From IMG/VR virus record IMGVR_UViG_3300046804_004793, positions 1-47,633 of that record: 47,633 nt of DNA. One strand, written 5' to 3'. This document shows positions 1 through 47,633 of this stretch, piece by piece. The position numbers and the translations under genes are program-made. The notes under the pieces were generated by a model, which worked only from the letters and a program-made list of their open reading frames with translations, was not told the origin of the DNA and ran no database searches. The stretch's first letter is position 1. Each line of letters begins with the position of its first letter. The stretch is from a virus.

Positions 1-5
1 CTTAC

Positions 6-656
6 ATGCCAAACAAATTTCAAATAAAGAGAACGTCCATATCCGGGCGGACTCCCAACACAACCAACTCTGGCAATACAACGTACATCGATGCGGGTGA
101 ACTTGCTCTGAACCTTACCGATGGTAAACTGTTTACATCTAATGGAACTTCAATAATAGAGTTTGGTACTGGTACACCCGTTTATGATGCAAACGGAACG
201 CTCGTCACAACGACGTATGTTACACAAGCAACAAATGGTCCTGCTTTCAGTGCTTATGGGGCCGCAGCGACGAGCTTAGCTAACTCAGCTTGGACAAAGG
301 TAACGTTTGATACGGAAGATTTTGATACAAACAATTGTTTTGCAAATAGCAGATTTACTCCATCCATATCTGGTTATTATCAATTAAATTCGACCGTTTC
401 AATGGTGACCGGTACATCTGGAAACATGATTATTGCTATCTTTAAAAACGGCGCTGAGTTTAAAAGAGGAGCCCGTCAGCCATTAGGTGCAGCAGGTGGT
501 GCAGGAGTTGTTGTAAGTGATGTTGTTGTTGCTAACACAGCCAACAGCGATTATTTTGAAGTTTACGTAATACATAATGCCGGCGGTTCAATCAACACCG
601 AAACAGGCTCCGCTTACGGACCAACATTCACTGGATCGTTTGTTAGGGGTGTCTAA
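6..656 (+). CDS. Fibre-like structural protein with C1q-like C-terminal domain
   Basis: Probable virion fibre or decoration protein of 216 residues. Residues 1-50 (MPNKFQIKRTS...GELALNLTDGKLF) resemble the N-terminal segment repeated in many phage fibre proteins. Residues about 78-216 look like a C1q/TNF-type jelly roll: an aromatic-rich core containing FDTNNCFAN and RFTPSISGYY, ending in FTGSFVRGV. Such domains trimerise and often sit at fibre tips. It lies directly upstream of gp13, where several T4-like phages carry structural genes. The window begins five bases before the ATG, so the ribosome binding site is not visible and an upstream in-frame extension cannot be excluded. The fold is assigned from the residue pattern only; the receptor or ligand is unknown. 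Confidence 0.6.
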   Translation: MPNKFQIKRTSISGRTPNTTNSGNTTYIDAGELALNLTDGKLFTSNGTSIIEFGTGTPVYDANGTLVTTTYVTQATNGPAFSAYGAAATSLANSAWTKVTFDTEDFDTNNCFANSRFTPSISGYYQLNSTVSMVTGTSGNMIIAIFKNGAEFKRGARQPLGAAGGAGVVVSDVVVANTANSDYFEVYVIHNAGGSINTETGSAYGPTFTGSFVRGV

Positions 657-662
657 TAAATA
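655..662 (+). promoter_or_regulatory. T4-type late promoter box (AATAAATA) before gp13
   Basis: AATAAATA overlaps the stop codon of the fibre gene and lies about 18 bases upstream of the gp13 ATG. It matches the T4 late-promoter element TATAAATA at seven of eight positions. Such boxes are read by RNA polymerase carrying gp55, which is encoded in this window. Confidence 0.5.
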
Positions 663-679
663 GTTAAAAAGGAGACACC

Positions 680-1423
680 ATGGCTGTTCCAACAACAAGA
701 GCTGAATTCAAAGAATATTGCCTACGTAAGTTAGGTAAGCCTGTCATCGAAATCAACGTTGATGATGATCAGGTTGAAGATCGTATCGACGAGTCGATTC
801 GTTATTATTGGGACTATCATTTTGATGGTACGGAGAAGGTGTACTACAAACATCAGATTACACAAACTGATATAACAAACAGATACATCACATTACCAGA
901 AAATATTATTGGTGCTGTGCGCGTGTTTCCTATCGGTGATCCTTCTATCCGCTCCGATGATATGTTCAACATTCGCTATCAAATAGCGTTAAATGATCTC
1001 TACACCCTTACATCATATTCTATGTTGCCATACTATATGGCAATGCAACATCTCTCTTTAATATCGGAATTTTTAGTTGGTCAGCAACCAATTCGGTACA
1101 GTCGTCACCGCGATAGGTTATATGTCGATACTAAATGGGACAACTATAACGCCGGTGAATATCTTTTGATCGAAGCATATGAAGTACTAGACCCCGATAC
1201 GTTTAGTGATATGTGGGCTGATCGTTGGCTTCAAAATTATGCAACGGCTAAAATTAAATATCAGTGGGGAACAAACCTTACTAAGTTTACAGGCATGCAG
1301 CTTCCTGGTGGTGTTCAGTTTAATGGCGAAAAAATAATCAATGACGCAAAGGAAGAGATTGACGTCATGGAGAAAGAAATGCTATCGAGCTACTCGTTGC
1401 CAGTGATGGATATGATTGGATAA
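680..1423 (+). CDS. 13: Neck protein gp13
   Basis: T4 gp13-like head-completion (neck) protein of 247 residues. With gp14 it closes the filled head and forms the surface for tail joining. The opening (TRAEFKEYCLRKLGKPVIEINVDD), the DRIDESIRYYWDYHFDG segment and the YSRHRDRLYVDTKW stretch are characteristic of gp13 of marine T4-like phages. A strong AAAAAGGAG site precedes the ATG, with a late-promoter box just upstream. It is followed three bases later by gp14. This is the first gene of the conserved gp13-gp17 block. Confidence 0.9.
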   Translation: MAVPTTRAEFKEYCLRKLGKPVIEINVDDDQVEDRIDESIRYYWDYHFDGTEKVYYKHQITQTDITNRYITLPENIIGAVRVFPIGDPSIRSDDMFNIRYQIALNDLYTLTSYSMLPYYMAMQHLSLISEFLVGQQPIRYSRHRDRLYVDTKWDNYNAGEYLLIEAYEVLDPDTFSDMWADRWLQNYATAKIKYQWGTNLTKFTGMQLPGGVQFNGEKIINDAKEEIDVMEKEMLSSYSLPVMDMIG

Positions 1424-1426
1424 ATT

Positions 1427-2176
1427 TTGGCGACCAACTTCTTTTTTAACAATTTTCAAAGTAGCCAAGAGCAGCTACTAATTGAAAACCTAGTGATCGA
1501 ATCAATCAAGATTTACGGTCACGATATAATGTTTCTACCAAGAAACACAGGAGTTGTTGATTCTATCTTCAAGGAAGACCAGAGAAGATCTTATACGTTG
1601 GCCATTCCTGTTGAAATGTATATCAAAAACATTGAAGGTTTTGCCGGTGAAGGTGATTTTCTATCAAAGTTTAACATTCAAATTCGCGATCAAATTACGT
1701 TTACAATTGCGCGTAGAACATTCAGTGATGAAGTTGGAACTGCGTTAAATCTTCTTGATCGGGTAGATAGCGACAGAGATAGACCATTAGAGGGTGATCT
1801 TATATATTTTCCTTTGAACAAAAAGATATTTGAAATAAAGTTTGTTGAGCACGAATCTATTTTTTATCAGTTAGGTGCTTTGCAGGTGTATGATCTTAAG
1901 TGTGAACTGTTTGAATATAGCAACGAACACTTTGCAACCGGTATAGCAGATATTGACCGTCTACAGTCCGACTTTACGTTGAGTATGGGGGATGCTGCTG
2001 GTATTATGACAGAGAATGGTCTTCTTCTTACAACAGAAGATGGATATCCTTTCTTGCAAGAAAGTTACGATATAAACGATAACGATTCTCTTGCACAAAA
2101 CGATGAATTTGAATCGACAGCAGACGCGTTCATTGACTTTACAGAGCGCGATCCATTCAGTGAGGGAATTTACTGA
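1427..2176 (+). CDS. 14: Neck protein gp14, TTG start
   Basis: T4 gp14-like neck protein of 249 residues, which acts with gp13 at the portal after packaging. The conserved N-terminus (ATNFFFNNFQS...QLLIENLVIESIKIYGHDIMFLPR) shows that translation starts at the TTG at 1427, three bases after the gp13 stop. The first in-frame ATG would remove about 34 conserved residues. No strong Shine-Dalgarno sequence is visible, so translational coupling to gp13 is likely. The C-terminus is acidic. It ends in a TGATG overlap with gp15. Confidence 0.88.
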   Translation: MATNFFFNNFQSSQEQLLIENLVIESIKIYGHDIMFLPRNTGVVDSIFKEDQRRSYTLAIPVEMYIKNIEGFAGEGDFLSKFNIQIRDQITFTIARRTFSDEVGTALNLLDRVDSDRDRPLEGDLIYFPLNKKIFEIKFVEHESIFYQLGALQVYDLKCELFEYSNEHFATGIADIDRLQSDFTLSMGDAAGIMTENGLLLTTEDGYPFLQESYDINDNDSLAQNDEFESTADAFIDFTERDPFSEGIY

Positions 2177-2979
2177 TGTTTGGTCATATTTTTTATCACG
2201 GGTTAATACGTAAGTACGTTTCATTGTTTGGTACCTTATTTAACGACATATACATTAATGTGCCCGATGACGCTGATGTCAACGAAATAGTAACACTCAA
2301 GGTTCCAATTAGTTACGGTCCTCGTGAAAAAGTGTTGGCGCGCGTAACAGCGGATCCAAATCTCAACAGAATGCCAGCGGTTGTGTTACCAAGAATGGCT
2401 TTTGAGATGGACAGTATAATGTACGCACCCGAGCGTAAACTTAATACCATTGGTAAACGTTATGCAATAGATGAAACAACAACTAACAAACTTAAATACA
2501 CTTACAACCCCGTCCCATATGATTTAAAATTTACCCTTTCTATTCTTGTGAAAAACGCTGAAGATGGTACACGTATTGTAGAGCAGATACTTCCGTTCTT
2601 TACACCTGAGTGGACGACGACGGTGGAGTTGATCCCTGACATGGATATCGTTGTCGATATTCCTCTTGTCCTTAATTCGATAAACGTACAAGACGATTAT
2701 GAAGGTGATTATGATAAACGTCGCTATATTATGTGGACATTATCGTTTACTATGAAAGCATATATGTACGGTCCAGTCCGTAAGAGCAACATAATCAAAT
2801 TCGCAAACGCTGATGTTTATTCCCTCGGACCAAACACCCGTATATCAATGACGAATATTCAGCCAGGTCTTACCGCCAATGGCACTCCAACATCTAATAG
2901 TGCAAACTCAATTGACGCTACGTATATAAGTGCTGAGGATGATTATGGTTATATTGTAACAACGACAAGTGAAATATGA
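2176..2979 (+). CDS. 15: Tail sheath stabiliser and completion protein gp15
   Basis: T4 gp15-like protein of 267 residues. It caps the head-proximal end of the tail, stabilises the contracted or extended sheath and provides the docking ring for the head. The opening MFGHIFYHGLIRKYVSLFGTLFND is highly typical of the family, as are the central YNPVPYDLKFTLSI and RYIMWTLSFTMKAYMYGP segments. The ATG shares a base with the gp14 stop (TGATG), so the genes are coupled. It ends in an ATGA overlap with gp16. Confidence 0.9.
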   Translation: MFGHIFYHGLIRKYVSLFGTLFNDIYINVPDDADVNEIVTLKVPISYGPREKVLARVTADPNLNRMPAVVLPRMAFEMDSIMYAPERKLNTIGKRYAIDETTTNKLKYTYNPVPYDLKFTLSILVKNAEDGTRIVEQILPFFTPEWTTTVELIPDMDIVVDIPLVLNSINVQDDYEGDYDKRRYIMWTLSFTMKAYMYGPVRKSNIIKFANADVYSLGPNTRISMTNIQPGLTANGTPTSNSANSIDATYISAEDDYGYIVTTTSEI

Positions 2980-3368
2980 GTAATGATCAAATAGCAAAAA
3001 CCCTTGATCTTGTGCCTTTGCAGCAGCTACCTGTTGCCGTGCCGCAAAATCAAGCACAGGTTAATGATGACTTTGAATACGCTCGAGGCAATCTCATTGC
3101 CGCGATAGAAAAAGGACAAGAAGCTCTTACAGATATTGTAAGCGTCGCAGGCATGTCACAACATCCAAGAGCATATGAGGTTGTTGCTACTTTGCTGAAG
3201 ACTGTCGCAGACGCAAACAAAGATTTGTTAGAATTGCAAAAACGTAAAAGAGATTTGACTGGTGAGTCACTATCACCACCCACGACTGTCAATAATAATT
3301 TGTTTGTAGGTAGCACTACAGAGCTCCAGCAACTGATAAAAAAACAACGTAATGAGCAGAAAGATTAA
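2976..3368 (+). CDS. 16: Terminase small subunit gp16
   Basis: T4 gp16-like DNA-packaging small subunit of 130 residues. It recognises replicated DNA and stimulates the large terminase. The central helical region (residues about 30-95, DDFEYARGNLIAAIEKGQEALTDIV and HPRAYEVVATLLKTVADANKDLLELQ) matches the helical core that oligomerises in the family. A short Asn-rich linker and a Lys-rich tail follow. It overlaps gp15 by four bases and gp17 by 17 bases, the standard gp15-16-17 arrangement. Confidence 0.85.
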   Translation: MSNDQIAKTLDLVPLQQLPVAVPQNQAQVNDDFEYARGNLIAAIEKGQEALTDIVSVAGMSQHPRAYEVVATLLKTVADANKDLLELQKRKRDLTGESLSPPTTVNNNLFVGSTTELQQLIKKQRNEQKD

Positions 3369-5028
3369 TGACGCCTATCTTGGCAATCAAAACCTAAAGC
3401 GCTCCAATGTAAAGCATGAATGGTCTGCTGAACAAGTCAGTGAATGGCTCAAGTGTGCTCAAGATCCTGAATACTTTATTGAAACGTACATAAAAATTGT
3501 TAACGTTGATAGGGGTCTTGTTAACTTTAAGTTGTATGAATATCAAAAAGAGATTGTTGATCTCTCTGTGGCGGAGCGTTTTGTTATATGTAAAATGCCA
3601 CGTCAGTGCGGTAAAACAACTACTCTTGTTGGAATAATGTTGTGGTATGTGTTATTTCATGAAACCTACAGTGTTGCAATCTTAGCTCACAAGCTCGCTC
3701 AAGCACGGGAAATCCTTTCTCGCATTCAACTAGCGTACGAACATTTACCAAAATGGCTACAGCAAGGTATTGTTGAATGGAATAAAGGATTTATTGAACT
3801 TGAAAATAAATCAAAGATTTTAGCATCAGCAACTTCTTCTAGTGCTATTCGTGGTGGATCTTTTAACTTAGTTTACCTTGATGAGTTTGCATTCGTTGAA
3901 AACAACATGCAGGAATCTTTTTTTGCTTCTGTTTATCCAACAATTTCTTCCGGTGAAACAACCAAAGTTTTAATTACATCTACTCCAAACGGTCTTAATA
4001 TGTTCTATAAAATATGGACCGATAGTGAGGAAGGTAAAAATAATTACAAGCGAATTGATGTTCATTGGAGTGAAGTACCCGGCAGAGATGAGAAATGGAA
4101 AGAAGAAACAATACGGAATACATCAGAAGAACAGTTCCGTGTTGAATTTGAGTGTGAGTTCATTGGGTCCTCACACACTCTTATCAGTGCAACAAAACTA
4201 AGAACACTGAGATCAATACGGCCTGTTGTTTCTAATGCAGATACAAACGTGTTCAACCAACCAGTACCAGGAAGACAGTATGTTACCGTAGTTGATACAG
4301 CTCGAGGTGTACAGGGCGATTACTCAGCGTTTGTTGTATTTGACGTTTCAGAATTACCATATAGAGTAGTTGCTGTATATCGCAATAACATGGTTTCTCC
4401 ACTTTTGTATCCAAATGTCGTATATCAGCTGTCAAAACATTATAACAACGCATACATTCTTGTTGAAACAAACGACATTGGTGAGCAAATAGCAAGCATT
4501 CTTCAAGGCGATTTAGAATACGAAAACCTCCTCACTACTGTGAACAATGGTCGGAGTGGCCAAGTGGTATCGCCTGGTTATGGACAACAAACACGGCTAG
4601 GGGTACGTACAACAAAAGCAGTTAAGCGTGTGGGGTGTATGGGATTGAAAACTCTCGTTGAAAGTGACAAGTTGTCAATAAACGATGAGCGTATTCTTTA
4701 TGAACTATTCCGTTTTGTAAATATTGGTGAAAGCTACGAAGCGGAAGAGGGACACGATGATTTGGTGATGTGTTGTGTCCTTTTTGCTTGGGCAATTAAT
4801 CAGCAGTATGTGAAAGAACTCACTAGTGTCGACTTGCGTCAGAAATTGGAGCAAGAAAATGAAGAGGCGTTAGATGAGAGCATGCTGCCAATGGGAATTA
4901 TTAATAGAGGTGAGTTAGTAACAAACTTCCCCGTCGCAACAAGGAAAAACGATGATTCGTGGATTTTTGCTGGTGACGATGACTACGACGCGGTAATGCT
5001 GGACCGCCATACCTCTACTATGCACTAA
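3352..5028 (+). CDS. 17: Terminase large subunit gp17
   Basis: Packaging ATPase and headful nuclease of 558 residues. The Walker A motif RQCGKTT is at residues 84-90 and Walker B LVYLDEFAF at 173-181 (catalytic Glu178). The C-motif STPNG follows. The RNase-H-like nuclease domain has acidic residues in VVDTARGVQGDYSAF, VETNDIGEQ and the terminal GHDDLVM segment. Length is close to T4 gp17 (610), and no intein or split is present. The ATG lies inside the gp16 end. An intergenic region with a late promoter follows before gp18. Confidence 0.95.
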   Translation: MSRKINDAYLGNQNLKRSNVKHEWSAEQVSEWLKCAQDPEYFIETYIKIVNVDRGLVNFKLYEYQKEIVDLSVAERFVICKMPRQCGKTTTLVGIMLWYVLFHETYSVAILAHKLAQAREILSRIQLAYEHLPKWLQQGIVEWNKGFIELENKSKILASATSSSAIRGGSFNLVYLDEFAFVENNMQESFFASVYPTISSGETTKVLITSTPNGLNMFYKIWTDSEEGKNNYKRIDVHWSEVPGRDEKWKEETIRNTSEEQFRVEFECEFIGSSHTLISATKLRTLRSIRPVVSNADTNVFNQPVPGRQYVTVVDTARGVQGDYSAFVVFDVSELPYRVVAVYRNNMVSPLLYPNVVYQLSKHYNNAYILVETNDIGEQIASILQGDLEYENLLTTVNNGRSGQVVSPGYGQQTRLGVRTTKAVKRVGCMGLKTLVESDKLSINDERILYELFRFVNIGESYEAEEGHDDLVMCCVLFAWAINQQYVKELTSVDLRQKLEQENEEALDESMLPMGIINRGELVTNFPVATRKNDDSWIFAGDDDYDAVMLDRHTSTMH

Positions 5029-5047
5029 GAATTAGAAACCCCAAAAT

Positions 5048-5055
5048 TATAAATA
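5048..5055 (+). promoter_or_regulatory. T4-type late promoter (TATAAATA) before gp18
   Basis: Perfect TATAAATA box about 55 bases upstream of the sheath-gene ATG, in an AT-rich 81-base intergenic gap. It would separate expression of the abundant tail sheath from the terminase operon. Confidence 0.75.
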
Positions 5056-5109
5056 CCAGCGACTCATCATCAATCTTTCAAATAATAATACCTCAGAGGG
5101 GAGATAAAC

Positions 5110-7209
5110 ATGCCATTTCAAGTTAGTCCTGGCGTAAATGTAACTGAAATTGATCTGACCACAGTTGTCCCCGCTGTTTCTACCACAGAAGGTGCTCTTG
5201 CCGGTGTATTCCGTTGGGGTCCTGTAGAAAAGCGCACTCTCGTCGACTCAGAAGCAAATTTGGCTGCACGTTTTGGTAAACCTACCAATCACAACGCTGA
5301 AACATTTTTTACCGCAGCAAACTTTTTGTCGTATGGCAATAAGTTGCATGTTGTTCGTGTCGCAAACACAACATCTGCCGATGCAAACGTAGTTGTTCGT
5401 AATGCTGTTGCTAACGTTGCTGCAATTACAGACATGAACTCCTTTATTATCAAGAACAGTGATCATAAAGAATCAGTTAGTCTTACCGCCGATACCGATG
5501 CACTGTATGTTGCAAAATATCCTGGTGCGCTTGGAAACTCACTTAAAATTTCTGTTTGTGATTCGTCAAATGCATATAGTTCTAATGTAAACTTCGGTGA
5601 CTATACCGGTGGCTCTTATCTAATCAACGCCACATCAAGCGCAATCGAAGCAAACATTGGTTCTGCAAATGTCACTTTGCGCATGATTCCTGGTACAGGA
5701 ACATTGGCACAAGCAAATTCAACAGCTGCTGTTGTACTAAATTTGCTCACAGTAGGCGACTACATTCAGGTTGGTAATTCAACTATCGGCATTCAAAATA
5801 TGAAGATTGTCGCGATTGGTGATCCAGCTTATGCAAACTCAACCGGTGGTACAACATCAAATACAGAAGCACGTGCAATTATTCAATGTGAATCTGTATA
5901 CACACTATCACAAAACGCTTCTTCAAATACATTTACACGTAAGTGGGAATACTTCAACGCCGTTGATGCAGCGCCTGGTGTATCCACCTATCAAGCAACG
6001 TTTGGTGCAAATACAAGTGCTGTAGATGAACTGCACGCTGTTGTTGTTGATGAAAATGGTTTGTTCACAGGTGTGCCTGGCACAATCTTGGAAGTATTTA
6101 ATGGTGTATCCCGCTCGAGCGACGCTAAGACTCAAGACGGATCTACCAACTTCTATGAAACAGTTGTTAATCAAACTTCGAACTATGTTTGGTTTGCAAA
6201 TGCACGCACCGGTGCAGCAAGCAGTAATTCAGCCAGCGTTGCTTCATCTTCAAATGCAAAACCAATGACGTTGTCGTTCCAGGGCGGTACGGACGGATCG
6301 GACGAGGCAAACGCTGGTTTGGGTTCTCTTCTCCTTGGATATGATATGTTTGCATCAGCAGAAGATGTTGATGTGTCGTTAATTCTAACAGGCAAGTCAC
6401 GTGGTGGTACAAACGGCGAACAGCTTGCAAACTACCTAATTGACAACATTGCAGAAGTTCGTAAAGATTGTGTTGTGTTCTGCTCGCCAGAAAAAGACGA
6501 CGTCGTTAATAATGCCGGCGATGAATCAACTGATATTGTAGCGTTCCGTAACAGTCTGCGTAGCACATCGTACGCTGTGACCGACTCCGGATACAAATAT
6601 CAATATGACAAATACAATGATATGTACCGCTGGATTCCACTGAACGGTGATATTGCTGGTCTGTGCGTTAGAACAGATGATACAAGAGATGCGTGGTGGT
6701 CTCCTGCTGGATTCAACCGTGGTCAAATTAAAAACATTGTTAAGCTAGCTTACAACCCACGTAAGGCGGACCGTGACATTCTGTATAAAGCTGGTGTCAA
6801 CCCTGTTGTTACATTCCCTGGTCAAGGAACCATTCTGTATGGCGACAAGACTTTGCTTGCTAAGCCAAGCGCGTTTGATCGTATCAACGTTCGTCGTCTG
6901 TTTATTGTTCTTGAAAAAGCAATTGCAACAGCAGCTAAATTTACTCTGTTTGAATTCAATGACGACTTTACACGTGCTCAGTTCCGTAATCTGGTTGAGC
7001 CATTCTTACGTGATGTTCAGGGACGTCGTGGCATCTACGACTTCAAGGTTGTTTGCGATACAACAAACAACACAGGAGAGGTAATAGATCGTAATGAGTT
7101 TATTGGTGACATTTATATTAAACCAGCTAAGAGCATTAACTTCATTCAATTGAATTTTATTGCTGTTAGAACGGGTGTTGAGTTCTCCGAAATTGTCGGT
7201 CAGTTTTAA
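5110..7209 (+). CDS. 18: Tail sheath protein gp18
   Basis: Contractile tail sheath subunit of 699 residues (T4 gp18 is 659). The N-terminus (FQVSPGVNVTEIDLTTVVPAVSTTEGALAG) and C-terminal domain (LEKAIATAAKFTLFEFND, GEVIDRNEFIGDIYIKPAKSINFIQLNF) are diagnostic for myophage sheaths. These are the segments that form the interlocking inner mesh around the tube. The central part (residues about 100-400) is variable and Ser/Asn/Ala-rich, as expected for surface-exposed insertion domains. A GAGGGGAG ribosome site and its own late promoter fit high late expression. The tube gene follows 29 bases downstream. Confidence 0.95.
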   Translation: MPFQVSPGVNVTEIDLTTVVPAVSTTEGALAGVFRWGPVEKRTLVDSEANLAARFGKPTNHNAETFFTAANFLSYGNKLHVVRVANTTSADANVVVRNAVANVAAITDMNSFIIKNSDHKESVSLTADTDALYVAKYPGALGNSLKISVCDSSNAYSSNVNFGDYTGGSYLINATSSAIEANIGSANVTLRMIPGTGTLAQANSTAAVVLNLLTVGDYIQVGNSTIGIQNMKIVAIGDPAYANSTGGTTSNTEARAIIQCESVYTLSQNASSNTFTRKWEYFNAVDAAPGVSTYQATFGANTSAVDELHAVVVDENGLFTGVPGTILEVFNGVSRSSDAKTQDGSTNFYETVVNQTSNYVWFANARTGAASSNSASVASSSNAKPMTLSFQGGTDGSDEANAGLGSLLLGYDMFASAEDVDVSLILTGKSRGGTNGEQLANYLIDNIAEVRKDCVVFCSPEKDDVVNNAGDESTDIVAFRNSLRSTSYAVTDSGYKYQYDKYNDMYRWIPLNGDIAGLCVRTDDTRDAWWSPAGFNRGQIKNIVKLAYNPRKADRDILYKAGVNPVVTFPGQGTILYGDKTLLAKPSAFDRINVRRLFIVLEKAIATAAKFTLFEFNDDFTRAQFRNLVEPFLRDVQGRRGIYDFKVVCDTTNNTGEVIDRNEFIGDIYIKPAKSINFIQLNFIAVRTGVEFSEIVGQF

Positions 7210-7211
7210 TT

Positions 7212-7219
7212 GATAAATA
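7212..7219 (+). promoter_or_regulatory. T4-type late promoter (GATAAATA) before gp19
   Basis: GATAAATA box in the 29-base gap between the sheath and tube genes, followed by AAAGGAG and the gp19 ATG. It differs from the T4 consensus only at the first base. Confidence 0.6.
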
Positions 7220-7238
7220 AAGATAAAGGAGAACAAAC

Positions 7239-7790
7239 ATGGCGTTTAACGTAAATGAGATCAGAAGTCAACTGACACTAGGTGGCGCACGTGGCAACCT
7301 ATTTCAGGTGACTTTCACAAATCCAGCAAATAGCATTGCGGATATTAAGGTCCCGTTTCTCGTTCGTGCTTCACAGATTCCTGAGTCCACACTAGGTACG
7401 ATCGAGGTTCCATACTTCGGTCGTAAGGTCAGACTTGCTGGTGACCGTTCGTTCGGTGACTGGTCTGTGACAGTCATCAACGATGAGGACTTTTTGATTC
7501 GTAATGCAATGGAAGAGTGGTCGAGCAAGATTAATTCAAATCAAACAAACTTGCGCGGTTTTGGTGCTGCATCACCTCTTCTATATAAATCAACAGCGGA
7601 AGTAACACAATTTTCCAAGACAGGTGTTCCTATTCGCTCATATAAATTCAATGGAATCTTCCCTTCATCAATCTCTGCGATTGATCTAAATTGGGGTGAT
7701 ACAGATTCTATTGAAGAATTTAATGTAACCTTCCAGTATGACTGGTGGGAAGTGAGTGGTGGTATCACCGGTAACGGTGGCGGAGCTTAA
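7239..7790 (+). CDS. 19: Tail tube protein gp19
   Basis: Tail tube monomer of 183 residues (T4 gp19 is 163). The sequence has the family's features: an N-terminal beta region (RGNLFQVTFTNPA), the VPFLVRASQIPESTLGTIEVPYFGRKVRLAGDR motif and the FEDWSVTVINDEDFLIRNAMEEW-like segment (here FGDWSVTVINDEDFLIRNAM). The C-terminal FNVTFQYDWWEV strand also fits. It forms the rigid tube inside the gp18 sheath. It has a strong AAAGGAG site. A hairpin that may terminate transcription follows before the portal gene. Confidence 0.93.
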   Translation: MAFNVNEIRSQLTLGGARGNLFQVTFTNPANSIADIKVPFLVRASQIPESTLGTIEVPYFGRKVRLAGDRSFGDWSVTVINDEDFLIRNAMEEWSSKINSNQTNLRGFGAASPLLYKSTAEVTQFSKTGVPIRSYKFNGIFPSSISAIDLNWGDTDSIEEFNVTFQYDWWEVSGGITGNGGGA

Positions 7791-7798
7791 TAAGAGCT

Positions 7799-7824
7799 GA
7801 GCGCCGGGAGGCGCTCTCCTCTTT
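7799..7824 (+). terminator. Possible terminator hairpin after gp19
   Basis: Perfect seven-base-pair GC-rich stem (GAGCGCC/GGCGCTC) with a GGGA loop, followed by TCCTCTTT. The T tract is imperfect, so termination may be partial. The position between gp19 and gp20 fits attenuation of the very abundant tube transcript. Confidence 0.5.
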
Positions 7825-7836
7825 AATGGAGTAATT

Positions 7837-9456
7837 ATGGCAAATTTTTTCGGCTTCGAGATTCGACGCGCGAATCAGGAAGCAATCCAGGATAAACAAC
7901 CAACTTTTGCACCAGAAGTCCACGACGATGGTGCTGTTGTTGTTGCTGCTGGTGGTGCTTATGGTACGTATGTTGATCTCCAAGGTGCAGCAAGGACAGA
8001 AGCGGAACTTGTAACGAAATACCGTGAAATGTCAATGCATCCTGAAGTTGAACGTGCAATTGATGATATTTTGAACGAAGCAATAGTTGTTCAAGAAAAA
8101 GAAAAGATTGTTCAAATTAATTTAGACGATACTGGTCTTTCAGCCAACATTCGTAAATTAATAACAAACGAATTCAACGATGTACTGACGTTGCTTGATT
8201 TTAATAAATCAGCATTTGATATCTTTAGACGGTGGTATATTGATGGAAGAATTTATTACCACATCATTATTGACGTCACATCACCTCAAGATGGTATCAA
8301 AGAGCTACGATATATTGACCCACGCAAACTACGTAAAATAAGAGAAGTAAAACGTAAGCGTAATAAAGATACACAAGCAGTAAACGTTCAAACACATCAA
8401 GAATATTTCATTTTTAATGATCGTGGGTTTCAAAACAAAGCCGGTGAGATTGGAACAAACTCAGCAGTACAGGGTCTTCGTATTGCTCCGGATAGCATTG
8501 TTCACGTAACGTCTGGCGTTCTTGATCCTAATAATACAGTCGTTCTTTCACACTTGCATCAAGCAATCAAACCTCTCAATCAGTTGAGAGCCCTAGAAGA
8601 CGCAACAATTGTTTATCGGATATCGCGCGCTCCGGAGCGCCGCATATTCTATATTGACGTTGGCAATCTTCCAAAAATGAAAGCTGAGCAGTATCTACGA
8701 GATATGATGCAGCGTCATAAGAACAAAGTTGTTTATGATTCTACAACCGGTGAGGTAAGGGACGACCGTAAGTTCATGACGATGTTAGAAGATTATTGGT
8801 TTCCTCGAAGAGAGGGAAGTCGTGGCACGGAAATAACAACACTGCCGGCTGGCCAAAATCTAGGTGAGCTATCTGATGTTGAATATTTTCAACGCAAGCT
8901 GTACGAATCATTAAATGTACCACCATCTCGTCTCCAGCAAGATGGTACGTTTATGTTTGATCAGACAACAGAAATATCCCGCGATGAAATTAAATTTACA
9001 AAATATATTGACCGTCTACGTGCTCGATTTAATGAAATCTTTTTGATAGCTTTGGAAAAACAGCTAGTCCTCAAAAATGTAATGACAGAGGACGAATGGA
9101 AGCTAATAAAAAATCTCATCTCTTTTGATTATACGAAAGACAATTATTTTGAAGAAAAGAAACAAGCTGCTGTTATTAGAGACCGTATGATGACGGTGCA
9201 GCAAATGGATCCGTATATTGGTAAATATTTTTCAAACGAGTGGGTCCGTAAGCACGTGCTGTATCAGTCAGAGGAAGAGATGGAAGAGATGGATGAGCAA
9301 ATTATGGGTGAGCAAGAGAACCCTCTGTATCAGCCTCAAGTTGATGAAAACGGTAATACCGTACAGGGAGGAAATGCACCACAGGGTCAAGCATTATCTC
9401 AAGGACCTGGCGGCGGCGGATTCAGTTCAACAGCACCGACTGAACAGAATAACTAA
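7837..9456 (+). CDS. 20: Portal vertex protein gp20
   Basis: Portal subunit of 539 residues (T4 gp20 is 524) that forms the dodecameric DNA channel and nucleates the prohead. Typical stretches are visible in order: YREMSMHPEVERAIDDILNEAIV, FNKSAFDIFRRWYIDGRIYYH, ELRYIDPRKLRKIREVKR, and the crown/stem region RISRAPERRIFYIDVGNLPK. The wing region EDYWFPRREGSRGTEITTLP and LNVPPSRLQQD follow. The last 60 residues are Gln/Gly-rich and probably disordered. It is preceded by a hairpin rather than a late box, with GGAG near the ATG. Confidence 0.95.
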   Translation: MANFFGFEIRRANQEAIQDKQPTFAPEVHDDGAVVVAAGGAYGTYVDLQGAARTEAELVTKYREMSMHPEVERAIDDILNEAIVVQEKEKIVQINLDDTGLSANIRKLITNEFNDVLTLLDFNKSAFDIFRRWYIDGRIYYHIIIDVTSPQDGIKELRYIDPRKLRKIREVKRKRNKDTQAVNVQTHQEYFIFNDRGFQNKAGEIGTNSAVQGLRIAPDSIVHVTSGVLDPNNTVVLSHLHQAIKPLNQLRALEDATIVYRISRAPERRIFYIDVGNLPKMKAEQYLRDMMQRHKNKVVYDSTTGEVRDDRKFMTMLEDYWFPRREGSRGTEITTLPAGQNLGELSDVEYFQRKLYESLNVPPSRLQQDGTFMFDQTTEISRDEIKFTKYIDRLRARFNEIFLIALEKQLVLKNVMTEDEWKLIKNLISFDYTKDNYFEEKKQAAVIRDRMMTVQQMDPYIGKYFSNEWVRKHVLYQSEEEMEEMDEQIMGEQENPLYQPQVDENGNTVQGGNAPQGQALSQGPGGGGFSSTAPTEQNN

Positions 9457-9459
9457 ATA
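9452..9459 (+). promoter_or_regulatory. T4-type late promoter variant (ACTAAATA) before gp67
   Basis: ACTAAATA overlaps the portal stop codon, and the gp67-like ATG follows 15 bases later. The CTAAATA form is the late-promoter variant common in T4-like cyanophages. Confidence 0.45.
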
Positions 9460-9473
9460 AATTGGAGAAAAAA

Positions 9474-9707
9474 ATGAGTGATAAACAATATACTATTGCA
9501 GATATGATTGGTGCTGTTAGAGATAATAGCCCAAGTGATTTTCAGACAGCATTTGATGCAATAATTGTGCAGAACATTGCTGATCGAGTAGAGGCTGAGA
9601 AAAAAGTTGTCGCTCAACAATATTTAAACGCCGAAGAGGAATCTTCGGAAGAAAACGAGGAAACATCTGATGAAAACTCTGAAGCAAGTGCTGGAAGCGA
9701 AGTCTGA
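9474..9707 (+). CDS. 67: Prohead core protein, gp67-like
   Basis: Small acidic protein of 77 residues between portal and protease genes, matching the position and size of T4 gp67 (80 residues). Residues 1-50 (YTIADMIGAVRDNSPSDFQTAFDAIIVQNIADRVEAEKK) are helical. The tail is almost entirely Glu/Ser/Asp, as in gp67, which is cut to small peptides by gp21 during head maturation. The ATG at 9474 is chosen over an upstream in-frame TTG because GGAG lies seven bases before it. Its end overlaps the next gene by 38 bases. The assignment rests on position, charge and the SDFQTAF core. Confidence 0.7.
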   Translation: MSDKQYTIADMIGAVRDNSPSDFQTAFDAIIVQNIADRVEAEKKVVAQQYLNAEEESSEENEETSDENSEASAGSEV

Positions 9708-10755
9708 TAAACCAGAACCAACATCACCAATCGAACCTGACTCGATAACAGCTCTCGTTCCAAAAACAAAGGACGAGAAACGTTTTATGGATAAGCACGT
9801 TGTGCAAAAGGTTGCTGACCGTAACGGCAACGGTGATGATGTTTTCAGAGCGTCAAACATTAACTATAGCGATCGTACCCCAACTCGTCATGGATATAAC
9901 CCACAAGAAGATCAAAAAGTATACGAAGAAAAAGGTATGAAAACGCTGGTACAAATTCTTGGTGAAAAACATCTTTCACCAGCAGAAAAAAAGAAACGCG
10001 AAGAAATTGCGCAAGCAATGGAGCGTGATAATCCAGGAATGGACAAATCAAAAAAAATGGCAATTGCCACAGCACAGGCTAAGAAAGTTGCAGAAGAAGT
10101 ATTAGACGAGAGGTTAAAAACAACTCACGAAGATCCTCTTGTAACAGTACATGACAAAAATGGTTTACACACTCATGCAAATTTGTCTGTGGCAAATAAT
10201 ATATTTGGTACCAAAGTAAAACATACAGATATTCACGCTGGTAAAGTAAAAGCTAAAAACAGAGAGGGCGGTGAATTGACATTTGCTATCTCTAAACACC
10301 ATGCTGCAGCTCTGAAAGAAGACGTAGAGCTTAACGAAGCAGCACGCCATGATCAATATGCAACATATCATGCTGGTGTAAAGGATATGTTGAAAAAGAT
10401 TGGCGCACACGTAGATGCACATAAAGAAGCTGCAATGGCACCTACCGAGTGGAATAAGGAAAAAGGTGGCAACATGCACTCCGGTCATGTATATGCTATG
10501 AAAAATTTACATCGTACATTGCAAGACATGCATGACGGGTTGCAGCAAGACGTTGAATATGCACAACCTCCAAAACCAATTAAAATGAAAGAAGAGGTTG
10601 ACTTGTTTGAATGTTTTAACGATAGCGTACGTGAACAGGTGAGACAAGTATTTGATCTACTTGACGACACAAACAAGCAAACAATGATTGAAATGATTGA
10701 ATCAGAAGAATACGACTCGGTTGTTGAAATTGTTCAGGAGGTGTTAAATGCCTGA
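9670..10755 (+). CDS. Probable prohead core / internal head protein (unrecognised family)
   Basis: Charged protein of 361 residues in the slot of T4 gp68, but more than twice that length, so equivalence is uncertain. It contains two copies of a short motif: MKTLKQVLEAK at residue 1 and MKTLVQILGEK at residue 90. The region at 103-143 (SPAEKKKREEIAQAME...MAIATAQAKKVAEE) is Lys/Ala/Glu-rich. A His-rich stretch (HDKNGLHTHANL, KHTDIHAGK) and a helical acidic C-terminus follow. LNE-A at 221-224 fits the T4 prohead protease rule (Leu/Ile-X-Glu before Ala/Gly/Ser), so it may be a gp21 substrate. It starts inside gp67 with GAGGAAA upstream and overlaps the next gene by eight bases. Confidence 0.6.
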   Translation: MKTLKQVLEAKSDKPEPTSPIEPDSITALVPKTKDEKRFMDKHVVQKVADRNGNGDDVFRASNINYSDRTPTRHGYNPQEDQKVYEEKGMKTLVQILGEKHLSPAEKKKREEIAQAMERDNPGMDKSKKMAIATAQAKKVAEEVLDERLKTTHEDPLVTVHDKNGLHTHANLSVANNIFGTKVKHTDIHAGKVKAKNREGGELTFAISKHHAAALKEDVELNEAARHDQYATYHAGVKDMLKKIGAHVDAHKEAAMAPTEWNKEKGGNMHSGHVYAMKNLHRTLQDMHDGLQQDVEYAQPPKPIKMKEEVDLFECFNDSVREQVRQVFDLLDDTNKQTMIEMIESEEYDSVVEIVQEVLNA

Positions 10756-11014
10756 TTTTGTCAAACTAAGAGGAACGACCGTCGGTCTGACAACAACGGC
10801 TAATGCTGTTGCAAATTCAACGTGTGTTCGTATTGTTCACACGGGTGGTGGTTCAACAGCTCGTATCCTTACACAAGCGTATGCAAACGGCACAACCTTT
10901 GCAAACACATACATCGCGCCTAACGACACGCTGTATTTGTTTAAAGGTGCAACGGACACGCTAAAGGTTGATACGGGTACAGATGTATATGCAACACCCG
11001 TCGCAATAAGCTGA
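10748..11014 (+). CDS. Small conserved-looking head-region protein, function unknown
   Basis: Protein of 88 residues, rich in Thr, Ala and Asn, predicted all-beta (VRIVHTGGGSTARILTQ, TYIAPNDTLYLFKGATDTLKVD). The GGG turn and the short alternating strands suggest a small beta sandwich, as in head decoration proteins, but no family is recognised. A strong CAGGAGGTG site precedes the ATG, which overlaps the upstream gene. Its position between the core protein and protease genes implies a structural or assembly role by context only. Confidence 0.55.
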   Translation: MPDFVKLRGTTVGLTTTANAVANSTCVRIVHTGGGSTARILTQAYANGTTFANTYIAPNDTLYLFKGATDTLKVDTGTDVYATPVAIS

Positions 11015-11022
11015 GGACTAGC

Positions 11023-11682
11023 ATGAAATTAATTACCGAATTAAATGAAGAGGTAAAGTACCTCGTTGAAGATCGTGAAGGAAAAAAACATTTCTTCATC
11101 GAAGGTATTATTATGCAAGGCAACATACAGAACCGCAATGGCCGCATGTACCGTATTGAAACGCTCGAACGCGAAGCAAAGCGCTACAACGAGGAGTATG
11201 TTACGAAGAATCGCGCCTATGGAGAACTTGGTCACCCATCGGGACCAACAATTAATCTCGAACGTGCTTGTATTATGTTTAAGAATCTTCGTCGTGAGGA
11301 TACAAACATTGTTGGCAAAGCAAAGGTGCTCGATACACCAATGGGTCAGATTGTCAAGGGATTAATTAACGAAGGTGCTTCGCTTGGTATTTCATCACGA
11401 GGCATGGGCAGCATTGCTAAAAACAAAGACGGTATCATGGAAGTCCAGGATGATTTTTATCTAGCGACTGCTGGTGATATTGTTGCTGATCCTTCCGCGC
11501 CAGATGCTTTTGTTCGTGGCATTATGGAAGGTGTAGAATGGGTGTGGGATAACGGTCTCCTTAAGGCTCAAAAAATCGAGCAGTACAAGGAAGAAATTAA
11601 CCGTGGTGCTCGCCAAAGAATTTCTGAAGAAACAGCAATTAATGTTTTTCAAAAATTCTTAACAGATCTATCGAAAAGTTAA
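11023..11682 (+). CDS. 21: Prohead core protease gp21
   Basis: Maturation protease of 219 residues (T4 gp21 is 212; peptidase family S77). It digests the scaffold and trims gp23 and other head proteins after Leu/Ile-X-Glu. The catalytic His is in YGELGHPSGP (His71) and the nucleophile Ser in LGISSRG (Ser124 or 125). The NGRMYRIETLEREAKRYNEEYV segment is typical of the family. The C-terminal 40 residues are helical and may be removed on self-activation, as in T4. The gene lies eight bases after its neighbour and is followed by the gp22 late promoter. Confidence 0.93.
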   Translation: MKLITELNEEVKYLVEDREGKKHFFIEGIIMQGNIQNRNGRMYRIETLEREAKRYNEEYVTKNRAYGELGHPSGPTINLERACIMFKNLRREDTNIVGKAKVLDTPMGQIVKGLINEGASLGISSRGMGSIAKNKDGIMEVQDDFYLATAGDIVADPSAPDAFVRGIMEGVEWVWDNGLLKAQKIEQYKEEINRGARQRISEETAINVFQKFLTDLSKS

Positions 11683-11685
11683 TTT

Positions 11686-11693
11686 TATAAATA
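11686..11693 (+). promoter_or_regulatory. T4-type late promoter (TATAAATA) before gp22
   Basis: Perfect TATAAATA in the 31-base gap between gp21 and gp22. A second overlapping ATAAATAAA follows, then AAAAGGAG and the gp22 ATG. Confidence 0.75.
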
Positions 11694-11713
11694 AATAAAA
11701 AAAGGAGCTTTAC

Positions 11714-12739
11714 ATGACCGTTAAAAAGACACAACTGGACGAAAAGATCCAAACCGGTGGCGGTGCTACTGGTGTTGCGCACACAGCAGACCCTGTCGAT
11801 AAAAATGCAACACTGCCTGCATCACATTTGGGTAATGGTGAGTCCATGAATAAGATTGCTTCCGTAACGCCTGGTCAAGGCGAAGAAGAGACAAGTTCAG
11901 AAAACAACACAAAGCCAACATCTACAGCAGCTGCAAGTAATAAAGCATCTGTAGATACAAAGGGTAGCGCAGCTGCTCCTGGCCAATCGTATTCTTTCAC
12001 ACCTAACGCTGTTAGAGAGGACGTTGAGGCAATGTTTGCTGGATCGGAGTTGTCTGAAGAATTTAAAGAAAAAGCTACTGTAATTTTTGAGGCTGCTGTT
12101 ACCGCAAAAGTAAACGAAATAACAGAACAGCTTGAGGAACAGTACAACACAGCTCTTGCAGAAGAAACAGTCCGTATTGAAGCAGAGCTAACAGATGGTA
12201 TTACAAAATACATGGAATATGTTGCTGAGCAGTGGCTCGAGCAGAATAAGGTTGCTGTTCAAGCTTCGCTGAAGTCTGAACTAACAGAAAACTTTATCGC
12301 TGATCTCAAGAATTTGTTCGAACAACATTACATTTCTATCCCTGAGGATAAGTTCGACGCAGTCGAAGCTATGCAGGAAGAAATGGCCGAGTTGCAACAA
12401 CGCCTCGACAGTGTCATGGAAGAGAACATGACGTTGAAGTCTGAAGTGGCTGAGTCTGCACGCGCAAATATTCTTGCTGATGTTGCTGAAGGTCTTGCTG
12501 CTACACAAGCAGAAAAGCTGACAGCCCTTGCAGAAGGTGTTGAGTTTGATACGGCAGAAAACTTCCGCAAGAAGTTGGAGATTGTGAAAGATAATTATTT
12601 CCCAACAGATAAGCCTAAGTCAAACGCAAAAGCACTGATGGAAGAAGTGCAAGAAGAGACCGATCAGAAAGCATCAGCTCCTGCAAATAGTCCTGTGTCG
12701 TTCTACGCACAAGCTATTTCCAGAACGGTTAAAAAATAA
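11714..12739 (+). CDS. 22: Prohead scaffold protein gp22
   Basis: Major scaffold protein of 341 residues (T4 gp22 is 269). The N-terminal 95 residues are Gly/Ala/Thr/Ser-rich and low complexity. Residues about 100-260 form a long Glu/Ala/Leu-rich coiled coil (AVTAKVNEITEQLEEQYNTALAEE, EMAELQQRLDSVMEENMTLKSEV). The C-terminus ends in VSFYAQAISRTVKK, the conserved end of gp22 that contacts gp23. It acts as the internal prohead core and is degraded by gp21. It is flanked by late promoters on both sides. The extra N-terminal region is longer than in T4. Confidence 0.88.
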   Translation: MTVKKTQLDEKIQTGGGATGVAHTADPVDKNATLPASHLGNGESMNKIASVTPGQGEEETSSENNTKPTSTAAASNKASVDTKGSAAAPGQSYSFTPNAVREDVEAMFAGSELSEEFKEKATVIFEAAVTAKVNEITEQLEEQYNTALAEETVRIEAELTDGITKYMEYVAEQWLEQNKVAVQASLKSELTENFIADLKNLFEQHYISIPEDKFDAVEAMQEEMAELQQRLDSVMEENMTLKSEVAESARANILADVAEGLAATQAEKLTALAEGVEFDTAENFRKKLEIVKDNYFPTDKPKSNAKALMEEVQEETDQKASAPANSPVSFYAQAISRTVKK

Positions 12740-12743
12740 TTCT

Positions 12744-12751
12744 TATAAATA
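12744..12751 (+). promoter_or_regulatory. T4-type late promoter (TATAAATA) before gp23
   Basis: Perfect TATAAATA 43 bases upstream of the major capsid ATG, followed by GAAGGGGATAG as the ribosome site. It fits the highest-expressed late gene. Confidence 0.8.
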
Positions 12752-12793
12752 ATTTTAAATCCAATTTAACTACCACAGAAGGGGATAGAGAAA

Positions 12794-14152
12794 ATGCACC
12801 TTAATGAAGAAATTCAACAAAAGTGGGCTCCTGTACTGAACCACGAAGATCTTCCAAAGATCGAAAGCTCTCACAAGCGTTCAGTTGTTGCTCAATTACT
12901 CGAGAACACAGAGAAGGCTTTGATGGAAGCTGCTGGCCAGGCACCTGGTAGCCAGTTCCTATCTGAGTCTCCAGTTCCTGTCAACAACGGTGTTGCTGGC
13001 GGTGCTGGCTCCTATGCAACGTTCGATCCTGTGCTTATCAGCCTGGTTCGTCGTGCAATGCCTAACCTGATTGCTTATGACATCTGCGGCGTTCAGCCAA
13101 TGACAGGTCCTACAGGTTTGATTTTTGCTCTGCGTTCGCAATACGCAAATACAACAAACAACCAAGTTGCAGAAACATTCTACAACGAAGTTAACACAGA
13201 GTTCTCGTCTGTTACATCAGGCGCTAACACTCTCGGTCAAAAGCACGTTGGTAACGTTCCTGGTACATCTGCAGGCGGCTATGCTAACCTTGCTGCAAAC
13301 GGCGTCTACAACTTTGGTTCAGGCATGTCCACAGCACAGGCTGAAGCGCTTGGTACAACAAGCAACACAGCTTTCCCACAAATGGGCTTCACAATTGACA
13401 AAGTCACCGTCACAGCAAAGAGCCGTGCTCTAAAAGCTGAGTACACAATGGAAATGGCACAAGACCTGAAGGCAATTCACGGTCTGGATGCTGAAACAGA
13501 ACTCAGCAACATTCTGACAGGTGAAATTCTTGCAGAAATTAACCGTGAAGTTGTTCGCACAATCAACGTCACAGCTGCACAAGGCTGCGAGTCTGGTCAA
13601 ACAACGACAGCTGGTGTATTCGATCTTGACGTCGATGCAAACGGTCGTTGGTCTGTTGAAAAGTTCAAGGGTCTAATGTTCCAAATCGAACGTGAAGCTA
13701 ACGCAATTGCAAAAGCAACACGTCGTGGTAAGGGTAACATCATCATCTGTTCTTCGGACGTAGCTTCCGCTCTGCAGATGGCTGGTGTTCTCGATTACAC
13801 ACCTGCTCTCAACAGTAACAACCTCCAAGTTGACGATACAGGCAACACGTTTGCTGGTGTTCTCAACGGCCGTATGCGTGTCTACATCGACCCATATGCT
13901 GGTGGCAACTATATGACAGTTGGCTACAAAGGTTCTAGCGCATTTGATGCTGGTCTCTTCTACTGCCCATACGTTCCGCTCCAAATGGTTCGTGCTGTTG
14001 ATCAAGACAGCTTCGCACCTAAGATCGGTTTCAAGACCCGTTACGGCATGGTTGCAAACCCATTCGCAGAAGGTCTTACAAAAGGAGCCGGTGCTCTCAC
14101 AAAAGATAGTAACGTCTACTATCGTCGCGTTATCGTTGCTAACTTGCTGTAA
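12794..14152 (+). CDS. 23: Major capsid protein gp23
   Basis: HK97-fold major head subunit of 452 residues. Diagnostic stretches include VRRAMPNLIAYDICGVQPMTGPTGLIFALR, KSRALKAEYTMEMAQDLKAIHGLDAE and the C-terminal FKTRYGMVANPFAEG. The pro-region carries two possible gp21 sites: Leu-Met-Glu45 before Ala, and Phe-Leu-Ser-Glu58 before Ser. The second aligns with the known T4 cut (FLTE before A). The predicted mature protein starts near Ser59. It has its own late promoter upstream and a strong terminator 35 bases downstream. Confidence 0.97.
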   Translation: MHLNEEIQQKWAPVLNHEDLPKIESSHKRSVVAQLLENTEKALMEAAGQAPGSQFLSESPVPVNNGVAGGAGSYATFDPVLISLVRRAMPNLIAYDICGVQPMTGPTGLIFALRSQYANTTNNQVAETFYNEVNTEFSSVTSGANTLGQKHVGNVPGTSAGGYANLAANGVYNFGSGMSTAQAEALGTTSNTAFPQMGFTIDKVTVTAKSRALKAEYTMEMAQDLKAIHGLDAETELSNILTGEILAEINREVVRTINVTAAQGCESGQTTTAGVFDLDVDANGRWSVEKFKGLMFQIEREANAIAKATRRGKGNIIICSSDVASALQMAGVLDYTPALNSNNLQVDDTGNTFAGVLNGRMRVYIDPYAGGNYMTVGYKGSSAFDAGLFYCPYVPLQMVRAVDQDSFAPKIGFKTRYGMVANPFAEGLTKGAGALTKDSNVYYRRVIVANLL

Positions 14153-14186
14153 TACTACAACTATAAAAGCAAAGTTACGATACTTC

Positions 14187-14212
14187 AAGGGGATCTTCGG
14201 ATCCCCTTTTTT
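14187..14212 (+). terminator. Rho-independent terminator after gp23
   Basis: Nine-base-pair stem (AAGGGGATC/GATCCCCTT) closed by a UUCG tetraloop and followed by a TTTT run. This is a classic intrinsic terminator ending the capsid transcript. Confidence 0.9.
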
Positions 14213-14216
14213 ATTG

Positions 14217-14224
14217 GATAAATA
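14217..14224 (+). promoter_or_regulatory. T4-type late promoter (GATAAATA) before gp3
   Basis: GATAAATA directly after the gp23 terminator and 18 bases before the gp3-like ATG. It would restart transcription downstream of the terminator. Confidence 0.6.
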
Positions 14225-14242
14225 TATGAGTGAGGAACCCAT

Positions 14243-14767
14243 ATGAGCATATTAGACACTCAATCATCTAACCCATCATTTCTTTCACCTCTTGGTTTTA
14301 GCTTACAGATCAAGAAGTGTCCTAATGTTAACTTCTTTGTTCAAGAGGTATCGATACCGAGTGTGTCGCTTGGTACCGCTGATGCAGAGACACCATTCAC
14401 AAAAATCCCGTTTCCCGGAACGCGATTAACATACGGCAATCTTCTCGTTACGTTCAAGGTCGATGAGGATATGAAAAACTACCTCGAAATCTACGCATGG
14501 TTGCGTGCGATTGGTTTCCCGGATAACTTTGCACAATATAACAACATTGCTGGTGTCAATCTCACAACGGGTGAAGGAGTCTTTTCAGACATATCTCTCC
14601 TAGTTATGACCAGTGCAATGAATCCAAACATGCAAATAAACTTTTATGATTGCTTCCCTGTTGACCTTTCCGAACTAAAGTTTGATAGTACATCTGCTGA
14701 TGTTGCATACTTAACAGCTACGGTAGCTTTTGCAAATCGACGATTTGACATTGAAACAATAACATAA
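14243..14767 (+). CDS. 3: Tail completion and sheath stabiliser, gp3-like
   Basis: Protein of 174 residues (T4 gp3 is 176) located between gp23 and uvsY, the position of gene 3 in T4-like cyanophages. The sequence (NPSFLSPLGFSLQIKKCPNVNFFVQEVSIPSVSLG, then TRLTYGNLLVTFKVDEDMKNYLEIYAWLRAIGFP) has the beta-rich pattern shared by tail-tube-fold proteins. It could therefore also be described as a tube or tube-initiator (gp19/gp54-type) relative. In T4, gp3 caps the last tube ring. It has GAGGA before the ATG and a late promoter. Confidence 0.7.
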   Translation: MSILDTQSSNPSFLSPLGFSLQIKKCPNVNFFVQEVSIPSVSLGTADAETPFTKIPFPGTRLTYGNLLVTFKVDEDMKNYLEIYAWLRAIGFPDNFAQYNNIAGVNLTTGEGVFSDISLLVMTSAMNPNMQINFYDCFPVDLSELKFDSTSADVAYLTATVAFANRRFDIETIT

Positions 14768-14771
14768 TGAA

Positions 14772-15206
14772 ATGAAAATTGATGATATTATGGAGTCTTG
14801 GTATAAAGACTCAAAGATTGATAGTACAGAACTTGGTGCAGAAAGTCTTCGTACTCCCATGTTGCATCACAAGTATTATAAAATAATGGTAGAAGAAGCT
14901 CTATTATTGAAGAAGTATGAGTACGACTATAAAAATATGTACAAGCTAAAGCATGAATACTACATGGGTATTTTAGACGAAGAGACTCTTAGGCAGCAAC
15001 AGTGGGATCCTAACCCACTAAAAATCCTCAAACAAGATCTACCTACATATATTGACAGTGATAATGATTTACAAACTGTACAAATCAAAATTGATATACA
15101 AAAACAAAAGCTCTCATTTCTAGAATCTGTAATTAAGACAATTTCAAATCGTGGTTTTATGATAAAGAATGCAATTGATTGGGAGCGCTTTAAGGTTGGT
15201 GGATGA
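14772..15206 (+). CDS. uvsY: Recombination mediator UvsY
   Basis: UvsY-like protein of 144 residues (T4 UvsY is 137). It loads UvsX recombinase onto gp32-covered single-stranded DNA. The protein is highly charged and helical, with the family-like KYYKIMVEEALLLKKYEYDYKNMYKLKHEYYMG segment and C-terminal FMIKNAIDWERFKVGG. It lies four bases after gp3 and overlaps uvsW by four bases, the conserved marine T4-like order. The ribosome site is weak, so coupling with gp3 is likely. Confidence 0.88.
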   Translation: MKIDDIMESWYKDSKIDSTELGAESLRTPMLHHKYYKIMVEEALLLKKYEYDYKNMYKLKHEYYMGILDEETLRQQQWDPNPLKILKQDLPTYIDSDNDLQTVQIKIDIQKQKLSFLESVIKTISNRGFMIKNAIDWERFKVGG

Positions 15207-16675
15207 CAGAAACAATACGTGTAACAAAATTTAATGATGTATTCATTAAGTTACACTGTGAACCAAGTGTTGCGTTTGAGTTAGGCGAGTACTTTACATT
15301 TACAGTACCGGGCGCACGTTTTTCTCCCGCATATAAAAACAAAATGTGGGATGGTAAAATTCGTCTTTTTCATTTAATGCGGCAGACATTATACGTAGGG
15401 TTGCTTGATAAGGTCAAGCAATTTGCCTTAGATAGAGGATACCACCTTGAATATCACAAGTTGAGTGACTTTGGTGAAGACGTTTTTCCTCTTGCTGCCG
15501 CTCAGCAGCACGTACAAGATTGTGAGCTTACTCTTATCCCACGTGATTATCAGTATGAAGCGTTTGTACACGCAATCCGTAAAAAGAGAGCTGTTCTTAT
15601 ATCTCCAACAGCATCTGGTAAGTCATTAATAATATATCTCATTGCAACATACCTTATTGGGAAAAAAATATTAATCATTGTTCCTACAACAGGTCTTGTA
15701 CATCAAATGGCTAGCGACTTTGTTGATTATGGTTGTCCTCCAGAATTAATACATAAAATATTTTCCGGTCAAGATAAAGATACGGATGCACATATTACAG
15801 TAACCACTTGGCAAAGCATTTACCAATTACCCCGTGAGTGGTTTGATCAGTTTGGGTGTGTCATAGGTGATGAAGCACACACATTTAAAGCCAAGTGTTT
15901 GGTTAAGATAATGGAAAACCTTATTAAGTGTGAATACAGGTTTGGATTTACTGGTACGCTTGATGGCACGCTTACAAACAAATTAGTACTAGAGGGGTTG
16001 TTTGGTCCGGTAAAAGTAGTGACTACGACCGCACATCTAATGGAGCAAAAGACAGTTGCTCATATGAATATTAAGGCAATTGTTCTTTCTTATCCTGATC
16101 ATAAAAGACAGCTGTTTACTAATAGAAAACCAAAGCCCACGTACAAAGATGAGTTATTGTTTTTGCTGCGCAATAAATCACGCAATACGTTTATAGCAAA
16201 ATTAGTTTCCTCATTGCAAAAAAACACATTGCTGTTGTTTAATAACATTGATCATGGTAAGATGCTACAGCAATTAATTCAAAACGAAGTGCCGGAAAGA
16301 GAAGTGTTTTTTGTTTACGGTGGTGTCGAGGGCGAAGAAAGAGAAGAAATTCGCAAGTATGTTGAACAAAACAACAACGTAATAGTTGTTGCTTCCTACA
16401 AAACGTTTGCTACCGGCACTAATATTAAAAACCTACATAATGTAGTGTTTGGAAGTCCTAGTAAATCACGCATTCGCGTTCTCCAGTCAATTGGTAGAGG
16501 ATTGCGAACAAGTAACGAAAAGACGGAAGCTATTCTTTATGATATTGCTGACGATCTATCGTGGAAGTCGTATCGCAACCACACTATTAAACATTTTACA
16601 GAGAGAATACAGATGTATAATCAAGAAAAGTTTGATTATAAAACATACACTGTTCAACTAAAGGAGGACGCATGA
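15203..16675 (+). CDS. uvsW: Recombination helicase UvsW
   Basis: Superfamily 2 helicase of 490 residues (T4 UvsW is 503). It unwinds branched DNA and R-loops and switches replication from origins to recombination. The N-terminal double-strand-DNA-binding domain (FTVPGARFSPAYKNKMWDGKIRLF) is typical. Helicase motif I SPTASGKS lies at 134-141 and motif II GDEAH at 222-226. The FTGTLDG motif III follows, and motif VI QSIGRGLR is present near the end. It overlaps uvsY and the next gene by four bases each. Confidence 0.95.
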   Translation: MTETIRVTKFNDVFIKLHCEPSVAFELGEYFTFTVPGARFSPAYKNKMWDGKIRLFHLMRQTLYVGLLDKVKQFALDRGYHLEYHKLSDFGEDVFPLAAAQQHVQDCELTLIPRDYQYEAFVHAIRKKRAVLISPTASGKSLIIYLIATYLIGKKILIIVPTTGLVHQMASDFVDYGCPPELIHKIFSGQDKDTDAHITVTTWQSIYQLPREWFDQFGCVIGDEAHTFKAKCLVKIMENLIKCEYRFGFTGTLDGTLTNKLVLEGLFGPVKVVTTTAHLMEQKTVAHMNIKAIVLSYPDHKRQLFTNRKPKPTYKDELLFLLRNKSRNTFIAKLVSSLQKNTLLLFNNIDHGKMLQQLIQNEVPEREVFFVYGGVEGEEREEIRKYVEQNNNVIVVASYKTFATGTNIKNLHNVVFGSPSKSRIRVLQSIGRGLRTSNEKTEAILYDIADDLSWKSYRNHTIKHFTERIQMYNQEKFDYKTYTVQLKEDA

Positions 16676-17061
16676 TTGTAATTTTAAAACTCGTTAGTGG
16701 AGCAGAAGTCGTCGGTAGAATAATAGACTCAAATTCTACGCACGTAACTGTTGACAAACCACTGCAAATCAATTATCGTTACTTTGTTGGATCTGCACCG
16801 ACTGCTTCTTTTATTAGATATTGTTTGTTTGGTAGCGATGAAACAACAACACTTAGTTTTGATCACATTATTTCTCAACACTCAGTAAGAGCTGCTTTTT
16901 CTAAAATTTATGAGGATAATGCTGAGTATTATTACGGAGAGCATCAGCAAAATATTGATAGGGAGTTGGAAAGCGTAGCAGCAGACCAACAATCCGCTCG
17001 CGACGAGCACTTAAAAAAATTGCTTGAAATGATGCCAGTTGACGGAGCACCGATAAATTGA
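16672..17061 (+). CDS. Sm-like (LSm-type) phage protein, function unknown
   Basis: Protein of 129 residues. Residues 1-70 have the pattern of a small Sm-like beta barrel (VILKLVSGAEVVGRIIDSNSTHVTVDKPLQI), seen in a conserved hypothetical protein next to gp55 in T4-like cyanophages. The C-terminal half is an acidic helix (EHQQNIDRELESVAADQQSARDEHLKKLLEMMP). A strong AAGGAGG site precedes the ATG. It overlaps uvsW by ATGA and gp55 by TTGA. An RNA-binding or late-transcription role is only a guess from fold and position. Confidence 0.6.
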   Translation: MIVILKLVSGAEVVGRIIDSNSTHVTVDKPLQINYRYFVGSAPTASFIRYCLFGSDETTTLSFDHIISQHSVRAAFSKIYEDNAEYYYGEHQQNIDRELESVAADQQSARDEHLKKLLEMMPVDGAPIN

Positions 17062-17618
17062 CAACACATTATGTAGACAATAAACAACTATATGCAGTAA
17101 TCGTTGAATATAAAAACCAATTTGAGTTAGCTGAATTACACAATCAAGATCCACCACCAATACCTAATTACGTGGGTGAGTGTATTTTACAAATTGCAAA
17201 GCGTCTTTCAACCAAACCAAACTTTATAAACTATTCATACCGTGAGGAAATGATTAGTGATGGTATAGAAAACTGTATATCGTATTTTAACAACTTTGAT
17301 CCAAGCAAATCAGATAATCCTTTTGCTTACTTTACACAAATTATATACTACGCTTTCCTTAGGCGCATACAAAAAGAAAAAAAACAAGTGTATATTAAAC
17401 ACAAGACGGCAGAGAATAGCATGGTGTTTAATGAGCTTGTCGAAATGGATGAAAACGATCTTCCATTTGCTGTAAGTGATTTTGATAGTGAAAACGTTTC
17501 TGACTTTATTAAAGCGTTTGAAGATAACATGAATAAGAAAAAAATCAAACGTAGAAAAGGGCTGGAAGTGTTCTTAGAAGAAGAAGAGGCTCCAGATGAA
17601 GATAGCTTTACTCGGTGA
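17058..17618 (+). CDS. 55: Late-transcription sigma factor gp55, TTG start
   Basis: gp55-like sigma factor of 186 residues (T4 is 185). It directs host RNA polymerase to TATAAATA late promoters together with the sliding clamp gp45. The sigma-region-2-like core is clear: ILQIAKRLSTKPNFINYSYREEMISDGIENCISYFNNFDP, then NPFAYFTQIIYYAFLRRIQKEKKQ. A C-terminal EVFLEEE clamp-binding-like tail (hydrophobic plus acidic) is present near residue 175. The TTG at 17058 overlaps the previous stop as TTGA. Its product is the reader of the late boxes listed in this window. Confidence 0.92.
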   Translation: MTTHYVDNKQLYAVIVEYKNQFELAELHNQDPPPIPNYVGECILQIAKRLSTKPNFINYSYREEMISDGIENCISYFNNFDPSKSDNPFAYFTQIIYYAFLRRIQKEKKQVYIKHKTAENSMVFNELVEMDENDLPFAVSDFDSENVSDFIKAFEDNMNKKKIKRRKGLEVFLEEEEAPDEDSFTR

Positions 17619-18654
17619 CATCCACATAGGTGCACGAAACGACAGTCCTGCATTTCATAAGCACTTTGCTAAATTTTATGAGGAAGTATTCTTTCCTTAT
17701 CTTGAAGAGAATAATATTCTCCACGTGGTACAGTTGGGCGATGTGTTTGATCGTCGTAAGTATATAAACTTTAACACATTTCATCAAGCTCGTAAGTATT
17801 TTTTTGACCGTCTTAATCAAGACTACACATCATGGCTCCTTGTGGGGAACCACGACACATACTTTAAAAACACAAACGATGTTAATTCACTGAGTCTTCT
17901 CCTCGAAGGGTATCACAATATTGAAACCGTTCAAGACTGTACGGAAGTTAATTTTGAAGATGTAAAAATGTTGCTTGTACCGTGGTGGTGTGAAGACAAT
18001 AATGAACATATCAAATCACACATAGAGAGTACAACAGCGACTCATTTGATTGGTCATTTTGAAATCAATGGATTTGAAATGTATAAAGGAAGCATTCACG
18101 AAGGTGGTATTCCTAAAGAGACATTTAAGAACTTTGAAGCAGTCTGGTCCGGGCATTTTCATCATCGATCGAGCTACGGTAACATTCATTACCTAGGTAC
18201 ACCATATGAAATAACATGGTCTGATTACGATGATCAAAAAGGGTTTCATGTGTTTGATACGGAAACACGAGAACTAACGTTTATTCCTAATCCGTTTTCA
18301 ATGTTTCATAAAGTACATTACGATGATGCTAACCGTCAAATAAGCGATGTTGTCAACATCGACTTTAATGTATATAATGAAACGTTTGTCAAATTAATTG
18401 TACGCAACAAAACAAATCCTTATTGCTTTGATATGTTTGTTGATAAACTTGAGAAAGCAGGCGTGTATAACGTACAAGTGGTTGATGATCATTTTCACAT
18501 GGACACAATTGATGATAGTGACATTACAAGTGATGCAGAAGATACGTTGACAATTCTCACAAAGTTTGTAAATCAAATTGATTCACCTGTTGACAAGAAA
18601 CAACTTGAAACTCTTATGGTTGGTTTATATAATGAGGCGTTGACCGTCGAATGA
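17596..18654 (+). CDS. 47: Recombination endonuclease subunit gp47 (Mre11/SbcD family)
   Basis: Mre11-type metallophosphoesterase of 352 residues (T4 gp47 is 339). With gp46 it resects DNA ends for recombination-dependent replication. Metal-binding motifs are visible: GDIHIG (Asp8, His10), GDVFDRR, GNHD, GHFE and GHFHHR. The C-terminal domain (NETFVKLIVRNKTNPYCFDMF) matches the family's capping region. The ATG lies inside gp55 with GAGG upstream. It ends in an ATGA overlap with gp46. Confidence 0.95.
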   Translation: MKIALLGDIHIGARNDSPAFHKHFAKFYEEVFFPYLEENNILHVVQLGDVFDRRKYINFNTFHQARKYFFDRLNQDYTSWLLVGNHDTYFKNTNDVNSLSLLLEGYHNIETVQDCTEVNFEDVKMLLVPWWCEDNNEHIKSHIESTTATHLIGHFEINGFEMYKGSIHEGGIPKETFKNFEAVWSGHFHHRSSYGNIHYLGTPYEITWSDYDDQKGFHVFDTETRELTFIPNPFSMFHKVHYDDANRQISDVVNIDFNVYNETFVKLIVRNKTNPYCFDMFVDKLEKAGVYNVQVVDDHFHMDTIDDSDITSDAEDTLTILTKFVNQIDSPVDKKQLETLMVGLYNEALTVE

Positions 18655-20366
18655 TAGTATTCAAAAGTATTCGTTGGAAGAATCTTCTCAGTACGGGCAA
18701 CACGTTTACTGAAATCATAATAAACACTCATCACCAAACGTTAATTATTGGTGAAAACGGAGCTGGAAAATCAACAATACTTGATGCATTGTCATTTGTT
18801 TTGTATGGCAAACCATTTCGTAAAGTGAACAAAGGCCAGTTAATAAATTCAATCAACAATAAAAACTTACTCGTTGAGTGTGAATTTAGTATTGGAACGA
18901 AGCAATATCTCGTTCGTCGCGGTACTAAACCGACGGTGTTTGACATTGTTGTAGACAATACTTCTCTTAATCAAGATGCATCCTCGGGTGATTTTCAAGA
19001 GATGCTAGAGAAGCACATACTCAAACTCTCACATAAAACGTTTTCTCAAGTCGTTGTTCTTGGTAGTGCTTCATTTGTTCCATTTATGCAGTTGGCGGCA
19101 CAACCGCGCCGAGAAGTAATTGAAGATTTACTTGATATTCAAGTGTTTACAACTATGAACACTCTTCTCAAAGATAAGATTGCTACGAACAAGAACGATA
19201 TTCTTGATATTGATTATAAGATTGTGAGTACGGAGGAAAAGATAGAGATGGAAACATCTCATCTGTCTTTGTTGGAGCAAAACAAAGATGCAATGAAAAA
19301 GCAAAAGATGAAGCAAATTGCTGACTACGTTGCTCAGGTTAACACCATTGATGAGCAGACCACACAATTGCTTAATGACGTTAGTAATTTGTTAATTTCA
19401 ATTCAAGATCAAGAAAAGGTTCGAAAGCGCCTTGAAAAGGTGGTGCAGCTAGCACAGCAGGTTGATATGCGAGTGGAAAAGCTGCGTAAAGAAAACGAAT
19501 TCTTTCTTCTGAATCACGACTGTCCAACTTGCCGGCAAGGCATTGATCACGATCATAAAAATACAATTGTGCAACAAACAAGTCAGAAAATTGATGAGAT
19601 AGAAAACGGCAAACATATGATGGTCCAAGAGCTGGAACGTCTTAACCAAAGAATTAGTGAAATTGCACAGGTAACTTCAACTATTTCACAAAAACAAGCA
19701 CAAGCTAACACAAATCAAACACAATCCAATACGTATACACAATTTATCGAATCAATACGTGCAGAGCTGGAGGCGCTTGATCACACAACACAATTTGATG
19801 ACACAAAATCATCATTAAAGGAACTTAAACGCAGTTTACTTACCTTAAAGGGTAATAAAGAGCAACTAGTGAATCACCGCGCTGTTCTTGAAGTGGCTGG
19901 TGTGTTGCTAAAAGACGCGGGTATTAAAACAAAAATAATTCGTCAATACATACCCGTAATCAATAAGCTAATTAATAAGTATTTAGCAGCAATGGACTTC
20001 TTTGTCAACTTTGAACTTAATGAAAACTTTGAAGAGACAATCAAGTCACGGTTTCGAGATGAATTTAGTTATGCTTCTTTCAGCGAGGGTGAAAAGTCAC
20101 GGATTGATCTTGCATTGTTATTTACGTGGCGCGCTGTAGCAAAGCTGCGCAATAGCGCGTTTACCAACTTGCTGATTCTTGATGAAGTGTTTGATGGCTC
20201 GTTGGACACACAAGGAAATGAAGAATTGTTAAAAATTATTCAGTCTGTGACGGAAGGTAACAACGTGTTTGTAATTTCTCATAAGACAGACGCGTACCTT
20301 GATAAATTTGAACGTGTATTAAAATTTCAAAAACAAAAGAACTTCAGTACTATGGTTGAATTATGA
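18651..20366 (+). CDS. 46: Recombination endonuclease subunit gp46 (Rad50/SbcC family)
   Basis: Rad50-like ATPase of 571 residues (T4 gp46 is 560). Walker A GENGAGKS is at residues 34-41. Coiled-coil arms flank a zinc hook CPTC at 291-294. The ABC signature FSEGEKSRIDLALLF and Walker B LLILDEVFDG are near the C-terminus, and a D-loop and switch His (VISHK) follow. It pairs with gp47 as the end-resection nuclease. It overlaps its neighbours by four bases on both sides. Confidence 0.95.
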   Translation: MIVFKSIRWKNLLSTGNTFTEIIINTHHQTLIIGENGAGKSTILDALSFVLYGKPFRKVNKGQLINSINNKNLLVECEFSIGTKQYLVRRGTKPTVFDIVVDNTSLNQDASSGDFQEMLEKHILKLSHKTFSQVVVLGSASFVPFMQLAAQPRREVIEDLLDIQVFTTMNTLLKDKIATNKNDILDIDYKIVSTEEKIEMETSHLSLLEQNKDAMKKQKMKQIADYVAQVNTIDEQTTQLLNDVSNLLISIQDQEKVRKRLEKVVQLAQQVDMRVEKLRKENEFFLLNHDCPTCRQGIDHDHKNTIVQQTSQKIDEIENGKHMMVQELERLNQRISEIAQVTSTISQKQAQANTNQTQSNTYTQFIESIRAELEALDHTTQFDDTKSSLKELKRSLLTLKGNKEQLVNHRAVLEVAGVLLKDAGIKTKIIRQYIPVINKLINKYLAAMDFFVNFELNENFEETIKSRFRDEFSYASFSEGEKSRIDLALLFTWRAVAKLRNSAFTNLLILDEVFDGSLDTQGNEELLKIIQSVTEGNNVFVISHKTDAYLDKFERVLKFQKQKNFSTMVEL

Positions 20367-20884
20367 TACTTAAATTAATTGACGTGAATCATTCGGTGTT
20401 ACACACACCAGCCCCCCTTTTTGATTTTGCTAATCCACCAACAGACCCAATCCAGCTTGCAAAAGATCTCTACGAAACAATGGTGGAGAACAAAGGGTTG
20501 GGATTAGCTGCTCCACAGGTCGGGTTGCCTTTCAGAGTATTTGCTTTGTATGCGGTACCAGGAATTGTGTGTTTTAATCCCCGTATTGTTGATGAATCAA
20601 ATGAAACTATTGTTCTTGAGGAGGGGTGCTTATCTATTCCTCATTTGTTTCTTAAAGTAAAAAGACCCCGTCGAATAAAAGTTCGATACATGGAACCAAA
20701 TCAAAATGTCGTTACAAAAGTTTTAGATGGTATGACTGCTCGTTGTTTTCTTCATGAGCTTGACCATCTAAATGGTATATTGTATACTAAGAAGGCAAAT
20801 AAGATTCATCTCGAACGTGCTCTTCGTAAAAAGAAAGAACTTGATAGACTTGTAAAAAAAGCTGAAGCGAAAGGTATAGTATGA
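20363..20884 (+). CDS. def: Peptide deformylase
   Basis: Phage-encoded peptide deformylase of 173 residues, which removes the N-formyl group from nascent proteins. All three active-site motifs are intact: GLGLAAPQVG (residues 45-54), EEGCLSIP (metal ligand Cys89) and HELDH (His131, Glu132, His135). It has the normal length of a bacterial type 1 enzyme. Deformylases are recurrent auxiliary genes in marine T4-like phages. It overlaps gp46 and the next gene by four bases, so it is co-transcribed with recombination genes. Confidence 0.93.
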   Translation: MILKLIDVNHSVLHTPAPLFDFANPPTDPIQLAKDLYETMVENKGLGLAAPQVGLPFRVFALYAVPGIVCFNPRIVDESNETIVLEEGCLSIPHLFLKVKRPRRIKVRYMEPNQNVVTKVLDGMTARCFLHELDHLNGILYTKKANKIHLERALRKKKELDRLVKKAEAKGIV

Positions 20885-21639
20885 ACGTAGTGATCTTTGG
20901 AAAAGGTAAAGTCGGTATGGCAACAGACTTGACCCTCAAAACAAATGCCGATTTTCATGACCCCTATAAGGGGTTAGTTGTAACGGATTTCTCAAAGTAT
21001 GATACAGCAATTATTTGTGTGTCTTCTCTTGTTGATGGGCCATACGATCATCAGGCTATCACGGACTGTCTACAAACATTAAGTGCGGCCGCGTTTACAG
21101 GAACAATTGCAATTAGATGTACAGTTTCGCCGGTATTCCTTCGAGCGTGGAAAATTCAATATCCTGCACTAAACATTATTCATTTCCCCGAGTTTATGAA
21201 ACAAGGAGACGATGTTTATTTGGATAAGCCTTGGATTCTTGTTCTCGGTGGCGATCGTCGTTTGACTGTTCCCTTTGGAAAGTGGTTAGTGGATAATGGA
21301 TATGGACACGAGGAGATGTGGCACTTCTGTACGCTTGAGGAAAGTGCACTTATCAAATTGCATCAGAATGCAGGCCTTGCGTTGAAGGTGGTATATGCAA
21401 ACATTATGTACGAAATGTGTCAACAATACGGAGCTGATTATGAAATTGTCAGAAAAGGCGTCGCTGCTGATGTTCGTGTTGGGCCAGGTCACTTACAGGT
21501 TCCTGGCGAACATGGCTTTGGTTTTGCTGGTCATTGCTTGCCTAAAGATATGAGATGTTTGGATACTGTTGCTTACAACAGAGGTTTCTGGCATAAGATA
21601 ATGGCTGTTAATGATGAATTAAGGAAGAAGAATGTCTGA
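20881..21639 (+). CDS. Minimal UDP-glucose/GDP-mannose dehydrogenase-like protein
   Basis: Nucleotide-sugar dehydrogenase-like protein of 252 residues, against roughly 390-450 in cellular enzymes. It has a reduced NAD-binding domain (VVIFGKGKVG) and the HFPEFMKQGD segment matching the family's PEF motif. The central helical domain carries catalytic Lys159 and Asn163 (ALIKLHQNAG), and the active-site segment is AGHCLPKD (Cys219, Lys222, Asp223). The C-terminal UDP-sugar-binding Rossmann domain is absent. The catalytic residues are retained, so it may be an active, reduced oxidoreductase, but the substrate is unclear. It sits between deformylase and QueE and overlaps both genes by a few bases. 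Confidence 0.75.
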   Translation: MNVVIFGKGKVGMATDLTLKTNADFHDPYKGLVVTDFSKYDTAIICVSSLVDGPYDHQAITDCLQTLSAAAFTGTIAIRCTVSPVFLRAWKIQYPALNIIHFPEFMKQGDDVYLDKPWILVLGGDRRLTVPFGKWLVDNGYGHEEMWHFCTLEESALIKLHQNAGLALKVVYANIMYEMCQQYGADYEIVRKGVAADVRVGPGHLQVPGEHGFGFAGHCLPKDMRCLDTVAYNRGFWHKIMAVNDELRKKNV

Positions 21640-22543
21640 TAAAAAAATTGCGTATAGTGAAATATTTCACTCGATTCAAGGAGAGGGTCATTATACGGGT
21701 CGGCCAACTGCTTGGTTAAGATTTTTTCTTTGTAATCTTCAGTGTGATGGTTTTGGGCAGAAGGATCCAACAGATCCTTCTACCTACATTCTACCCTATA
21801 AAGAAATTAAAGTAGACGATATTAAAAGACTTGAGGATTTGCCTGTATGGAAATATGGATGCGATTCTTCTTATTCATGGTCGGCTAAATTTAAGCACCT
21901 TCAACACAAGCATACAGCTCAAGAAATCTGTAATAGGATTCGTCAGTCAATGTATCATCCGACTAATCCCGAGGGCCGTTTTAATAAACACGATGGTACT
22001 ATGCAACATATGTGTTTCACAGGCGGTGAACCGTTGATGAAGCACGCGCAAATGGCTGCCATTGATATTATCGATCAGTTTGCGACGGAGGGTGACTTTC
22101 CTTTGTATATGACATGGGAAACAAATGGTACGCAACCTTTACAGAGTGAGTTTGCAGATTACTTTAGTGAGTATCCTGGAGAGGTGTTTTTTTCCGTATC
22201 GCCTAAGTTATGGAGAACGTCTGGTGAAAAGCCGGAAGATGCAATCAAACCTGAAATCGTAAAAACATATGAAAACCTTTCACGATATGGTCAATTAAAA
22301 TTTGTTGTGAATGGTACACAAGAATCCTGGGACGAGCTAGAATCCACAGTAGCTCTGTTCCGCGATGCAGGCGTGACATATCCTGTTTGGATTATGGGTG
22401 TTGGTGCAACGCTCGAAGCTCAAAAAGGAACCGAAGCTGGTTATATTGGGGAAGCGCATATTGCTACAGAAGCATTTAAGCGCGGTTATAACTATTCTTC
22501 ACGTGTGCATGTGCACATTTGGGGAAACACTATGGGAACATAA
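21632..22543 (+). CDS. queE: 7-carboxy-7-deazaguanine synthase QueE, phage-type radical SAM
   Basis: QueE-like radical SAM enzyme of 303 residues that converts 6-carboxytetrahydropterin to 7-carboxy-7-deazaguanine. Typical features: EIFHSIQGEG (residues 10-19), TGGEP (130-134) and VSPKLW. The iron-sulfur cysteines are Cys34, Cys38 and Cys77, i.e. CNLQC followed 38 residues later by GCDSSYSW. The usual compact CX3CX2C is therefore split by an insertion. It overlaps the upstream gene by eight bases and is followed by queD. Together with folE, queD and dpdA downstream it points to DNA 7-deazaguanine modification. Confidence 0.9.
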   Translation: MSDKKIAYSEIFHSIQGEGHYTGRPTAWLRFFLCNLQCDGFGQKDPTDPSTYILPYKEIKVDDIKRLEDLPVWKYGCDSSYSWSAKFKHLQHKHTAQEICNRIRQSMYHPTNPEGRFNKHDGTMQHMCFTGGEPLMKHAQMAAIDIIDQFATEGDFPLYMTWETNGTQPLQSEFADYFSEYPGEVFFSVSPKLWRTSGEKPEDAIKPEIVKTYENLSRYGQLKFVVNGTQESWDELESTVALFRDAGVTYPVWIMGVGATLEAQKGTEAGYIGEAHIATEAFKRGYNYSSRVHVHIWGNTMGT

Positions 22544-22545
22544 CA

Positions 22546-23100
22546 ATGTCATGGGATCTGTTTATGGAAAATAAAGATGACAACACTGTAACAACTTGGC
22601 GATCTGCTCGTCAATACAAATACGTTTCGACAAAAGAATATCACGACTCTTTTCCTTGCGCATATCGTCAATGGAGAGCAGATAGCCATTGTAACCTAAT
22701 TCATGGGTATAGCTTCTCGATGAAGTTTTATTTTGGTACAGATGACTTGGATGTGCGCAATTGGGCCGCTGATTATGGTGGGCTTAAAGAGCTGAAAAAT
22801 GTTCTCGAGAGCCAGTTTGATCATACACTTCTCGTTGCTCAAGATGATCCGGAGATCGAAATTTATAAAGAGCTAGAACGTCGAAAGCTAGCGAAGCTAA
22901 CGATTCTTCCAAAACTTGGATGTGAGGGGCTCGCTGATCAACTCTACAAGTATGTTAACGGCGTTTATATTCCTGATTATTGGGGTCCTGGAGAAGCTGA
23001 TAGACTTTGGTGCTTCCGCGTCGAGGTTCGTGAAACACAAAGCAATATGGCTTTTCGTGAGGGACACCGTGAATGGAATGAAAATTTATTTGAGGATTAG
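22546..23100 (+). CDS. queD: QueD-like 6-carboxytetrahydropterin synthase with altered metal site
   Basis: T-fold (PTPS/QueD) protein of 184 residues, longer than the roughly 120-residue bacterial QueD. The catalytic Cys49 and following His53 are in SHCNLIHGYSF. The residues matching the other two zinc His are Tyr40 (FPCAYRQW) and Tyr55 (HGY). FDHTLL (92-97), GCEGLADQL and the terminal VRETQSNMAF (Glu163) match the rest of the family. Its expected role is making 6-carboxytetrahydropterin for QueE. The ATG at 22546, two bases after queE, is preferred to an upstream in-frame TTG. Confidence 0.8.
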   Translation: MSWDLFMENKDDNTVTTWRSARQYKYVSTKEYHDSFPCAYRQWRADSHCNLIHGYSFSMKFYFGTDDLDVRNWAADYGGLKELKNVLESQFDHTLLVAQDDPEIEIYKELERRKLAKLTILPKLGCEGLADQLYKYVNGVYIPDYWGPGEADRLWCFRVEVRETQSNMAFREGHREWNENLFED

Positions 23101-23105
23101 AATCT

Positions 23106-24116
23106 ATGAAAGTGACTAAAATAAACGGATTTGGTAGTTTTGGTCATTACGTTGACGATGTAGACTTTATTAACATGAGCGATGAAGAGGTCAAGGCTAT
23201 ACATGACCTCCATCTTCAAGGTCTAGTGACCGTCTTTCGTAATGTTAATTTACCCATTGAAATGTATAGAGCATGGGCTGAGCGTGTAGGTAACATACGT
23301 TACAATGGAACAACTATCCTTTTCAAAAAATATAATGTCCATTCAATGTTGGATTTGTACAAATTGTACAAACGTGGCAAACTAGATGCAGAGGATGCTT
23401 ACCAAGTTGAAACACGGGAACATACAATTGAAAGAACAAAGACGGGCGACTTATATCGCATTAGTGCAGAGCAAGATGACAAAGGAAATTACAAAGGATC
23501 TTTTGGTGTAGGTGATGTTGGGTGGCATTCTAACGAGGGAAGTATTATTAACTTCACGCCTGGTGCTTGTTTACTTGGTGTAAAGGAAATGCGTGATAGT
23601 GCAACCGGGTTTGCTCAAACTGTTGACTTTTACAACTCTTTACCTGATAGTATCAGGTCAGAGTTCGATGACATGGTGGTTGTGTATAAATTTCAACCAG
23701 GTGCAATTAACAAGTTAGAGTTAGAAGATCCAAAGTTTCAGCTTCGCATTAAACAAAACTTCTGTCCTGTAGATGGAGCTGAAGTACCGCTTGTTATTAC
23801 AAGTCCTGGCGGGTTAAAAGGACTCCATTACCCTAAACATAATATGTGGACAATTAAAGGGCTAACGGAAGCACAGAGTAAAGATGTATTCGATCTAATT
23901 GATCGCTCCGTTCTTGTCAAGGAAATGGTGTTTGATCATTGGTACCAGCAAGATAATGATCTTGTTTTGTTTGACAATGCAGTCACACTCCATAGAAGGG
24001 TAGGAAGTAGGCCAGGTCGTTTAGGATACCGTTTACAATACGATTATAAGTTTGTAGAAAACTATTGTCCATATAGCCAACCAGAATATAGAGAAAGATA
24101 TTTCAATGCCTTTTAA
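23106..24116 (+). CDS. TauD/TfdA-like 2-oxoglutarate/Fe(II) oxygenase, variant iron site
   Basis: TauD-type dioxygenase-like protein of 336 residues. The N-terminus (LHLQGLVTVFRNVNLP, MYRAWAERVGNI) and the GVGDVGWHSNEGS motif fit the family. The C-terminal LFDNAVTLHRRVGSRPG motif, with distal His296 and a later Arg, also fits. The proximal motif reads His141-Ser-Asn143 where TauD has His-X-Asp, so one iron ligand is substituted. The gene lies inside the deazaguanine operon, five bases after queD. It may modify a base, a small molecule or a protein. The substrate is unknown, and activity is uncertain because of the Asn. Confidence 0.75.
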   Translation: MKVTKINGFGSFGHYVDDVDFINMSDEEVKAIHDLHLQGLVTVFRNVNLPIEMYRAWAERVGNIRYNGTTILFKKYNVHSMLDLYKLYKRGKLDAEDAYQVETREHTIERTKTGDLYRISAEQDDKGNYKGSFGVGDVGWHSNEGSIINFTPGACLLGVKEMRDSATGFAQTVDFYNSLPDSIRSEFDDMVVVYKFQPGAINKLELEDPKFQLRIKQNFCPVDGAEVPLVITSPGGLKGLHYPKHNMWTIKGLTEAQSKDVFDLIDRSVLVKEMVFDHWYQQDNDLVLFDNAVTLHRRVGSRPGRLGYRLQYDYKFVENYCPYSQPEYRERYFNAF

Positions 24117-24315
24117 GATGTTTCCGTGGGTGCCAGATGGGATATATGATTATTCGGTACACTTAACTCGATATTGTGTAGAAGATGGTGGTCCGAAAAC
24201 TGTTGTTTCAAAAATGTGGATTGATAGTGGCAGCCACGATACTTTGCCGCCGGATATGAGAAAGCCATGGGGGACGTATCCCGATTTCCCTCCTAAACCA
24301 GAAAAGAAAGGATAG
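24106..24315 (+). CDS. Small hypothetical protein
   Basis: Unrecognised protein of 69 residues, rich in Pro, Trp and Asp (MFPWVPDGIYDYSVHLTRYC, KPWGTYPDFPPKPEKKG). No signal peptide or membrane segment. It overlaps the TauD-like gene by 11 bases and stops one base before folE, so it is read within the same operon. The ribosome site is weak. It is kept as a gene because it fills the gap exactly and its composition is protein-like. Confidence 0.5.
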   Translation: MPFKMFPWVPDGIYDYSVHLTRYCVEDGGPKTVVSKMWIDSGSHDTLPPDMRKPWGTYPDFPPKPEKKG

Positions 24316-24316
24316 T

Positions 24317-25024
24317 ATGTTTAATGACCGTGAAGTAGAAGGTGAATATCTTTCTACGGTAATTCGTAATCGTTTGAAGGCCGCTAATAAACGTTTTTGG
24401 GCAAGCGATAATATATCTGAGTTTGTTTCGGAAGAAGAATTGCCAAGATTAGTTACAGAACTAACTGATAAGTTTCAGAGTGTTCTAAGCTCTCTTGTCA
24501 TTGATACGGATAACGATCCTAATTCACACGACACGGCAAAGCGTCTTGCAAAGATGTACGTCTACGAGTTGATGGCGGGACGGTATGAACCGCGACCAAC
24601 AGCTACAGCATTTCCTAACGAAGGACCTGAGAGATTTGAAGGTATGCTTGTGGTTCGTGCAGAACTTCTTTCCATGTGCTCACATCACCACCAGCCAGTA
24701 AAAGGTACAGCAATTATAGGTATTATTCCTACTGGTGAGGTGATTGGTCTATCAAAGTATGCACGTATTGCACAATGGTGTGCTCGTCGTGGTACCTTGC
24801 AAGAAGATCTCGCCAATCGGATTGCAAAAGAAATTATGACAGCAACCGATACGGAAAATTGTGCTGTGTATATTCAAGCAACTCATGGCTGCATGGAAAA
24901 CCGCGGTGTTATGGCTCACTCAAGTCTTACACAGACGTGTGTCGTTCATGGATTGTTTCATAACGATTCTGTCAAGTCTGAATTTATGTCGCATGTAAAA
25001 ATTCAAATGATGCATAATGGCTAA
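24317..25024 (+). CDS. folE: GTP cyclohydrolase I (FolE)
   Basis: GTP cyclohydrolase I of 235 residues, which makes 7,8-dihydroneopterin triphosphate from GTP, the first step towards 7-deazaguanines (and folate). The motifs SMCSHHHQPVKG (Cys121, His124), GLSKYARIAQWCARRGTLQEDL and THGCMENRG (Cys192) carry the zinc ligands and active-site residues. The conserved C-terminal SSLTQTCVVHGLF follows. AAAGGA lies just upstream of the ATG. With QueD and QueE upstream and DpdA downstream it most likely feeds DNA modification. Confidence 0.93.
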   Translation: MFNDREVEGEYLSTVIRNRLKAANKRFWASDNISEFVSEEELPRLVTELTDKFQSVLSSLVIDTDNDPNSHDTAKRLAKMYVYELMAGRYEPRPTATAFPNEGPERFEGMLVVRAELLSMCSHHHQPVKGTAIIGIIPTGEVIGLSKYARIAQWCARRGTLQEDLANRIAKEIMTATDTENCAVYIQATHGCMENRGVMAHSSLTQTCVVHGLFHNDSVKSEFMSHVKIQMMHNG

Positions 25025-25388
25025 AGTTTATTTTTGCAAATTTGTAGATAAGAAAACACATAAAGTATTCTATAAATTTGGACACACAACAAAAAACGAT
25101 GTCCTTGATCGTTTTGATCCAAATTATGATCAACGTTATACAGAGTTTGATATTACGTGCGTTGCAAGCATACGTGGCGAACTCAGCTGGTGTATTCAGA
25201 TTGAAGAGATGTTCAAAGCAATGTACCCCAAGAACCTGTGGCTAGAAGAATTTCTAGGTGATCAGCGTACTTGGGATCAATTATCTGGTATTACGGAGAT
25301 CGTTGATCTGGCACCATGGGATTACGAACGCGTTCGTAATGGTTTTTACAAACTGAAGCAAATGTGTTCCATTAGATATATTGAGTAA
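25017..25388 (+). CDS. Possible GIY-YIG-type (T5orf172-like) protein
   Basis: Protein of 123 residues whose N-terminal 50 residues (VYFCKFVDKKTHKVFYKFGHTTKNDVLDRF) resemble the reduced GIY-YIG nuclease fold of the T5orf172/Mug113 group. In that fold a Tyr-containing strand is followed by K-[IF]-G-x-T and a catalytic Arg. The glutamate expected later could be in IEEMFKAMYP. No DNA-binding module is apparent. It overlaps folE by eight bases. It could act on DNA in the modification operon or be a small repair-type nuclease. The assignment is by motif pattern only. Confidence 0.45.
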   Translation: MAKVYFCKFVDKKTHKVFYKFGHTTKNDVLDRFDPNYDQRYTEFDITCVASIRGELSWCIQIEEMFKAMYPKNLWLEEFLGDQRTWDQLSGITEIVDLAPWDYERVRNGFYKLKQMCSIRYIE

Positions 25389-25390
25389 AC

Positions 25391-25990
25391 ATGCGTTTTG
25401 ATTACCCTGATTGGTCCACTATTCATCAGCCTTACTGGAAGGGGTTAATGGAGAGGGTCGATCTTTCTGAGCCCATTTACATGCTTGAGGTTGGTTGTTT
25501 TGAAGGCAGAACAACTGTGTGGTTAGCTGACTATCTTAAACATCACCCTGATTCAAAGTTACATTGTGTTGATCATTGGCAGGGCGGAGAAGAAGTTGCT
25601 AGAACAAACCTGTTGTTTAACATGGGACGAATTCGCGAAAACTTCTTCTACAACATATCAATGTTACCTACGTCTAACAAAGTGTTCATACATGATATGG
25701 ACTCGCGGAGAGGATTGTCCTCTCTTGTTAGCACAATGTATGGTATGTTTCACTACATCTATCTCGATGGCTCCCACACACAACAAGATACGATGTTTGA
25801 TTTGATACTTGCTCTTTGTTTAACTAGACAAAACGGTATCATTGTTATTGATGATTATAAAAACAATATGGCAACATCAGACACGCGTCTACGACCTGCA
25901 AAGGCTGTTGACTTTATTGTCAAAACAATGCATCATGATATTGAATTCTTTGTAACAAAAGAACAACAAGCTGTTATTATTAAAAGGTGA
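25391..25990 (+). CDS. Class I SAM-dependent methyltransferase-like protein
   Basis: Protein of 199 residues with a Rossmann methyltransferase pattern. Motif I is LEVGCFEGRTTVWLADYL (residues about 32-49). The acidic residue after strand 2 is in LHCVDHWQGG, motif IV-like YIYLDGSHTQQDT contains Asp, and IIVIDDY follows. This is like the Methyltransf_24 group found in many phages. The substrate is not evident and it could act on sugars, proteins or bases. It lies two bases after the GIY-YIG-like gene and overlaps the next ribosome site. Confidence 0.65.
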   Translation: MRFDYPDWSTIHQPYWKGLMERVDLSEPIYMLEVGCFEGRTTVWLADYLKHHPDSKLHCVDHWQGGEEVARTNLLFNMGRIRENFFYNISMLPTSNKVFIHDMDSRRGLSSLVSTMYGMFHYIYLDGSHTQQDTMFDLILALCLTRQNGIIVIDDYKNNMATSDTRLRPAKAVDFIVKTMHHDIEFFVTKEQQAVIIKR

Positions 25991-25995
25991 TAGTT

Positions 25996-26376
25996 ATGGA
26001 AAACAAGAGTTTTATTTGGGTGACTTTTAGAAAAGAAGGTATTCACCGGTATCCTGCTGCAGCTGTGGATCCTAAACTAAAGACTGGTGATTGGTTGGAT
26101 GTTAGCTTCCTAGCTGACCCTCATCGTCATATCTTTCACTTCCGTGTTGAGATGGAAGTGTTTCATGATGACAGGGACGTCGAATTTATTCAAGCAAAGC
26201 GTGTGATGGAATCATTGTACGATGATGGCACCATTAATATTCATCATATGTCTTGTGAGATGCTTGCACGTGATCTACACAAGCAGTGTATTGCTCGCTG
26301 GCCAAATCGCGACTATGTTATTGAAGTCTCCGAAGATGGAGAAAACGGTTGCAGAATTTATTTTCCGAGGGGCTGA
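25996..26376 (+). CDS. Second QueD-like T-fold protein lacking the catalytic Cys
   Basis: Protein of 126 residues that aligns by eye along its length with bacterial QueD. GIHRYP (His17) matches the first zinc His, and DPHRHIFHFRVEMEV (His43, His45) matches the HGH zinc pair. VEFIQAKRVM matches the family's Asp-Phe-x-x-Leu-Lys helix. MSCEMLARDL matches the PTSE helix, and EVSEDGENGCRIYF matches the terminal KETxxxGCIY. The QueD catalytic Cys (four residues before HGH) is replaced by a hydrophobic residue. It may be a divergent pterin or deazaguanine enzyme, possibly a CDG decarboxylase. The ATG is chosen with AAAAGG upstream. It ends two bases before dpdA. Confidence 0.5.
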   Translation: MENKSFIWVTFRKEGIHRYPAAAVDPKLKTGDWLDVSFLADPHRHIFHFRVEMEVFHDDRDVEFIQAKRVMESLYDDGTINIHHMSCEMLARDLHKQCIARWPNRDYVIEVSEDGENGCRIYFPRG

Positions 26377-26378
26377 TC

Positions 26379-27236
26379 TTGATTAACTTTTGTCACATTT
26401 CTCCGACCGCTTATCTCAATAAGTATACAAAGAGTAATGGAGCACATTTGCTCTTAGCACACCTTGTTGAAGAAGATCCAGAGTATCGTGAGTATTATGC
26501 TAACCTCGATGATGGCAAATACAAGATTATGGATAATAGTGCGTTTGAGATGTTTAAGCTTGGGCGGCCCATGTATGATTCGTCTAAGTTGATTGAAATG
26601 GGAAGAGCATGCAACGCAAATTGCATTGTACTTTCTGATTATCCTAAACAACCATCTCGCGTCACCGTTAATGCAGCAAAGAGGTTGATTCCGGAGTTTA
26701 AAGATCAGGGGTTCGATACCTTCTTTGTTCCGCAAAGTGAACTTGGTGATATGTCTGATCTTGTCAACTGCATTGAGTGGGCTCTTCACAACAGTGAAAT
26801 CGATTTGATTGGATTGTCTATTCTAGCTGCTCCCATTGCTTGTGGTGTAGATGAAACAACGTTTGAAGGTGGTAAGCGTAGTGATGCCTATAAGATGCAG
26901 CGCTATCTGTCGCGTTTGGCTGTGTTTCGTGAAATGGAGCGTCGTAATCTACTTAACGACAAGTCGTGGAATCGATTCCATTGTTTAGGCATGGTTGATG
27001 GTCCTAAAGAAATTGATTTGCTCCGTGAATATCATGGGCATATTTTCTCATGGGATTCAAGTGCGGCTGTGTGGGCTGGTATTAATGGTATTACGTTTGA
27101 TAACTCACCTACTGGTTTACAGAACGGCAAATTCGAAAAGGAAGTAGATTTTGAATATGAAGGTGAACATAATCCTGGTATTGTTTATCGCAATATTGAT
27201 GTGATCGATAAAATGGTTTCGAGAGGAAAGTCTTGA
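26379..27236 (+). CDS. dpdA: DpdA-type DNA guanine transglycosylase, TTG start
   Basis: Phage tRNA-guanine-transglycosylase homologue of 285 residues that exchanges guanine in DNA for a 7-deazaguanine base. TGT-fold signatures in order: KIMDNSAFEM (Asp52), CIVLSDYPKQ (Asp87), FFVPQSELGD, LIGLSILAAP, then FHCLGMVDGPKEIDLL. IFSWDSSAAVWAG follows, with Asp226 in the place of a catalytic or binding Asp. The C-terminal zinc domain of tRNA TGT is missing, as is usual for phage DpdA. The TTG at 26379 is preferred because GAGGGG lies six bases upstream and it begins just after the preceding stop. It ends in TTGA with the kinase gene. Confidence 0.8.
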   Translation: MINFCHISPTAYLNKYTKSNGAHLLLAHLVEEDPEYREYYANLDDGKYKIMDNSAFEMFKLGRPMYDSSKLIEMGRACNANCIVLSDYPKQPSRVTVNAAKRLIPEFKDQGFDTFFVPQSELGDMSDLVNCIEWALHNSEIDLIGLSILAAPIACGVDETTFEGGKRSDAYKMQRYLSRLAVFREMERRNLLNDKSWNRFHCLGMVDGPKEIDLLREYHGHIFSWDSSAAVWAGINGITFDNSPTGLQNGKFEKEVDFEYEGEHNPGIVYRNIDVIDKMVSRGKS

Positions 27237-27796
27237 AAATTATTGCGTTAACAGGTCCAAAGGGATCTGGTAAAGACACAGTGGGGCAGTTGATTAAACA
27301 AATGTATCCACAGTATAATCCTGAGACGGTTGCTTTTGCTGACCCTGTAAAGAGCGCTATTAAGCATATTTTTAATTTGGGTGATGAGAGCGTATACAGC
27401 TACGATCGTCTTAAACGAGCAACGTTAAAATTGAAAGATGAAGATGACTTTTACACGATTGAGGGTAGAAGGCTTGTTCGGGAAATTGGAATGTTGATGC
27501 GTTCCTATGATGAAAAGCAATTTACACGTTATGTCCTTGATACAATTAATAAGGAGCCTGATCGTTTATGGATTGTAACTGATTTAAGGTTTGATAATGA
27601 ATATTTGTTTCTTAAACAGATAGGTGCAAAGGTGGTTAAGATTATACGGCCCAGCTACAATTATGATGGGCATATTACTGAGCGCGCTTTCGATGATCAT
27701 CTCGTTGATTGTAAGTTGATGAACGATGGTGATTTAAATTACTTGCGTATACGGGTAGAGAGTGTAATGCGAACTATGGTTGAGGAGTGGAAATGA
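27233..27796 (+). CDS. 1: Deoxynucleoside monophosphate kinase, gp1-like, TTG start
   Basis: P-loop kinase of 187 residues resembling T4 gp1 dNMP kinase. It has Walker A ALTGPKGSGKDTV (residues about 5-17), the FADPVKSAIKHIFNL motif characteristic of gp1-type kinases, and LWIVTDLRFDNEYLFLKQIGAKVVKI. It would phosphorylate dNMPs, including any modified precursor. The TTG overlaps the dpdA stop (TTGA) with GAGAGGAAAG upstream. It ends in ATGA with the dUTPase-like gene. T4 gp1 is 241 residues, so this is a short version. Confidence 0.8.
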   Translation: MKIIALTGPKGSGKDTVGQLIKQMYPQYNPETVAFADPVKSAIKHIFNLGDESVYSYDRLKRATLKLKDEDDFYTIEGRRLVREIGMLMRSYDEKQFTRYVLDTINKEPDRLWIVTDLRFDNEYLFLKQIGAKVVKIIRPSYNYDGHITERAFDDHLVDCKLMNDGDLNYLRIRVESVMRTMVEEWK

Positions 27797-28431
27797 AGCA
27801 TATTATGGGTCCTAATAGTCGGTCGTCGTTAACAAATGTAAAAGAAGGGGATGTGCAGCCAAACGCTGTCGACCTTCGATTGGGGAAGGTGTTTAAGATG
27901 TCTTCCTCAACGTTCCGTATTGACGAGAAAGAAAAGGTACACCGTGGTTCATTTGAAATGAAGCCGGATGCCGAAGGGTACTACAATTTAGCTGAAGGTC
28001 ACTATGAGGTAGTAATGGAGAATATGATCACCGTTGGTGAGAACGAGGCTGGTTGGGTTATTACTCGATCAACGCTGAACCGTAACGGCGTGTTCTTGAC
28101 ATCTGGACTATATGATACCGGATACGATGGTGTGATGGCAGGTGTGATGCATGTGACGTGTGGTCCAATGAGAATCCAACGCGGCACTCGGATTGGTCAG
28201 TATATCTCATTTAATGCCGAAGCACTTCACAAGTATGATGGAAGCTATGGTAAAGATAAGGAACACGATCAAAAGTATCAAGCGGAGGCATATGCACAGC
28301 AGCAGGCCCTTGCTGAGCTGGGTATAGAAGTTGATGATGAATTAAAAGTAGAGCCGCCAGTTAAGAGAGGACGCGGCCGGCCCGTTGGTACAACAAAAGA
28401 CAAACTGAAGGAAAAACAAAATGGCATTTGA
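27793..28431 (+). CDS. dUTPase/dCTP-deaminase-family protein with AT-hook-like tail
   Basis: Protein of 212 residues with the trimeric dUTPase/DCD fold motifs: QPNAVDLRLGKVFKM (motif 1), WVITRSTLNRNG (motif 2), GLYDTGYDGVMAGVMHV (motif 3) and IQRGTRIGQYISF (motif 4). It probably hydrolyses dUTP or a related nucleotide. The Glu that drives deamination in dCTP deaminase is not seen after the Gly-Tyr-x-Gly motif. The last 25 residues are basic, with KRGRGRPVG (residues 191-199) resembling an AT-hook DNA-binding motif. The ATG at 27793 is chosen over an upstream GTG because GAGGAG precedes it. Confidence 0.7.
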   Translation: MKHIMGPNSRSSLTNVKEGDVQPNAVDLRLGKVFKMSSSTFRIDEKEKVHRGSFEMKPDAEGYYNLAEGHYEVVMENMITVGENEAGWVITRSTLNRNGVFLTSGLYDTGYDGVMAGVMHVTCGPMRIQRGTRIGQYISFNAEALHKYDGSYGKDKEHDQKYQAEAYAQQQALAELGIEVDDELKVEPPVKRGRGRPVGTTKDKLKEKQNGI

Positions 28432-29275
28432 AATTAAAGTCCCGATCTCTGATCTACAGAAAAAAAAGCTATTTGTAGCTACTCCCATGTACGGAGGTCA
28501 ATGTGCGGGTATGTACACGCGAAGCATTGCCGACTTGGCAGCCATTTGTGCAAAGTATGAAATTCCGTTACAGTTATATTATTTGTTCAACGAGTCGTTA
28601 ATTACCCGTGCACGTAATTACTGTGTGGACGAGTTTCTCCGTAGTGATGCTACCCATTTAATGTTTATTGATAGTGACATTGGCTTCAATCCAAACGACG
28701 TGATTGCGTTGCTTGCTCTACAAAGTGATGATAATAGTGAATATGATGTTATTGGTGGACCTTACCCTAAGAAGTGTATTTCCTGGGAAAAGATTAAACT
28801 AGCTGTTGATAAGGGAATGGCCGATCAAGACCCTAACATGCTTGAGCGGTATGTTGGAGACTATGTCTTTAATCCAAGAGGCGGTCAGAAGGAGATCCCA
28901 ATCGGTCAGCCAGTTGAGGTGATGGAGATCGGTACTGGATTTATGATGATTCGTCGCAAGACGTTTGAAAAGTATAAAGAGGCTTATCCTCACCTCTCAT
29001 ACAAGCCAGATCACATCCGCACTGCAGCATTTGATGGGTCACGTGAAATCCATGCTTACTTTGATTGTATTATTGATCCAACGAGTAAGCGGTATTTGTC
29101 AGAAGACTATATGTTCTGTTACAATACGGAAAAAGCTGGAATGAAAGTGTGGTTGTGTCCATGGATGCAAATGAATCACGTTGGTAGTTATGTGTTTGGT
29201 GGAAGCCTTGCTGACCTTGCATCTATTGGTGCACCAGCAACAGCTGACGCTAGTTTGTTAGGGAAAAAGAAATGA
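28421..29275 (+). CDS. GT-A-type glycosyltransferase
   Basis: Glycosyltransferase-like protein of 284 residues. It opens with KLFVATPMYGGQCAGMYTRS and contains the metal-binding DxD motif in HLMFIDSDIGFNP. GGPYPKK, EVMEIGTGFMMIRRKTFEK and LSEDYMFCYNTEKAGMKVW are typical of the nucleotide-diphospho-sugar transferases found in T4-like cyanophages. The acceptor is unknown. Because it lies between the deazaguanine operon and the sliding clamp, glycosylation of DNA bases is possible but unproven. Virion or cell-surface sugars are alternatives. It overlaps the dUTPase gene by 11 bases and gp45 by four. Confidence 0.7.
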   Translation: MAFEIKVPISDLQKKKLFVATPMYGGQCAGMYTRSIADLAAICAKYEIPLQLYYLFNESLITRARNYCVDEFLRSDATHLMFIDSDIGFNPNDVIALLALQSDDNSEYDVIGGPYPKKCISWEKIKLAVDKGMADQDPNMLERYVGDYVFNPRGGQKEIPIGQPVEVMEIGTGFMMIRRKTFEKYKEAYPHLSYKPDHIRTAAFDGSREIHAYFDCIIDPTSKRYLSEDYMFCYNTEKAGMKVWLCPWMQMNHVGSYVFGGSLADLASIGAPATADASLLGKKK

Positions 29276-29934
29276 AGCTTGAAACACGCACGATGCAAAT
29301 TTTGAAAAACTTTGCGATGATCAATCCATCGATGCTTGTTCGCGAAGGAAACATTCAGTCAACGATTGCTGCACAGAAAACTATCCTTGCTCGTACCGTT
29401 TTGAAAGAGATCTTTCCAAAAGAGTTTGCAGTATTTGATTTGTCAAGGTTTATTGGTGTGCTTTCTCTGTTCACGGAGCCAGAGCTTGAGTTTGATGATA
29501 CGAAGGTGGTTATCAAGCAAGGTCGGCAGCGTGTTGATTACACATTTGCTGATCCAGAGCTGATTGTAGCTCCACCTGACAAAACACCAAAGGTTGATAA
29601 ACCTGAAGTGGTGTTTACGCTTTCAGCAGAAGCACTACAATCAACAATGCGCGCTCTTGGTGCTCTTCAGTCCACTCACCTTATTATAGAAGGTGATGGT
29701 GAGTCAGTGAAGATGGGTGCCGGTAAGCCTTCTGATCCAACGAGTGATACGTTTAGTATTGATGTGGGATTAAGTAACCATTCGTTTAAGTTTGCTTTCA
29801 AGGCGGAGAACATAAAAGTGCTTCCCGGTGATTATGATGTTAGTATTTCCTCCAAGAAGATCGCTCACTTTAAGTGTAGTGATGTAGAATATTGGGTGAT
29901 GGCTGATTCTAATCATTCAACGTTTGATGAGTAA
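29272..29934 (+). CDS. 45: Sliding clamp gp45
   Basis: DNA polymerase processivity clamp of 220 residues (T4 gp45 is 228). It forms a trimeric ring and also activates late transcription with gp55. Family features: MKLETRTMQILKNFAMINPSMLVREGN at the N-terminus, EIFPKEFAVFDLSRFIGVLSLF, and the C-terminal VSISSKKIAHFKCSDVEYWVMAD. It overlaps the glycosyltransferase by ATGA and is followed five bases later by gp44. This is the conserved clamp/clamp-loader module. Confidence 0.95.
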   Translation: MKLETRTMQILKNFAMINPSMLVREGNIQSTIAAQKTILARTVLKEIFPKEFAVFDLSRFIGVLSLFTEPELEFDDTKVVIKQGRQRVDYTFADPELIVAPPDKTPKVDKPEVVFTLSAEALQSTMRALGALQSTHLIIEGDGESVKMGAGKPSDPTSDTFSIDVGLSNHSFKFAFKAENIKVLPGDYDVSISSKKIAHFKCSDVEYWVMADSNHSTFDE

Positions 29935-29939
29935 ACTAG

Positions 29940-30881
29940 ATGAGAGAAGACTTTCTGTGGGTGGAGAAATACCGCCCGCGTACTATTGCCGATACTATCC
30001 TGCCCGATTCTTTGAAGACTATATTTCAGAGGTTTGTTGATGAGGGTAGTGTTCCTAATATGCTGCTTACTGGCCGTGCTGGTATTGGCAAAACCACTGT
30101 TGCACGTGCTCTTTTGGAGCAGCTCGGTGCTGATTACATTGTTATTAACAGTAGCATGCATGGCAATATTGATACTCTTCGTACCGATATTCTTAATTTT
30201 GCTTCTACCGTTAGTTTTTCTGGAGGCCGTAAGTATGTTATTTTAGATGAGGCTGATTACCTTAATCCGAACAGTACGCAGCCCGCCCTCCGTAATTTTA
30301 TGGAGCAGTATAGTAAGAATTGTGGTTTTATTCTTACGTGCAATTTTAAAAATAAGCTGATTGAGCCGTTATGGTCACGTTGTAGTGTAGTAGAGTTTAG
30401 TATTCCCAAAGAGGAGAAACCAAAGCTAGCAGTACAGTTTTATCGTCGTGTTGTTGATATTCTTGGACGTGAACGGGTTGAGTTTGAGTCGAAGGCTGTT
30501 GCTGGGTTGATTGAAAAACACTTCCCTGACTGGCGTAGATGTCTCAACGAGCTACAACGGTATGCAGCTACGGGGAAGATTGATATTGGCTTGCTCACCA
30601 ACCTACAAGATGATTCTATAAAGCAGCTTTGTGAACATTTAAAGGAAAAGAACTTTACCAATGTCCGCAAATGGGTTGGTGAGAATTCTGATGTTGATAT
30701 ACCGGTATTCTTTCGCAAGTTATACGATACGGCGTTTGAGACAATGGATTCGCCTTCGTCTGTTGCGCAGCTTGTATTAATTCTCTCTAAGTATCAATAT
30801 CAAGCAGCATTTGTTGTTGATCAAGAAATCAACCTTGCTGCCTGCTTGACGGAAATTATGGTAGAATGTTCGTTTAAATGA
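29940..30881 (+). CDS. 44: Clamp loader large subunit gp44
   Basis: AAA+ clamp loader ATPase of 313 residues (T4 gp44 is 319). The VEKYRPRTIADTILP opening, Walker A GRAGIGKTT (residues 45-53), Walker B VILDEAD (100-106) and the arginine-finger SRC (146-148) are all present. It loads gp45 with gp62. In T4 gp62 follows directly; here four small genes intervene. It overlaps the next gene by four bases. Confidence 0.95.
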   Translation: MREDFLWVEKYRPRTIADTILPDSLKTIFQRFVDEGSVPNMLLTGRAGIGKTTVARALLEQLGADYIVINSSMHGNIDTLRTDILNFASTVSFSGGRKYVILDEADYLNPNSTQPALRNFMEQYSKNCGFILTCNFKNKLIEPLWSRCSVVEFSIPKEEKPKLAVQFYRRVVDILGRERVEFESKAVAGLIEKHFPDWRRCLNELQRYAATGKIDIGLLTNLQDDSIKQLCEHLKEKNFTNVRKWVGENSDVDIPVFFRKLYDTAFETMDSPSSVAQLVLILSKYQYQAAFVVDQEINLAACLTEIMVECSFK

Positions 30882-31105
30882 AAACAATCATTCATGTTAA
30901 TCAAGCTCATATTAGGAGTAATAGAAAGGTTGATCCTGAAGAACGCATTCCCGTTCTTACGGTAAAAACATACAAGACAAACACCTATTGTAATAGTGTC
31001 CAAATTAAAGGACCAAGTAAAATTGTATACTCACCTGACAAGCCTCTTAGTTGTGGAGCGCGTGTGTGGGTTGAGACAGAGCACGAGGTAATTATAGATG
31101 ATTGA
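30878..31105 (+). CDS. Conserved-looking hypothetical protein in the gp44-gp62 interval
   Basis: Protein of 75 residues with a beta-rich pattern: TIIHVNQAHIRSNRK, IPVLTVKTYKTNTYCNSVQI and the C-terminal GARVWVETEHEVIIDD. Similar short proteins occur next to clamp-loader genes in T4-like cyanophages. The function is unknown. It has ATGA coupling with gp44, and the next start codon lies inside its end. Confidence 0.65.
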   Translation: MKTIIHVNQAHIRSNRKVDPEERIPVLTVKTYKTNTYCNSVQIKGPSKIVYSPDKPLSCGARVWVETEHEVIIDD

Positions 31106-31268
31106 TGAAAACATTCCTGATCCCATCTGGCACAGAAACATTAGCTTTATAAAAAGTGGATTGCGCATTATTGCAGGTCTGTTTTTAGTGCTTTCTCATA
31201 GTTTTTTAGGAGCTGGTATTTTTTTGATCTTAGCAGAAGTGCTAGGTATCATAGAAGAAATCGTGTAA
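31098..31268 (+). CDS. Small single-pass membrane protein
   Basis: Short gene of 56 residues: MIDENIPDPIWHRNISF, then a hydrophobic stretch of about 30 residues (RIIAGLFLVLSHSFLG...GIFLILAEVLGI), ending IIEEIV. It has one long or two short membrane segments. It overlaps the preceding gene by eight bases, and its last base is the A of the next ATG, which fits a real coupled gene in this tightly packed operon. The function is unknown. Confidence 0.6.
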   Translation: MIDENIPDPIWHRNISFIKSGLRIIAGLFLVLSHSFLGAGIFLILAEVLGIIEEIV

Positions 31269-31819
31269 TGAATTACACGTACAAGCAAATCTTTTCTCAA
31301 GCTGAGGTCGATGAGTTTGTCACTCATCGACTTCGTTTTCCTTTTGAGAAAGCTGTTATACGAAGTAGGGAGAATAAAGACAAAGAGGATCTCTCTAAAA
31401 GAAAATCCGAGCGTCAGTATATTCCTTTTGATTATACGGATCCGTTTCTAGCAAAGCTTACCTGTTACATAATGCACGTATGTAACAAGGTATACAGCCG
31501 TTATGATTTGTGGACCTCACGGCCGTGGGAATTGTTGCGTTACACTCAGGGTGATTTTTTCGGAAGACATCATGATCAGATTAACCCCGTGATGGGTCCA
31601 TTTGTGTCAGCTGTGGTGTATTTGGGCGGAGACTACGCAGGTGGTGAAGTGCGGATATACAATGGCAACACTCAAGACTCAGTTGCTATAAAGCAACAAC
31701 CGGGGTTTGTTCTGACCTATCCTTCTGATACATACCATGAAGTAACAAAGGTAACAGAAGGCACGAGACTTTCTTTAGTAAACTTTTTTGGTCTTAAACC
31801 ACCAACGTTACACTTATGA
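31268..31819 (+). CDS. 2-oxoglutarate/Fe(II) oxygenase, prolyl-4-hydroxylase type
   Basis: Oxygenase-like protein of 183 residues with an intact iron triad: RHHDQ (His101 and Asp103), distal His157 in TYHEVTKV, and 2-oxoglutarate-binding Arg167 in GTRLSLVNFF. The LLRYTQGDFFGRHHD and VYLGGDYAGGEVRIY segments are typical of the P4H/PKHD group common in T4-like cyanophages. The substrate is unknown. It lies between gp44 and gp62 and may act on a nucleotide, protein or metabolite. It overlaps its neighbours by one and four bases. Confidence 0.85.
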   Translation: MNYTYKQIFSQAEVDEFVTHRLRFPFEKAVIRSRENKDKEDLSKRKSERQYIPFDYTDPFLAKLTCYIMHVCNKVYSRYDLWTSRPWELLRYTQGDFFGRHHDQINPVMGPFVSAVVYLGGDYAGGEVRIYNGNTQDSVAIKQQPGFVLTYPSDTYHEVTKVTEGTRLSLVNFFGLKPPTLHL

Positions 31820-32103
31820 TAGATATTTTAAAACCCACTATTGATTGGATACGTGATGACTGGGCTAGTAATAAGTTCCGCTTTGTTGTTGAGTTGCTTG
31901 CTTGGGCTATTAGTATTGGGTGTTCTGTTACTATGGCAACCACGGTCCCAAATCCCCCTCTACTTGCGTTGTACCCTATTTGGATTGCTGGGTGCGCTAT
32001 GTATGCTTGGGCTGCTTGGACTAGGAGAAGCTTTGGTATGCTCGCAAATTACCTTTTACTCGTGACGATTGATAGCGTCGGCCTTGTAAGGATGGTCATA
32101 TGA
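31816..32103 (+). CDS. Small integral membrane protein
   Basis: Protein of 95 residues with three hydrophobic segments: VVELLAWAISIGCSVTMATTV (about 24-44), LLALYPIWIAGCAMYAWAAWT (about 49-69) and MLANYLLLVTIDSVGLVRMV (about 74-94). It probably sits in the host inner membrane. No family is recognised. It overlaps the oxygenase gene and gp62 by four bases each, so it is expressed with replication genes. Confidence 0.6.
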   Translation: MIDILKPTIDWIRDDWASNKFRFVVELLAWAISIGCSVTMATTVPNPPLLALYPIWIAGCAMYAWAAWTRRSFGMLANYLLLVTIDSVGLVRMVI

Positions 32104-32519
32104 GTCCGTTTGACTTTGTTAACAGTATTAATCACAACAAGAAAGATTTGTTGCAAGATCCTGAAGTTTCAGAAACAGACTATGTTCCTTTTGTAGTTAA
32201 CAGGGCTGTTTCTTATTTTCCAGAAACAATTCTTCTTGCTAACGACATGAATAAGGCTCACATTACTAACAAACTCCAATATCACTATCTCCTAAATACT
32301 GTTCGTCCTGGCAAACGGTATGCCAAATGGGTGAAACGAGAGGATGATAGCGACTTACAAGCCGTTAGAGAATTTTATGGCTACAGCATGGAAAAGGCTC
32401 TTCAGGCTATGCGTATTCTCACCCCACAAAACATACACTACATAAAACAAAAACTACAACGTGGTGGAAGTAATGATCAAATTGGAAACACTAGTCGAGG
32501 TGAGACTAAAAACAGATGA
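32100..32519 (+). CDS. 62: Clamp loader small subunit gp62
   Basis: gp62-like subunit of 139 residues (T4 is 187; the cyanophage versions are also short). Family features are the opening MSPFDFVNSINHNKKDLLQD, VNRAVSYFPETILLANDMNKAHITNKLQYHYLLNTVRPGKRYAKWVK and the helical C-terminus. It is one copy per gp44 tetramer in the loader. The last 15 residues overlap the start of regA by 47 bases. Confidence 0.9.
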   Translation: MSPFDFVNSINHNKKDLLQDPEVSETDYVPFVVNRAVSYFPETILLANDMNKAHITNKLQYHYLLNTVRPGKRYAKWVKREDDSDLQAVREFYGYSMEKALQAMRILTPQNIHYIKQKLQRGGSNDQIGNTSRGETKNR

Positions 32520-32868
32520 AGATTTTTTGAAAGTAAAAGAGACCCTTACAAGAATTGGCGTTGCCTCAAAAAAAGATAAAGTACTATATCAGTCCTGTCA
32601 CATCTTACATAAACAAGGATTATATTATATTGTTCACTTTAAAGAGCTTTTCGCACTAGATGGAAAGCCTTCGAACTTCGGTGAAGAGGATATAGGACGC
32701 CGCAACACAATCGCTAATTTGATATCTGAATGGGGTCTTGTTTCTTTAGTAGATCCAAACAAATCAAAGACCCCATCTGCGCCGCTATCTCAAATTAAGA
32801 TTATTCCCTACAAGGAAAAAGATCAGTGGCAGCTCGTAACTAAGTACAGTATTGGTAAGAAGTTTTAA
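32473..32868 (+). CDS. regA: Translational repressor RegA
   Basis: RegA-like RNA-binding repressor of 131 residues (T4 RegA is 122). It controls translation of many early phage mRNAs by binding their initiation regions. The segment DEDFLKVKETLTRIGVASKKDKVLYQSCHILHKQGLYYIVHFKELF is nearly identical in pattern to T4. The ATG at 32473 has GGTGGAAG just upstream and is preferred to the in-frame GTG 12 bases earlier. Its stop codon overlaps the stop of the convergent minus-strand gene. Confidence 0.93.
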   Translation: MIKLETLVEVRLKTDEDFLKVKETLTRIGVASKKDKVLYQSCHILHKQGLYYIVHFKELFALDGKPSNFGEEDIGRRNTIANLISEWGLVSLVDPNKSKTPSAPLSQIKIIPYKEKDQWQLVTKYSIGKKF

Positions 32869-33386
32869 AGCGCTATGGGCAGCCACATCCAGATGGCTTG
32901 ACTTGAGAACGCAGCACCAGCTACACCAACAACCAGACTGACCCAGAACATTGGCATACTGACAGCAAGAATGCTAGCTGTCAAAAGTACAATGGCGATC
33001 TGCAGCACACTTGTTCCCCAAGTAAACCAAGGTGACTTTTTACGAGCCACTTCGCGCTCATCTTCCAGCGCTTTCGCTTTCGTCATAATCTCTTTCTTAT
33101 CTGCTTCCATTCTTTTGGCTTCAGCTTCGAACTTGACCTTGTTCTCAGGCTTACGAGCTTCCATGGCAGATGTTTCATATAGCACTTGACGAACATTCTT
33201 TGCTTGGTACCAAGCCCATTGATTGTTTGCAGCAATAGTATTGTTCATAATCTTGCTGCTGTTTTGTCCACCAAACATTGTTGTAATAGCAAGCAATGCA
33301 GCAAGAACGACAATGACAAAACCAGCTTTGTCTTTGATCTTTGCTTCTTTCTCGCTTCTGCTTAGAGGTTTCTTTTCTTCACTCAT
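32865..33386 (-). CDS. DUF4337-like inner-membrane protein
   Basis: Membrane protein of 173 residues resembling DUF4337. A first transmembrane segment (AGFVIVVLAALLAITTMFGG, about 21-40) is followed by NNTIAANNQWAWYQAKNVRQVLYE, which matches the family's conserved region. A charged coiled coil (KFEAEAKRMEADKKEIMTKAKALEDEREVARKK) follows, then two C-terminal membrane segments. AAAGGAG lies before the ATG. It is the last gene of the minus-strand block, with its stop interlocked with that of regA. The function of the family is unknown. Confidence 0.7.
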   Translation of the reverse strand: MSEEKKPLSRSEKEAKIKDKAGFVIVVLAALLAITTMFGGQNSSKIMNNTIAANNQWAWYQAKNVRQVLYETSAMEARKPENKVKFEAEAKRMEADKKEIMTKAKALEDEREVARKKSPWFTWGTSVLQIAIVLLTASILAVSMPMFWVSLVVGVAGAAFSSQAIWMWLPIAL

Positions 33387-33403
33387 TTTGACTCCTTTAA
33401 ATG

Positions 33404-33907
33404 TTATCTTTTACTACCGCAAGAATTTGCTACACAATACTGTACAAATTCATAGAATGCCCAGCTAGCGCTGGCTACTAACACTACACAAACAAAAATA
33501 ATAAAACTCACTTCGATTGTGTCTTGTATTTGTTTTTTTCTTTTCTGCTCAAGCTCTTTTAATTTTCTTGCTTCATGAGCAGCTTTTATCTCCATTGATC
33601 GAGCACGCTCTTTAATCTTATTCCATACATCGATCTTGTTTGCTTGTATGAATAACAATTGCAATTGTCGTTCGAATTCAGCTGTCTTTTCAAGAGCCAG
33701 TTCTATTTCAATTGCTGTTGCCATTGCTGACTTGTTACCGCCGCTCATTTTTACTTGAACGGCAGCTTTTGTTGCAGTTGTCTTTGCGTCGAAATACTTA
33801 CCCAACACCGGACCGAGCGAGGATACATCATCCACTGTTTGAGACACTTTTTTAATCAACGCAACCGCTGATTGTATGCCTGCTAGTGCGGTAATCGGAT
33901 CAATCAT
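33404..33907 (-). CDS. Predicted C-terminally anchored membrane protein
   Basis: Protein of 167 residues. The N-terminal part is helical and Ala/Lys-rich (IDPITALAGIQSAVALIKKVSQTVDDVSSLGPVLGKYFD). A long charged helix (WNKIKERARSMEIKAAHEARKLKELEQKRKKQ) leads to one transmembrane segment (VSFIIFVCVVLVASASWAFYEFV, about 133-155) and a short Cys-containing tail. AGAAGGAAG lies upstream of the ATG. It overlaps the upstream gene by four bases. The topology recalls small phage envelope or virion-associated proteins, but no function is recognised. Confidence 0.6.
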   Translation of the reverse strand: MIDPITALAGIQSAVALIKKVSQTVDDVSSLGPVLGKYFDAKTTATKAAVQVKMSGGNKSAMATAIEIELALEKTAEFERQLQLLFIQANKIDVWNKIKERARSMEIKAAHEARKLKELEQKRKKQIQDTIEVSFIIFVCVVLVASASWAFYEFVQYCVANSCGSKR

Positions 33908-34131
33908 CTTCTTCCTTCTAATTTACATATTTGTTTGTGTAATCGATTAGAGCAGTCCTTTATTTGCCATTCAAAACAGTTTACTTTCTGTGCCCCATTC
34001 ACGTATACCCATCCCCAACGAGTACAGACCCATATCTCATCCTCTTTTAAGGTTTTATTCGCATAACCTGTATCTACCCATGCCAACAACATAACAAACA
34101 AGAGCTTATTTGTTAGCGAGTGGGTTGTCAA
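33904..34131 (-). CDS. Small secreted Cys-containing protein, TTG start
   Basis: Protein of 75 residues with a likely signal peptide (TNKLLFVMLLAWVDTGYA, cleavage near residue 25). The mature domain of about 50 residues has four Cys (WVCTRWGWVYVN, VNCFEWQIKDCSNRLHKQIC) and could form disulfides in the periplasm. The TTG at 34131 supplies the positively charged signal N-region. The first ATG, 13 codons later, would remove it. No strong ribosome site is visible and it overlaps the upstream gene by 26 bases, so the start is uncertain. Confidence 0.5.
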   Translation of the reverse strand: MTTHSLTNKLLFVMLLAWVDTGYANKTLKEDEIWVCTRWGWVYVNGAQKVNCFEWQIKDCSNRLHKQICKLEGRR

Positions 34132-34726
34132 GTGCTTTTTGAATTTTGTTGTCTACTTCTTTTTGTAGTGTTGCGACATCTTTGGCTACTTCTCTTTTCA
34201 TTGTATCCACCTCTTTGCTGATGTCACGGCGCGCATCAGCTACTTCTTTACGAATACCGTTGACTTCAGTACGCGCCTTTTCTAAATCCTCGCGAATGTC
34301 CTTGCGGGCTTGACGCATCTCTTGCTCTGTCTCGCGTTGTGCTTGTTTGACGCTGCGTTCAATCTGCTCCGTTACAGTCTCGTTGCGACGGATATCGTTC
34401 TTGAGGTCCGTTTTGATGTCACGTGTATAGTCTGCTGTCTTAGAGCTATTTTGCTCAATGACTGCTAGGCGTTTATCAAACTCAGATAGATCAGGTGCCG
34501 TGTATTCAGCAATCTTTTTTTTCATGCCGACGTAATCTTTGTACACTTCGAATGCCCCGTACAGACCACCGAGCAACGATGATACAAGCGTAAATGCTAC
34601 CATTAGTTTGGCTGGGGTAAATTCGTACCCACCAATACTGATAACAGTATCTTTACTTGCGTACTGTTTTACAGCAGCTTCTGCTTCGTCAATCTTTGCA
34701 TTGACGCTTTTAATTTCTTCTCCCAT
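34106..34726 (-). CDS. Membrane-anchored coiled-coil protein
   Basis: Protein of 206 residues. It has an N-terminal helix, a transmembrane segment (KLMVAFTLVSSLLGGLYGAFEVY, about 40-62) and then about 120 residues of highly charged heptad-like helix (DIRRNETVTEQIERSVKQAQRETEQEMRQARKDIREDLEKARTEV onward). It resembles other phage proteins in which a long coiled coil projects from the membrane. AGGAG precedes the ATG. It lies 12 bases after the Cys-repeat gene. Possible roles are envelope scaffolding, lysis timing or exclusion; none is shown by sequence. Confidence 0.6.
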   Translation of the reverse strand: MGEEIKSVNAKIDEAEAAVKQYASKDTVISIGGYEFTPAKLMVAFTLVSSLLGGLYGAFEVYKDYVGMKKKIAEYTAPDLSEFDKRLAVIEQNSSKTADYTRDIKTDLKNDIRRNETVTEQIERSVKQAQRETEQEMRQARKDIREDLEKARTEVNGIRKEVADARRDISKEVDTMKREVAKDVATLQKEVDNKIQKALDNPLANK

Positions 34727-34738
34727 TTTTTCTCCTAG

Positions 34739-36451
34739 TTATTTGTATTGTGAATCAACCATTTCTTGCCATCGTGCTTCATTAGCACCACTTAGACGGC
34801 GTTGTACATTGCGATTGTCCACAGTTGGCTTATGGTATGCTTTCGCTACTGCTGCCGACATTGTATCCGGTATGGTTGCTTGTTGGTAACCGCTAAAACC
34901 AGGGACGTATCCAATCAAGCCAACCAATAAACCTTGGTGTGCCGTTTGAGCTTCCAGCGTGGCAGCTTTACTGGCATTTTTTGCTATTTCTACAGCTTTA
35001 GCAGCTATCTCTTTTTTTGCATCGGCTTTGTTATCACCGGACTTCTTTTCTACCTTAGCTACTTCGCTATCCGTCTTCTTTTGATCCTGTGCTCTCTCTT
35101 CTTGCTTTGCAGGAGGGGGTGGGGGTGGAGGAGCAGCAGCTGCCGCTGTGGCATTTGCTGTTGGTGATCCAGCAGGTGGCGGTGGAGGAGCAATGACTGA
35201 GTTTACGGAAGTCATCGATGTAACTGACGTTGTTGAAGGTGTACTCAAAACACTATCAACAGTAGAGCTAACAACAGTCACTTTAGTAGGATCATTCTTT
35301 GCAATCTCAACGTTTGTTGTCAATTGTTGATTGATAGCCGTCGTTACGGCAGGATCAAGATTTACAAGATACTTGATTGCATATGCTGTAGCGTATCCTT
35401 CGCAGCGTTTATCGTAGAGCGAATCTTTTAAGCATTGTTGTTTAAGATACGCTTCTGCATATCCCGGACAGTCCGTTGCATAAAGAGGATTTGCCGTACA
35501 CTGCTGTGTCTTATATGCTGCTGCATATCCCTCACAATCAGTTGCGTACAAAGCATTTAAAGTGCATTGTTGTTTCTTATATGCTGTTTCATATCCCGGA
35601 CAGTCGGTTGCAAACAACGGATCAAGAGTACATTGCTGTGTCTTATATGCTGCTGCATATCCCGGACATGATGCGTCGTAAAGTGGATTAATTGTACATT
35701 GTTGTGTTTTATAAGCCTCAGCATAACCAGGGCACGATGAATCATATAATGGATTTGCATTACACTGCTGTATCTTATATGCCTCCTGATAACCGGGACA
35801 GTCTGGTGAACTCAAAGGATTGGCAGCACAAGCATCAACAAGATATCTCAATTGAATCGACGGTTCACGGACACGAGGACCATAATACCCTGCCCAATAT
35901 CTGTTGTCTTTGCCGGTCCATTCCATCGAAAATCCGGATATTGTCGACGAAGAGTGATTTTGAGGAAACCACTGCGTTCCGGAGAACGTTTGAAAGTTCT
36001 CGGAATCTCCTGTCGTTTTATCGTTGTACGTGTAGTTGTATGTCTGCAACGCAGTACCATTCAATGCCTTCAACGTGAACTTACCACTGAGCGTGCCAGT
36101 GTTCAAATCATTATTGTTGATCTTCCATGAGTAGTTGTAACCACCAATGGCGAGACCGGCATTTTGTAACGCTTGATTGAACGCGTAGTTATAAGCTACG
36201 GTCTGTTGTGTGTAACCAAATATAATTGTGTTCGTTGAAGGATTGTATGCAGGAACACTACCACCGGAGACCCCACCAGCGGATCCTGGGACAGTGTTTG
36301 TCCATATACCATTTGTTCCCGAAGGTATTAAGTTCGGGGACGTCTCATATGTTACATTAGGGACCGGTTGACTGTTTGTCGTCTGTTGAGCTTGCGCCGC
36401 GGAACATATTAGTGAACCAATTGCCAGAAGAACCGTTATTATCTTTTTCAT
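34739..36451 (-). CDS. Exported protein with seven 22-residue Cys tandem repeats
   Basis: Protein of 570 residues starting with a signal peptide (MKKIITVLLAIGSLICSAAQAQ, cut after AQA). Residues about 23-200 are Asn/Thr/Tyr-rich and beta-like. Seven tandem 22-residue repeats follow at about 208-361, of the type C-x3-PLY-x3-C-PGY-x2-AY-x2-QQ. A Pro-rich/Ala-rich linker with two PPPPP runs is followed by a charged helix and a C-terminal AxVAKAYHKPTVDNR segment. The ATG at 36451 has AAAGG upstream. A TTG two codons earlier is less likely. It overlaps the upstream exported-protein gene by about 95 bases. No known function is recognised; an envelope or virion adhesin role is inferred. Confidence 0.7.
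   Translation of the reverse strand: MKKIITVLLAIGSLICSAAQAQQTTNSQPVPNVTYETSPNLIPSGTNGIWTNTVPGSAGGVSGGSVPAYNPSTNTIIFGYTQQTVAYNYAFNQALQNAGLAIGGYNYSWKINNNDLNTGTLSGKFTLKALNGTALQTYNYTYNDKTTGDSENFQTFSGTQWFPQNHSSSTISGFSMEWTGKDNRYWAGYYGPRVREPSIQLRYLVDACAANPLSSPDCPGYQEAYKIQQCNANPLYDSSCPGYAEAYKTQQCTINPLYDASCPGYAAAYKTQQCTLDPLFATDCPGYETAYKKQQCTLNALYATDCEGYAAAYKTQQCTANPLYATDCPGYAEAYLKQQCLKDSLYDKRCEGYATAYAIKYLVNLDPAVTTAINQQLTTNVEIAKNDPTKVTVVSSTVDSVLSTPSTTSVTSMTSVNSVIAPPPPPAGSPTANATAAAAAPPPPPPPAKQEERAQDQKKTDSEVAKVEKKSGDNKADAKKEIAAKAVEIAKNASKAATLEAQTAHQGLLVGLIGYVPGFSGYQQATIPDTMSAAVAKAYHKPTVDNRNVQRRLSGANEARWQEMVDSQYK
35369..35830 (-). repeat. Seven tandem 66-base coding repeats
   Basis: Seven consecutive 66-base units inside the exported-protein gene. 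Each encodes a 22-residue unit with two Cys. The most regular units are CTINPLYDASCPGYAAAYKT and CTANPLYATDCPGYAEAYLK, each followed by QQ. Unit 1 (CAANPLSSPDC) and unit 7 (CLKDSLYDKRC) are the most diverged, as expected for the ends of an array grown by internal duplication. Confidence 0.9.
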
Positions 36452-36920
36452 TTGCAACCTTTAGAGATCCAGGTTTACGGTGTGGGTTGTTGTCCCATTC
36501 TTGTTTTGCTGCCTCACCTATCTTGCCTGCATAAGGACAGGGAGTGCCGGCATCCATCATTGCCTGGAAGACGCGCTCGTCTTGACACATAGTCGCAACG
36601 GCAGCAACCTTCATACCCATGTCAAAAAGGGTTTTGGATAGCTTTAAGCGCTCGCAATTCATATCGCGGGTTGTAAAACCAGATGAAAAACCTAAGATTT
36701 GTGTCTGAACTGCGCCAGATACGCCAACTGTGCAGAGATCAGAGTTGATCGATGTGATTGTAGGAGCGATAGCAGATGGTGGGGGAGACTTAACAGTTGT
36801 CTCGGTGTAAGAATTTGTTGTGCTTCTCGAGGTCGAGTCAGTCACGATTGGCTCTGCTTGTGCGCTAGCCCATGTTGAAAACATAACAAAAAGCACCATA
36901 AAGGGTAACTTTTTGAACAT
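36357..36920 (-). CDS. Exported protein, first gene of the minus-strand block
   Basis: Protein of 187 residues with a signal peptide (KKLPFMVLFVMFSTWASAQA, cut near residue 22). A Ser/Thr/Pro linker follows, then a domain with several Cys (INSDLCTVGVSGAVQTQILGFSSGFTTRDMNCERLKLS, then CQDERVFQAMMDAGTPCPYAGKIGEAA). The end is Gly/Ser/Asn-rich (NNGSSGNWFTNMFRG). AAGGAA precedes the ATG. It ends inside the Cys-repeat gene by about 95 bases, a long overlap for this genome. No family is recognised. Its Cys count and export suggest a periplasmic or virion-associated role. Confidence 0.65.
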   Translation of the reverse strand: MFKKLPFMVLFVMFSTWASAQAEPIVTDSTSRSTTNSYTETTVKSPPPSAIAPTITSINSDLCTVGVSGAVQTQILGFSSGFTTRDMNCERLKLSKTLFDMGMKVAAVATMCQDERVFQAMMDAGTPCPYAGKIGEAAKQEWDNNPHRKPGSLKVANEKDNNGSSGNWFTNMFRGASSTDDKQSTGP

Positions 36921-36941
36921 TTTTATTCCTTTTTATACTAG

Positions 36942-36970
36942 TTGACCTAATCGTTGCAATCAGGTACAAT
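36942..36970 (+). promoter_or_regulatory. Sigma70-like promoter, TTGACC-17-TACAAT
   Basis: -35 TTGACC at 36942-36947, an optimal 17-base spacer, and -10 TACAAT at 36965-36970, in the only divergent intergenic gap. The predicted transcription start is about 36977, which coincides with the A of an in-frame ATG. The first mRNA could therefore be leaderless. Confidence 0.55.
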
Positions 36971-37282
36971 ATGCAAATGCTTAAATTTAACGAAACTCCT
37001 GACGGTTATATTTTTAGTTTAAATAACAAACACTTAGCAGTGGGTGTGTATGAACAAGGTGTATTCCATTTATTACATGATGATAAACTTGTATCATACA
37101 ACAACGCAATGCAAGCGTTTTCACATTTACGGTCTATTTATGAACCTTTTGTTGCTAGTCCAAAAACGTTAGAACTTCTTAACACGCCTGCTCGTGCCAT
37201 TGACAATATGTCAAAGTTCAAGTACAATGAAATTCTCAAAGACATTCCTAAAGAGGTTTTCCATGCCAATTTTTCTAATTAG
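36971..37282 (+). CDS. Hypothetical protein downstream of divergent promoter
   Basis: Protein of 103 residues (101 if it starts at the second ATG at 36977). The sequence is globular (LKFNETPDGYIFSLNNKHLAVGVYEQGVFHLLHDDKLVSYNNAMQAF) with a helical C-terminus. No recognised family. The -10 element abuts the first ATG and only a weak AGG lies upstream, so translation may start at 36977 on a leaderless message. It is followed by a gene whose ATG lies inside its end. Confidence 0.55.
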   Translation: MQMLKFNETPDGYIFSLNNKHLAVGVYEQGVFHLLHDDKLVSYNNAMQAFSHLRSIYEPFVASPKTLELLNTPARAIDNMSKFKYNEILKDIPKEVFHANFSN

Positions 37283-37556
37283 TACTCTCAGTACATTCCG
37301 TATGAAGTATGCTATTGAAGCGGAGACGCTCGAGCATGCAATGGATGAGCTTGTTATGACAGAACATAATCGATCATTTGATGAGGTTACTCAACGATGG
37401 CTCGGCGAGCAGATTCTTGACGGAGAAGAAGTAACGCAAGAGCAATTACGTATTCTGCTAGAAAAGTTGAAAGAAAACAAAGATGAAATGAGCTCTCACT
37501 GGATGGGGGACAAACTAATTCACAAGGTTAATTATGAAGATTCAAGTAGTAAGTGA
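37263..37556 (+). CDS. Hypothetical protein
   Basis: Protein of 97 residues: a short hydrophobic start (PIFLISTLSTFRMKYAIEAETLEHAMDEL), then an acidic helical body (DEVTQRWLGEQILDGEEVTQEQLRILLEKLKENKDEM). The ATG at 37263 is chosen because AAAGAGG lies just upstream, although an in-frame ATG occurs 69 bases earlier inside the previous gene. It overlaps its neighbours by 20 and 23 bases. No function is recognised. Confidence 0.55.
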   Translation: MPIFLISTLSTFRMKYAIEAETLEHAMDELVMTEHNRSFDEVTQRWLGEQILDGEEVTQEQLRILLEKLKENKDEMSSHWMGDKLIHKVNYEDSSSK

Positions 37557-38463
37557 TATCCATCTCGAGTTTGGTCCTATTAGTATTGAAAATACAGGGG
37601 ACACAGACGTTCTTATTCTTTCTGGCGATATTTGCGTCGTTAAAGACTTGCGTGTCAGAGATGATTATTTAACTCTCGGTCATGATTACAAGTCTAATCA
37701 ATTTCATACGTTCTTTCAAGAATGCTGTGCAAGATTCCCTCATGTCATCTATGTCATGGGAAATCACGAACATTATCATGGTGATTTTAGCACTTCTCTT
37801 AGAGATTTGCGTGATCGCCTTGGTTATTTGGTTAATTTGCATATTTTAGAAAAAGAAAGTGTGCTTTTGAACGATGTACTGTTTATCGGTGGCACTCTCT
37901 GGACAGATATGAACAAAGAAGATCCAAATACTCTTCTTCGTATCCGTAGAGCAATGAATGATTATCAAATCATTGACGATTCTTCGGAATTAGTCAACTA
38001 CAAAACATTTGTCGAAAAAGATAAGCCCGTAGGTATGACGGATGAGGAATGGATGGCTAAGCCGCGCGAGGAACGTGTGACTACAAAATTTGCGACACGT
38101 CCTGCTATGTTCTCGCCGGAAAAGTCTGTAGCTGAGCACAAAGCAATGCTTGCTTTTATTAAAAATGAGCTAGATCGTGTTGGTCCTACAATGCCTGTAG
38201 TTGTTGTTGGACACCACTCACCAAGTAAGCAATCAATTAAGCCGCGTTACGAGCGTGATGTCATTGTTAATGGTGCATATAGCTCTGATTTGAGTGAGTT
38301 TATTCTTGATCATCCACAAATTAAATTGTGGACTCATGGACATACTCACTACGAGTTTGATTATATGATTGGAAGCACGCGCGTCTTTTGTAACCCACGC
38401 GGTTACATTGGATACGAAGGTCGAGCTGATGAGTTTGATTTTAGCAAAGTAGTGGAAGTATGA
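37534..38463 (+). CDS. Calcineurin-like metallophosphoesterase
   Basis: Phosphoesterase of 309 residues with all metal motifs: VVSDIHLEFG (Asp8, His10), LSGDICVVKD, MGNHEHYHG, VVGHHSPS and HGHTHYEFDY. It is distinct from gp47, lacking its C-terminal capping domain. It may hydrolyse phosphodiesters, cyclic nucleotides or nucleotides. Similar stand-alone phosphoesterases occur in many T4-like phages. Anti-defence hydrolysis of signalling nucleotides is a possibility, not shown. It ends in ATGA with the dCMP deaminase gene. Confidence 0.85.
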   Translation: MKIQVVSDIHLEFGPISIENTGDTDVLILSGDICVVKDLRVRDDYLTLGHDYKSNQFHTFFQECCARFPHVIYVMGNHEHYHGDFSTSLRDLRDRLGYLVNLHILEKESVLLNDVLFIGGTLWTDMNKEDPNTLLRIRRAMNDYQIIDDSSELVNYKTFVEKDKPVGMTDEEWMAKPREERVTTKFATRPAMFSPEKSVAEHKAMLAFIKNELDRVGPTMPVVVVGHHSPSKQSIKPRYERDVIVNGAYSSDLSEFILDHPQIKLWTHGHTHYEFDYMIGSTRVFCNPRGYIGYEGRADEFDFSKVVEV

Positions 38464-38885
38464 CAGATTGGAATCAACGATTCATGGATCTCGCCCACCA
38501 CGTCGCGGGTTGGTCAAAAGACCCGTCGACCCAGGTGGGCGCCGTCATTGTAAACGACAAAAAACAAGTCCTCAGTCTTGGTTACAATGGTTTTCCTCGT
38601 GGCGTATTTGATTGTAAAGAAAGATATAATGATCGACCTACAAAACTTAAATTTGTTGCTCATGCGGAGCGTAATGCTCTGGATAATGCCTATGTTAACG
38701 TTGATGGTGCCACACTTTATTCCACTCTATATCCTTGCTCTGAATGTGCAAAGGGAATTATTCAACGCGGGATAAAACGAGTCGTCACATCGAAGCAGTG
38801 GTATAATCAACAAGCAACACGATTCAACTTTGATGTTTCGGAAATTATGTTTAAAGAAGCAGATGTAGAAGTCCTATTAATTTGA
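38460..38885 (+). CDS. cd: dCMP deaminase
   Basis: Zinc-dependent deoxycytidylate deaminase of 141 residues (T4 Cd is 193). The HAE motif is at 68-70 in VAHAERNALDNA and PCSEC at 92-96 supplies the two zinc Cys. SKDPSTQVGAVIV and GYNGFPRG are the family's substrate-binding segments. It converts dCMP to dUMP for dTMP synthesis. It is coupled to the phosphoesterase gene by ATGA and followed by a 73-base gap with a promoter-like element. Confidence 0.92.
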   Translation: MTDWNQRFMDLAHHVAGWSKDPSTQVGAVIVNDKKQVLSLGYNGFPRGVFDCKERYNDRPTKLKFVAHAERNALDNAYVNVDGATLYSTLYPCSECAKGIIQRGIKRVVTSKQWYNQQATRFNFDVSEIMFKEADVEVLLI

Positions 38886-38924
38886 TAGGAACAATCAATC
38901 ACTTTTTTACGTTCAATTAAAATA

Positions 38925-38930
38925 TATAAT
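38925..38930 (+). promoter_or_regulatory. Possible -10 element (TATAAT) before the rubrerythrin gene
   Basis: Perfect TATAAT in the AT-rich gap 29 bases upstream of the rubrerythrin ATG. No good -35 is present at 16-18 bases; only a T-rich stretch is seen. The promoter call is therefore weak. Confidence 0.35.
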
Positions 38931-38958
38931 AATGAGACTTTTTATAAAAGGAGCATGA

Positions 38959-39408
38959 ATGTCTGTTACAATAAAAAACCTAGAAAGTGCGTTGGCTGGT
39001 GAGTCAATGGCTCATATCAAATACCGCTACTTTGCAAAGATTGCTCGTGAGGAAGGATTCGAGGATGTTGCAAAACACTTTGAGCATACTGCTGATCAAG
39101 AGATTAAGCATGCCTGGGGTCACCTGGAGTTGTTGATTGGTAAACCGTCAACGAAAGAATGTTTGCAAAAAGCAATTGACGGTGAGACCTATGAATACAC
39201 TACTATGTATCCAGACTTTCATTACCAAGCAATCCGTGAAGGCAATTTTGCATCAGCAAAAGAAGCAATCCTTCAAATTGAAGAATCAAAAGAGCATGCT
39301 GAACAGTTCAAAGCAATGCTAAAAAAAGCTGAGTTGCGTTTTGCTGCCTTGCAAAAAGTTGAACAACGTCATGCAGAAGCATACAAAAAAGTAATGGAGG
39401 CTCTATAA
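38959..39408 (+). CDS. Rubrerythrin-like diiron protein
   Basis: Ferritin-like four-helix protein of 149 residues matching the diiron domain of rubrerythrin. Glu ligands are in AGESMAHIKY (Glu15), the pair in DQEIKHAWGH (Glu48, His51), Glu in DGETYEYTTMYPDF, and EESKEHAEQF near 108-116. It would reduce peroxide using electrons from rubredoxin. The usual C-terminal rubredoxin domain is missing, but a separate rubredoxin-like gene starts at its stop codon. AAAAGGAGC lies before the ATG. Confidence 0.85.
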   Translation: MSVTIKNLESALAGESMAHIKYRYFAKIAREEGFEDVAKHFEHTADQEIKHAWGHLELLIGKPSTKECLQKAIDGETYEYTTMYPDFHYQAIREGNFASAKEAILQIEESKEHAEQFKAMLKKAELRFAALQKVEQRHAEAYKKVMEAL

Positions 39409-39539
39409 TGTCTGAAAGAATTTACGTTTGTATTGTTTGTGGACACACATTGTCGGAAGCAGATTACTTGAACCTACCAGATTCCGTTAACTGCCCGGAG
39501 TGTGGAGTTTCAAAAGAAGACTACGTCCTAATGGAATAA
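39408..39539 (+). CDS. Rubredoxin-like small protein
   Basis: Protein of 43 residues with two Cys pairs in rubredoxin arrangement: YVCIVCGHTL near the start and VNCPECGVSKEDY near the end. This is the CxxCG ... CPxCGxxK pattern that binds a single iron. The loop between the pairs is shorter than in classical rubredoxin. Its ATG shares the last base of the rubrerythrin stop (TAATG), so the two are translated together and probably form one electron-transfer unit. Confidence 0.8.
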   Translation: MSERIYVCIVCGHTLSEADYLNLPDSVNCPECGVSKEDYVLME

Positions 39540-39608
39540 AAGACTATATACTATAGGCTGGTATCCTGAACTACCGATACACACATTAACACACACAAGG
39601 AGAAAATT

Positions 39609-39836
39609 ATGGGACTTTCACCATACGAAATTAGATTAGAGCTATTGAAGATGTCGAAAGACATGCTTGAACAGAATTTTCACTCGCGCCGTGAGCTTGC
39701 TATGCGTAAATGGGAGCATGCGGCTAGCAATCAACAGGATGGTCGAGAGTTTCTGACAGAAATTCCTGAATATCCTTCTGAAGATGAAATCGTTACCAAA
39801 GCAAAGTTGCTAAACGAATTTATTTCAGAAAAGTAA
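39609..39836 (+). CDS. Hypothetical helical protein
   Basis: Protein of 75 residues with a single charged helix pattern (YEIRLELLKMSKDMLEQNFHSRRELAMRKWEHAA), then a short acidic end (TEIPEYPSEDEIVTKAKLLNEFISEK). Similar short proteins occur in T4-like cyanophages, with unknown function. It has an excellent AAGGAGAAAA site and lies in its own intergenic frame. A structured RNA segment and a terminator follow. Confidence 0.65.
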   Translation: MGLSPYEIRLELLKMSKDMLEQNFHSRRELAMRKWEHAASNQQDGREFLTEIPEYPSEDEIVTKAKLLNEFISEK

Positions 39837-39840
39837 TCTG

Positions 39841-39890
39841 ATCCCTTAGGGATGGGAACAAGGTAGAAGGTAACCTTGTTAAACACCTTC
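39841..39890 (+). ncRNA. Possible structured RNA element (hairpin with competing or pseudoknot pairing)
   Basis: Between two genes. A small palindrome ATCCCTTAGGGAT is followed by an eight-base-pair stem (AACAAGGT at 39857-39864 with ACCTTGTT at 39873-39880). The loop GAAGGT (39866-39871) is complementary to ACCTTC at 39885-39890. This gives either a pseudoknot or two mutually exclusive hairpins just before a terminator. No known riboswitch class was recognised. Confidence 0.35.
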
Positions 39891-39894
39891 AACC

Positions 39895-39924
39895 GCTACG
39901 CTTTCGAGGTAGCAATTTTATTTT
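39895..39924 (+). terminator. Rho-independent terminator with UUCG loop
   Basis: Stem GCTAC/GTAGC extended by CT/AG around a UUCG tetraloop (with one bulged G), followed by AATTTTATTTT. It ends the transcript of the 39609 gene and of the structured element upstream. The tetraloop is the same as in the gp23 terminator. Confidence 0.65.
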
Positions 39925-39949
39925 AACTCGCTTAATTAAGGAGAATCTT

Positions 39950-40177
39950 ATGTTGACATATATCAACAATGGCATTGATGCCATCGAAACCGCCAAAAAG
40001 ACTTTTGTTCAAACATTCGTTCCGAACAAAGAGCTCCAAAAACCCCTCAACTCTTTTGTAGAAGCACAAGCTAGGTTTGCTCGTCAAGTAGCAGCTAGCG
40101 TTAATGACTTTGCTACAACAGTTGGTATGTCGATGTATTCAGTAGACATCCAAAAGGCTTTTGGTACATCTAAGTGA
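39950..40177 (+). CDS. Small helical protein, weakly phasin-like
   Basis: Protein of 75 residues, predicted all-helical and amphipathic (GIDAIETAKKTFVQTFV, PLNSFVEAQARFARQVAASVNDFATTVG). The FVEAQARFARQVAASVNDF stretch recalls phasin-type helices, but the similarity is only compositional. TTAAGGAGAA precedes the ATG. The HSP20 gene follows 13 bases downstream, so the two are probably co-expressed. Confidence 0.6.
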   Translation: MLTYINNGIDAIETAKKTFVQTFVPNKELQKPLNSFVEAQARFARQVAASVNDFATTVGMSMYSVDIQKAFGTSK

Positions 40178-40190
40178 TTGGAGATATATT

Positions 40191-40697
40191 ATGACACATT
40201 TATCTTTATTTGGTCCAGGTTTTAAGGACGTTGATAAGTTCTTTGTTGGTTTTGATGATCAGTTCAACAAGCTCGCAAAGATTCATGATGATCTCACAAA
40301 AAATATTCCTAACTACCCTCCCTACAACATTAAGAAGACAGGCGATAACACGTATGTCATTGAGATGGCTGTAGCTGGGTTTGCCAAGCAAGACATCGAA
40401 ATCGAGCTTGCAGACGGTAAGATGATCGTCAGAGGCAATGTTAAAGATGATAATGAGAATGACAATTTCTTGTTTAAGGGAATTGCTGCTCGCAACTTTA
40501 CACGTACATTTGCACTTGAAGATCAAATAGAAGTCAAAGATGCAGAGATGCTCAATGGCATGTTGAAGGTGTTCTTGGAACGAATCATTCCCGAACACAA
40601 AAAGCCAAAGAAAATCGAGGTTAAGGAAAAGTCTGAAAAGGCGCCTGCTTCTAAAAATCAACTTCTTACAGAAGACCCACAAGGTCGCGACCTGTAA
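40191..40697 (+). CDS. HSP20-family small heat shock protein
   Basis: Small heat shock protein of 168 residues. The alpha-crystallin domain spans about 45-145: YPPYNIKKTGDNTYVIEMAVAGFAKQDIEIELADGKMIVRG, then NFTRTFALEDQIEVKDAEMLNGMLKVFLERIIPE. It ends with the KKPKKIEV tail typical of IbpA-like proteins. HSP20 genes are common in T4-like cyanophages. It likely holds unfolded proteins during virion production. The ATG at 40191 has GGAG upstream; an earlier in-frame ATG lies inside the previous gene and is not used here. Confidence 0.93.
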   Translation: MTHLSLFGPGFKDVDKFFVGFDDQFNKLAKIHDDLTKNIPNYPPYNIKKTGDNTYVIEMAVAGFAKQDIEIELADGKMIVRGNVKDDNENDNFLFKGIAARNFTRTFALEDQIEVKDAEMLNGMLKVFLERIIPEHKKPKKIEVKEKSEKAPASKNQLLTEDPQGRDL

Positions 40698-40704
40698 TTA
40701 AAAC

Positions 40705-40732
40705 CAGCCGGCTTTGCCGGCTGTCATTTTGT
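40705..40732 (+). terminator. Rho-independent terminator after hsp20
   Basis: Nine-base-pair stem CAGCCGGC(T) / (A)GCCGGCTG region with core AGCCGGC/GCCGGCT around a TTT loop, followed by TCATTTTGTT. It is GC-rich and well positioned eight bases after the HSP20 stop. Confidence 0.75.
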
Positions 40733-40755
40733 TCAAAAGACATATGGGTAGAAAC

Positions 40756-40908
40756 ATGCATATAACACTAGAAAGGTTTTGGCACTGGGTCAGAACGTCA
40801 TTTACTATATCATATCAAGAAGAAATTCACTCGTACCTTGCTCATTCGACGGATCTTTGTGATCTAGAACATCGTATGCGTATACTAGCTCACAGGGGAA
40901 TGCTATGA
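40756..40908 (+). CDS. DUF3563-like small protein
   Basis: Protein of 50 residues (54 if it starts at the ATG at 40744). The pattern (LERFWHWVRTSF..., EEIHSYLAHSTDLCDLEHRMRILAHRG) matches DUF3563, a small proteobacterial family with a YL-x-x-A/S-x-D-x-x-DLE-x-R-x-R core. The function is unknown. A host-like gene of this kind suggests exchange with a proteobacterial host. It is coupled to the next mini-gene by ATGA. Confidence 0.5.
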   Translation: MHITLERFWHWVRTSFTISYQEEIHSYLAHSTDLCDLEHRMRILAHRGML

Positions 40909-41003
40909 AACTATTCAAATACATTTGGGACGTGATGATGGACATTGCTGAAACGAGAGCAAGACACCTTGAAAAGCATCCGGACTTGATGAAGATGTAT
41001 TGA
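40905..41003 (+). CDS. Mini-protein of 32 residues
   Basis: Very short gene: MKLFKYIWDVMMDIAETRAR then HLEKHPDLMKMY. It is an amphipathic helix with Trp and Arg, similar in style to the preceding DUF3563-like product. It overlaps that gene by ATGA and its stop codon overlaps a late-promoter box. It is supported only by coupling and protein-like composition. Confidence 0.4.
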   Translation: MKLFKYIWDVMMDIAETRARHLEKHPDLMKMY

Positions 41004-41009
41004 TAAATA
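41002..41009 (+). promoter_or_regulatory. T4-type late promoter (GATAAATA)
   Basis: GATAAATA overlapping the mini-protein stop, 23 bases before the nucleotidyltransferase-like gene. It is the only late box in the right-hand half and suggests that this gene, unlike its replication neighbours, is expressed late. Confidence 0.55.
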
Positions 41010-41031
41010 AAGGATCACAAACAGGTCCTTT

Positions 41032-41769
41032 ATGATGCAATCATCACAACTACACAGTCTTAACGAAGCGGTCGCGAAGATCACGCTTCAATATCATCGC
41101 ACGCTTAACGCAAAGCTGTGGACGGATTATAAACTTGACACATCTGTCAGAGCAAAGCTGCTTGAAATTGCGGGCGTGTGGCAAAAGTTTGCAAATATTC
41201 AAAACGCACATATACTTGATATTGTGCTTACTGGTGGCAATGCCAACTATAACTACACGCCTCAATCCGATCTTGACGTTCATTTGGTAGTTGACTACAA
41301 AAAAATGTCATGTGGCGATACTTTACTAATGGATTATTTCATGGCAAAGAAGTCGCTGTGGGCTGCGACTCATAGTACAATTCGTGTAAAAGGATATCCA
41401 GTTGAGTTATTTGCTGAAGATAAGACGTCAAAGCCCAAACAAGGACAAGGCGTCTTTTCTCTAAAGAACAATAAGTGGATTCAAAAACCTGAGTTAGTAC
41501 TTCTTAATTTCAAGAAAGACGACTTGCTTGCTCAAAAAGTTGAGTTTTATGCTCGACAGATCGACAGTGTAATTAAAGGCAAGCAAGACCAAGAGACCGC
41601 CTCCCTATTAAACGATAGAATTCGCAGTATGAGAGCTGCTGCCATACAGCGCGGTGGTGAATTCTCGTTTGAAAATCTCGTGTTCAAAGAACTGCGTAAT
41701 CGTGGTCTAATTACTCGTCTTTCCAATTACTTAAAGACACAGCAAGATAAACAGTTGTCTCTTCGTTAA
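41032..41769 (+). CDS. Nucleotidyltransferase-like (Pol-beta superfamily) protein
   Basis: Protein of 245 residues. The segment IVLTGGNANYNYTPQSDLDVHLVVDY has the superfamily's G-G/S, then Asp-x-Asp (SDLDVH) metal-binding pattern. VKGYPVELFAED could supply the third carboxylate. The C-terminal half is helical and basic (RIRSMRAAAIQRGGEFSFENLVFKELRNRGLITRLSNYL). The substrate is unknown. The late promoter suggests a virion or late role. The two adjacent ATGs (41032 and 41035) cannot be told apart. Confidence 0.6.
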   Translation: MMQSSQLHSLNEAVAKITLQYHRTLNAKLWTDYKLDTSVRAKLLEIAGVWQKFANIQNAHILDIVLTGGNANYNYTPQSDLDVHLVVDYKKMSCGDTLLMDYFMAKKSLWAATHSTIRVKGYPVELFAEDKTSKPKQGQGVFSLKNNKWIQKPELVLLNFKKDDLLAQKVEFYARQIDSVIKGKQDQETASLLNDRIRSMRAAAIQRGGEFSFENLVFKELRNRGLITRLSNYLKTQQDKQLSLR

Positions 41770-41783
41770 TACAACTGTATAAT
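41755..41783 (+). promoter_or_regulatory. Sigma70-like promoter before DNA polymerase, TTGTCT-17-TATAAT
   Basis: -35 TTGTCT at 41755-41760, a 17-base spacer and a perfect -10 TATAAT at 41778-41783. This leaves about 18 bases of leader with TTGGAG before the gp43 GTG. It is the best host-type promoter in the window. Confidence 0.7.
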
Positions 41784-41808
41784 ACAAATATTTGTCATTG
41801 GAGTTTGT

Positions 41809-44532
41809 GTGAAATTTTACACTCACGTAGCGCGTGTTGGTGAGCGTTTGCTTGTTCGTGGTTATGAGAATGGTAAAGCATTTAAGGATGTTGTGGATTA
41901 TAAACCATACATCTTTATTACTTCTAACAGCGAATCACAATACAGGACACTTGGTGGTAAGTCCGTCTCAAAACTCTATCCTGGGTCGATGAAAGAAACC
42001 GCCGACTACATTAGTGAGTACTCTAACGTCGGCGGTCATGAAATATATGGCGTGCTGCCTTACGTCTATCAATATATCAACGATCAGTACACAGGTGAAA
42101 TTCAGTACGATCCATTACTGATTTCCGTTGTCACCTTGGATATTGAGACAGAGTCTGAGGGTGGCTTTCCGAATATCAAGACAGCAAACAAAGCCCTCAC
42201 TGCTATTACTATTCGCAAGAACGATCGCTCGATTACATTCGGTATTCGCGAATACCGAACGGAACATGATTATGTAACGTATATTCAATGTCGCGACGAG
42301 CGAGATATGATCATGCGTTTCCTCGATGTATGGAACACGCCTGACTGGTTACCGGACGTGCTGACTGGTTGGAACGTAGAGTTTTTTGATATGCCATACA
42401 TTATCAATCGCATTGAGAGGATGTTTGATGAAAAGACAGCGCTGCGTTTGTCGCCGTGGAATCGTTGGGAAAAACGAATGAACCCAAACGCTCGGGATCT
42501 CGCAGCAGATGATCCCGATCGCTATATGAGGTTCCCTCTTGGTATATCTGTCCTCGATTATATGGCTCTTTATAAGAAGTTCACGTTCTCACAACAAGAA
42601 AGCTTCAAACTAGATCACATTGCATTTATTGAGTTGGGTGAACGTAAGTTGGATTATGAATCGTTGGGGTTTGATTCTCTCGATGCGTTCTATAAGGGTG
42701 ACTTTCAAAACTATATTAATTACAACATCCGTGACGTTGATCTGGTTTATAAGTTAGATCAAAAGATGAGACTACTTGAACAGGTATATGCTATTGCGTA
42801 TGACGGCAAGGTCAACTACATTGATAGCTTAACCACTGTAGGGATGTGGGACGTAATTATTCATAACTATCTTCTAAGTAAGAACATTGTGATTCCAATG
42901 AAAGAGGTTGGAGATAAGCCTCGTCAGATTGAGGGTGCATTTGTTAAAGATCCTCAAGTTGGGTTACATAAGTGGGTTGTTTCGTTTGATTTGAATAGTC
43001 TGTATCCACATTTGATTATGCAGTACAATATCTCGCCTGAGACGTTACAAGGTCAGATGCTGGAGTATGATCTTGCTGTTACTCCGCGCAGCGTTGATAT
43101 GTTTTTAGACGGCGATCTCGACCGTGTACGTGATGAGGAAGAACGCACGCGTATATTAGAGAATATTATCAATGCTACATCAGGGTTTGGACCCAAGACT
43201 AAATCTAAGCTGACGGAATACTTCCTGTCGTTCGAGACAGTAAGAGAAGTGCTTGAAAAGCATAACGTAACAATCACTCCTACCGGTTGCTTATTTGATA
43301 AATCCCAGCGAGGTTTCCTACCAACGTTGATGGAAACAATGTATAACGACCGCTCCGCTTGGAAAAAGCGCATGCTTGAAGCTAAGAAGATGTATGAGAA
43401 GGAAAAGTCAAAGCATTGGGAAAATGAGATCGCACGCTGTCATAATATGCAGCTTGCAAAAAAGATTCAGCTCAACTCTGCTTATGGTGCGTTGTCTAAT
43501 CAGTTCTTCCGTTGGTTTGATAATCGTCTTGCTGAATCAATTACCAAAGCCGGTCAACTCTCAATTCGCTGGATGGAGCGCGAAATCAATAGCTATCTCA
43601 ACAAGACGCTGAAGACGCAAAACAAAGACTATGTGATCGCCATTGACACGGACTCGATGTATGTGACGCTGGATGGTCTTGTAGAAAAGGTATACGGGCC
43701 CGCTGTGTCTAAGATGGATGTTAAACAATTGGTAGACTTTCTCGATAGAACGAGCCAGCAAATACTTGAACCATTTATTGATGAGAAGTATCAACAACTT
43801 GCAAATTATGTTTCCGCTTACGAACAGAAAATGAAGATGAAGCGTGAGGCGATTGCAAACAAAGGAATATGGACAGGAAAGAAGCACTACATTCTTAATG
43901 TGTATGATTTGGAGGGAGTGCGATACGAAGAGCCAAAACTTAAAATGCAGGGGATCGAGGCTGTCCGCTCATCCACACCTTCTGCATGTCGTGAAAACAT
44001 TAAGAAGGCTCTTGGTATTATTATGAATAAGAACGAAGCTGATATTCAAACATTTATTCGTGATTTTCGCAAAGAGTTTAAGAAGCTACCTTTTGAGGAC
44101 GTTGCATTTCCTCGTAGCGTGAGAGGATTGATTAGAGAAGATATCAAAGGCAAGAACGGTGAGATTGTTCAAAAGGCGTACGATACGGGGTCATTGAACT
44201 TCAAACCGAGTACTCCAATCCACGTAAAAGGATCGTTGATATATAACCATCTAATTAAACTACGTAAACTCGACACACGTTATCCGGTTATTGGTGAAGG
44301 TGAAAAGATTAAGTTCTGTTATATGCTTGGGTCATCTCCGTTGCCCCGTACTCAGGATAAGAACCCCGTTATAGCTACTCCTGGTAAGCTTCCTAAAGAG
44401 CTTAACTTGGACAAATACATCGACTATGATATGCAGTATGAAAAAGCTTTTGTTGAACCAATTAAAACAATCCTCGATGTGATAGGATGGAAGGAAGGAA
44501 ATGACCAACAAACCCTCGACGTTTTCTTTTGA
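41809..44532 (+). CDS. 43: DNA polymerase gp43, GTG start
   Basis: Family B replicative polymerase of 907 residues (T4 is 898). The 3'-5' exonuclease Exo I is TLDIETES (Asp111, Glu113) and Exo II lies in TGWNVEFFDMPY. Polymerase motif A is FDLNSLYPHLI, motif B KKIQLNSAYGAL and motif C DTDSMYVT. The C-terminus ends in DVFF, a hydrophobic sliding-clamp-binding tail like T4's. The GTG at 41809 has TTGGAG six bases upstream. No intein or split as found in some relatives. The next gene starts inside its 3' end. Confidence 0.97.
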   Translation: MKFYTHVARVGERLLVRGYENGKAFKDVVDYKPYIFITSNSESQYRTLGGKSVSKLYPGSMKETADYISEYSNVGGHEIYGVLPYVYQYINDQYTGEIQYDPLLISVVTLDIETESEGGFPNIKTANKALTAITIRKNDRSITFGIREYRTEHDYVTYIQCRDERDMIMRFLDVWNTPDWLPDVLTGWNVEFFDMPYIINRIERMFDEKTALRLSPWNRWEKRMNPNARDLAADDPDRYMRFPLGISVLDYMALYKKFTFSQQESFKLDHIAFIELGERKLDYESLGFDSLDAFYKGDFQNYINYNIRDVDLVYKLDQKMRLLEQVYAIAYDGKVNYIDSLTTVGMWDVIIHNYLLSKNIVIPMKEVGDKPRQIEGAFVKDPQVGLHKWVVSFDLNSLYPHLIMQYNISPETLQGQMLEYDLAVTPRSVDMFLDGDLDRVRDEEERTRILENIINATSGFGPKTKSKLTEYFLSFETVREVLEKHNVTITPTGCLFDKSQRGFLPTLMETMYNDRSAWKKRMLEAKKMYEKEKSKHWENEIARCHNMQLAKKIQLNSAYGALSNQFFRWFDNRLAESITKAGQLSIRWMEREINSYLNKTLKTQNKDYVIAIDTDSMYVTLDGLVEKVYGPAVSKMDVKQLVDFLDRTSQQILEPFIDEKYQQLANYVSAYEQKMKMKREAIANKGIWTGKKHYILNVYDLEGVRYEEPKLKMQGIEAVRSSTPSACRENIKKALGIIMNKNEADIQTFIRDFRKEFKKLPFEDVAFPRSVRGLIREDIKGKNGEIVQKAYDTGSLNFKPSTPIHVKGSLIYNHLIKLRKLDTRYPVIGEGEKIKFCYMLGSSPLPRTQDKNPVIATPGKLPKELNLDKYIDYDMQYEKAFVEPIKTILDVIGWKEGNDQQTLDVFF

Positions 44533-44782
44533 TAATGATGACGACTTTGGATTTACCATCGTCGACGAGACCGATCTAACTTCTGGTCACACAATTCGGT
44601 CTAAAGAGTTGACTGACAAACTCCAAATGATGTATGATGCAATCTTGCCTCTGCTCAAAAACTTGAGCAAGAATCCCGAACAAGATATTATTAAGTGGCC
44701 AAACCGTAAAGCTAAAATTGCAGAGTTTAAAAAGCGACTTGAAACAATATGCGGCGATGATATAAAGGTTAAGACATTATGA
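44501..44782 (+). CDS. Conserved-looking hypothetical protein between gp43 and uvsX
   Basis: Protein of 93 residues: an acidic, Phe-containing N-terminus (FSFDNDDDFGFTIVDETDL), then a helical basic part (LTDKLQMMYDAILPLLKNLSKNPEQDIIKWPNRKAKIAEFKKRLE). Proteins of this type occur beside uvsX in T4-like cyanophages. The function is unknown. AAGGAA lies before the ATG inside gp43, and it ends in ATGA with the next gene. Confidence 0.7.
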   Translation: MTNKPSTFSFDNDDDFGFTIVDETDLTSGHTIRSKELTDKLQMMYDAILPLLKNLSKNPEQDIIKWPNRKAKIAEFKKRLETICGDDIKVKTL

Positions 44783-44964
44783 ATGATTTTGAAACACATC
44801 CGCGAGGCACAATTGCAGAAATTCAAGCCTCACGTAAATTAGCAAATACTATTGATCTTGTAACGCAACAGTATGGCCGTGGTATTGTTCCTCACGAAGT
44901 GTGGAACGCGTACCAGGAATTGTGTAATGTATACAACAAACATATGTTAAATGGAGATGTATGA
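44779..44964 (+). CDS. Small hypothetical protein upstream of uvsX
   Basis: Protein of 61 residues, helical (ASRKLANTIDLVTQQYGRGIVPHEVWNAYQELCNVYNKHML). No family is recognised. It is coupled by ATGA on both sides, which places it in the replication/recombination operon. It could be a small partner of a replication protein, by position only. Confidence 0.6.
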   Translation: MNDFETHPRGTIAEIQASRKLANTIDLVTQQYGRGIVPHEVWNAYQELCNVYNKHMLNGDV

Positions 44965-45989
44965 GTGATTTTCTTCGTGAATTAATTAAGGAGCTAAAGG
45001 ATGAAGATACTTCTTTGGCCGTTGACGGCACTGGTAGTGCTGAGTTTGGGGGTTTTATTGATACTGGCAGCTACGCTCTCAACGCTGTTCTCTCTGGTAG
45101 CCTCTTTGGCGGCGTACCTGATAATAAAGTTACAGCTTTTGCAGGCGAGTCCGCTACTGGTAAAACTTACTTCGTTCTTGGGGTCGTCAGAAGTTTCCTC
45201 GAGAAACACCCCACAGGAGCAGTCGTATACTACGATACAGAAGCAGCGGTCACCAAAGCAATGATGGAAGAACGTGGAATTGATACTTCGCGCGTTATTA
45301 TTTCAGAACCAGACACAATCCAAAAGTTCAAAACCCACGCACTTAAACTTTTAGATGCCTATGATCAAAAGGACGAGAAGACGCGTCCACCAATGATGTT
45401 TGTTCTTGACAGTCTTGGCATGCTATCGACTTCCAAGGAAATGGAAGATAGCTTAGAAGGCAAAGACACAAGAGACATGACAAAGGCTCAAATTATCAAA
45501 GCTGCATTTCGAGTGTTGACTTTGAAGCTGGCAAAGGTTAAAATACCAATGCTTGTAACCAATCACGTCTATGAACTAGTCGGTTCGTACGTGCCAACGA
45601 AGGAGCTGGGTGGTGGAACAGGACTCAAATATGCAGCTAGCACGATTGCTATGCTCTCCAAGCGTAAAGAAAAGGATGGAACAGACGTCATTGGGAACAT
45701 CATTAAAATCAAAATGTACAAGTCCCGACTCTCAAAAGAGAACAGTCAAATCGAAGTGCTACTTACTTACGCCGAAGGGCTCGATAGGTATTATGGCCTC
45801 CTAGACCTTGCTGAGAAACATGGTATCTTTAAAAAGGTATCTACTCGTTACCAACTTCCCGACGGTACAACGGCCTTTGGAAAAAACATTAATGAAGAAC
45901 CAGGGAAATACTTTACCCCTGAAGTACTGCAACAGTTAGAAGTGGCTGTGCAAAAAGAATTTAAATATGGAGTTAACGATGAGCAATGA
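44961..45989 (+). CDS. uvsX: RecA-like recombinase UvsX
   Basis: UvsX strand-exchange protein of 342 residues (T4 is 391). Walker A is AGESATGKTYF (residues 61-71). VVYYDTEAAV carries the catalytic Glu, and Walker B is MMFVLDSLGMLS. The VTNHVYELVGSYVPTKELGGGTGLKYAASTIAML segment covers the L2 DNA-binding region. It works with UvsY and UvsW, also in this window. GGAGATGT precedes the ATG. It overlaps the next gene by 11 bases. Confidence 0.95.
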   Translation: MSDFLRELIKELKDEDTSLAVDGTGSAEFGGFIDTGSYALNAVLSGSLFGGVPDNKVTAFAGESATGKTYFVLGVVRSFLEKHPTGAVVYYDTEAAVTKAMMEERGIDTSRVIISEPDTIQKFKTHALKLLDAYDQKDEKTRPPMMFVLDSLGMLSTSKEMEDSLEGKDTRDMTKAQIIKAAFRVLTLKLAKVKIPMLVTNHVYELVGSYVPTKELGGGTGLKYAASTIAMLSKRKEKDGTDVIGNIIKIKMYKSRLSKENSQIEVLLTYAEGLDRYYGLLDLAEKHGIFKKVSTRYQLPDGTTAFGKNINEEPGKYFTPEVLQQLEVAVQKEFKYGVNDEQ

Positions 45990-46626
45990 ACTAACAACAA
46001 CTAATCAAGAGCCTGATATGGACGCGAAGAATACCATCTTCTATAATCCTATCTTTCCTATTATGACTGCTATGATCAATCTCGAGCTACCTGTTGAGGA
46101 CATGGCATCGGGAATCTATCAGCTTGCCTCTGATATTAAGAACTATGAAGGTGGATACACAACGTTTTATAACCGTCAGTCGATTGATCATATTAAGGGG
46201 ATTCCTGAACTGAAGGAGGCTATTTACGGCATTGTTATGTCGTTTACACGTGAGCTAAAGGTGGAAGTCAATCCAAATAAGTGCTCCATTCAATTATGGG
46301 CTAGTGTGATTAGAAAAGACGGCCATCATGGTATTCATCATCACGCCCGTTCAATGTATTCTGGAACATTCTACGTTAATGTGAATGATAACAGTGCACC
46401 CTTGGTGTTTATGAATCCGACGATGCAGATGCGTTGTCATGATCCCGCACCATCACGTCCAGAAGACCTTGGTCCATTTACGAGCGAGTCGCTTGTAATT
46501 AAACCTAAAACCAATCAACTCATCATGTGGCCGTCATGGTTGCTGCACCACGTGCCTGTACATCAGGATAGCGCCCCTCGTGTTGCCATTTCTTTCAATG
46601 TTGATTTCGCACCACCTGGAGTCTAA
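45979..46626 (+). CDS. Putative 2OG-Fe(II) oxygenase (PF13759-like)
   Basis: Protein of 215 residues resembling the phage oxygenase family first named CHP02466. The proximal segment QLWASVIRKDGHHGIHHHARSMYSGTFYV has the family's His cluster before S-G-x-x-Y. The distal part (LIMWPSWLLHHVPVHQDSAPRVAISFNV) has the second His and the Arg. The ATG at 45979 has GGAG six bases upstream; an earlier in-frame ATG is less well placed. It lies between uvsX and gp41, a common site for this gene in marine T4-like phages. Confidence 0.78.
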   Translation: MSNELTTTNQEPDMDAKNTIFYNPIFPIMTAMINLELPVEDMASGIYQLASDIKNYEGGYTTFYNRQSIDHIKGIPELKEAIYGIVMSFTRELKVEVNPNKCSIQLWASVIRKDGHHGIHHHARSMYSGTFYVNVNDNSAPLVFMNPTMQMRCHDPAPSRPEDLGPFTSESLVIKPKTNQLIMWPSWLLHHVPVHQDSAPRVAISFNVDFAPPGV

Positions 46627-47633
46627 ATGGTTGAGGACTTGATCCTTTCAAACCTATTGTATAATGAAGGATATGGCCGTAAGGTCATTCCTTTTTTGCA
46701 CGAACGGTACTTTACGACAAAGTATGACCGTGTAATATTCAATTGTATTAAATCACACGTTGCAGAGTATAATAGGTTTCCTGATAAAACTGTTCTCGGC
46801 GTTGCTGTTGACAGTTTGACCAACCTCAATCAGGACGAAGTCTCCAACATCCATTCGCGTTTGCATGGACTTCAATCTGACCAAGCTGACGAACAGTGGC
46901 TAATTGACCAGACAGAAAAGTTCTGTAAGGATAAGGCAATATACAATGCAATCTCTGACTCCATTGTTATTCTTGATGACAAAACGGGCAAGCAGAATGT
47001 TGGCAGTATTCCTTTATTACTAGAAGAGGCTCTAAGTGTATCATTTGACACCAACATAGGACATGACTTCTTTGAGGATATTAATACACGATATGATTTC
47101 TACCACAAACAAGAAAGCCGCATTTCTTTTGATCTTGATTACTTAAACAAGATCACTAAGGGTGGCCTACCTCGAAAAACTCTCAACGTTATTCTTGCTG
47201 GTACCGGAGTTGGGAAATCCCTCTTCATGTGTCATTGTACGGCATCTAACCTTGCTGCAGGAAAAAATGTGCTGTATATCACAATGGAGATGGCAGAGGA
47301 ACGGATTGCAGAGCGTATCGATGCTAATCTTACAAACACAACACTCGACGAACTTGCATTTTTGCCTCGTGATGTTTATGTTAAAAAAATTGAACGTGTG
47401 AAAGAAAAGACTGTAGGCAAGTTAATTATTAAAGAATACCCAACAGCCTCCGCTGGCTCGGCTAATTTTCGTCATTTGCTAAATGAACTTCGACTTAAGA
47501 AAAAGTTCAAGCCAGATATTATATACATTGACTATTTAAACATTTGTACATCGAGTAGAATTCGTCAGGGTGCGAACGTCAATTCGTACACGTATGTTAA
47601 AGCCATTGCTGAAGAACTTCGTGGCCTTGCGGT
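46627..47633 (+). CDS. 41: Replicative helicase gp41 (DnaB family), cut by window end
   Basis: N-terminal 335 residues of the phage DnaB-type helicase (T4 gp41 is 475). There is an N-terminal helical domain (residues 1-140, VEDLILSNLLYNEGYGRKVIPFLHERYF). The RecA-like motor follows with Walker A AGTGVGKS at 191-198, ITMEM, and Walker B PDIIYIDYLNIC. The ATG starts directly after the preceding stop (TAAATG). No stop codon occurs before the window edge, so the gene continues beyond it. Confidence 0.95.
   Translation, partial: MVEDLILSNLLYNEGYGRKVIPFLHERYFTTKYDRVIFNCIKSHVAEYNRFPDKTVLGVAVDSLTNLNQDEVSNIHSRLHGLQSDQADEQWLIDQTEKFCKDKAIYNAISDSIVILDDKTGKQNVGSIPLLLEEALSVSFDTNIGHDFFEDINTRYDFYHKQESRISFDLDYLNKITKGGLPRKTLNVILAGTGVGKSLFMCHCTASNLAAGKNVLYITMEMAEERIAERIDANLTNTTLDELAFLPRDVYVKKIERVKEKTVGKLIIKEYPTASAGSANFRHLLNELRLKKKFKPDIIYIDYLNICTSSRIRQGANVNSYTYVKAIAEELRGLA

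Follow-up and report, generated by a model that had tools for sequence, protein, structure and literature searches.

A small QueD-like protein encoded in a phage 7-deazaguanine cluster is probably a decarboxylase that supplies 7-deazaguanine from 7-carboxy-7-deazaguanine (CDG) to the neighbouring DpdA, as suggested by sequence comparison and structure modelling. The window, i.e. the whole stretch of DNA analysed, is the IMG/VR virus record IMGVR_UViG_3300046804_004793 (47,633 nt, 47.6 kb), whose ORFs include what we take from their sequences to be T4-like replication genes (sliding clamp and clamp loader). The cluster was arranged in the order queE, queD, TauD-like dioxygenase gene, short ORF, folE, two genes, QueD-like gene and DpdA-type gene (Table 1). 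The TauD-family dioxygenase gene (23106-24116), between queD and folE, was present in only two of the 200 surveyed loci. A small protein annotated without function (25017-25388) recurs immediately 5' of the QueD-like gene in about 25 related loci.

Table 1. Positions of the cluster genes, key residues and associated families (window positions unless a locus is named).
Feature	Position	Strand	Evidence or remark
QueE (7-carboxy-7-deazaguanine synthase), radical SAM	21632-22543	+	phrog_2076, E 4e-51
Canonical QueD (first T-fold protein, triad kept)	22519-23100	+	PF01242, E 2.8e-13; phrog_2389, E 1.5e-35
FolE, GTP cyclohydrolase I	24317-25024	+	PF01227, E 1.3e-38
QueD-like T-fold protein, putative CDG decarboxylase, DpdL-like, 126 aa	25996-26376	+	
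Putative Zn ligands H17; H43; H45	26044-26046; 26122-26124; 26128-26130	+	alignment to QueD
R60	26173-26175	+	invariant residue
S86-C87-E88	26251-26259	+	sits at the QueD PTSE helix
Anchor Glu E113	26332-26334	+	equivalent of E. coli Glu110
DpdA-type DNA transglycosylase, TTG start, predicted TGT fold	26379-27236	+	
GT-B glycosyltransferase (examples)	L085:8831-9913; L003:4963-5988; L001:6261-7469		further loci
Conserved family of ~185 aa	L131:9136-9684		and 14 other representative loci

The QueD-like ORF (25996-26373, followed by TGA at 26374-26376) starts with ATG after an AGGTGA ribosome site, and the reading frame and residues of its 126-residue product agreed with the original prediction. 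The two-base gap claimed to separate it from dpdA was also found: the conserved DpdA start (M-I-N-F-C-H) is the TTG at 26379. A dN/dS value of 0.11 was obtained from one pair, the window gene and a 95%-identical relative, most other pairs being too diverged for the method. Together with the related stretches in IMG/VR, which number at least 593, this value indicated that the gene is under purifying selection and is no chance ORF. The sole profile matched by the window protein was phrog_17812, a phage family without functional annotation. Pfam and NCBIfam searches with the window protein, as well as PDB searches with a single-sequence or profile query, returned no significant relative; weak matches to copper amine oxidase and bacterioferritin were taken to be chance hits.

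The gene was detected by tblastn in 26 phage records, including Pseudomonas phages of the PA5oct kind, Acidovorax phage ACP17, Cellulophaga phages phiST, phi13:1 and phi19:2, and phages of Rhizobium, Vibrio, Aeromonas and Xanthomonas. Bacterial and archaeal assemblies contained 28 loci with the gene; one Amycolatopsis copy lay in a prophage-like region, and several other loci carried a phage-type cluster. That the Amycolatopsis homologues form a bacterial gene cluster was rejected at least for one locus (L196), in which the gene adjoins terminase, portal and capsid genes. A MazG pyrophosphohydrolase domain is fused to the QueD-like gene in one locus (L190:7998-8891), and a MazG gene overlaps it in phage phiST (L002:5424-6345); a nucleotide-pool role is possible.

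We predicted the structure of the QueD-like protein with AlphaFold, using a 67-row alignment. The model was a confident T-fold (pLDDT 93.3). Foldseek ranked PTPS (2dj6, E 5.0e-6) and E. coli QueD (4ntk, E 5.4e-6) first in the PDB (TM 0.70/0.73), with a probability of 1.00 to PTPS/QueD; the T-fold assignment, with QueD/PTPS as the closest members, was thus confirmed at the level of the model. In profile-profile comparison, a QueD profile with the E. coli protein as its lead sequence matched the family with 94.3% probability, versus at most 1% for the reversed alignment and 60 column shuffles, confirming by sequence the claimed homology and hence a QueD paralogue, descended from QueD. Pfam PTPS (PF01242) did not match the window protein at E<1, and a fused relative scored 15.0 against it, below the cut-off of 22.4. 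The best viral structural match in BFVD was A0A6J5LEZ6, a 459-aa protein named 'alcohol dehydrogenase, N-terminal', which contains a domain 45% identical to the QueD-like protein.

Alignment placed His16, His31 and His33 of E. coli QueD at H17, H43 and H45, Glu110 at E113, and the PTSE motif at S86-C87-E88. H43 and H45 were present in 199 of 199 family rows, H17 in 198 (one gap) and E113 in 196. L39, R60, E63, F64, S86, C87 and E88 were invariant in the 199 rows, and R60, E63 and S86-C87-E88 are among the invariants that are new relative to QueD; a Cys at the C87 position also occurs in some phage QueDs. His17, His43-x-His45, the PTSE-like helix (as an SCE motif) and the terminal E113-D114...GCRIY were therefore all located where they had been read by eye. 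The catalytic Cys before HxH, described as lost, is indeed missing (residues 30-42 contain no Cys in 198 of 199 rows), but the loss goes further: neither Cys27 nor the Asp70-His71 loop of E. coli QueD has a counterpart, the loop aligning to a gap. On this alignment, the whole Cys-Asp-His triad of QueD is lost. The canonical QueD of the window retains Cys, Asp-His and Glu, and its translation probably begins 3' of the TTG. Given the lost triad and the true QueD in the same cluster, we rejected the reading of the QueD-like protein as a second, redundant QueD.

queC was found in none of 158 IMG/VR loci containing the QueD-like gene, and the QueD-like gene in none of 84 IMG/VR queC loci; these loci are partly redundant, and the counts are not independent events. 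Both sets commonly contained queD, queE and folE. We also scanned with queE, which selects for neither gene: among 34 loci with 7 kb downstream, 29 had the QueD-like gene, five had queC, none had both and none had neither. When 20 records were searched whole with Pfam, 15 had no QueC match, and five gave partial, weak matches (best 37.8 bits, three above the Pfam cut-off), which may be other PP-loop proteins. Because of this strict exclusion, the best reading of the gene contents is that, at the CDG branch point, QueC is replaced by the QueD-like protein; the original prediction had likewise proposed an enzyme acting on CDG. Flavobacterium phage immuto offers a related contrast: its QueE and that of phiST share 76% identity, but genes annotated as QueF and formyltransferase lie in its cluster, and the QueD-like gene had no match within the stretch read.

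The Streptomyces homologues (L192:7971-8339, L193 and L198) adjoin QueD, with FolE also in L192 and L193; in L192, a FAD-binding oxidoreductase and an AraC regulator are encoded nearby. In these loci, queE was not found within the fetched flank of about 8 kb, and the anchor Glu is lost. This combination counts against the decarboxylase reading, and these homologues may have a different product or role. Like the QueD fold itself, their queD-folE context would fit an enzyme that acts earlier, on a pterin (CPH4 or dihydroneopterin triphosphate), for example as a second or regulatory QueD. However, such an enzyme would lack the QueD triad, a canonical QueD-family protein was present in 16 of the 20 records searched whole, and the exclusion of queC would be left unexplained, so that we consider a pterin substrate very improbable.

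Judged by its model and profile, the gene 3' of the QueD-like gene is a TGT-fold DpdA: the AlphaFold model (pLDDT 89.9) matched tRNA-guanine transglycosylase in Foldseek (E 3e-8), and the profile matched the annotated DpdA of phage immuto (E 1.8e-21). Of the IMG/VR loci, 64 extended 5 kb or more to both sides, and folE, queD or queE was nearby in 62 of these. All 158 loci carried either the window-type DpdA (57) or a GT-B glycosyltransferase and/or a TGT-motif protein (101), and never both types. The two architectures did not overlap in the 60 non-redundant representatives or in the full set of 158 loci, and the partner profiles were built from these same loci, so the counts describe the loci and not an outside definition. 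The functional tie to dpdA that had been proposed is strong and extends to two transglycosylase-type partner sets, and the homologues occurred almost only with dpdA-type and queE/queD/folE genes. Neither outcome named beforehand as refuting, a model other than a T-fold or homologues mainly apart from dpdA or queE, was observed.

DpdA followed 15-62 nt 3' of the matched domain in 53 of the 57 window-type loci; phage phiST also has the window-type architecture. With the gene directly 5' of dpdA in most of these loci and the QueD triad lost, the protein might be a non-catalytic partner of DpdA, either as a degenerate QueD by which the base is carried or presented, or as an accessory subunit that completes the transglycosylase. 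We regard this as quite unlikely, since the Zn histidines and the anchor Glu are almost invariant, other loci pair the gene with a different transglycosylase-like protein, and the exclusion with queC suggests an enzyme-like role. The tree, moreover, showed several partner changes (nine by parsimony, at least two forced by well-supported branches), which would be expected if the gene encodes an enzyme producing a free base.

Among the representatives, 32 loci had the GT-B glycosyltransferase, which adjoined the QueD-like gene in 28 and occurred with the window-type DpdA in none. Pfam Glycos_transf_1 was matched by nine of 22 members (best E 8e-12), and the neighbouring protein (family C5) showed TGT-like motifs (LGDSGGFQ), with no confirming Pfam or PDB profile. 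On these two grounds, we abandoned the view of the adjacent 'glycosyltransferase' as a DpdA under a wrong name. A reverse scan with the TGT-motif protein gave 13 loci, 12 with the QueD-like gene and all 13 with the glycosyltransferase; a scan with one glycosyltransferase sequence gave no matches. The conserved ~185-aa family, which has no Pfam match, lies just 5' of the QueD-like gene in many glycosyltransferase-type loci.

For the window, we propose the following reaction. FolE, QueD and QueE, established as the enzymes leading to CDG (PMC6884629; PMC13329287), would provide the substrate. E113 of the QueD-like protein would hold CDG with its carboxylate near a zinc ion, putatively bound by the three histidines; CO2 would be removed and C7 protonated by a conserved acid, e.g. 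C87, E88 or H57, giving 7-deazaguanine, which DpdA would swap for guanine in the phage DNA. No further gene was common to most window-type loci, so the inserted base is probably the product of the QueD-like protein itself. With queC absent and no other commonly shared gene in these loci, decarboxylation would be the simplest reaction for a zinc T-fold that acts on CDG without a cofactor. Zn-dependent aromatic decarboxylases that protonate the ipso carbon provide a chemical precedent; we know of no T-fold decarboxylase.

The glycosyltransferase, paired with the QueD-like gene in over half of the loci, counts against the decarboxylase reading: plain 7-deazaguanine has no hydroxyl handle for a sugar, so plain decarboxylation leaves this architecture unexplained. 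The 101 of 158 loci with the GT-B glycosyltransferase and/or TGT-motif protein suggest that a substituted base is used there, and the QueD-like protein could act on CDG otherwise, for example by turning the carboxylate into a transferable or glycosylatable group, so that the decarboxylated base would not be the product. This is unlikely in our view, as the window-type loci share no other tailoring gene and neither an ATP nor an NADPH site is recognised in the small T-fold. Returning to decarboxylation, we suggest tentatively that the zinc T-fold decarboxylase might feed two DNA-insertion systems; in the larger one (TGT-motif protein and GT-B glycosyltransferase, e.g. in Pseudomonas phage PA5oct and Acidovorax phage ACP17), the inserted 7-deazaguanine might then be glycosylated, perhaps directly on the electron-rich C7. 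To our knowledge, glycosylated 7-deazaguanine has not been reported in phage DNA.

If the QueD-like protein is a CDG decarboxylase, a large unannotated phage family (phrog_17812) would gain a concrete reaction, and FolE, QueD, QueE, the QueD-like enzyme and DpdA would make up a very short pathway by which DNA acquires a modified guanine. The decarboxylase would use a fold not known for such chemistry and would be kin to the enzyme acting two steps earlier in the same pathway. Whether a phage has plain 7-deazaguanine or bases derived from preQ0 could then be predicted from its sequence, by the presence of the QueD-like gene or of queC, a distinction relevant to phage sequencing and to the evasion of restriction. 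The loci with the glycosyltransferase hint that cultured phages may modify their DNA in a further way.

The QueD-like protein shares with QueD (E. coli 4ntk, PF01242) the T-fold, the Zn His triad, the anchor Glu near the C-terminus and the SE/CE helix motif; unlike QueD, it lacks Cys27 and Asp70-His71, has the invariants R60, E63 and C87, and does not match Pfam PTPS. QueC, which converts CDG to preQ0, acts at the same branch point after QueE, but it is ATP-dependent, has an unrelated fold and is mutually exclusive with the QueD-like gene. QueF-Like (archaeosine synthase, 5jyx), a weaker structural match, is also a T-fold protein acting on a 7-deazaguanine base; in contrast, the title of its entry describes a covalent thioimide, formed via a catalytic Cys. 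In tubercidin biosynthesis, the UbiD-family protein TubF has been proposed to remove the C7 carboxyl from a CDG-derived compound (PMC6112128), the same chemical problem. TubF, however, belongs to a different protein family, likely uses prenylated FMN and is proposed to act after ribosylation. Lastly, Cui et al. in 2023 reportedly described phage DNA with 7-deazaguanine among its bases and predicted a CDG decarboxylase, 'DpdL'. The QueD-like family is probably DpdL, a likeness of predicted step and of context (folE, queD and queE with dpdA and without queC), the context of DpdL being deduced from its predicted role.

Follow-up and report, generated by a model that had tools for sequence, protein, structure and literature searches.

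The window, a 47,633-base virus record of a T4-like phage, carries a block of minus-strand genes built on a fixed core of three (A, B and C) that is common to T4-like phages, pelagiphages and roseophages; three further genes (D, E and F) are accessory. We hold the anatomy and linkage of this block with high confidence. More tentatively, our preferred reading, put forward as a possibility rather than a probability, is that A, B and C form a complex across the periplasm that would be made late, attach to envelope glycans and hide them from phages that re-adsorb or compete.

Organization of the minus-strand block

T4-like genes recognised in the window encode the tail sheath, scaffold, major head protein, clamp loader, RegA, DNA polymerase and a UvsX-like recombinase. 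Six minus-strand ORFs fill positions 32865-36920 and are named A to F in transcription order (Table 1). A greedy gene call of the window gave 49 plus-strand genes and 5 minus-strand genes of at least 90 aa, the latter all in the block; D, with 75 aa, lies below the limit of this count. The annotated frame beats the other five in codon usage for all six ORFs (weakly for D), and GC skew is negative across the block. Gene call, codon usage and GC skew thus bear out a preliminary description of this DNA, which placed its sole minus-strand block here. That description was also right that the products are exported or membrane-associated, but its heading counted five proteins where six ORFs are present. 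The block is convergent with gp62 and regA (32100-32519 and 32461-32868; PHROG clamp loader, 6e-40, and Pfam Translat_reg, 4.9e-46, respectively) and divergent from a gene at 36971.

The only firm Pfam match within the block is that of F, previously described as a DUF4337-like membrane protein. Pfam offers no name for A or C, and existing annotation of B is carbohydrate-binding at most. The PHROG families matched by A and E have no assigned function (for A, phrog_20531, 2.6e-13). No block protein has a confident match to lysis families in Pfam or PHROGs, in agreement with the earlier statement that T4 lysis genes are missing from the block, and none has a Pfam match to the curli pore CsgG. Described superinfection-exclusion proteins (Llp, Imm, Sp) were likewise matched by no block protein in Pfam or PHROGs, a comparison that remote similarity could escape. 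A known defence system was rejected, the PADLOC matches of C being coiled-coil noise.

Table 1. Features of the minus-strand block and its upstream flank (window coordinates).
Feature	Position	Strand	Size	Description
Gene A	36357..36920	-	187 aa	Core; signal peptide, Pro-rich linker, helical four-Cys domain
A 3' end / B signal-peptide codons	36357..36451	-	95 nt	Out-of-frame overlap
Gene B	34739..36451	-	570 aa	Core; signal peptide, lectin-type head, Cys-repeat stalk, Pro-rich linker, conserved C-terminal region
B head	35840..36343	-	residues 37-204	Beta-sandwich of the Fbs1 sugar-binding kind
B stalk	35366..35833	-	residues 207-362	Seven 22-residue repeats of the kind CxxNPLYxxxCPGYxxAY
B conserved C-terminal region	34742..35101	-	residues 451-570	Likely anchor
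Gene C	34106..34726	-	206 aa	Core; one TM, long coiled coil
NPL codons of C	34118..34126	-	residues 201-203	Near the C-terminus
Gene D	33904..34131	-	75 aa	Accessory; TTG start; small exported Cys protein
Gene E	33404..33907	-	167 aa	Accessory; C-terminal TM; phrog_32327 (unknown function)
Gene F	32865..33386	-	173 aa	Accessory; DUF4337 membrane protein (PF14235, 8.6e-33)
TATAAAAA	36930..36937	-		Inexact late-promoter-like box ahead of A; possibly without meaning

Linkage and distribution of A, B and C

A first set of relatives comprised 84 loci from two IMG/VR scans with B and A as queries, among the matches listed. Counts from iterated HMM searches exclude duplicate loci and require 1 kb or more of flank for B, and 4.5 kb or more for C, D, E and F. 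In 71/71 loci B comes directly after A in the same orientation, and in 47/47 C ends no farther than about 4.4 kb from the A start. The other genes are patchy, with D, E and F present in 5, 20 and 4, respectively, of the 47 relatives with enough flank. Since linkage of A-B-C is complete and that of D, E and F is not, we regard the unit as a fixed core plus accessories. Conservation of the neighbourhood, the check suggested in the preliminary description, therefore found A-B-C linked, not scattered, in relatives with enough flank. The single envelope-acting system proposed there is well supported for A-B-C, by linkage, a late promoter core upstream of A and the shared triad, with D, E and F reduced to accessories.

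Among annotated phages, tblastn of A matched the pelagiphages HTVC115P, HTVC023P, HTVC033P, HTVC202P, EXVC032P and Mosig, as well as roseophages and a few uncultured phages; a large gene directly follows A in those inspected. The same search with B as a single sequence found no relative. A second set of 80 loci, from an IMG/VR scan with pelagiphage- and roseophage-type A proteins, has a gene for a TM and coiled-coil protein after B in most cases. Gp73 of roseophage CRP-207 and gp51 of CRP-810 are both C proteins, and their annotation as ‘lysozyme’ was rejected. Eight matches to A were found in bacterial genome contigs. The A family matched at least 590 IMG/VR stretches and occurs, among the matches listed, in both T4-like and podovirus-type contigs; the A-B-C module, carried by many aquatic phages, has no description or name in the literature and databases searched. 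A signal-peptide A, a signal-peptide B and a TM coiled coil ending in NPL make an easy signature of the module.

Genes A and C and the accessory genes

The A protein has 39 invariant columns across 42 relatives. A C-terminal TM, present in 61/82 relatives, is absent from the window copy, and the A/B overlap is at least 52 nt in most relatives. A PDB search with the A profile gave no useful match, and the structure model (mean pLDDT 59) was too poor for a structure search. D has a signal-peptide-like N-terminus, as do A and B. No lipobox is present in window A or B and none was seen in D; matches in relatives are rare and doubtful.

C is marked by its NPL tail. The motif occurs within the last 14 residues of 65/66 C proteins of the first locus set and in 52/57 of the post-B TM coiled-coil genes of the podovirus-type set, as against 4/1392 other proteins. 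The stalk repeats of window B also contain NPLY, and mimicry of these repeats by the tail of C is a speculation. C also matches phrog_312 (Rz-like spanin), but only marginally, with an E-value of 0.016 and at the level of the coiled coil.

Some relatives carry further genes in or beside the core. Loci with a short B have three additional signal-peptide genes (c3, c4 and c7) between B and C; profiles of all three found no useful match in the PDB. A chaperone-usher pilus reading of c3 and c4 was set aside, their pilin- and chaperone-like appearance being by eye only, without useful Pfam or PDB support. An autotransporter-like gene lies between B and C in one locus (L006). Five loci (L006, L030, L031, L037 and L040) have a gene for an S11 D,D-carboxypeptidase downstream of C.

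Gene B: a stalked, exchangeable head

AlphaFold2 models the head of B as a beta-sandwich that is mostly confident, much of it near pLDDT 90, followed by a helical stalk, a linker modelled as disordered and a helical end of low confidence. Stalk repeats number about 1 to 14 in relatives. The head model ranks the sugar-binding domain of Fbs1/FBXO2 and its relatives first in Foldseek (E 3.7e-7) and aligns with this group at Z 11.9 over 153 residues (rmsd 3.3); the next group is at about Z 10, and other carbohydrate-binding modules rank below the Fbs1 group. Similarity to Fbs1-type domains is also detectable by sequence (profile E 9.6e-5; single sequence E 0.004). In Fbs1 the glycan-contact residues are Phe177, Tyr279 and Trp280, and Tyr279-Trp280 belong to a loop contacting GlcNAc-GlcNAc (PMC4603797); Tyr185-Trp186 of B lie in a motif that aligns with this contact loop. 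FBG3/FBXO44 has the same fold and the Tyr-Trp pair, yet does not bind sugar, and for this reason the fold is insufficient as proof of sugar binding. By model and sequence, we consider the head a member of the Fbs1-type fold family, with putative sugar binding.

Sequence identity of the head is out of step with that of its surroundings. Compared with locus L005, the window head is only 43% identical, while the A core (93%), the membrane part of C (100%) and the B end (82%) are far closer; compared with L006, the head (83%) exceeds both the B end (64%) and A (77%). We therefore conclude that the head is exchanged independently of the operon, as expected for a part recognising host-specific glycans, and by analogy it resembles host-specific adhesin domains. 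A head of another type, conserved across the group, occurs in five other relatives; Pfam gave no match for it and the PDB none better than chance, and on that account a Nidogen-like reading of it was dropped.

Timing of expression

The NTAAATA core of T4-type late promoters occurs within 90 nt upstream of A in 28/50 non-redundant relatives, compared with 10.7% of other genes at the same loci (Fisher p about 7e-14), 0/48 for B and 1/40 for C. These cores predict late expression of the operon in T4-like relatives. In the window, the T4 late box TATAAATA occurs just upstream of three structural genes (tail sheath, scaffold and major head protein), although three copies is also the number expected by chance. 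Upstream of window A there is no exact late box, only an imperfect one (Table 1). Judged by its relatives, the window copy is probably, though not certainly, late too.

Proposed function

The facts weighed for masking of envelope glycans were the linkage of A-B-C, the NPL tail, the Fbs1-type head with its Tyr-Trp pair and its independent exchange, the stalk of variable length, the late core, the late box before structural genes of the window, the frequent but not constant lysis neighbours in podovirus-type relatives and the coexistence with spanins. On this proposal, C would sit in the inner membrane with its coil across the periplasm, and A and the conserved end of B would dock on C, perhaps via the NPL tail. 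The B head may bind an envelope glycan, either GlcNAc-containing peptidoglycan or LPS. The lectin heads, made late and freed at lysis, would cover the sugars to which phages adsorb; the dying cell and its remains would then not capture progeny, and rival phages would be shut out. D, E and F would be optional helpers. Masking before lysis would be without a route, since the window block showed neither an outer-membrane pore nor a lipobox by which B could reach the cell surface. Phages are known to need a means of keeping particles off infected cells and the fragments left by lysis, which Llp provides in T5 (PMC9586334). The described receptor-blocking proteins are expressed early, whereas the A-B-C operon is probably late.

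Lysis neighbourhood and alternative explanations

Almost as likely as masking is an accessory role in lysis, in which A-B-C would bridge the inner membrane, peptidoglycan and outer membrane and aid their disruption or time their collapse, beside holin, endolysin and spanins where these are present. We rate this role, too, as possible but doubtful. In 32/40 podovirus-type loci, A has an endolysin/holin cluster no more than 6 genes upstream or 7 downstream; the clusters are of several unrelated types, and of the seven counted, two (c11 and c59) were judged holin-like by eye and not from a library match. Taken over every gene of these A-centred loci, the baseline is 51%, and a family search places a lysis gene far from A in HTVC115P, CRP-810 and MedDCM-OCT-S28-C10; a near-universal lysis linkage is weakened by both results. 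In two small phages, genes for holin and endolysin adjoin a relative of E or are close to it, and in one relative (L022) the triad is about 2 kb from spanin and endolysin genes. The late promoter core upstream of A and the spanin-like combination of a coiled coil with Pro-rich partners fit a part in lysis as well, and some marine phages have no recognised spanin (PMC6139136). Against it, relatives carry separate spanin cassettes, and an exchangeable lectin head is unexpected in a generic lysis part.

With a head, a repeat stalk that varies in length and a likely anchor, B has an adhesin-like layout, which suggests instead a surface or released fibre that would stick infected cells or debris to neighbours, with a purpose like the sibling capture proposed for pelagiphage curli (PMC7029224, PMC9599517). 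The window block has no route to the cell surface, however, CsgG was not found in the 24 triad-bearing records searched, and the curli-bearing phage Melnitz, albeit a different system, did not visibly cause cells to clump (PMC9004378). We consider such a fibre unlikely. Less likely still is that B is a late protein ending on the virion: the late promoter core and an exchangeable head of carbohydrate-binding type, as in tail fibres, would suit this, but the signal peptides of A and B and the TM of C point to the envelope, and in the window the block lies among replication genes, not structural genes.

A canonical two-component spanin, with C as i-spanin and A, B or D as o-spanin, is very improbable. 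Its favourable points are the single TM, long coiled coil and weak phrog_312 match of C, and exported partners that are overlapping and Pro-rich; yet relatives of one i-spanin occupy a separate place in 8/24 records with the block, followed in the three inspected (L196, L197 and L022) by a lipoprotein and an endolysin, and a lipobox is missing from window A and B and was not seen in D. Because T4-like relatives carry a canonical spanin pair and endolysin, A-B-C is not a spanin substitute, and replacement of the spanin by the triad was rejected. These separate cassettes also disfavour lysis control in its spanin-type form, a candidate named in the preliminary description. The window, a fragment, shows no separate spanin of its own.

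Relationship to known systems

Masking by A-B-C would share its purpose with T5 Llp and other superinfection exclusion, namely stopping adsorption to infected cells and lysed fragments (PMC9586334), but A-B-C is multi-gene, probably late and, by prediction, lectin-based, and it includes no lipoprotein. The B head has the fold, detectable sequence similarity and Tyr-Trp pair of Fbs1/FBXO2; unlike the latter, phage B is exported and stalked and lacks an F-box. Rz/Rz1-type spanins and A-B-C are alike in their late timing, probable for A-B-C, in pairing a TM and coiled-coil protein with Pro-rich exported partners, in overlapping genes and in frequent proximity to an endolysin; they differ in the lack of a lipobox in A-B-C, in its lectin-type head and in the occurrence of a canonical spanin pair beside it in relatives. 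Pelagiphage curli (T8SS) are similarly an exported phage envelope module of aquatic phages that crosses phage families (PMC7029224, PMC9599517). The A-B-C proteins are unlike curli proteins, and identity with T8SS was rejected given the absence of CsgG from the 24 triad records searched.

With some reserve, A-B-C may represent a novel system, a late, periplasm-crossing stalked lectin with exchangeable heads in T4-like phages, pelagipodophages and roseophages, which would mask or grip envelope sugars at lysis and so protect progeny from debris or exclude rivals. If the lectin reading is true, it would provide a testable mechanism by which aquatic phages handle adsorption to lysed or already infected cells.

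Lysis genes and genes accompanying the block

The canonical i-spanin, o-spanin lipoprotein and endolysin cassette sits apart from the minus-strand block in T4-like relatives (L197, L196 and L022). In the roseophages, CRP-207 gp73 and CRP-810 gp51 are annotated as lysozymes; both are products of C, the third core gene of the block, with a TM segment, a coiled coil and an NPL end, and the label is probably erroneous.

Coordinates of genes in relatives' loci (L numbers) and in the window
Feature	Position	Remark
i-spanin, o-spanin lipoprotein, GH19-like endolysin	L197:516-1851; L196:450-1767; L022:8924-10238	canonical
C, CRP-207 gp73	L093:3292-3873
C, CRP-810 gp51	L090:7294-7716
c3, c4, c7	L063:9321-10606	signal-peptide genes between B and C; short-B relatives
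c31	L144:4565-4813; L151:9792-9947	short, lipoprotein-like; lipobox LSAC or LSSC
c28	L006:4051-5469; L015:8395-9846	conserved, large, about 470-490 aa
2OG-Fe(II) oxygenase	window 31268-31819	phrog_61, 1e-21

Among the genes between B and C in relatives with a short B (the core protein with a lectin-type head and Cys repeats), c3 appeared pilin-like and c4 chaperone-like on visual reading, with library support for neither. The L006 block carries in this interval an autotransporter-like ORF of 594 aa, Thr-rich in its middle and likely ending in a C-terminal beta-barrel.

In several podovirus-type loci, which bear A-B-C outside the T4-like phages, c31 lies immediately 5' of A. Podovirus-type loci (e.g., L114, L149, L161) can also have a second TM and coiled-coil gene between A and B, in which an NG...H-like C-terminus replaces NPL; the next gene along, c8, is small and encodes a Cys protein.

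Within the window, the oxygenase gene closely precedes those for the clamp loader and RegA. In several relatives c28 is found close to the block, and by eye its product resembles a TROVE/Ro60 RNA-binding protein.
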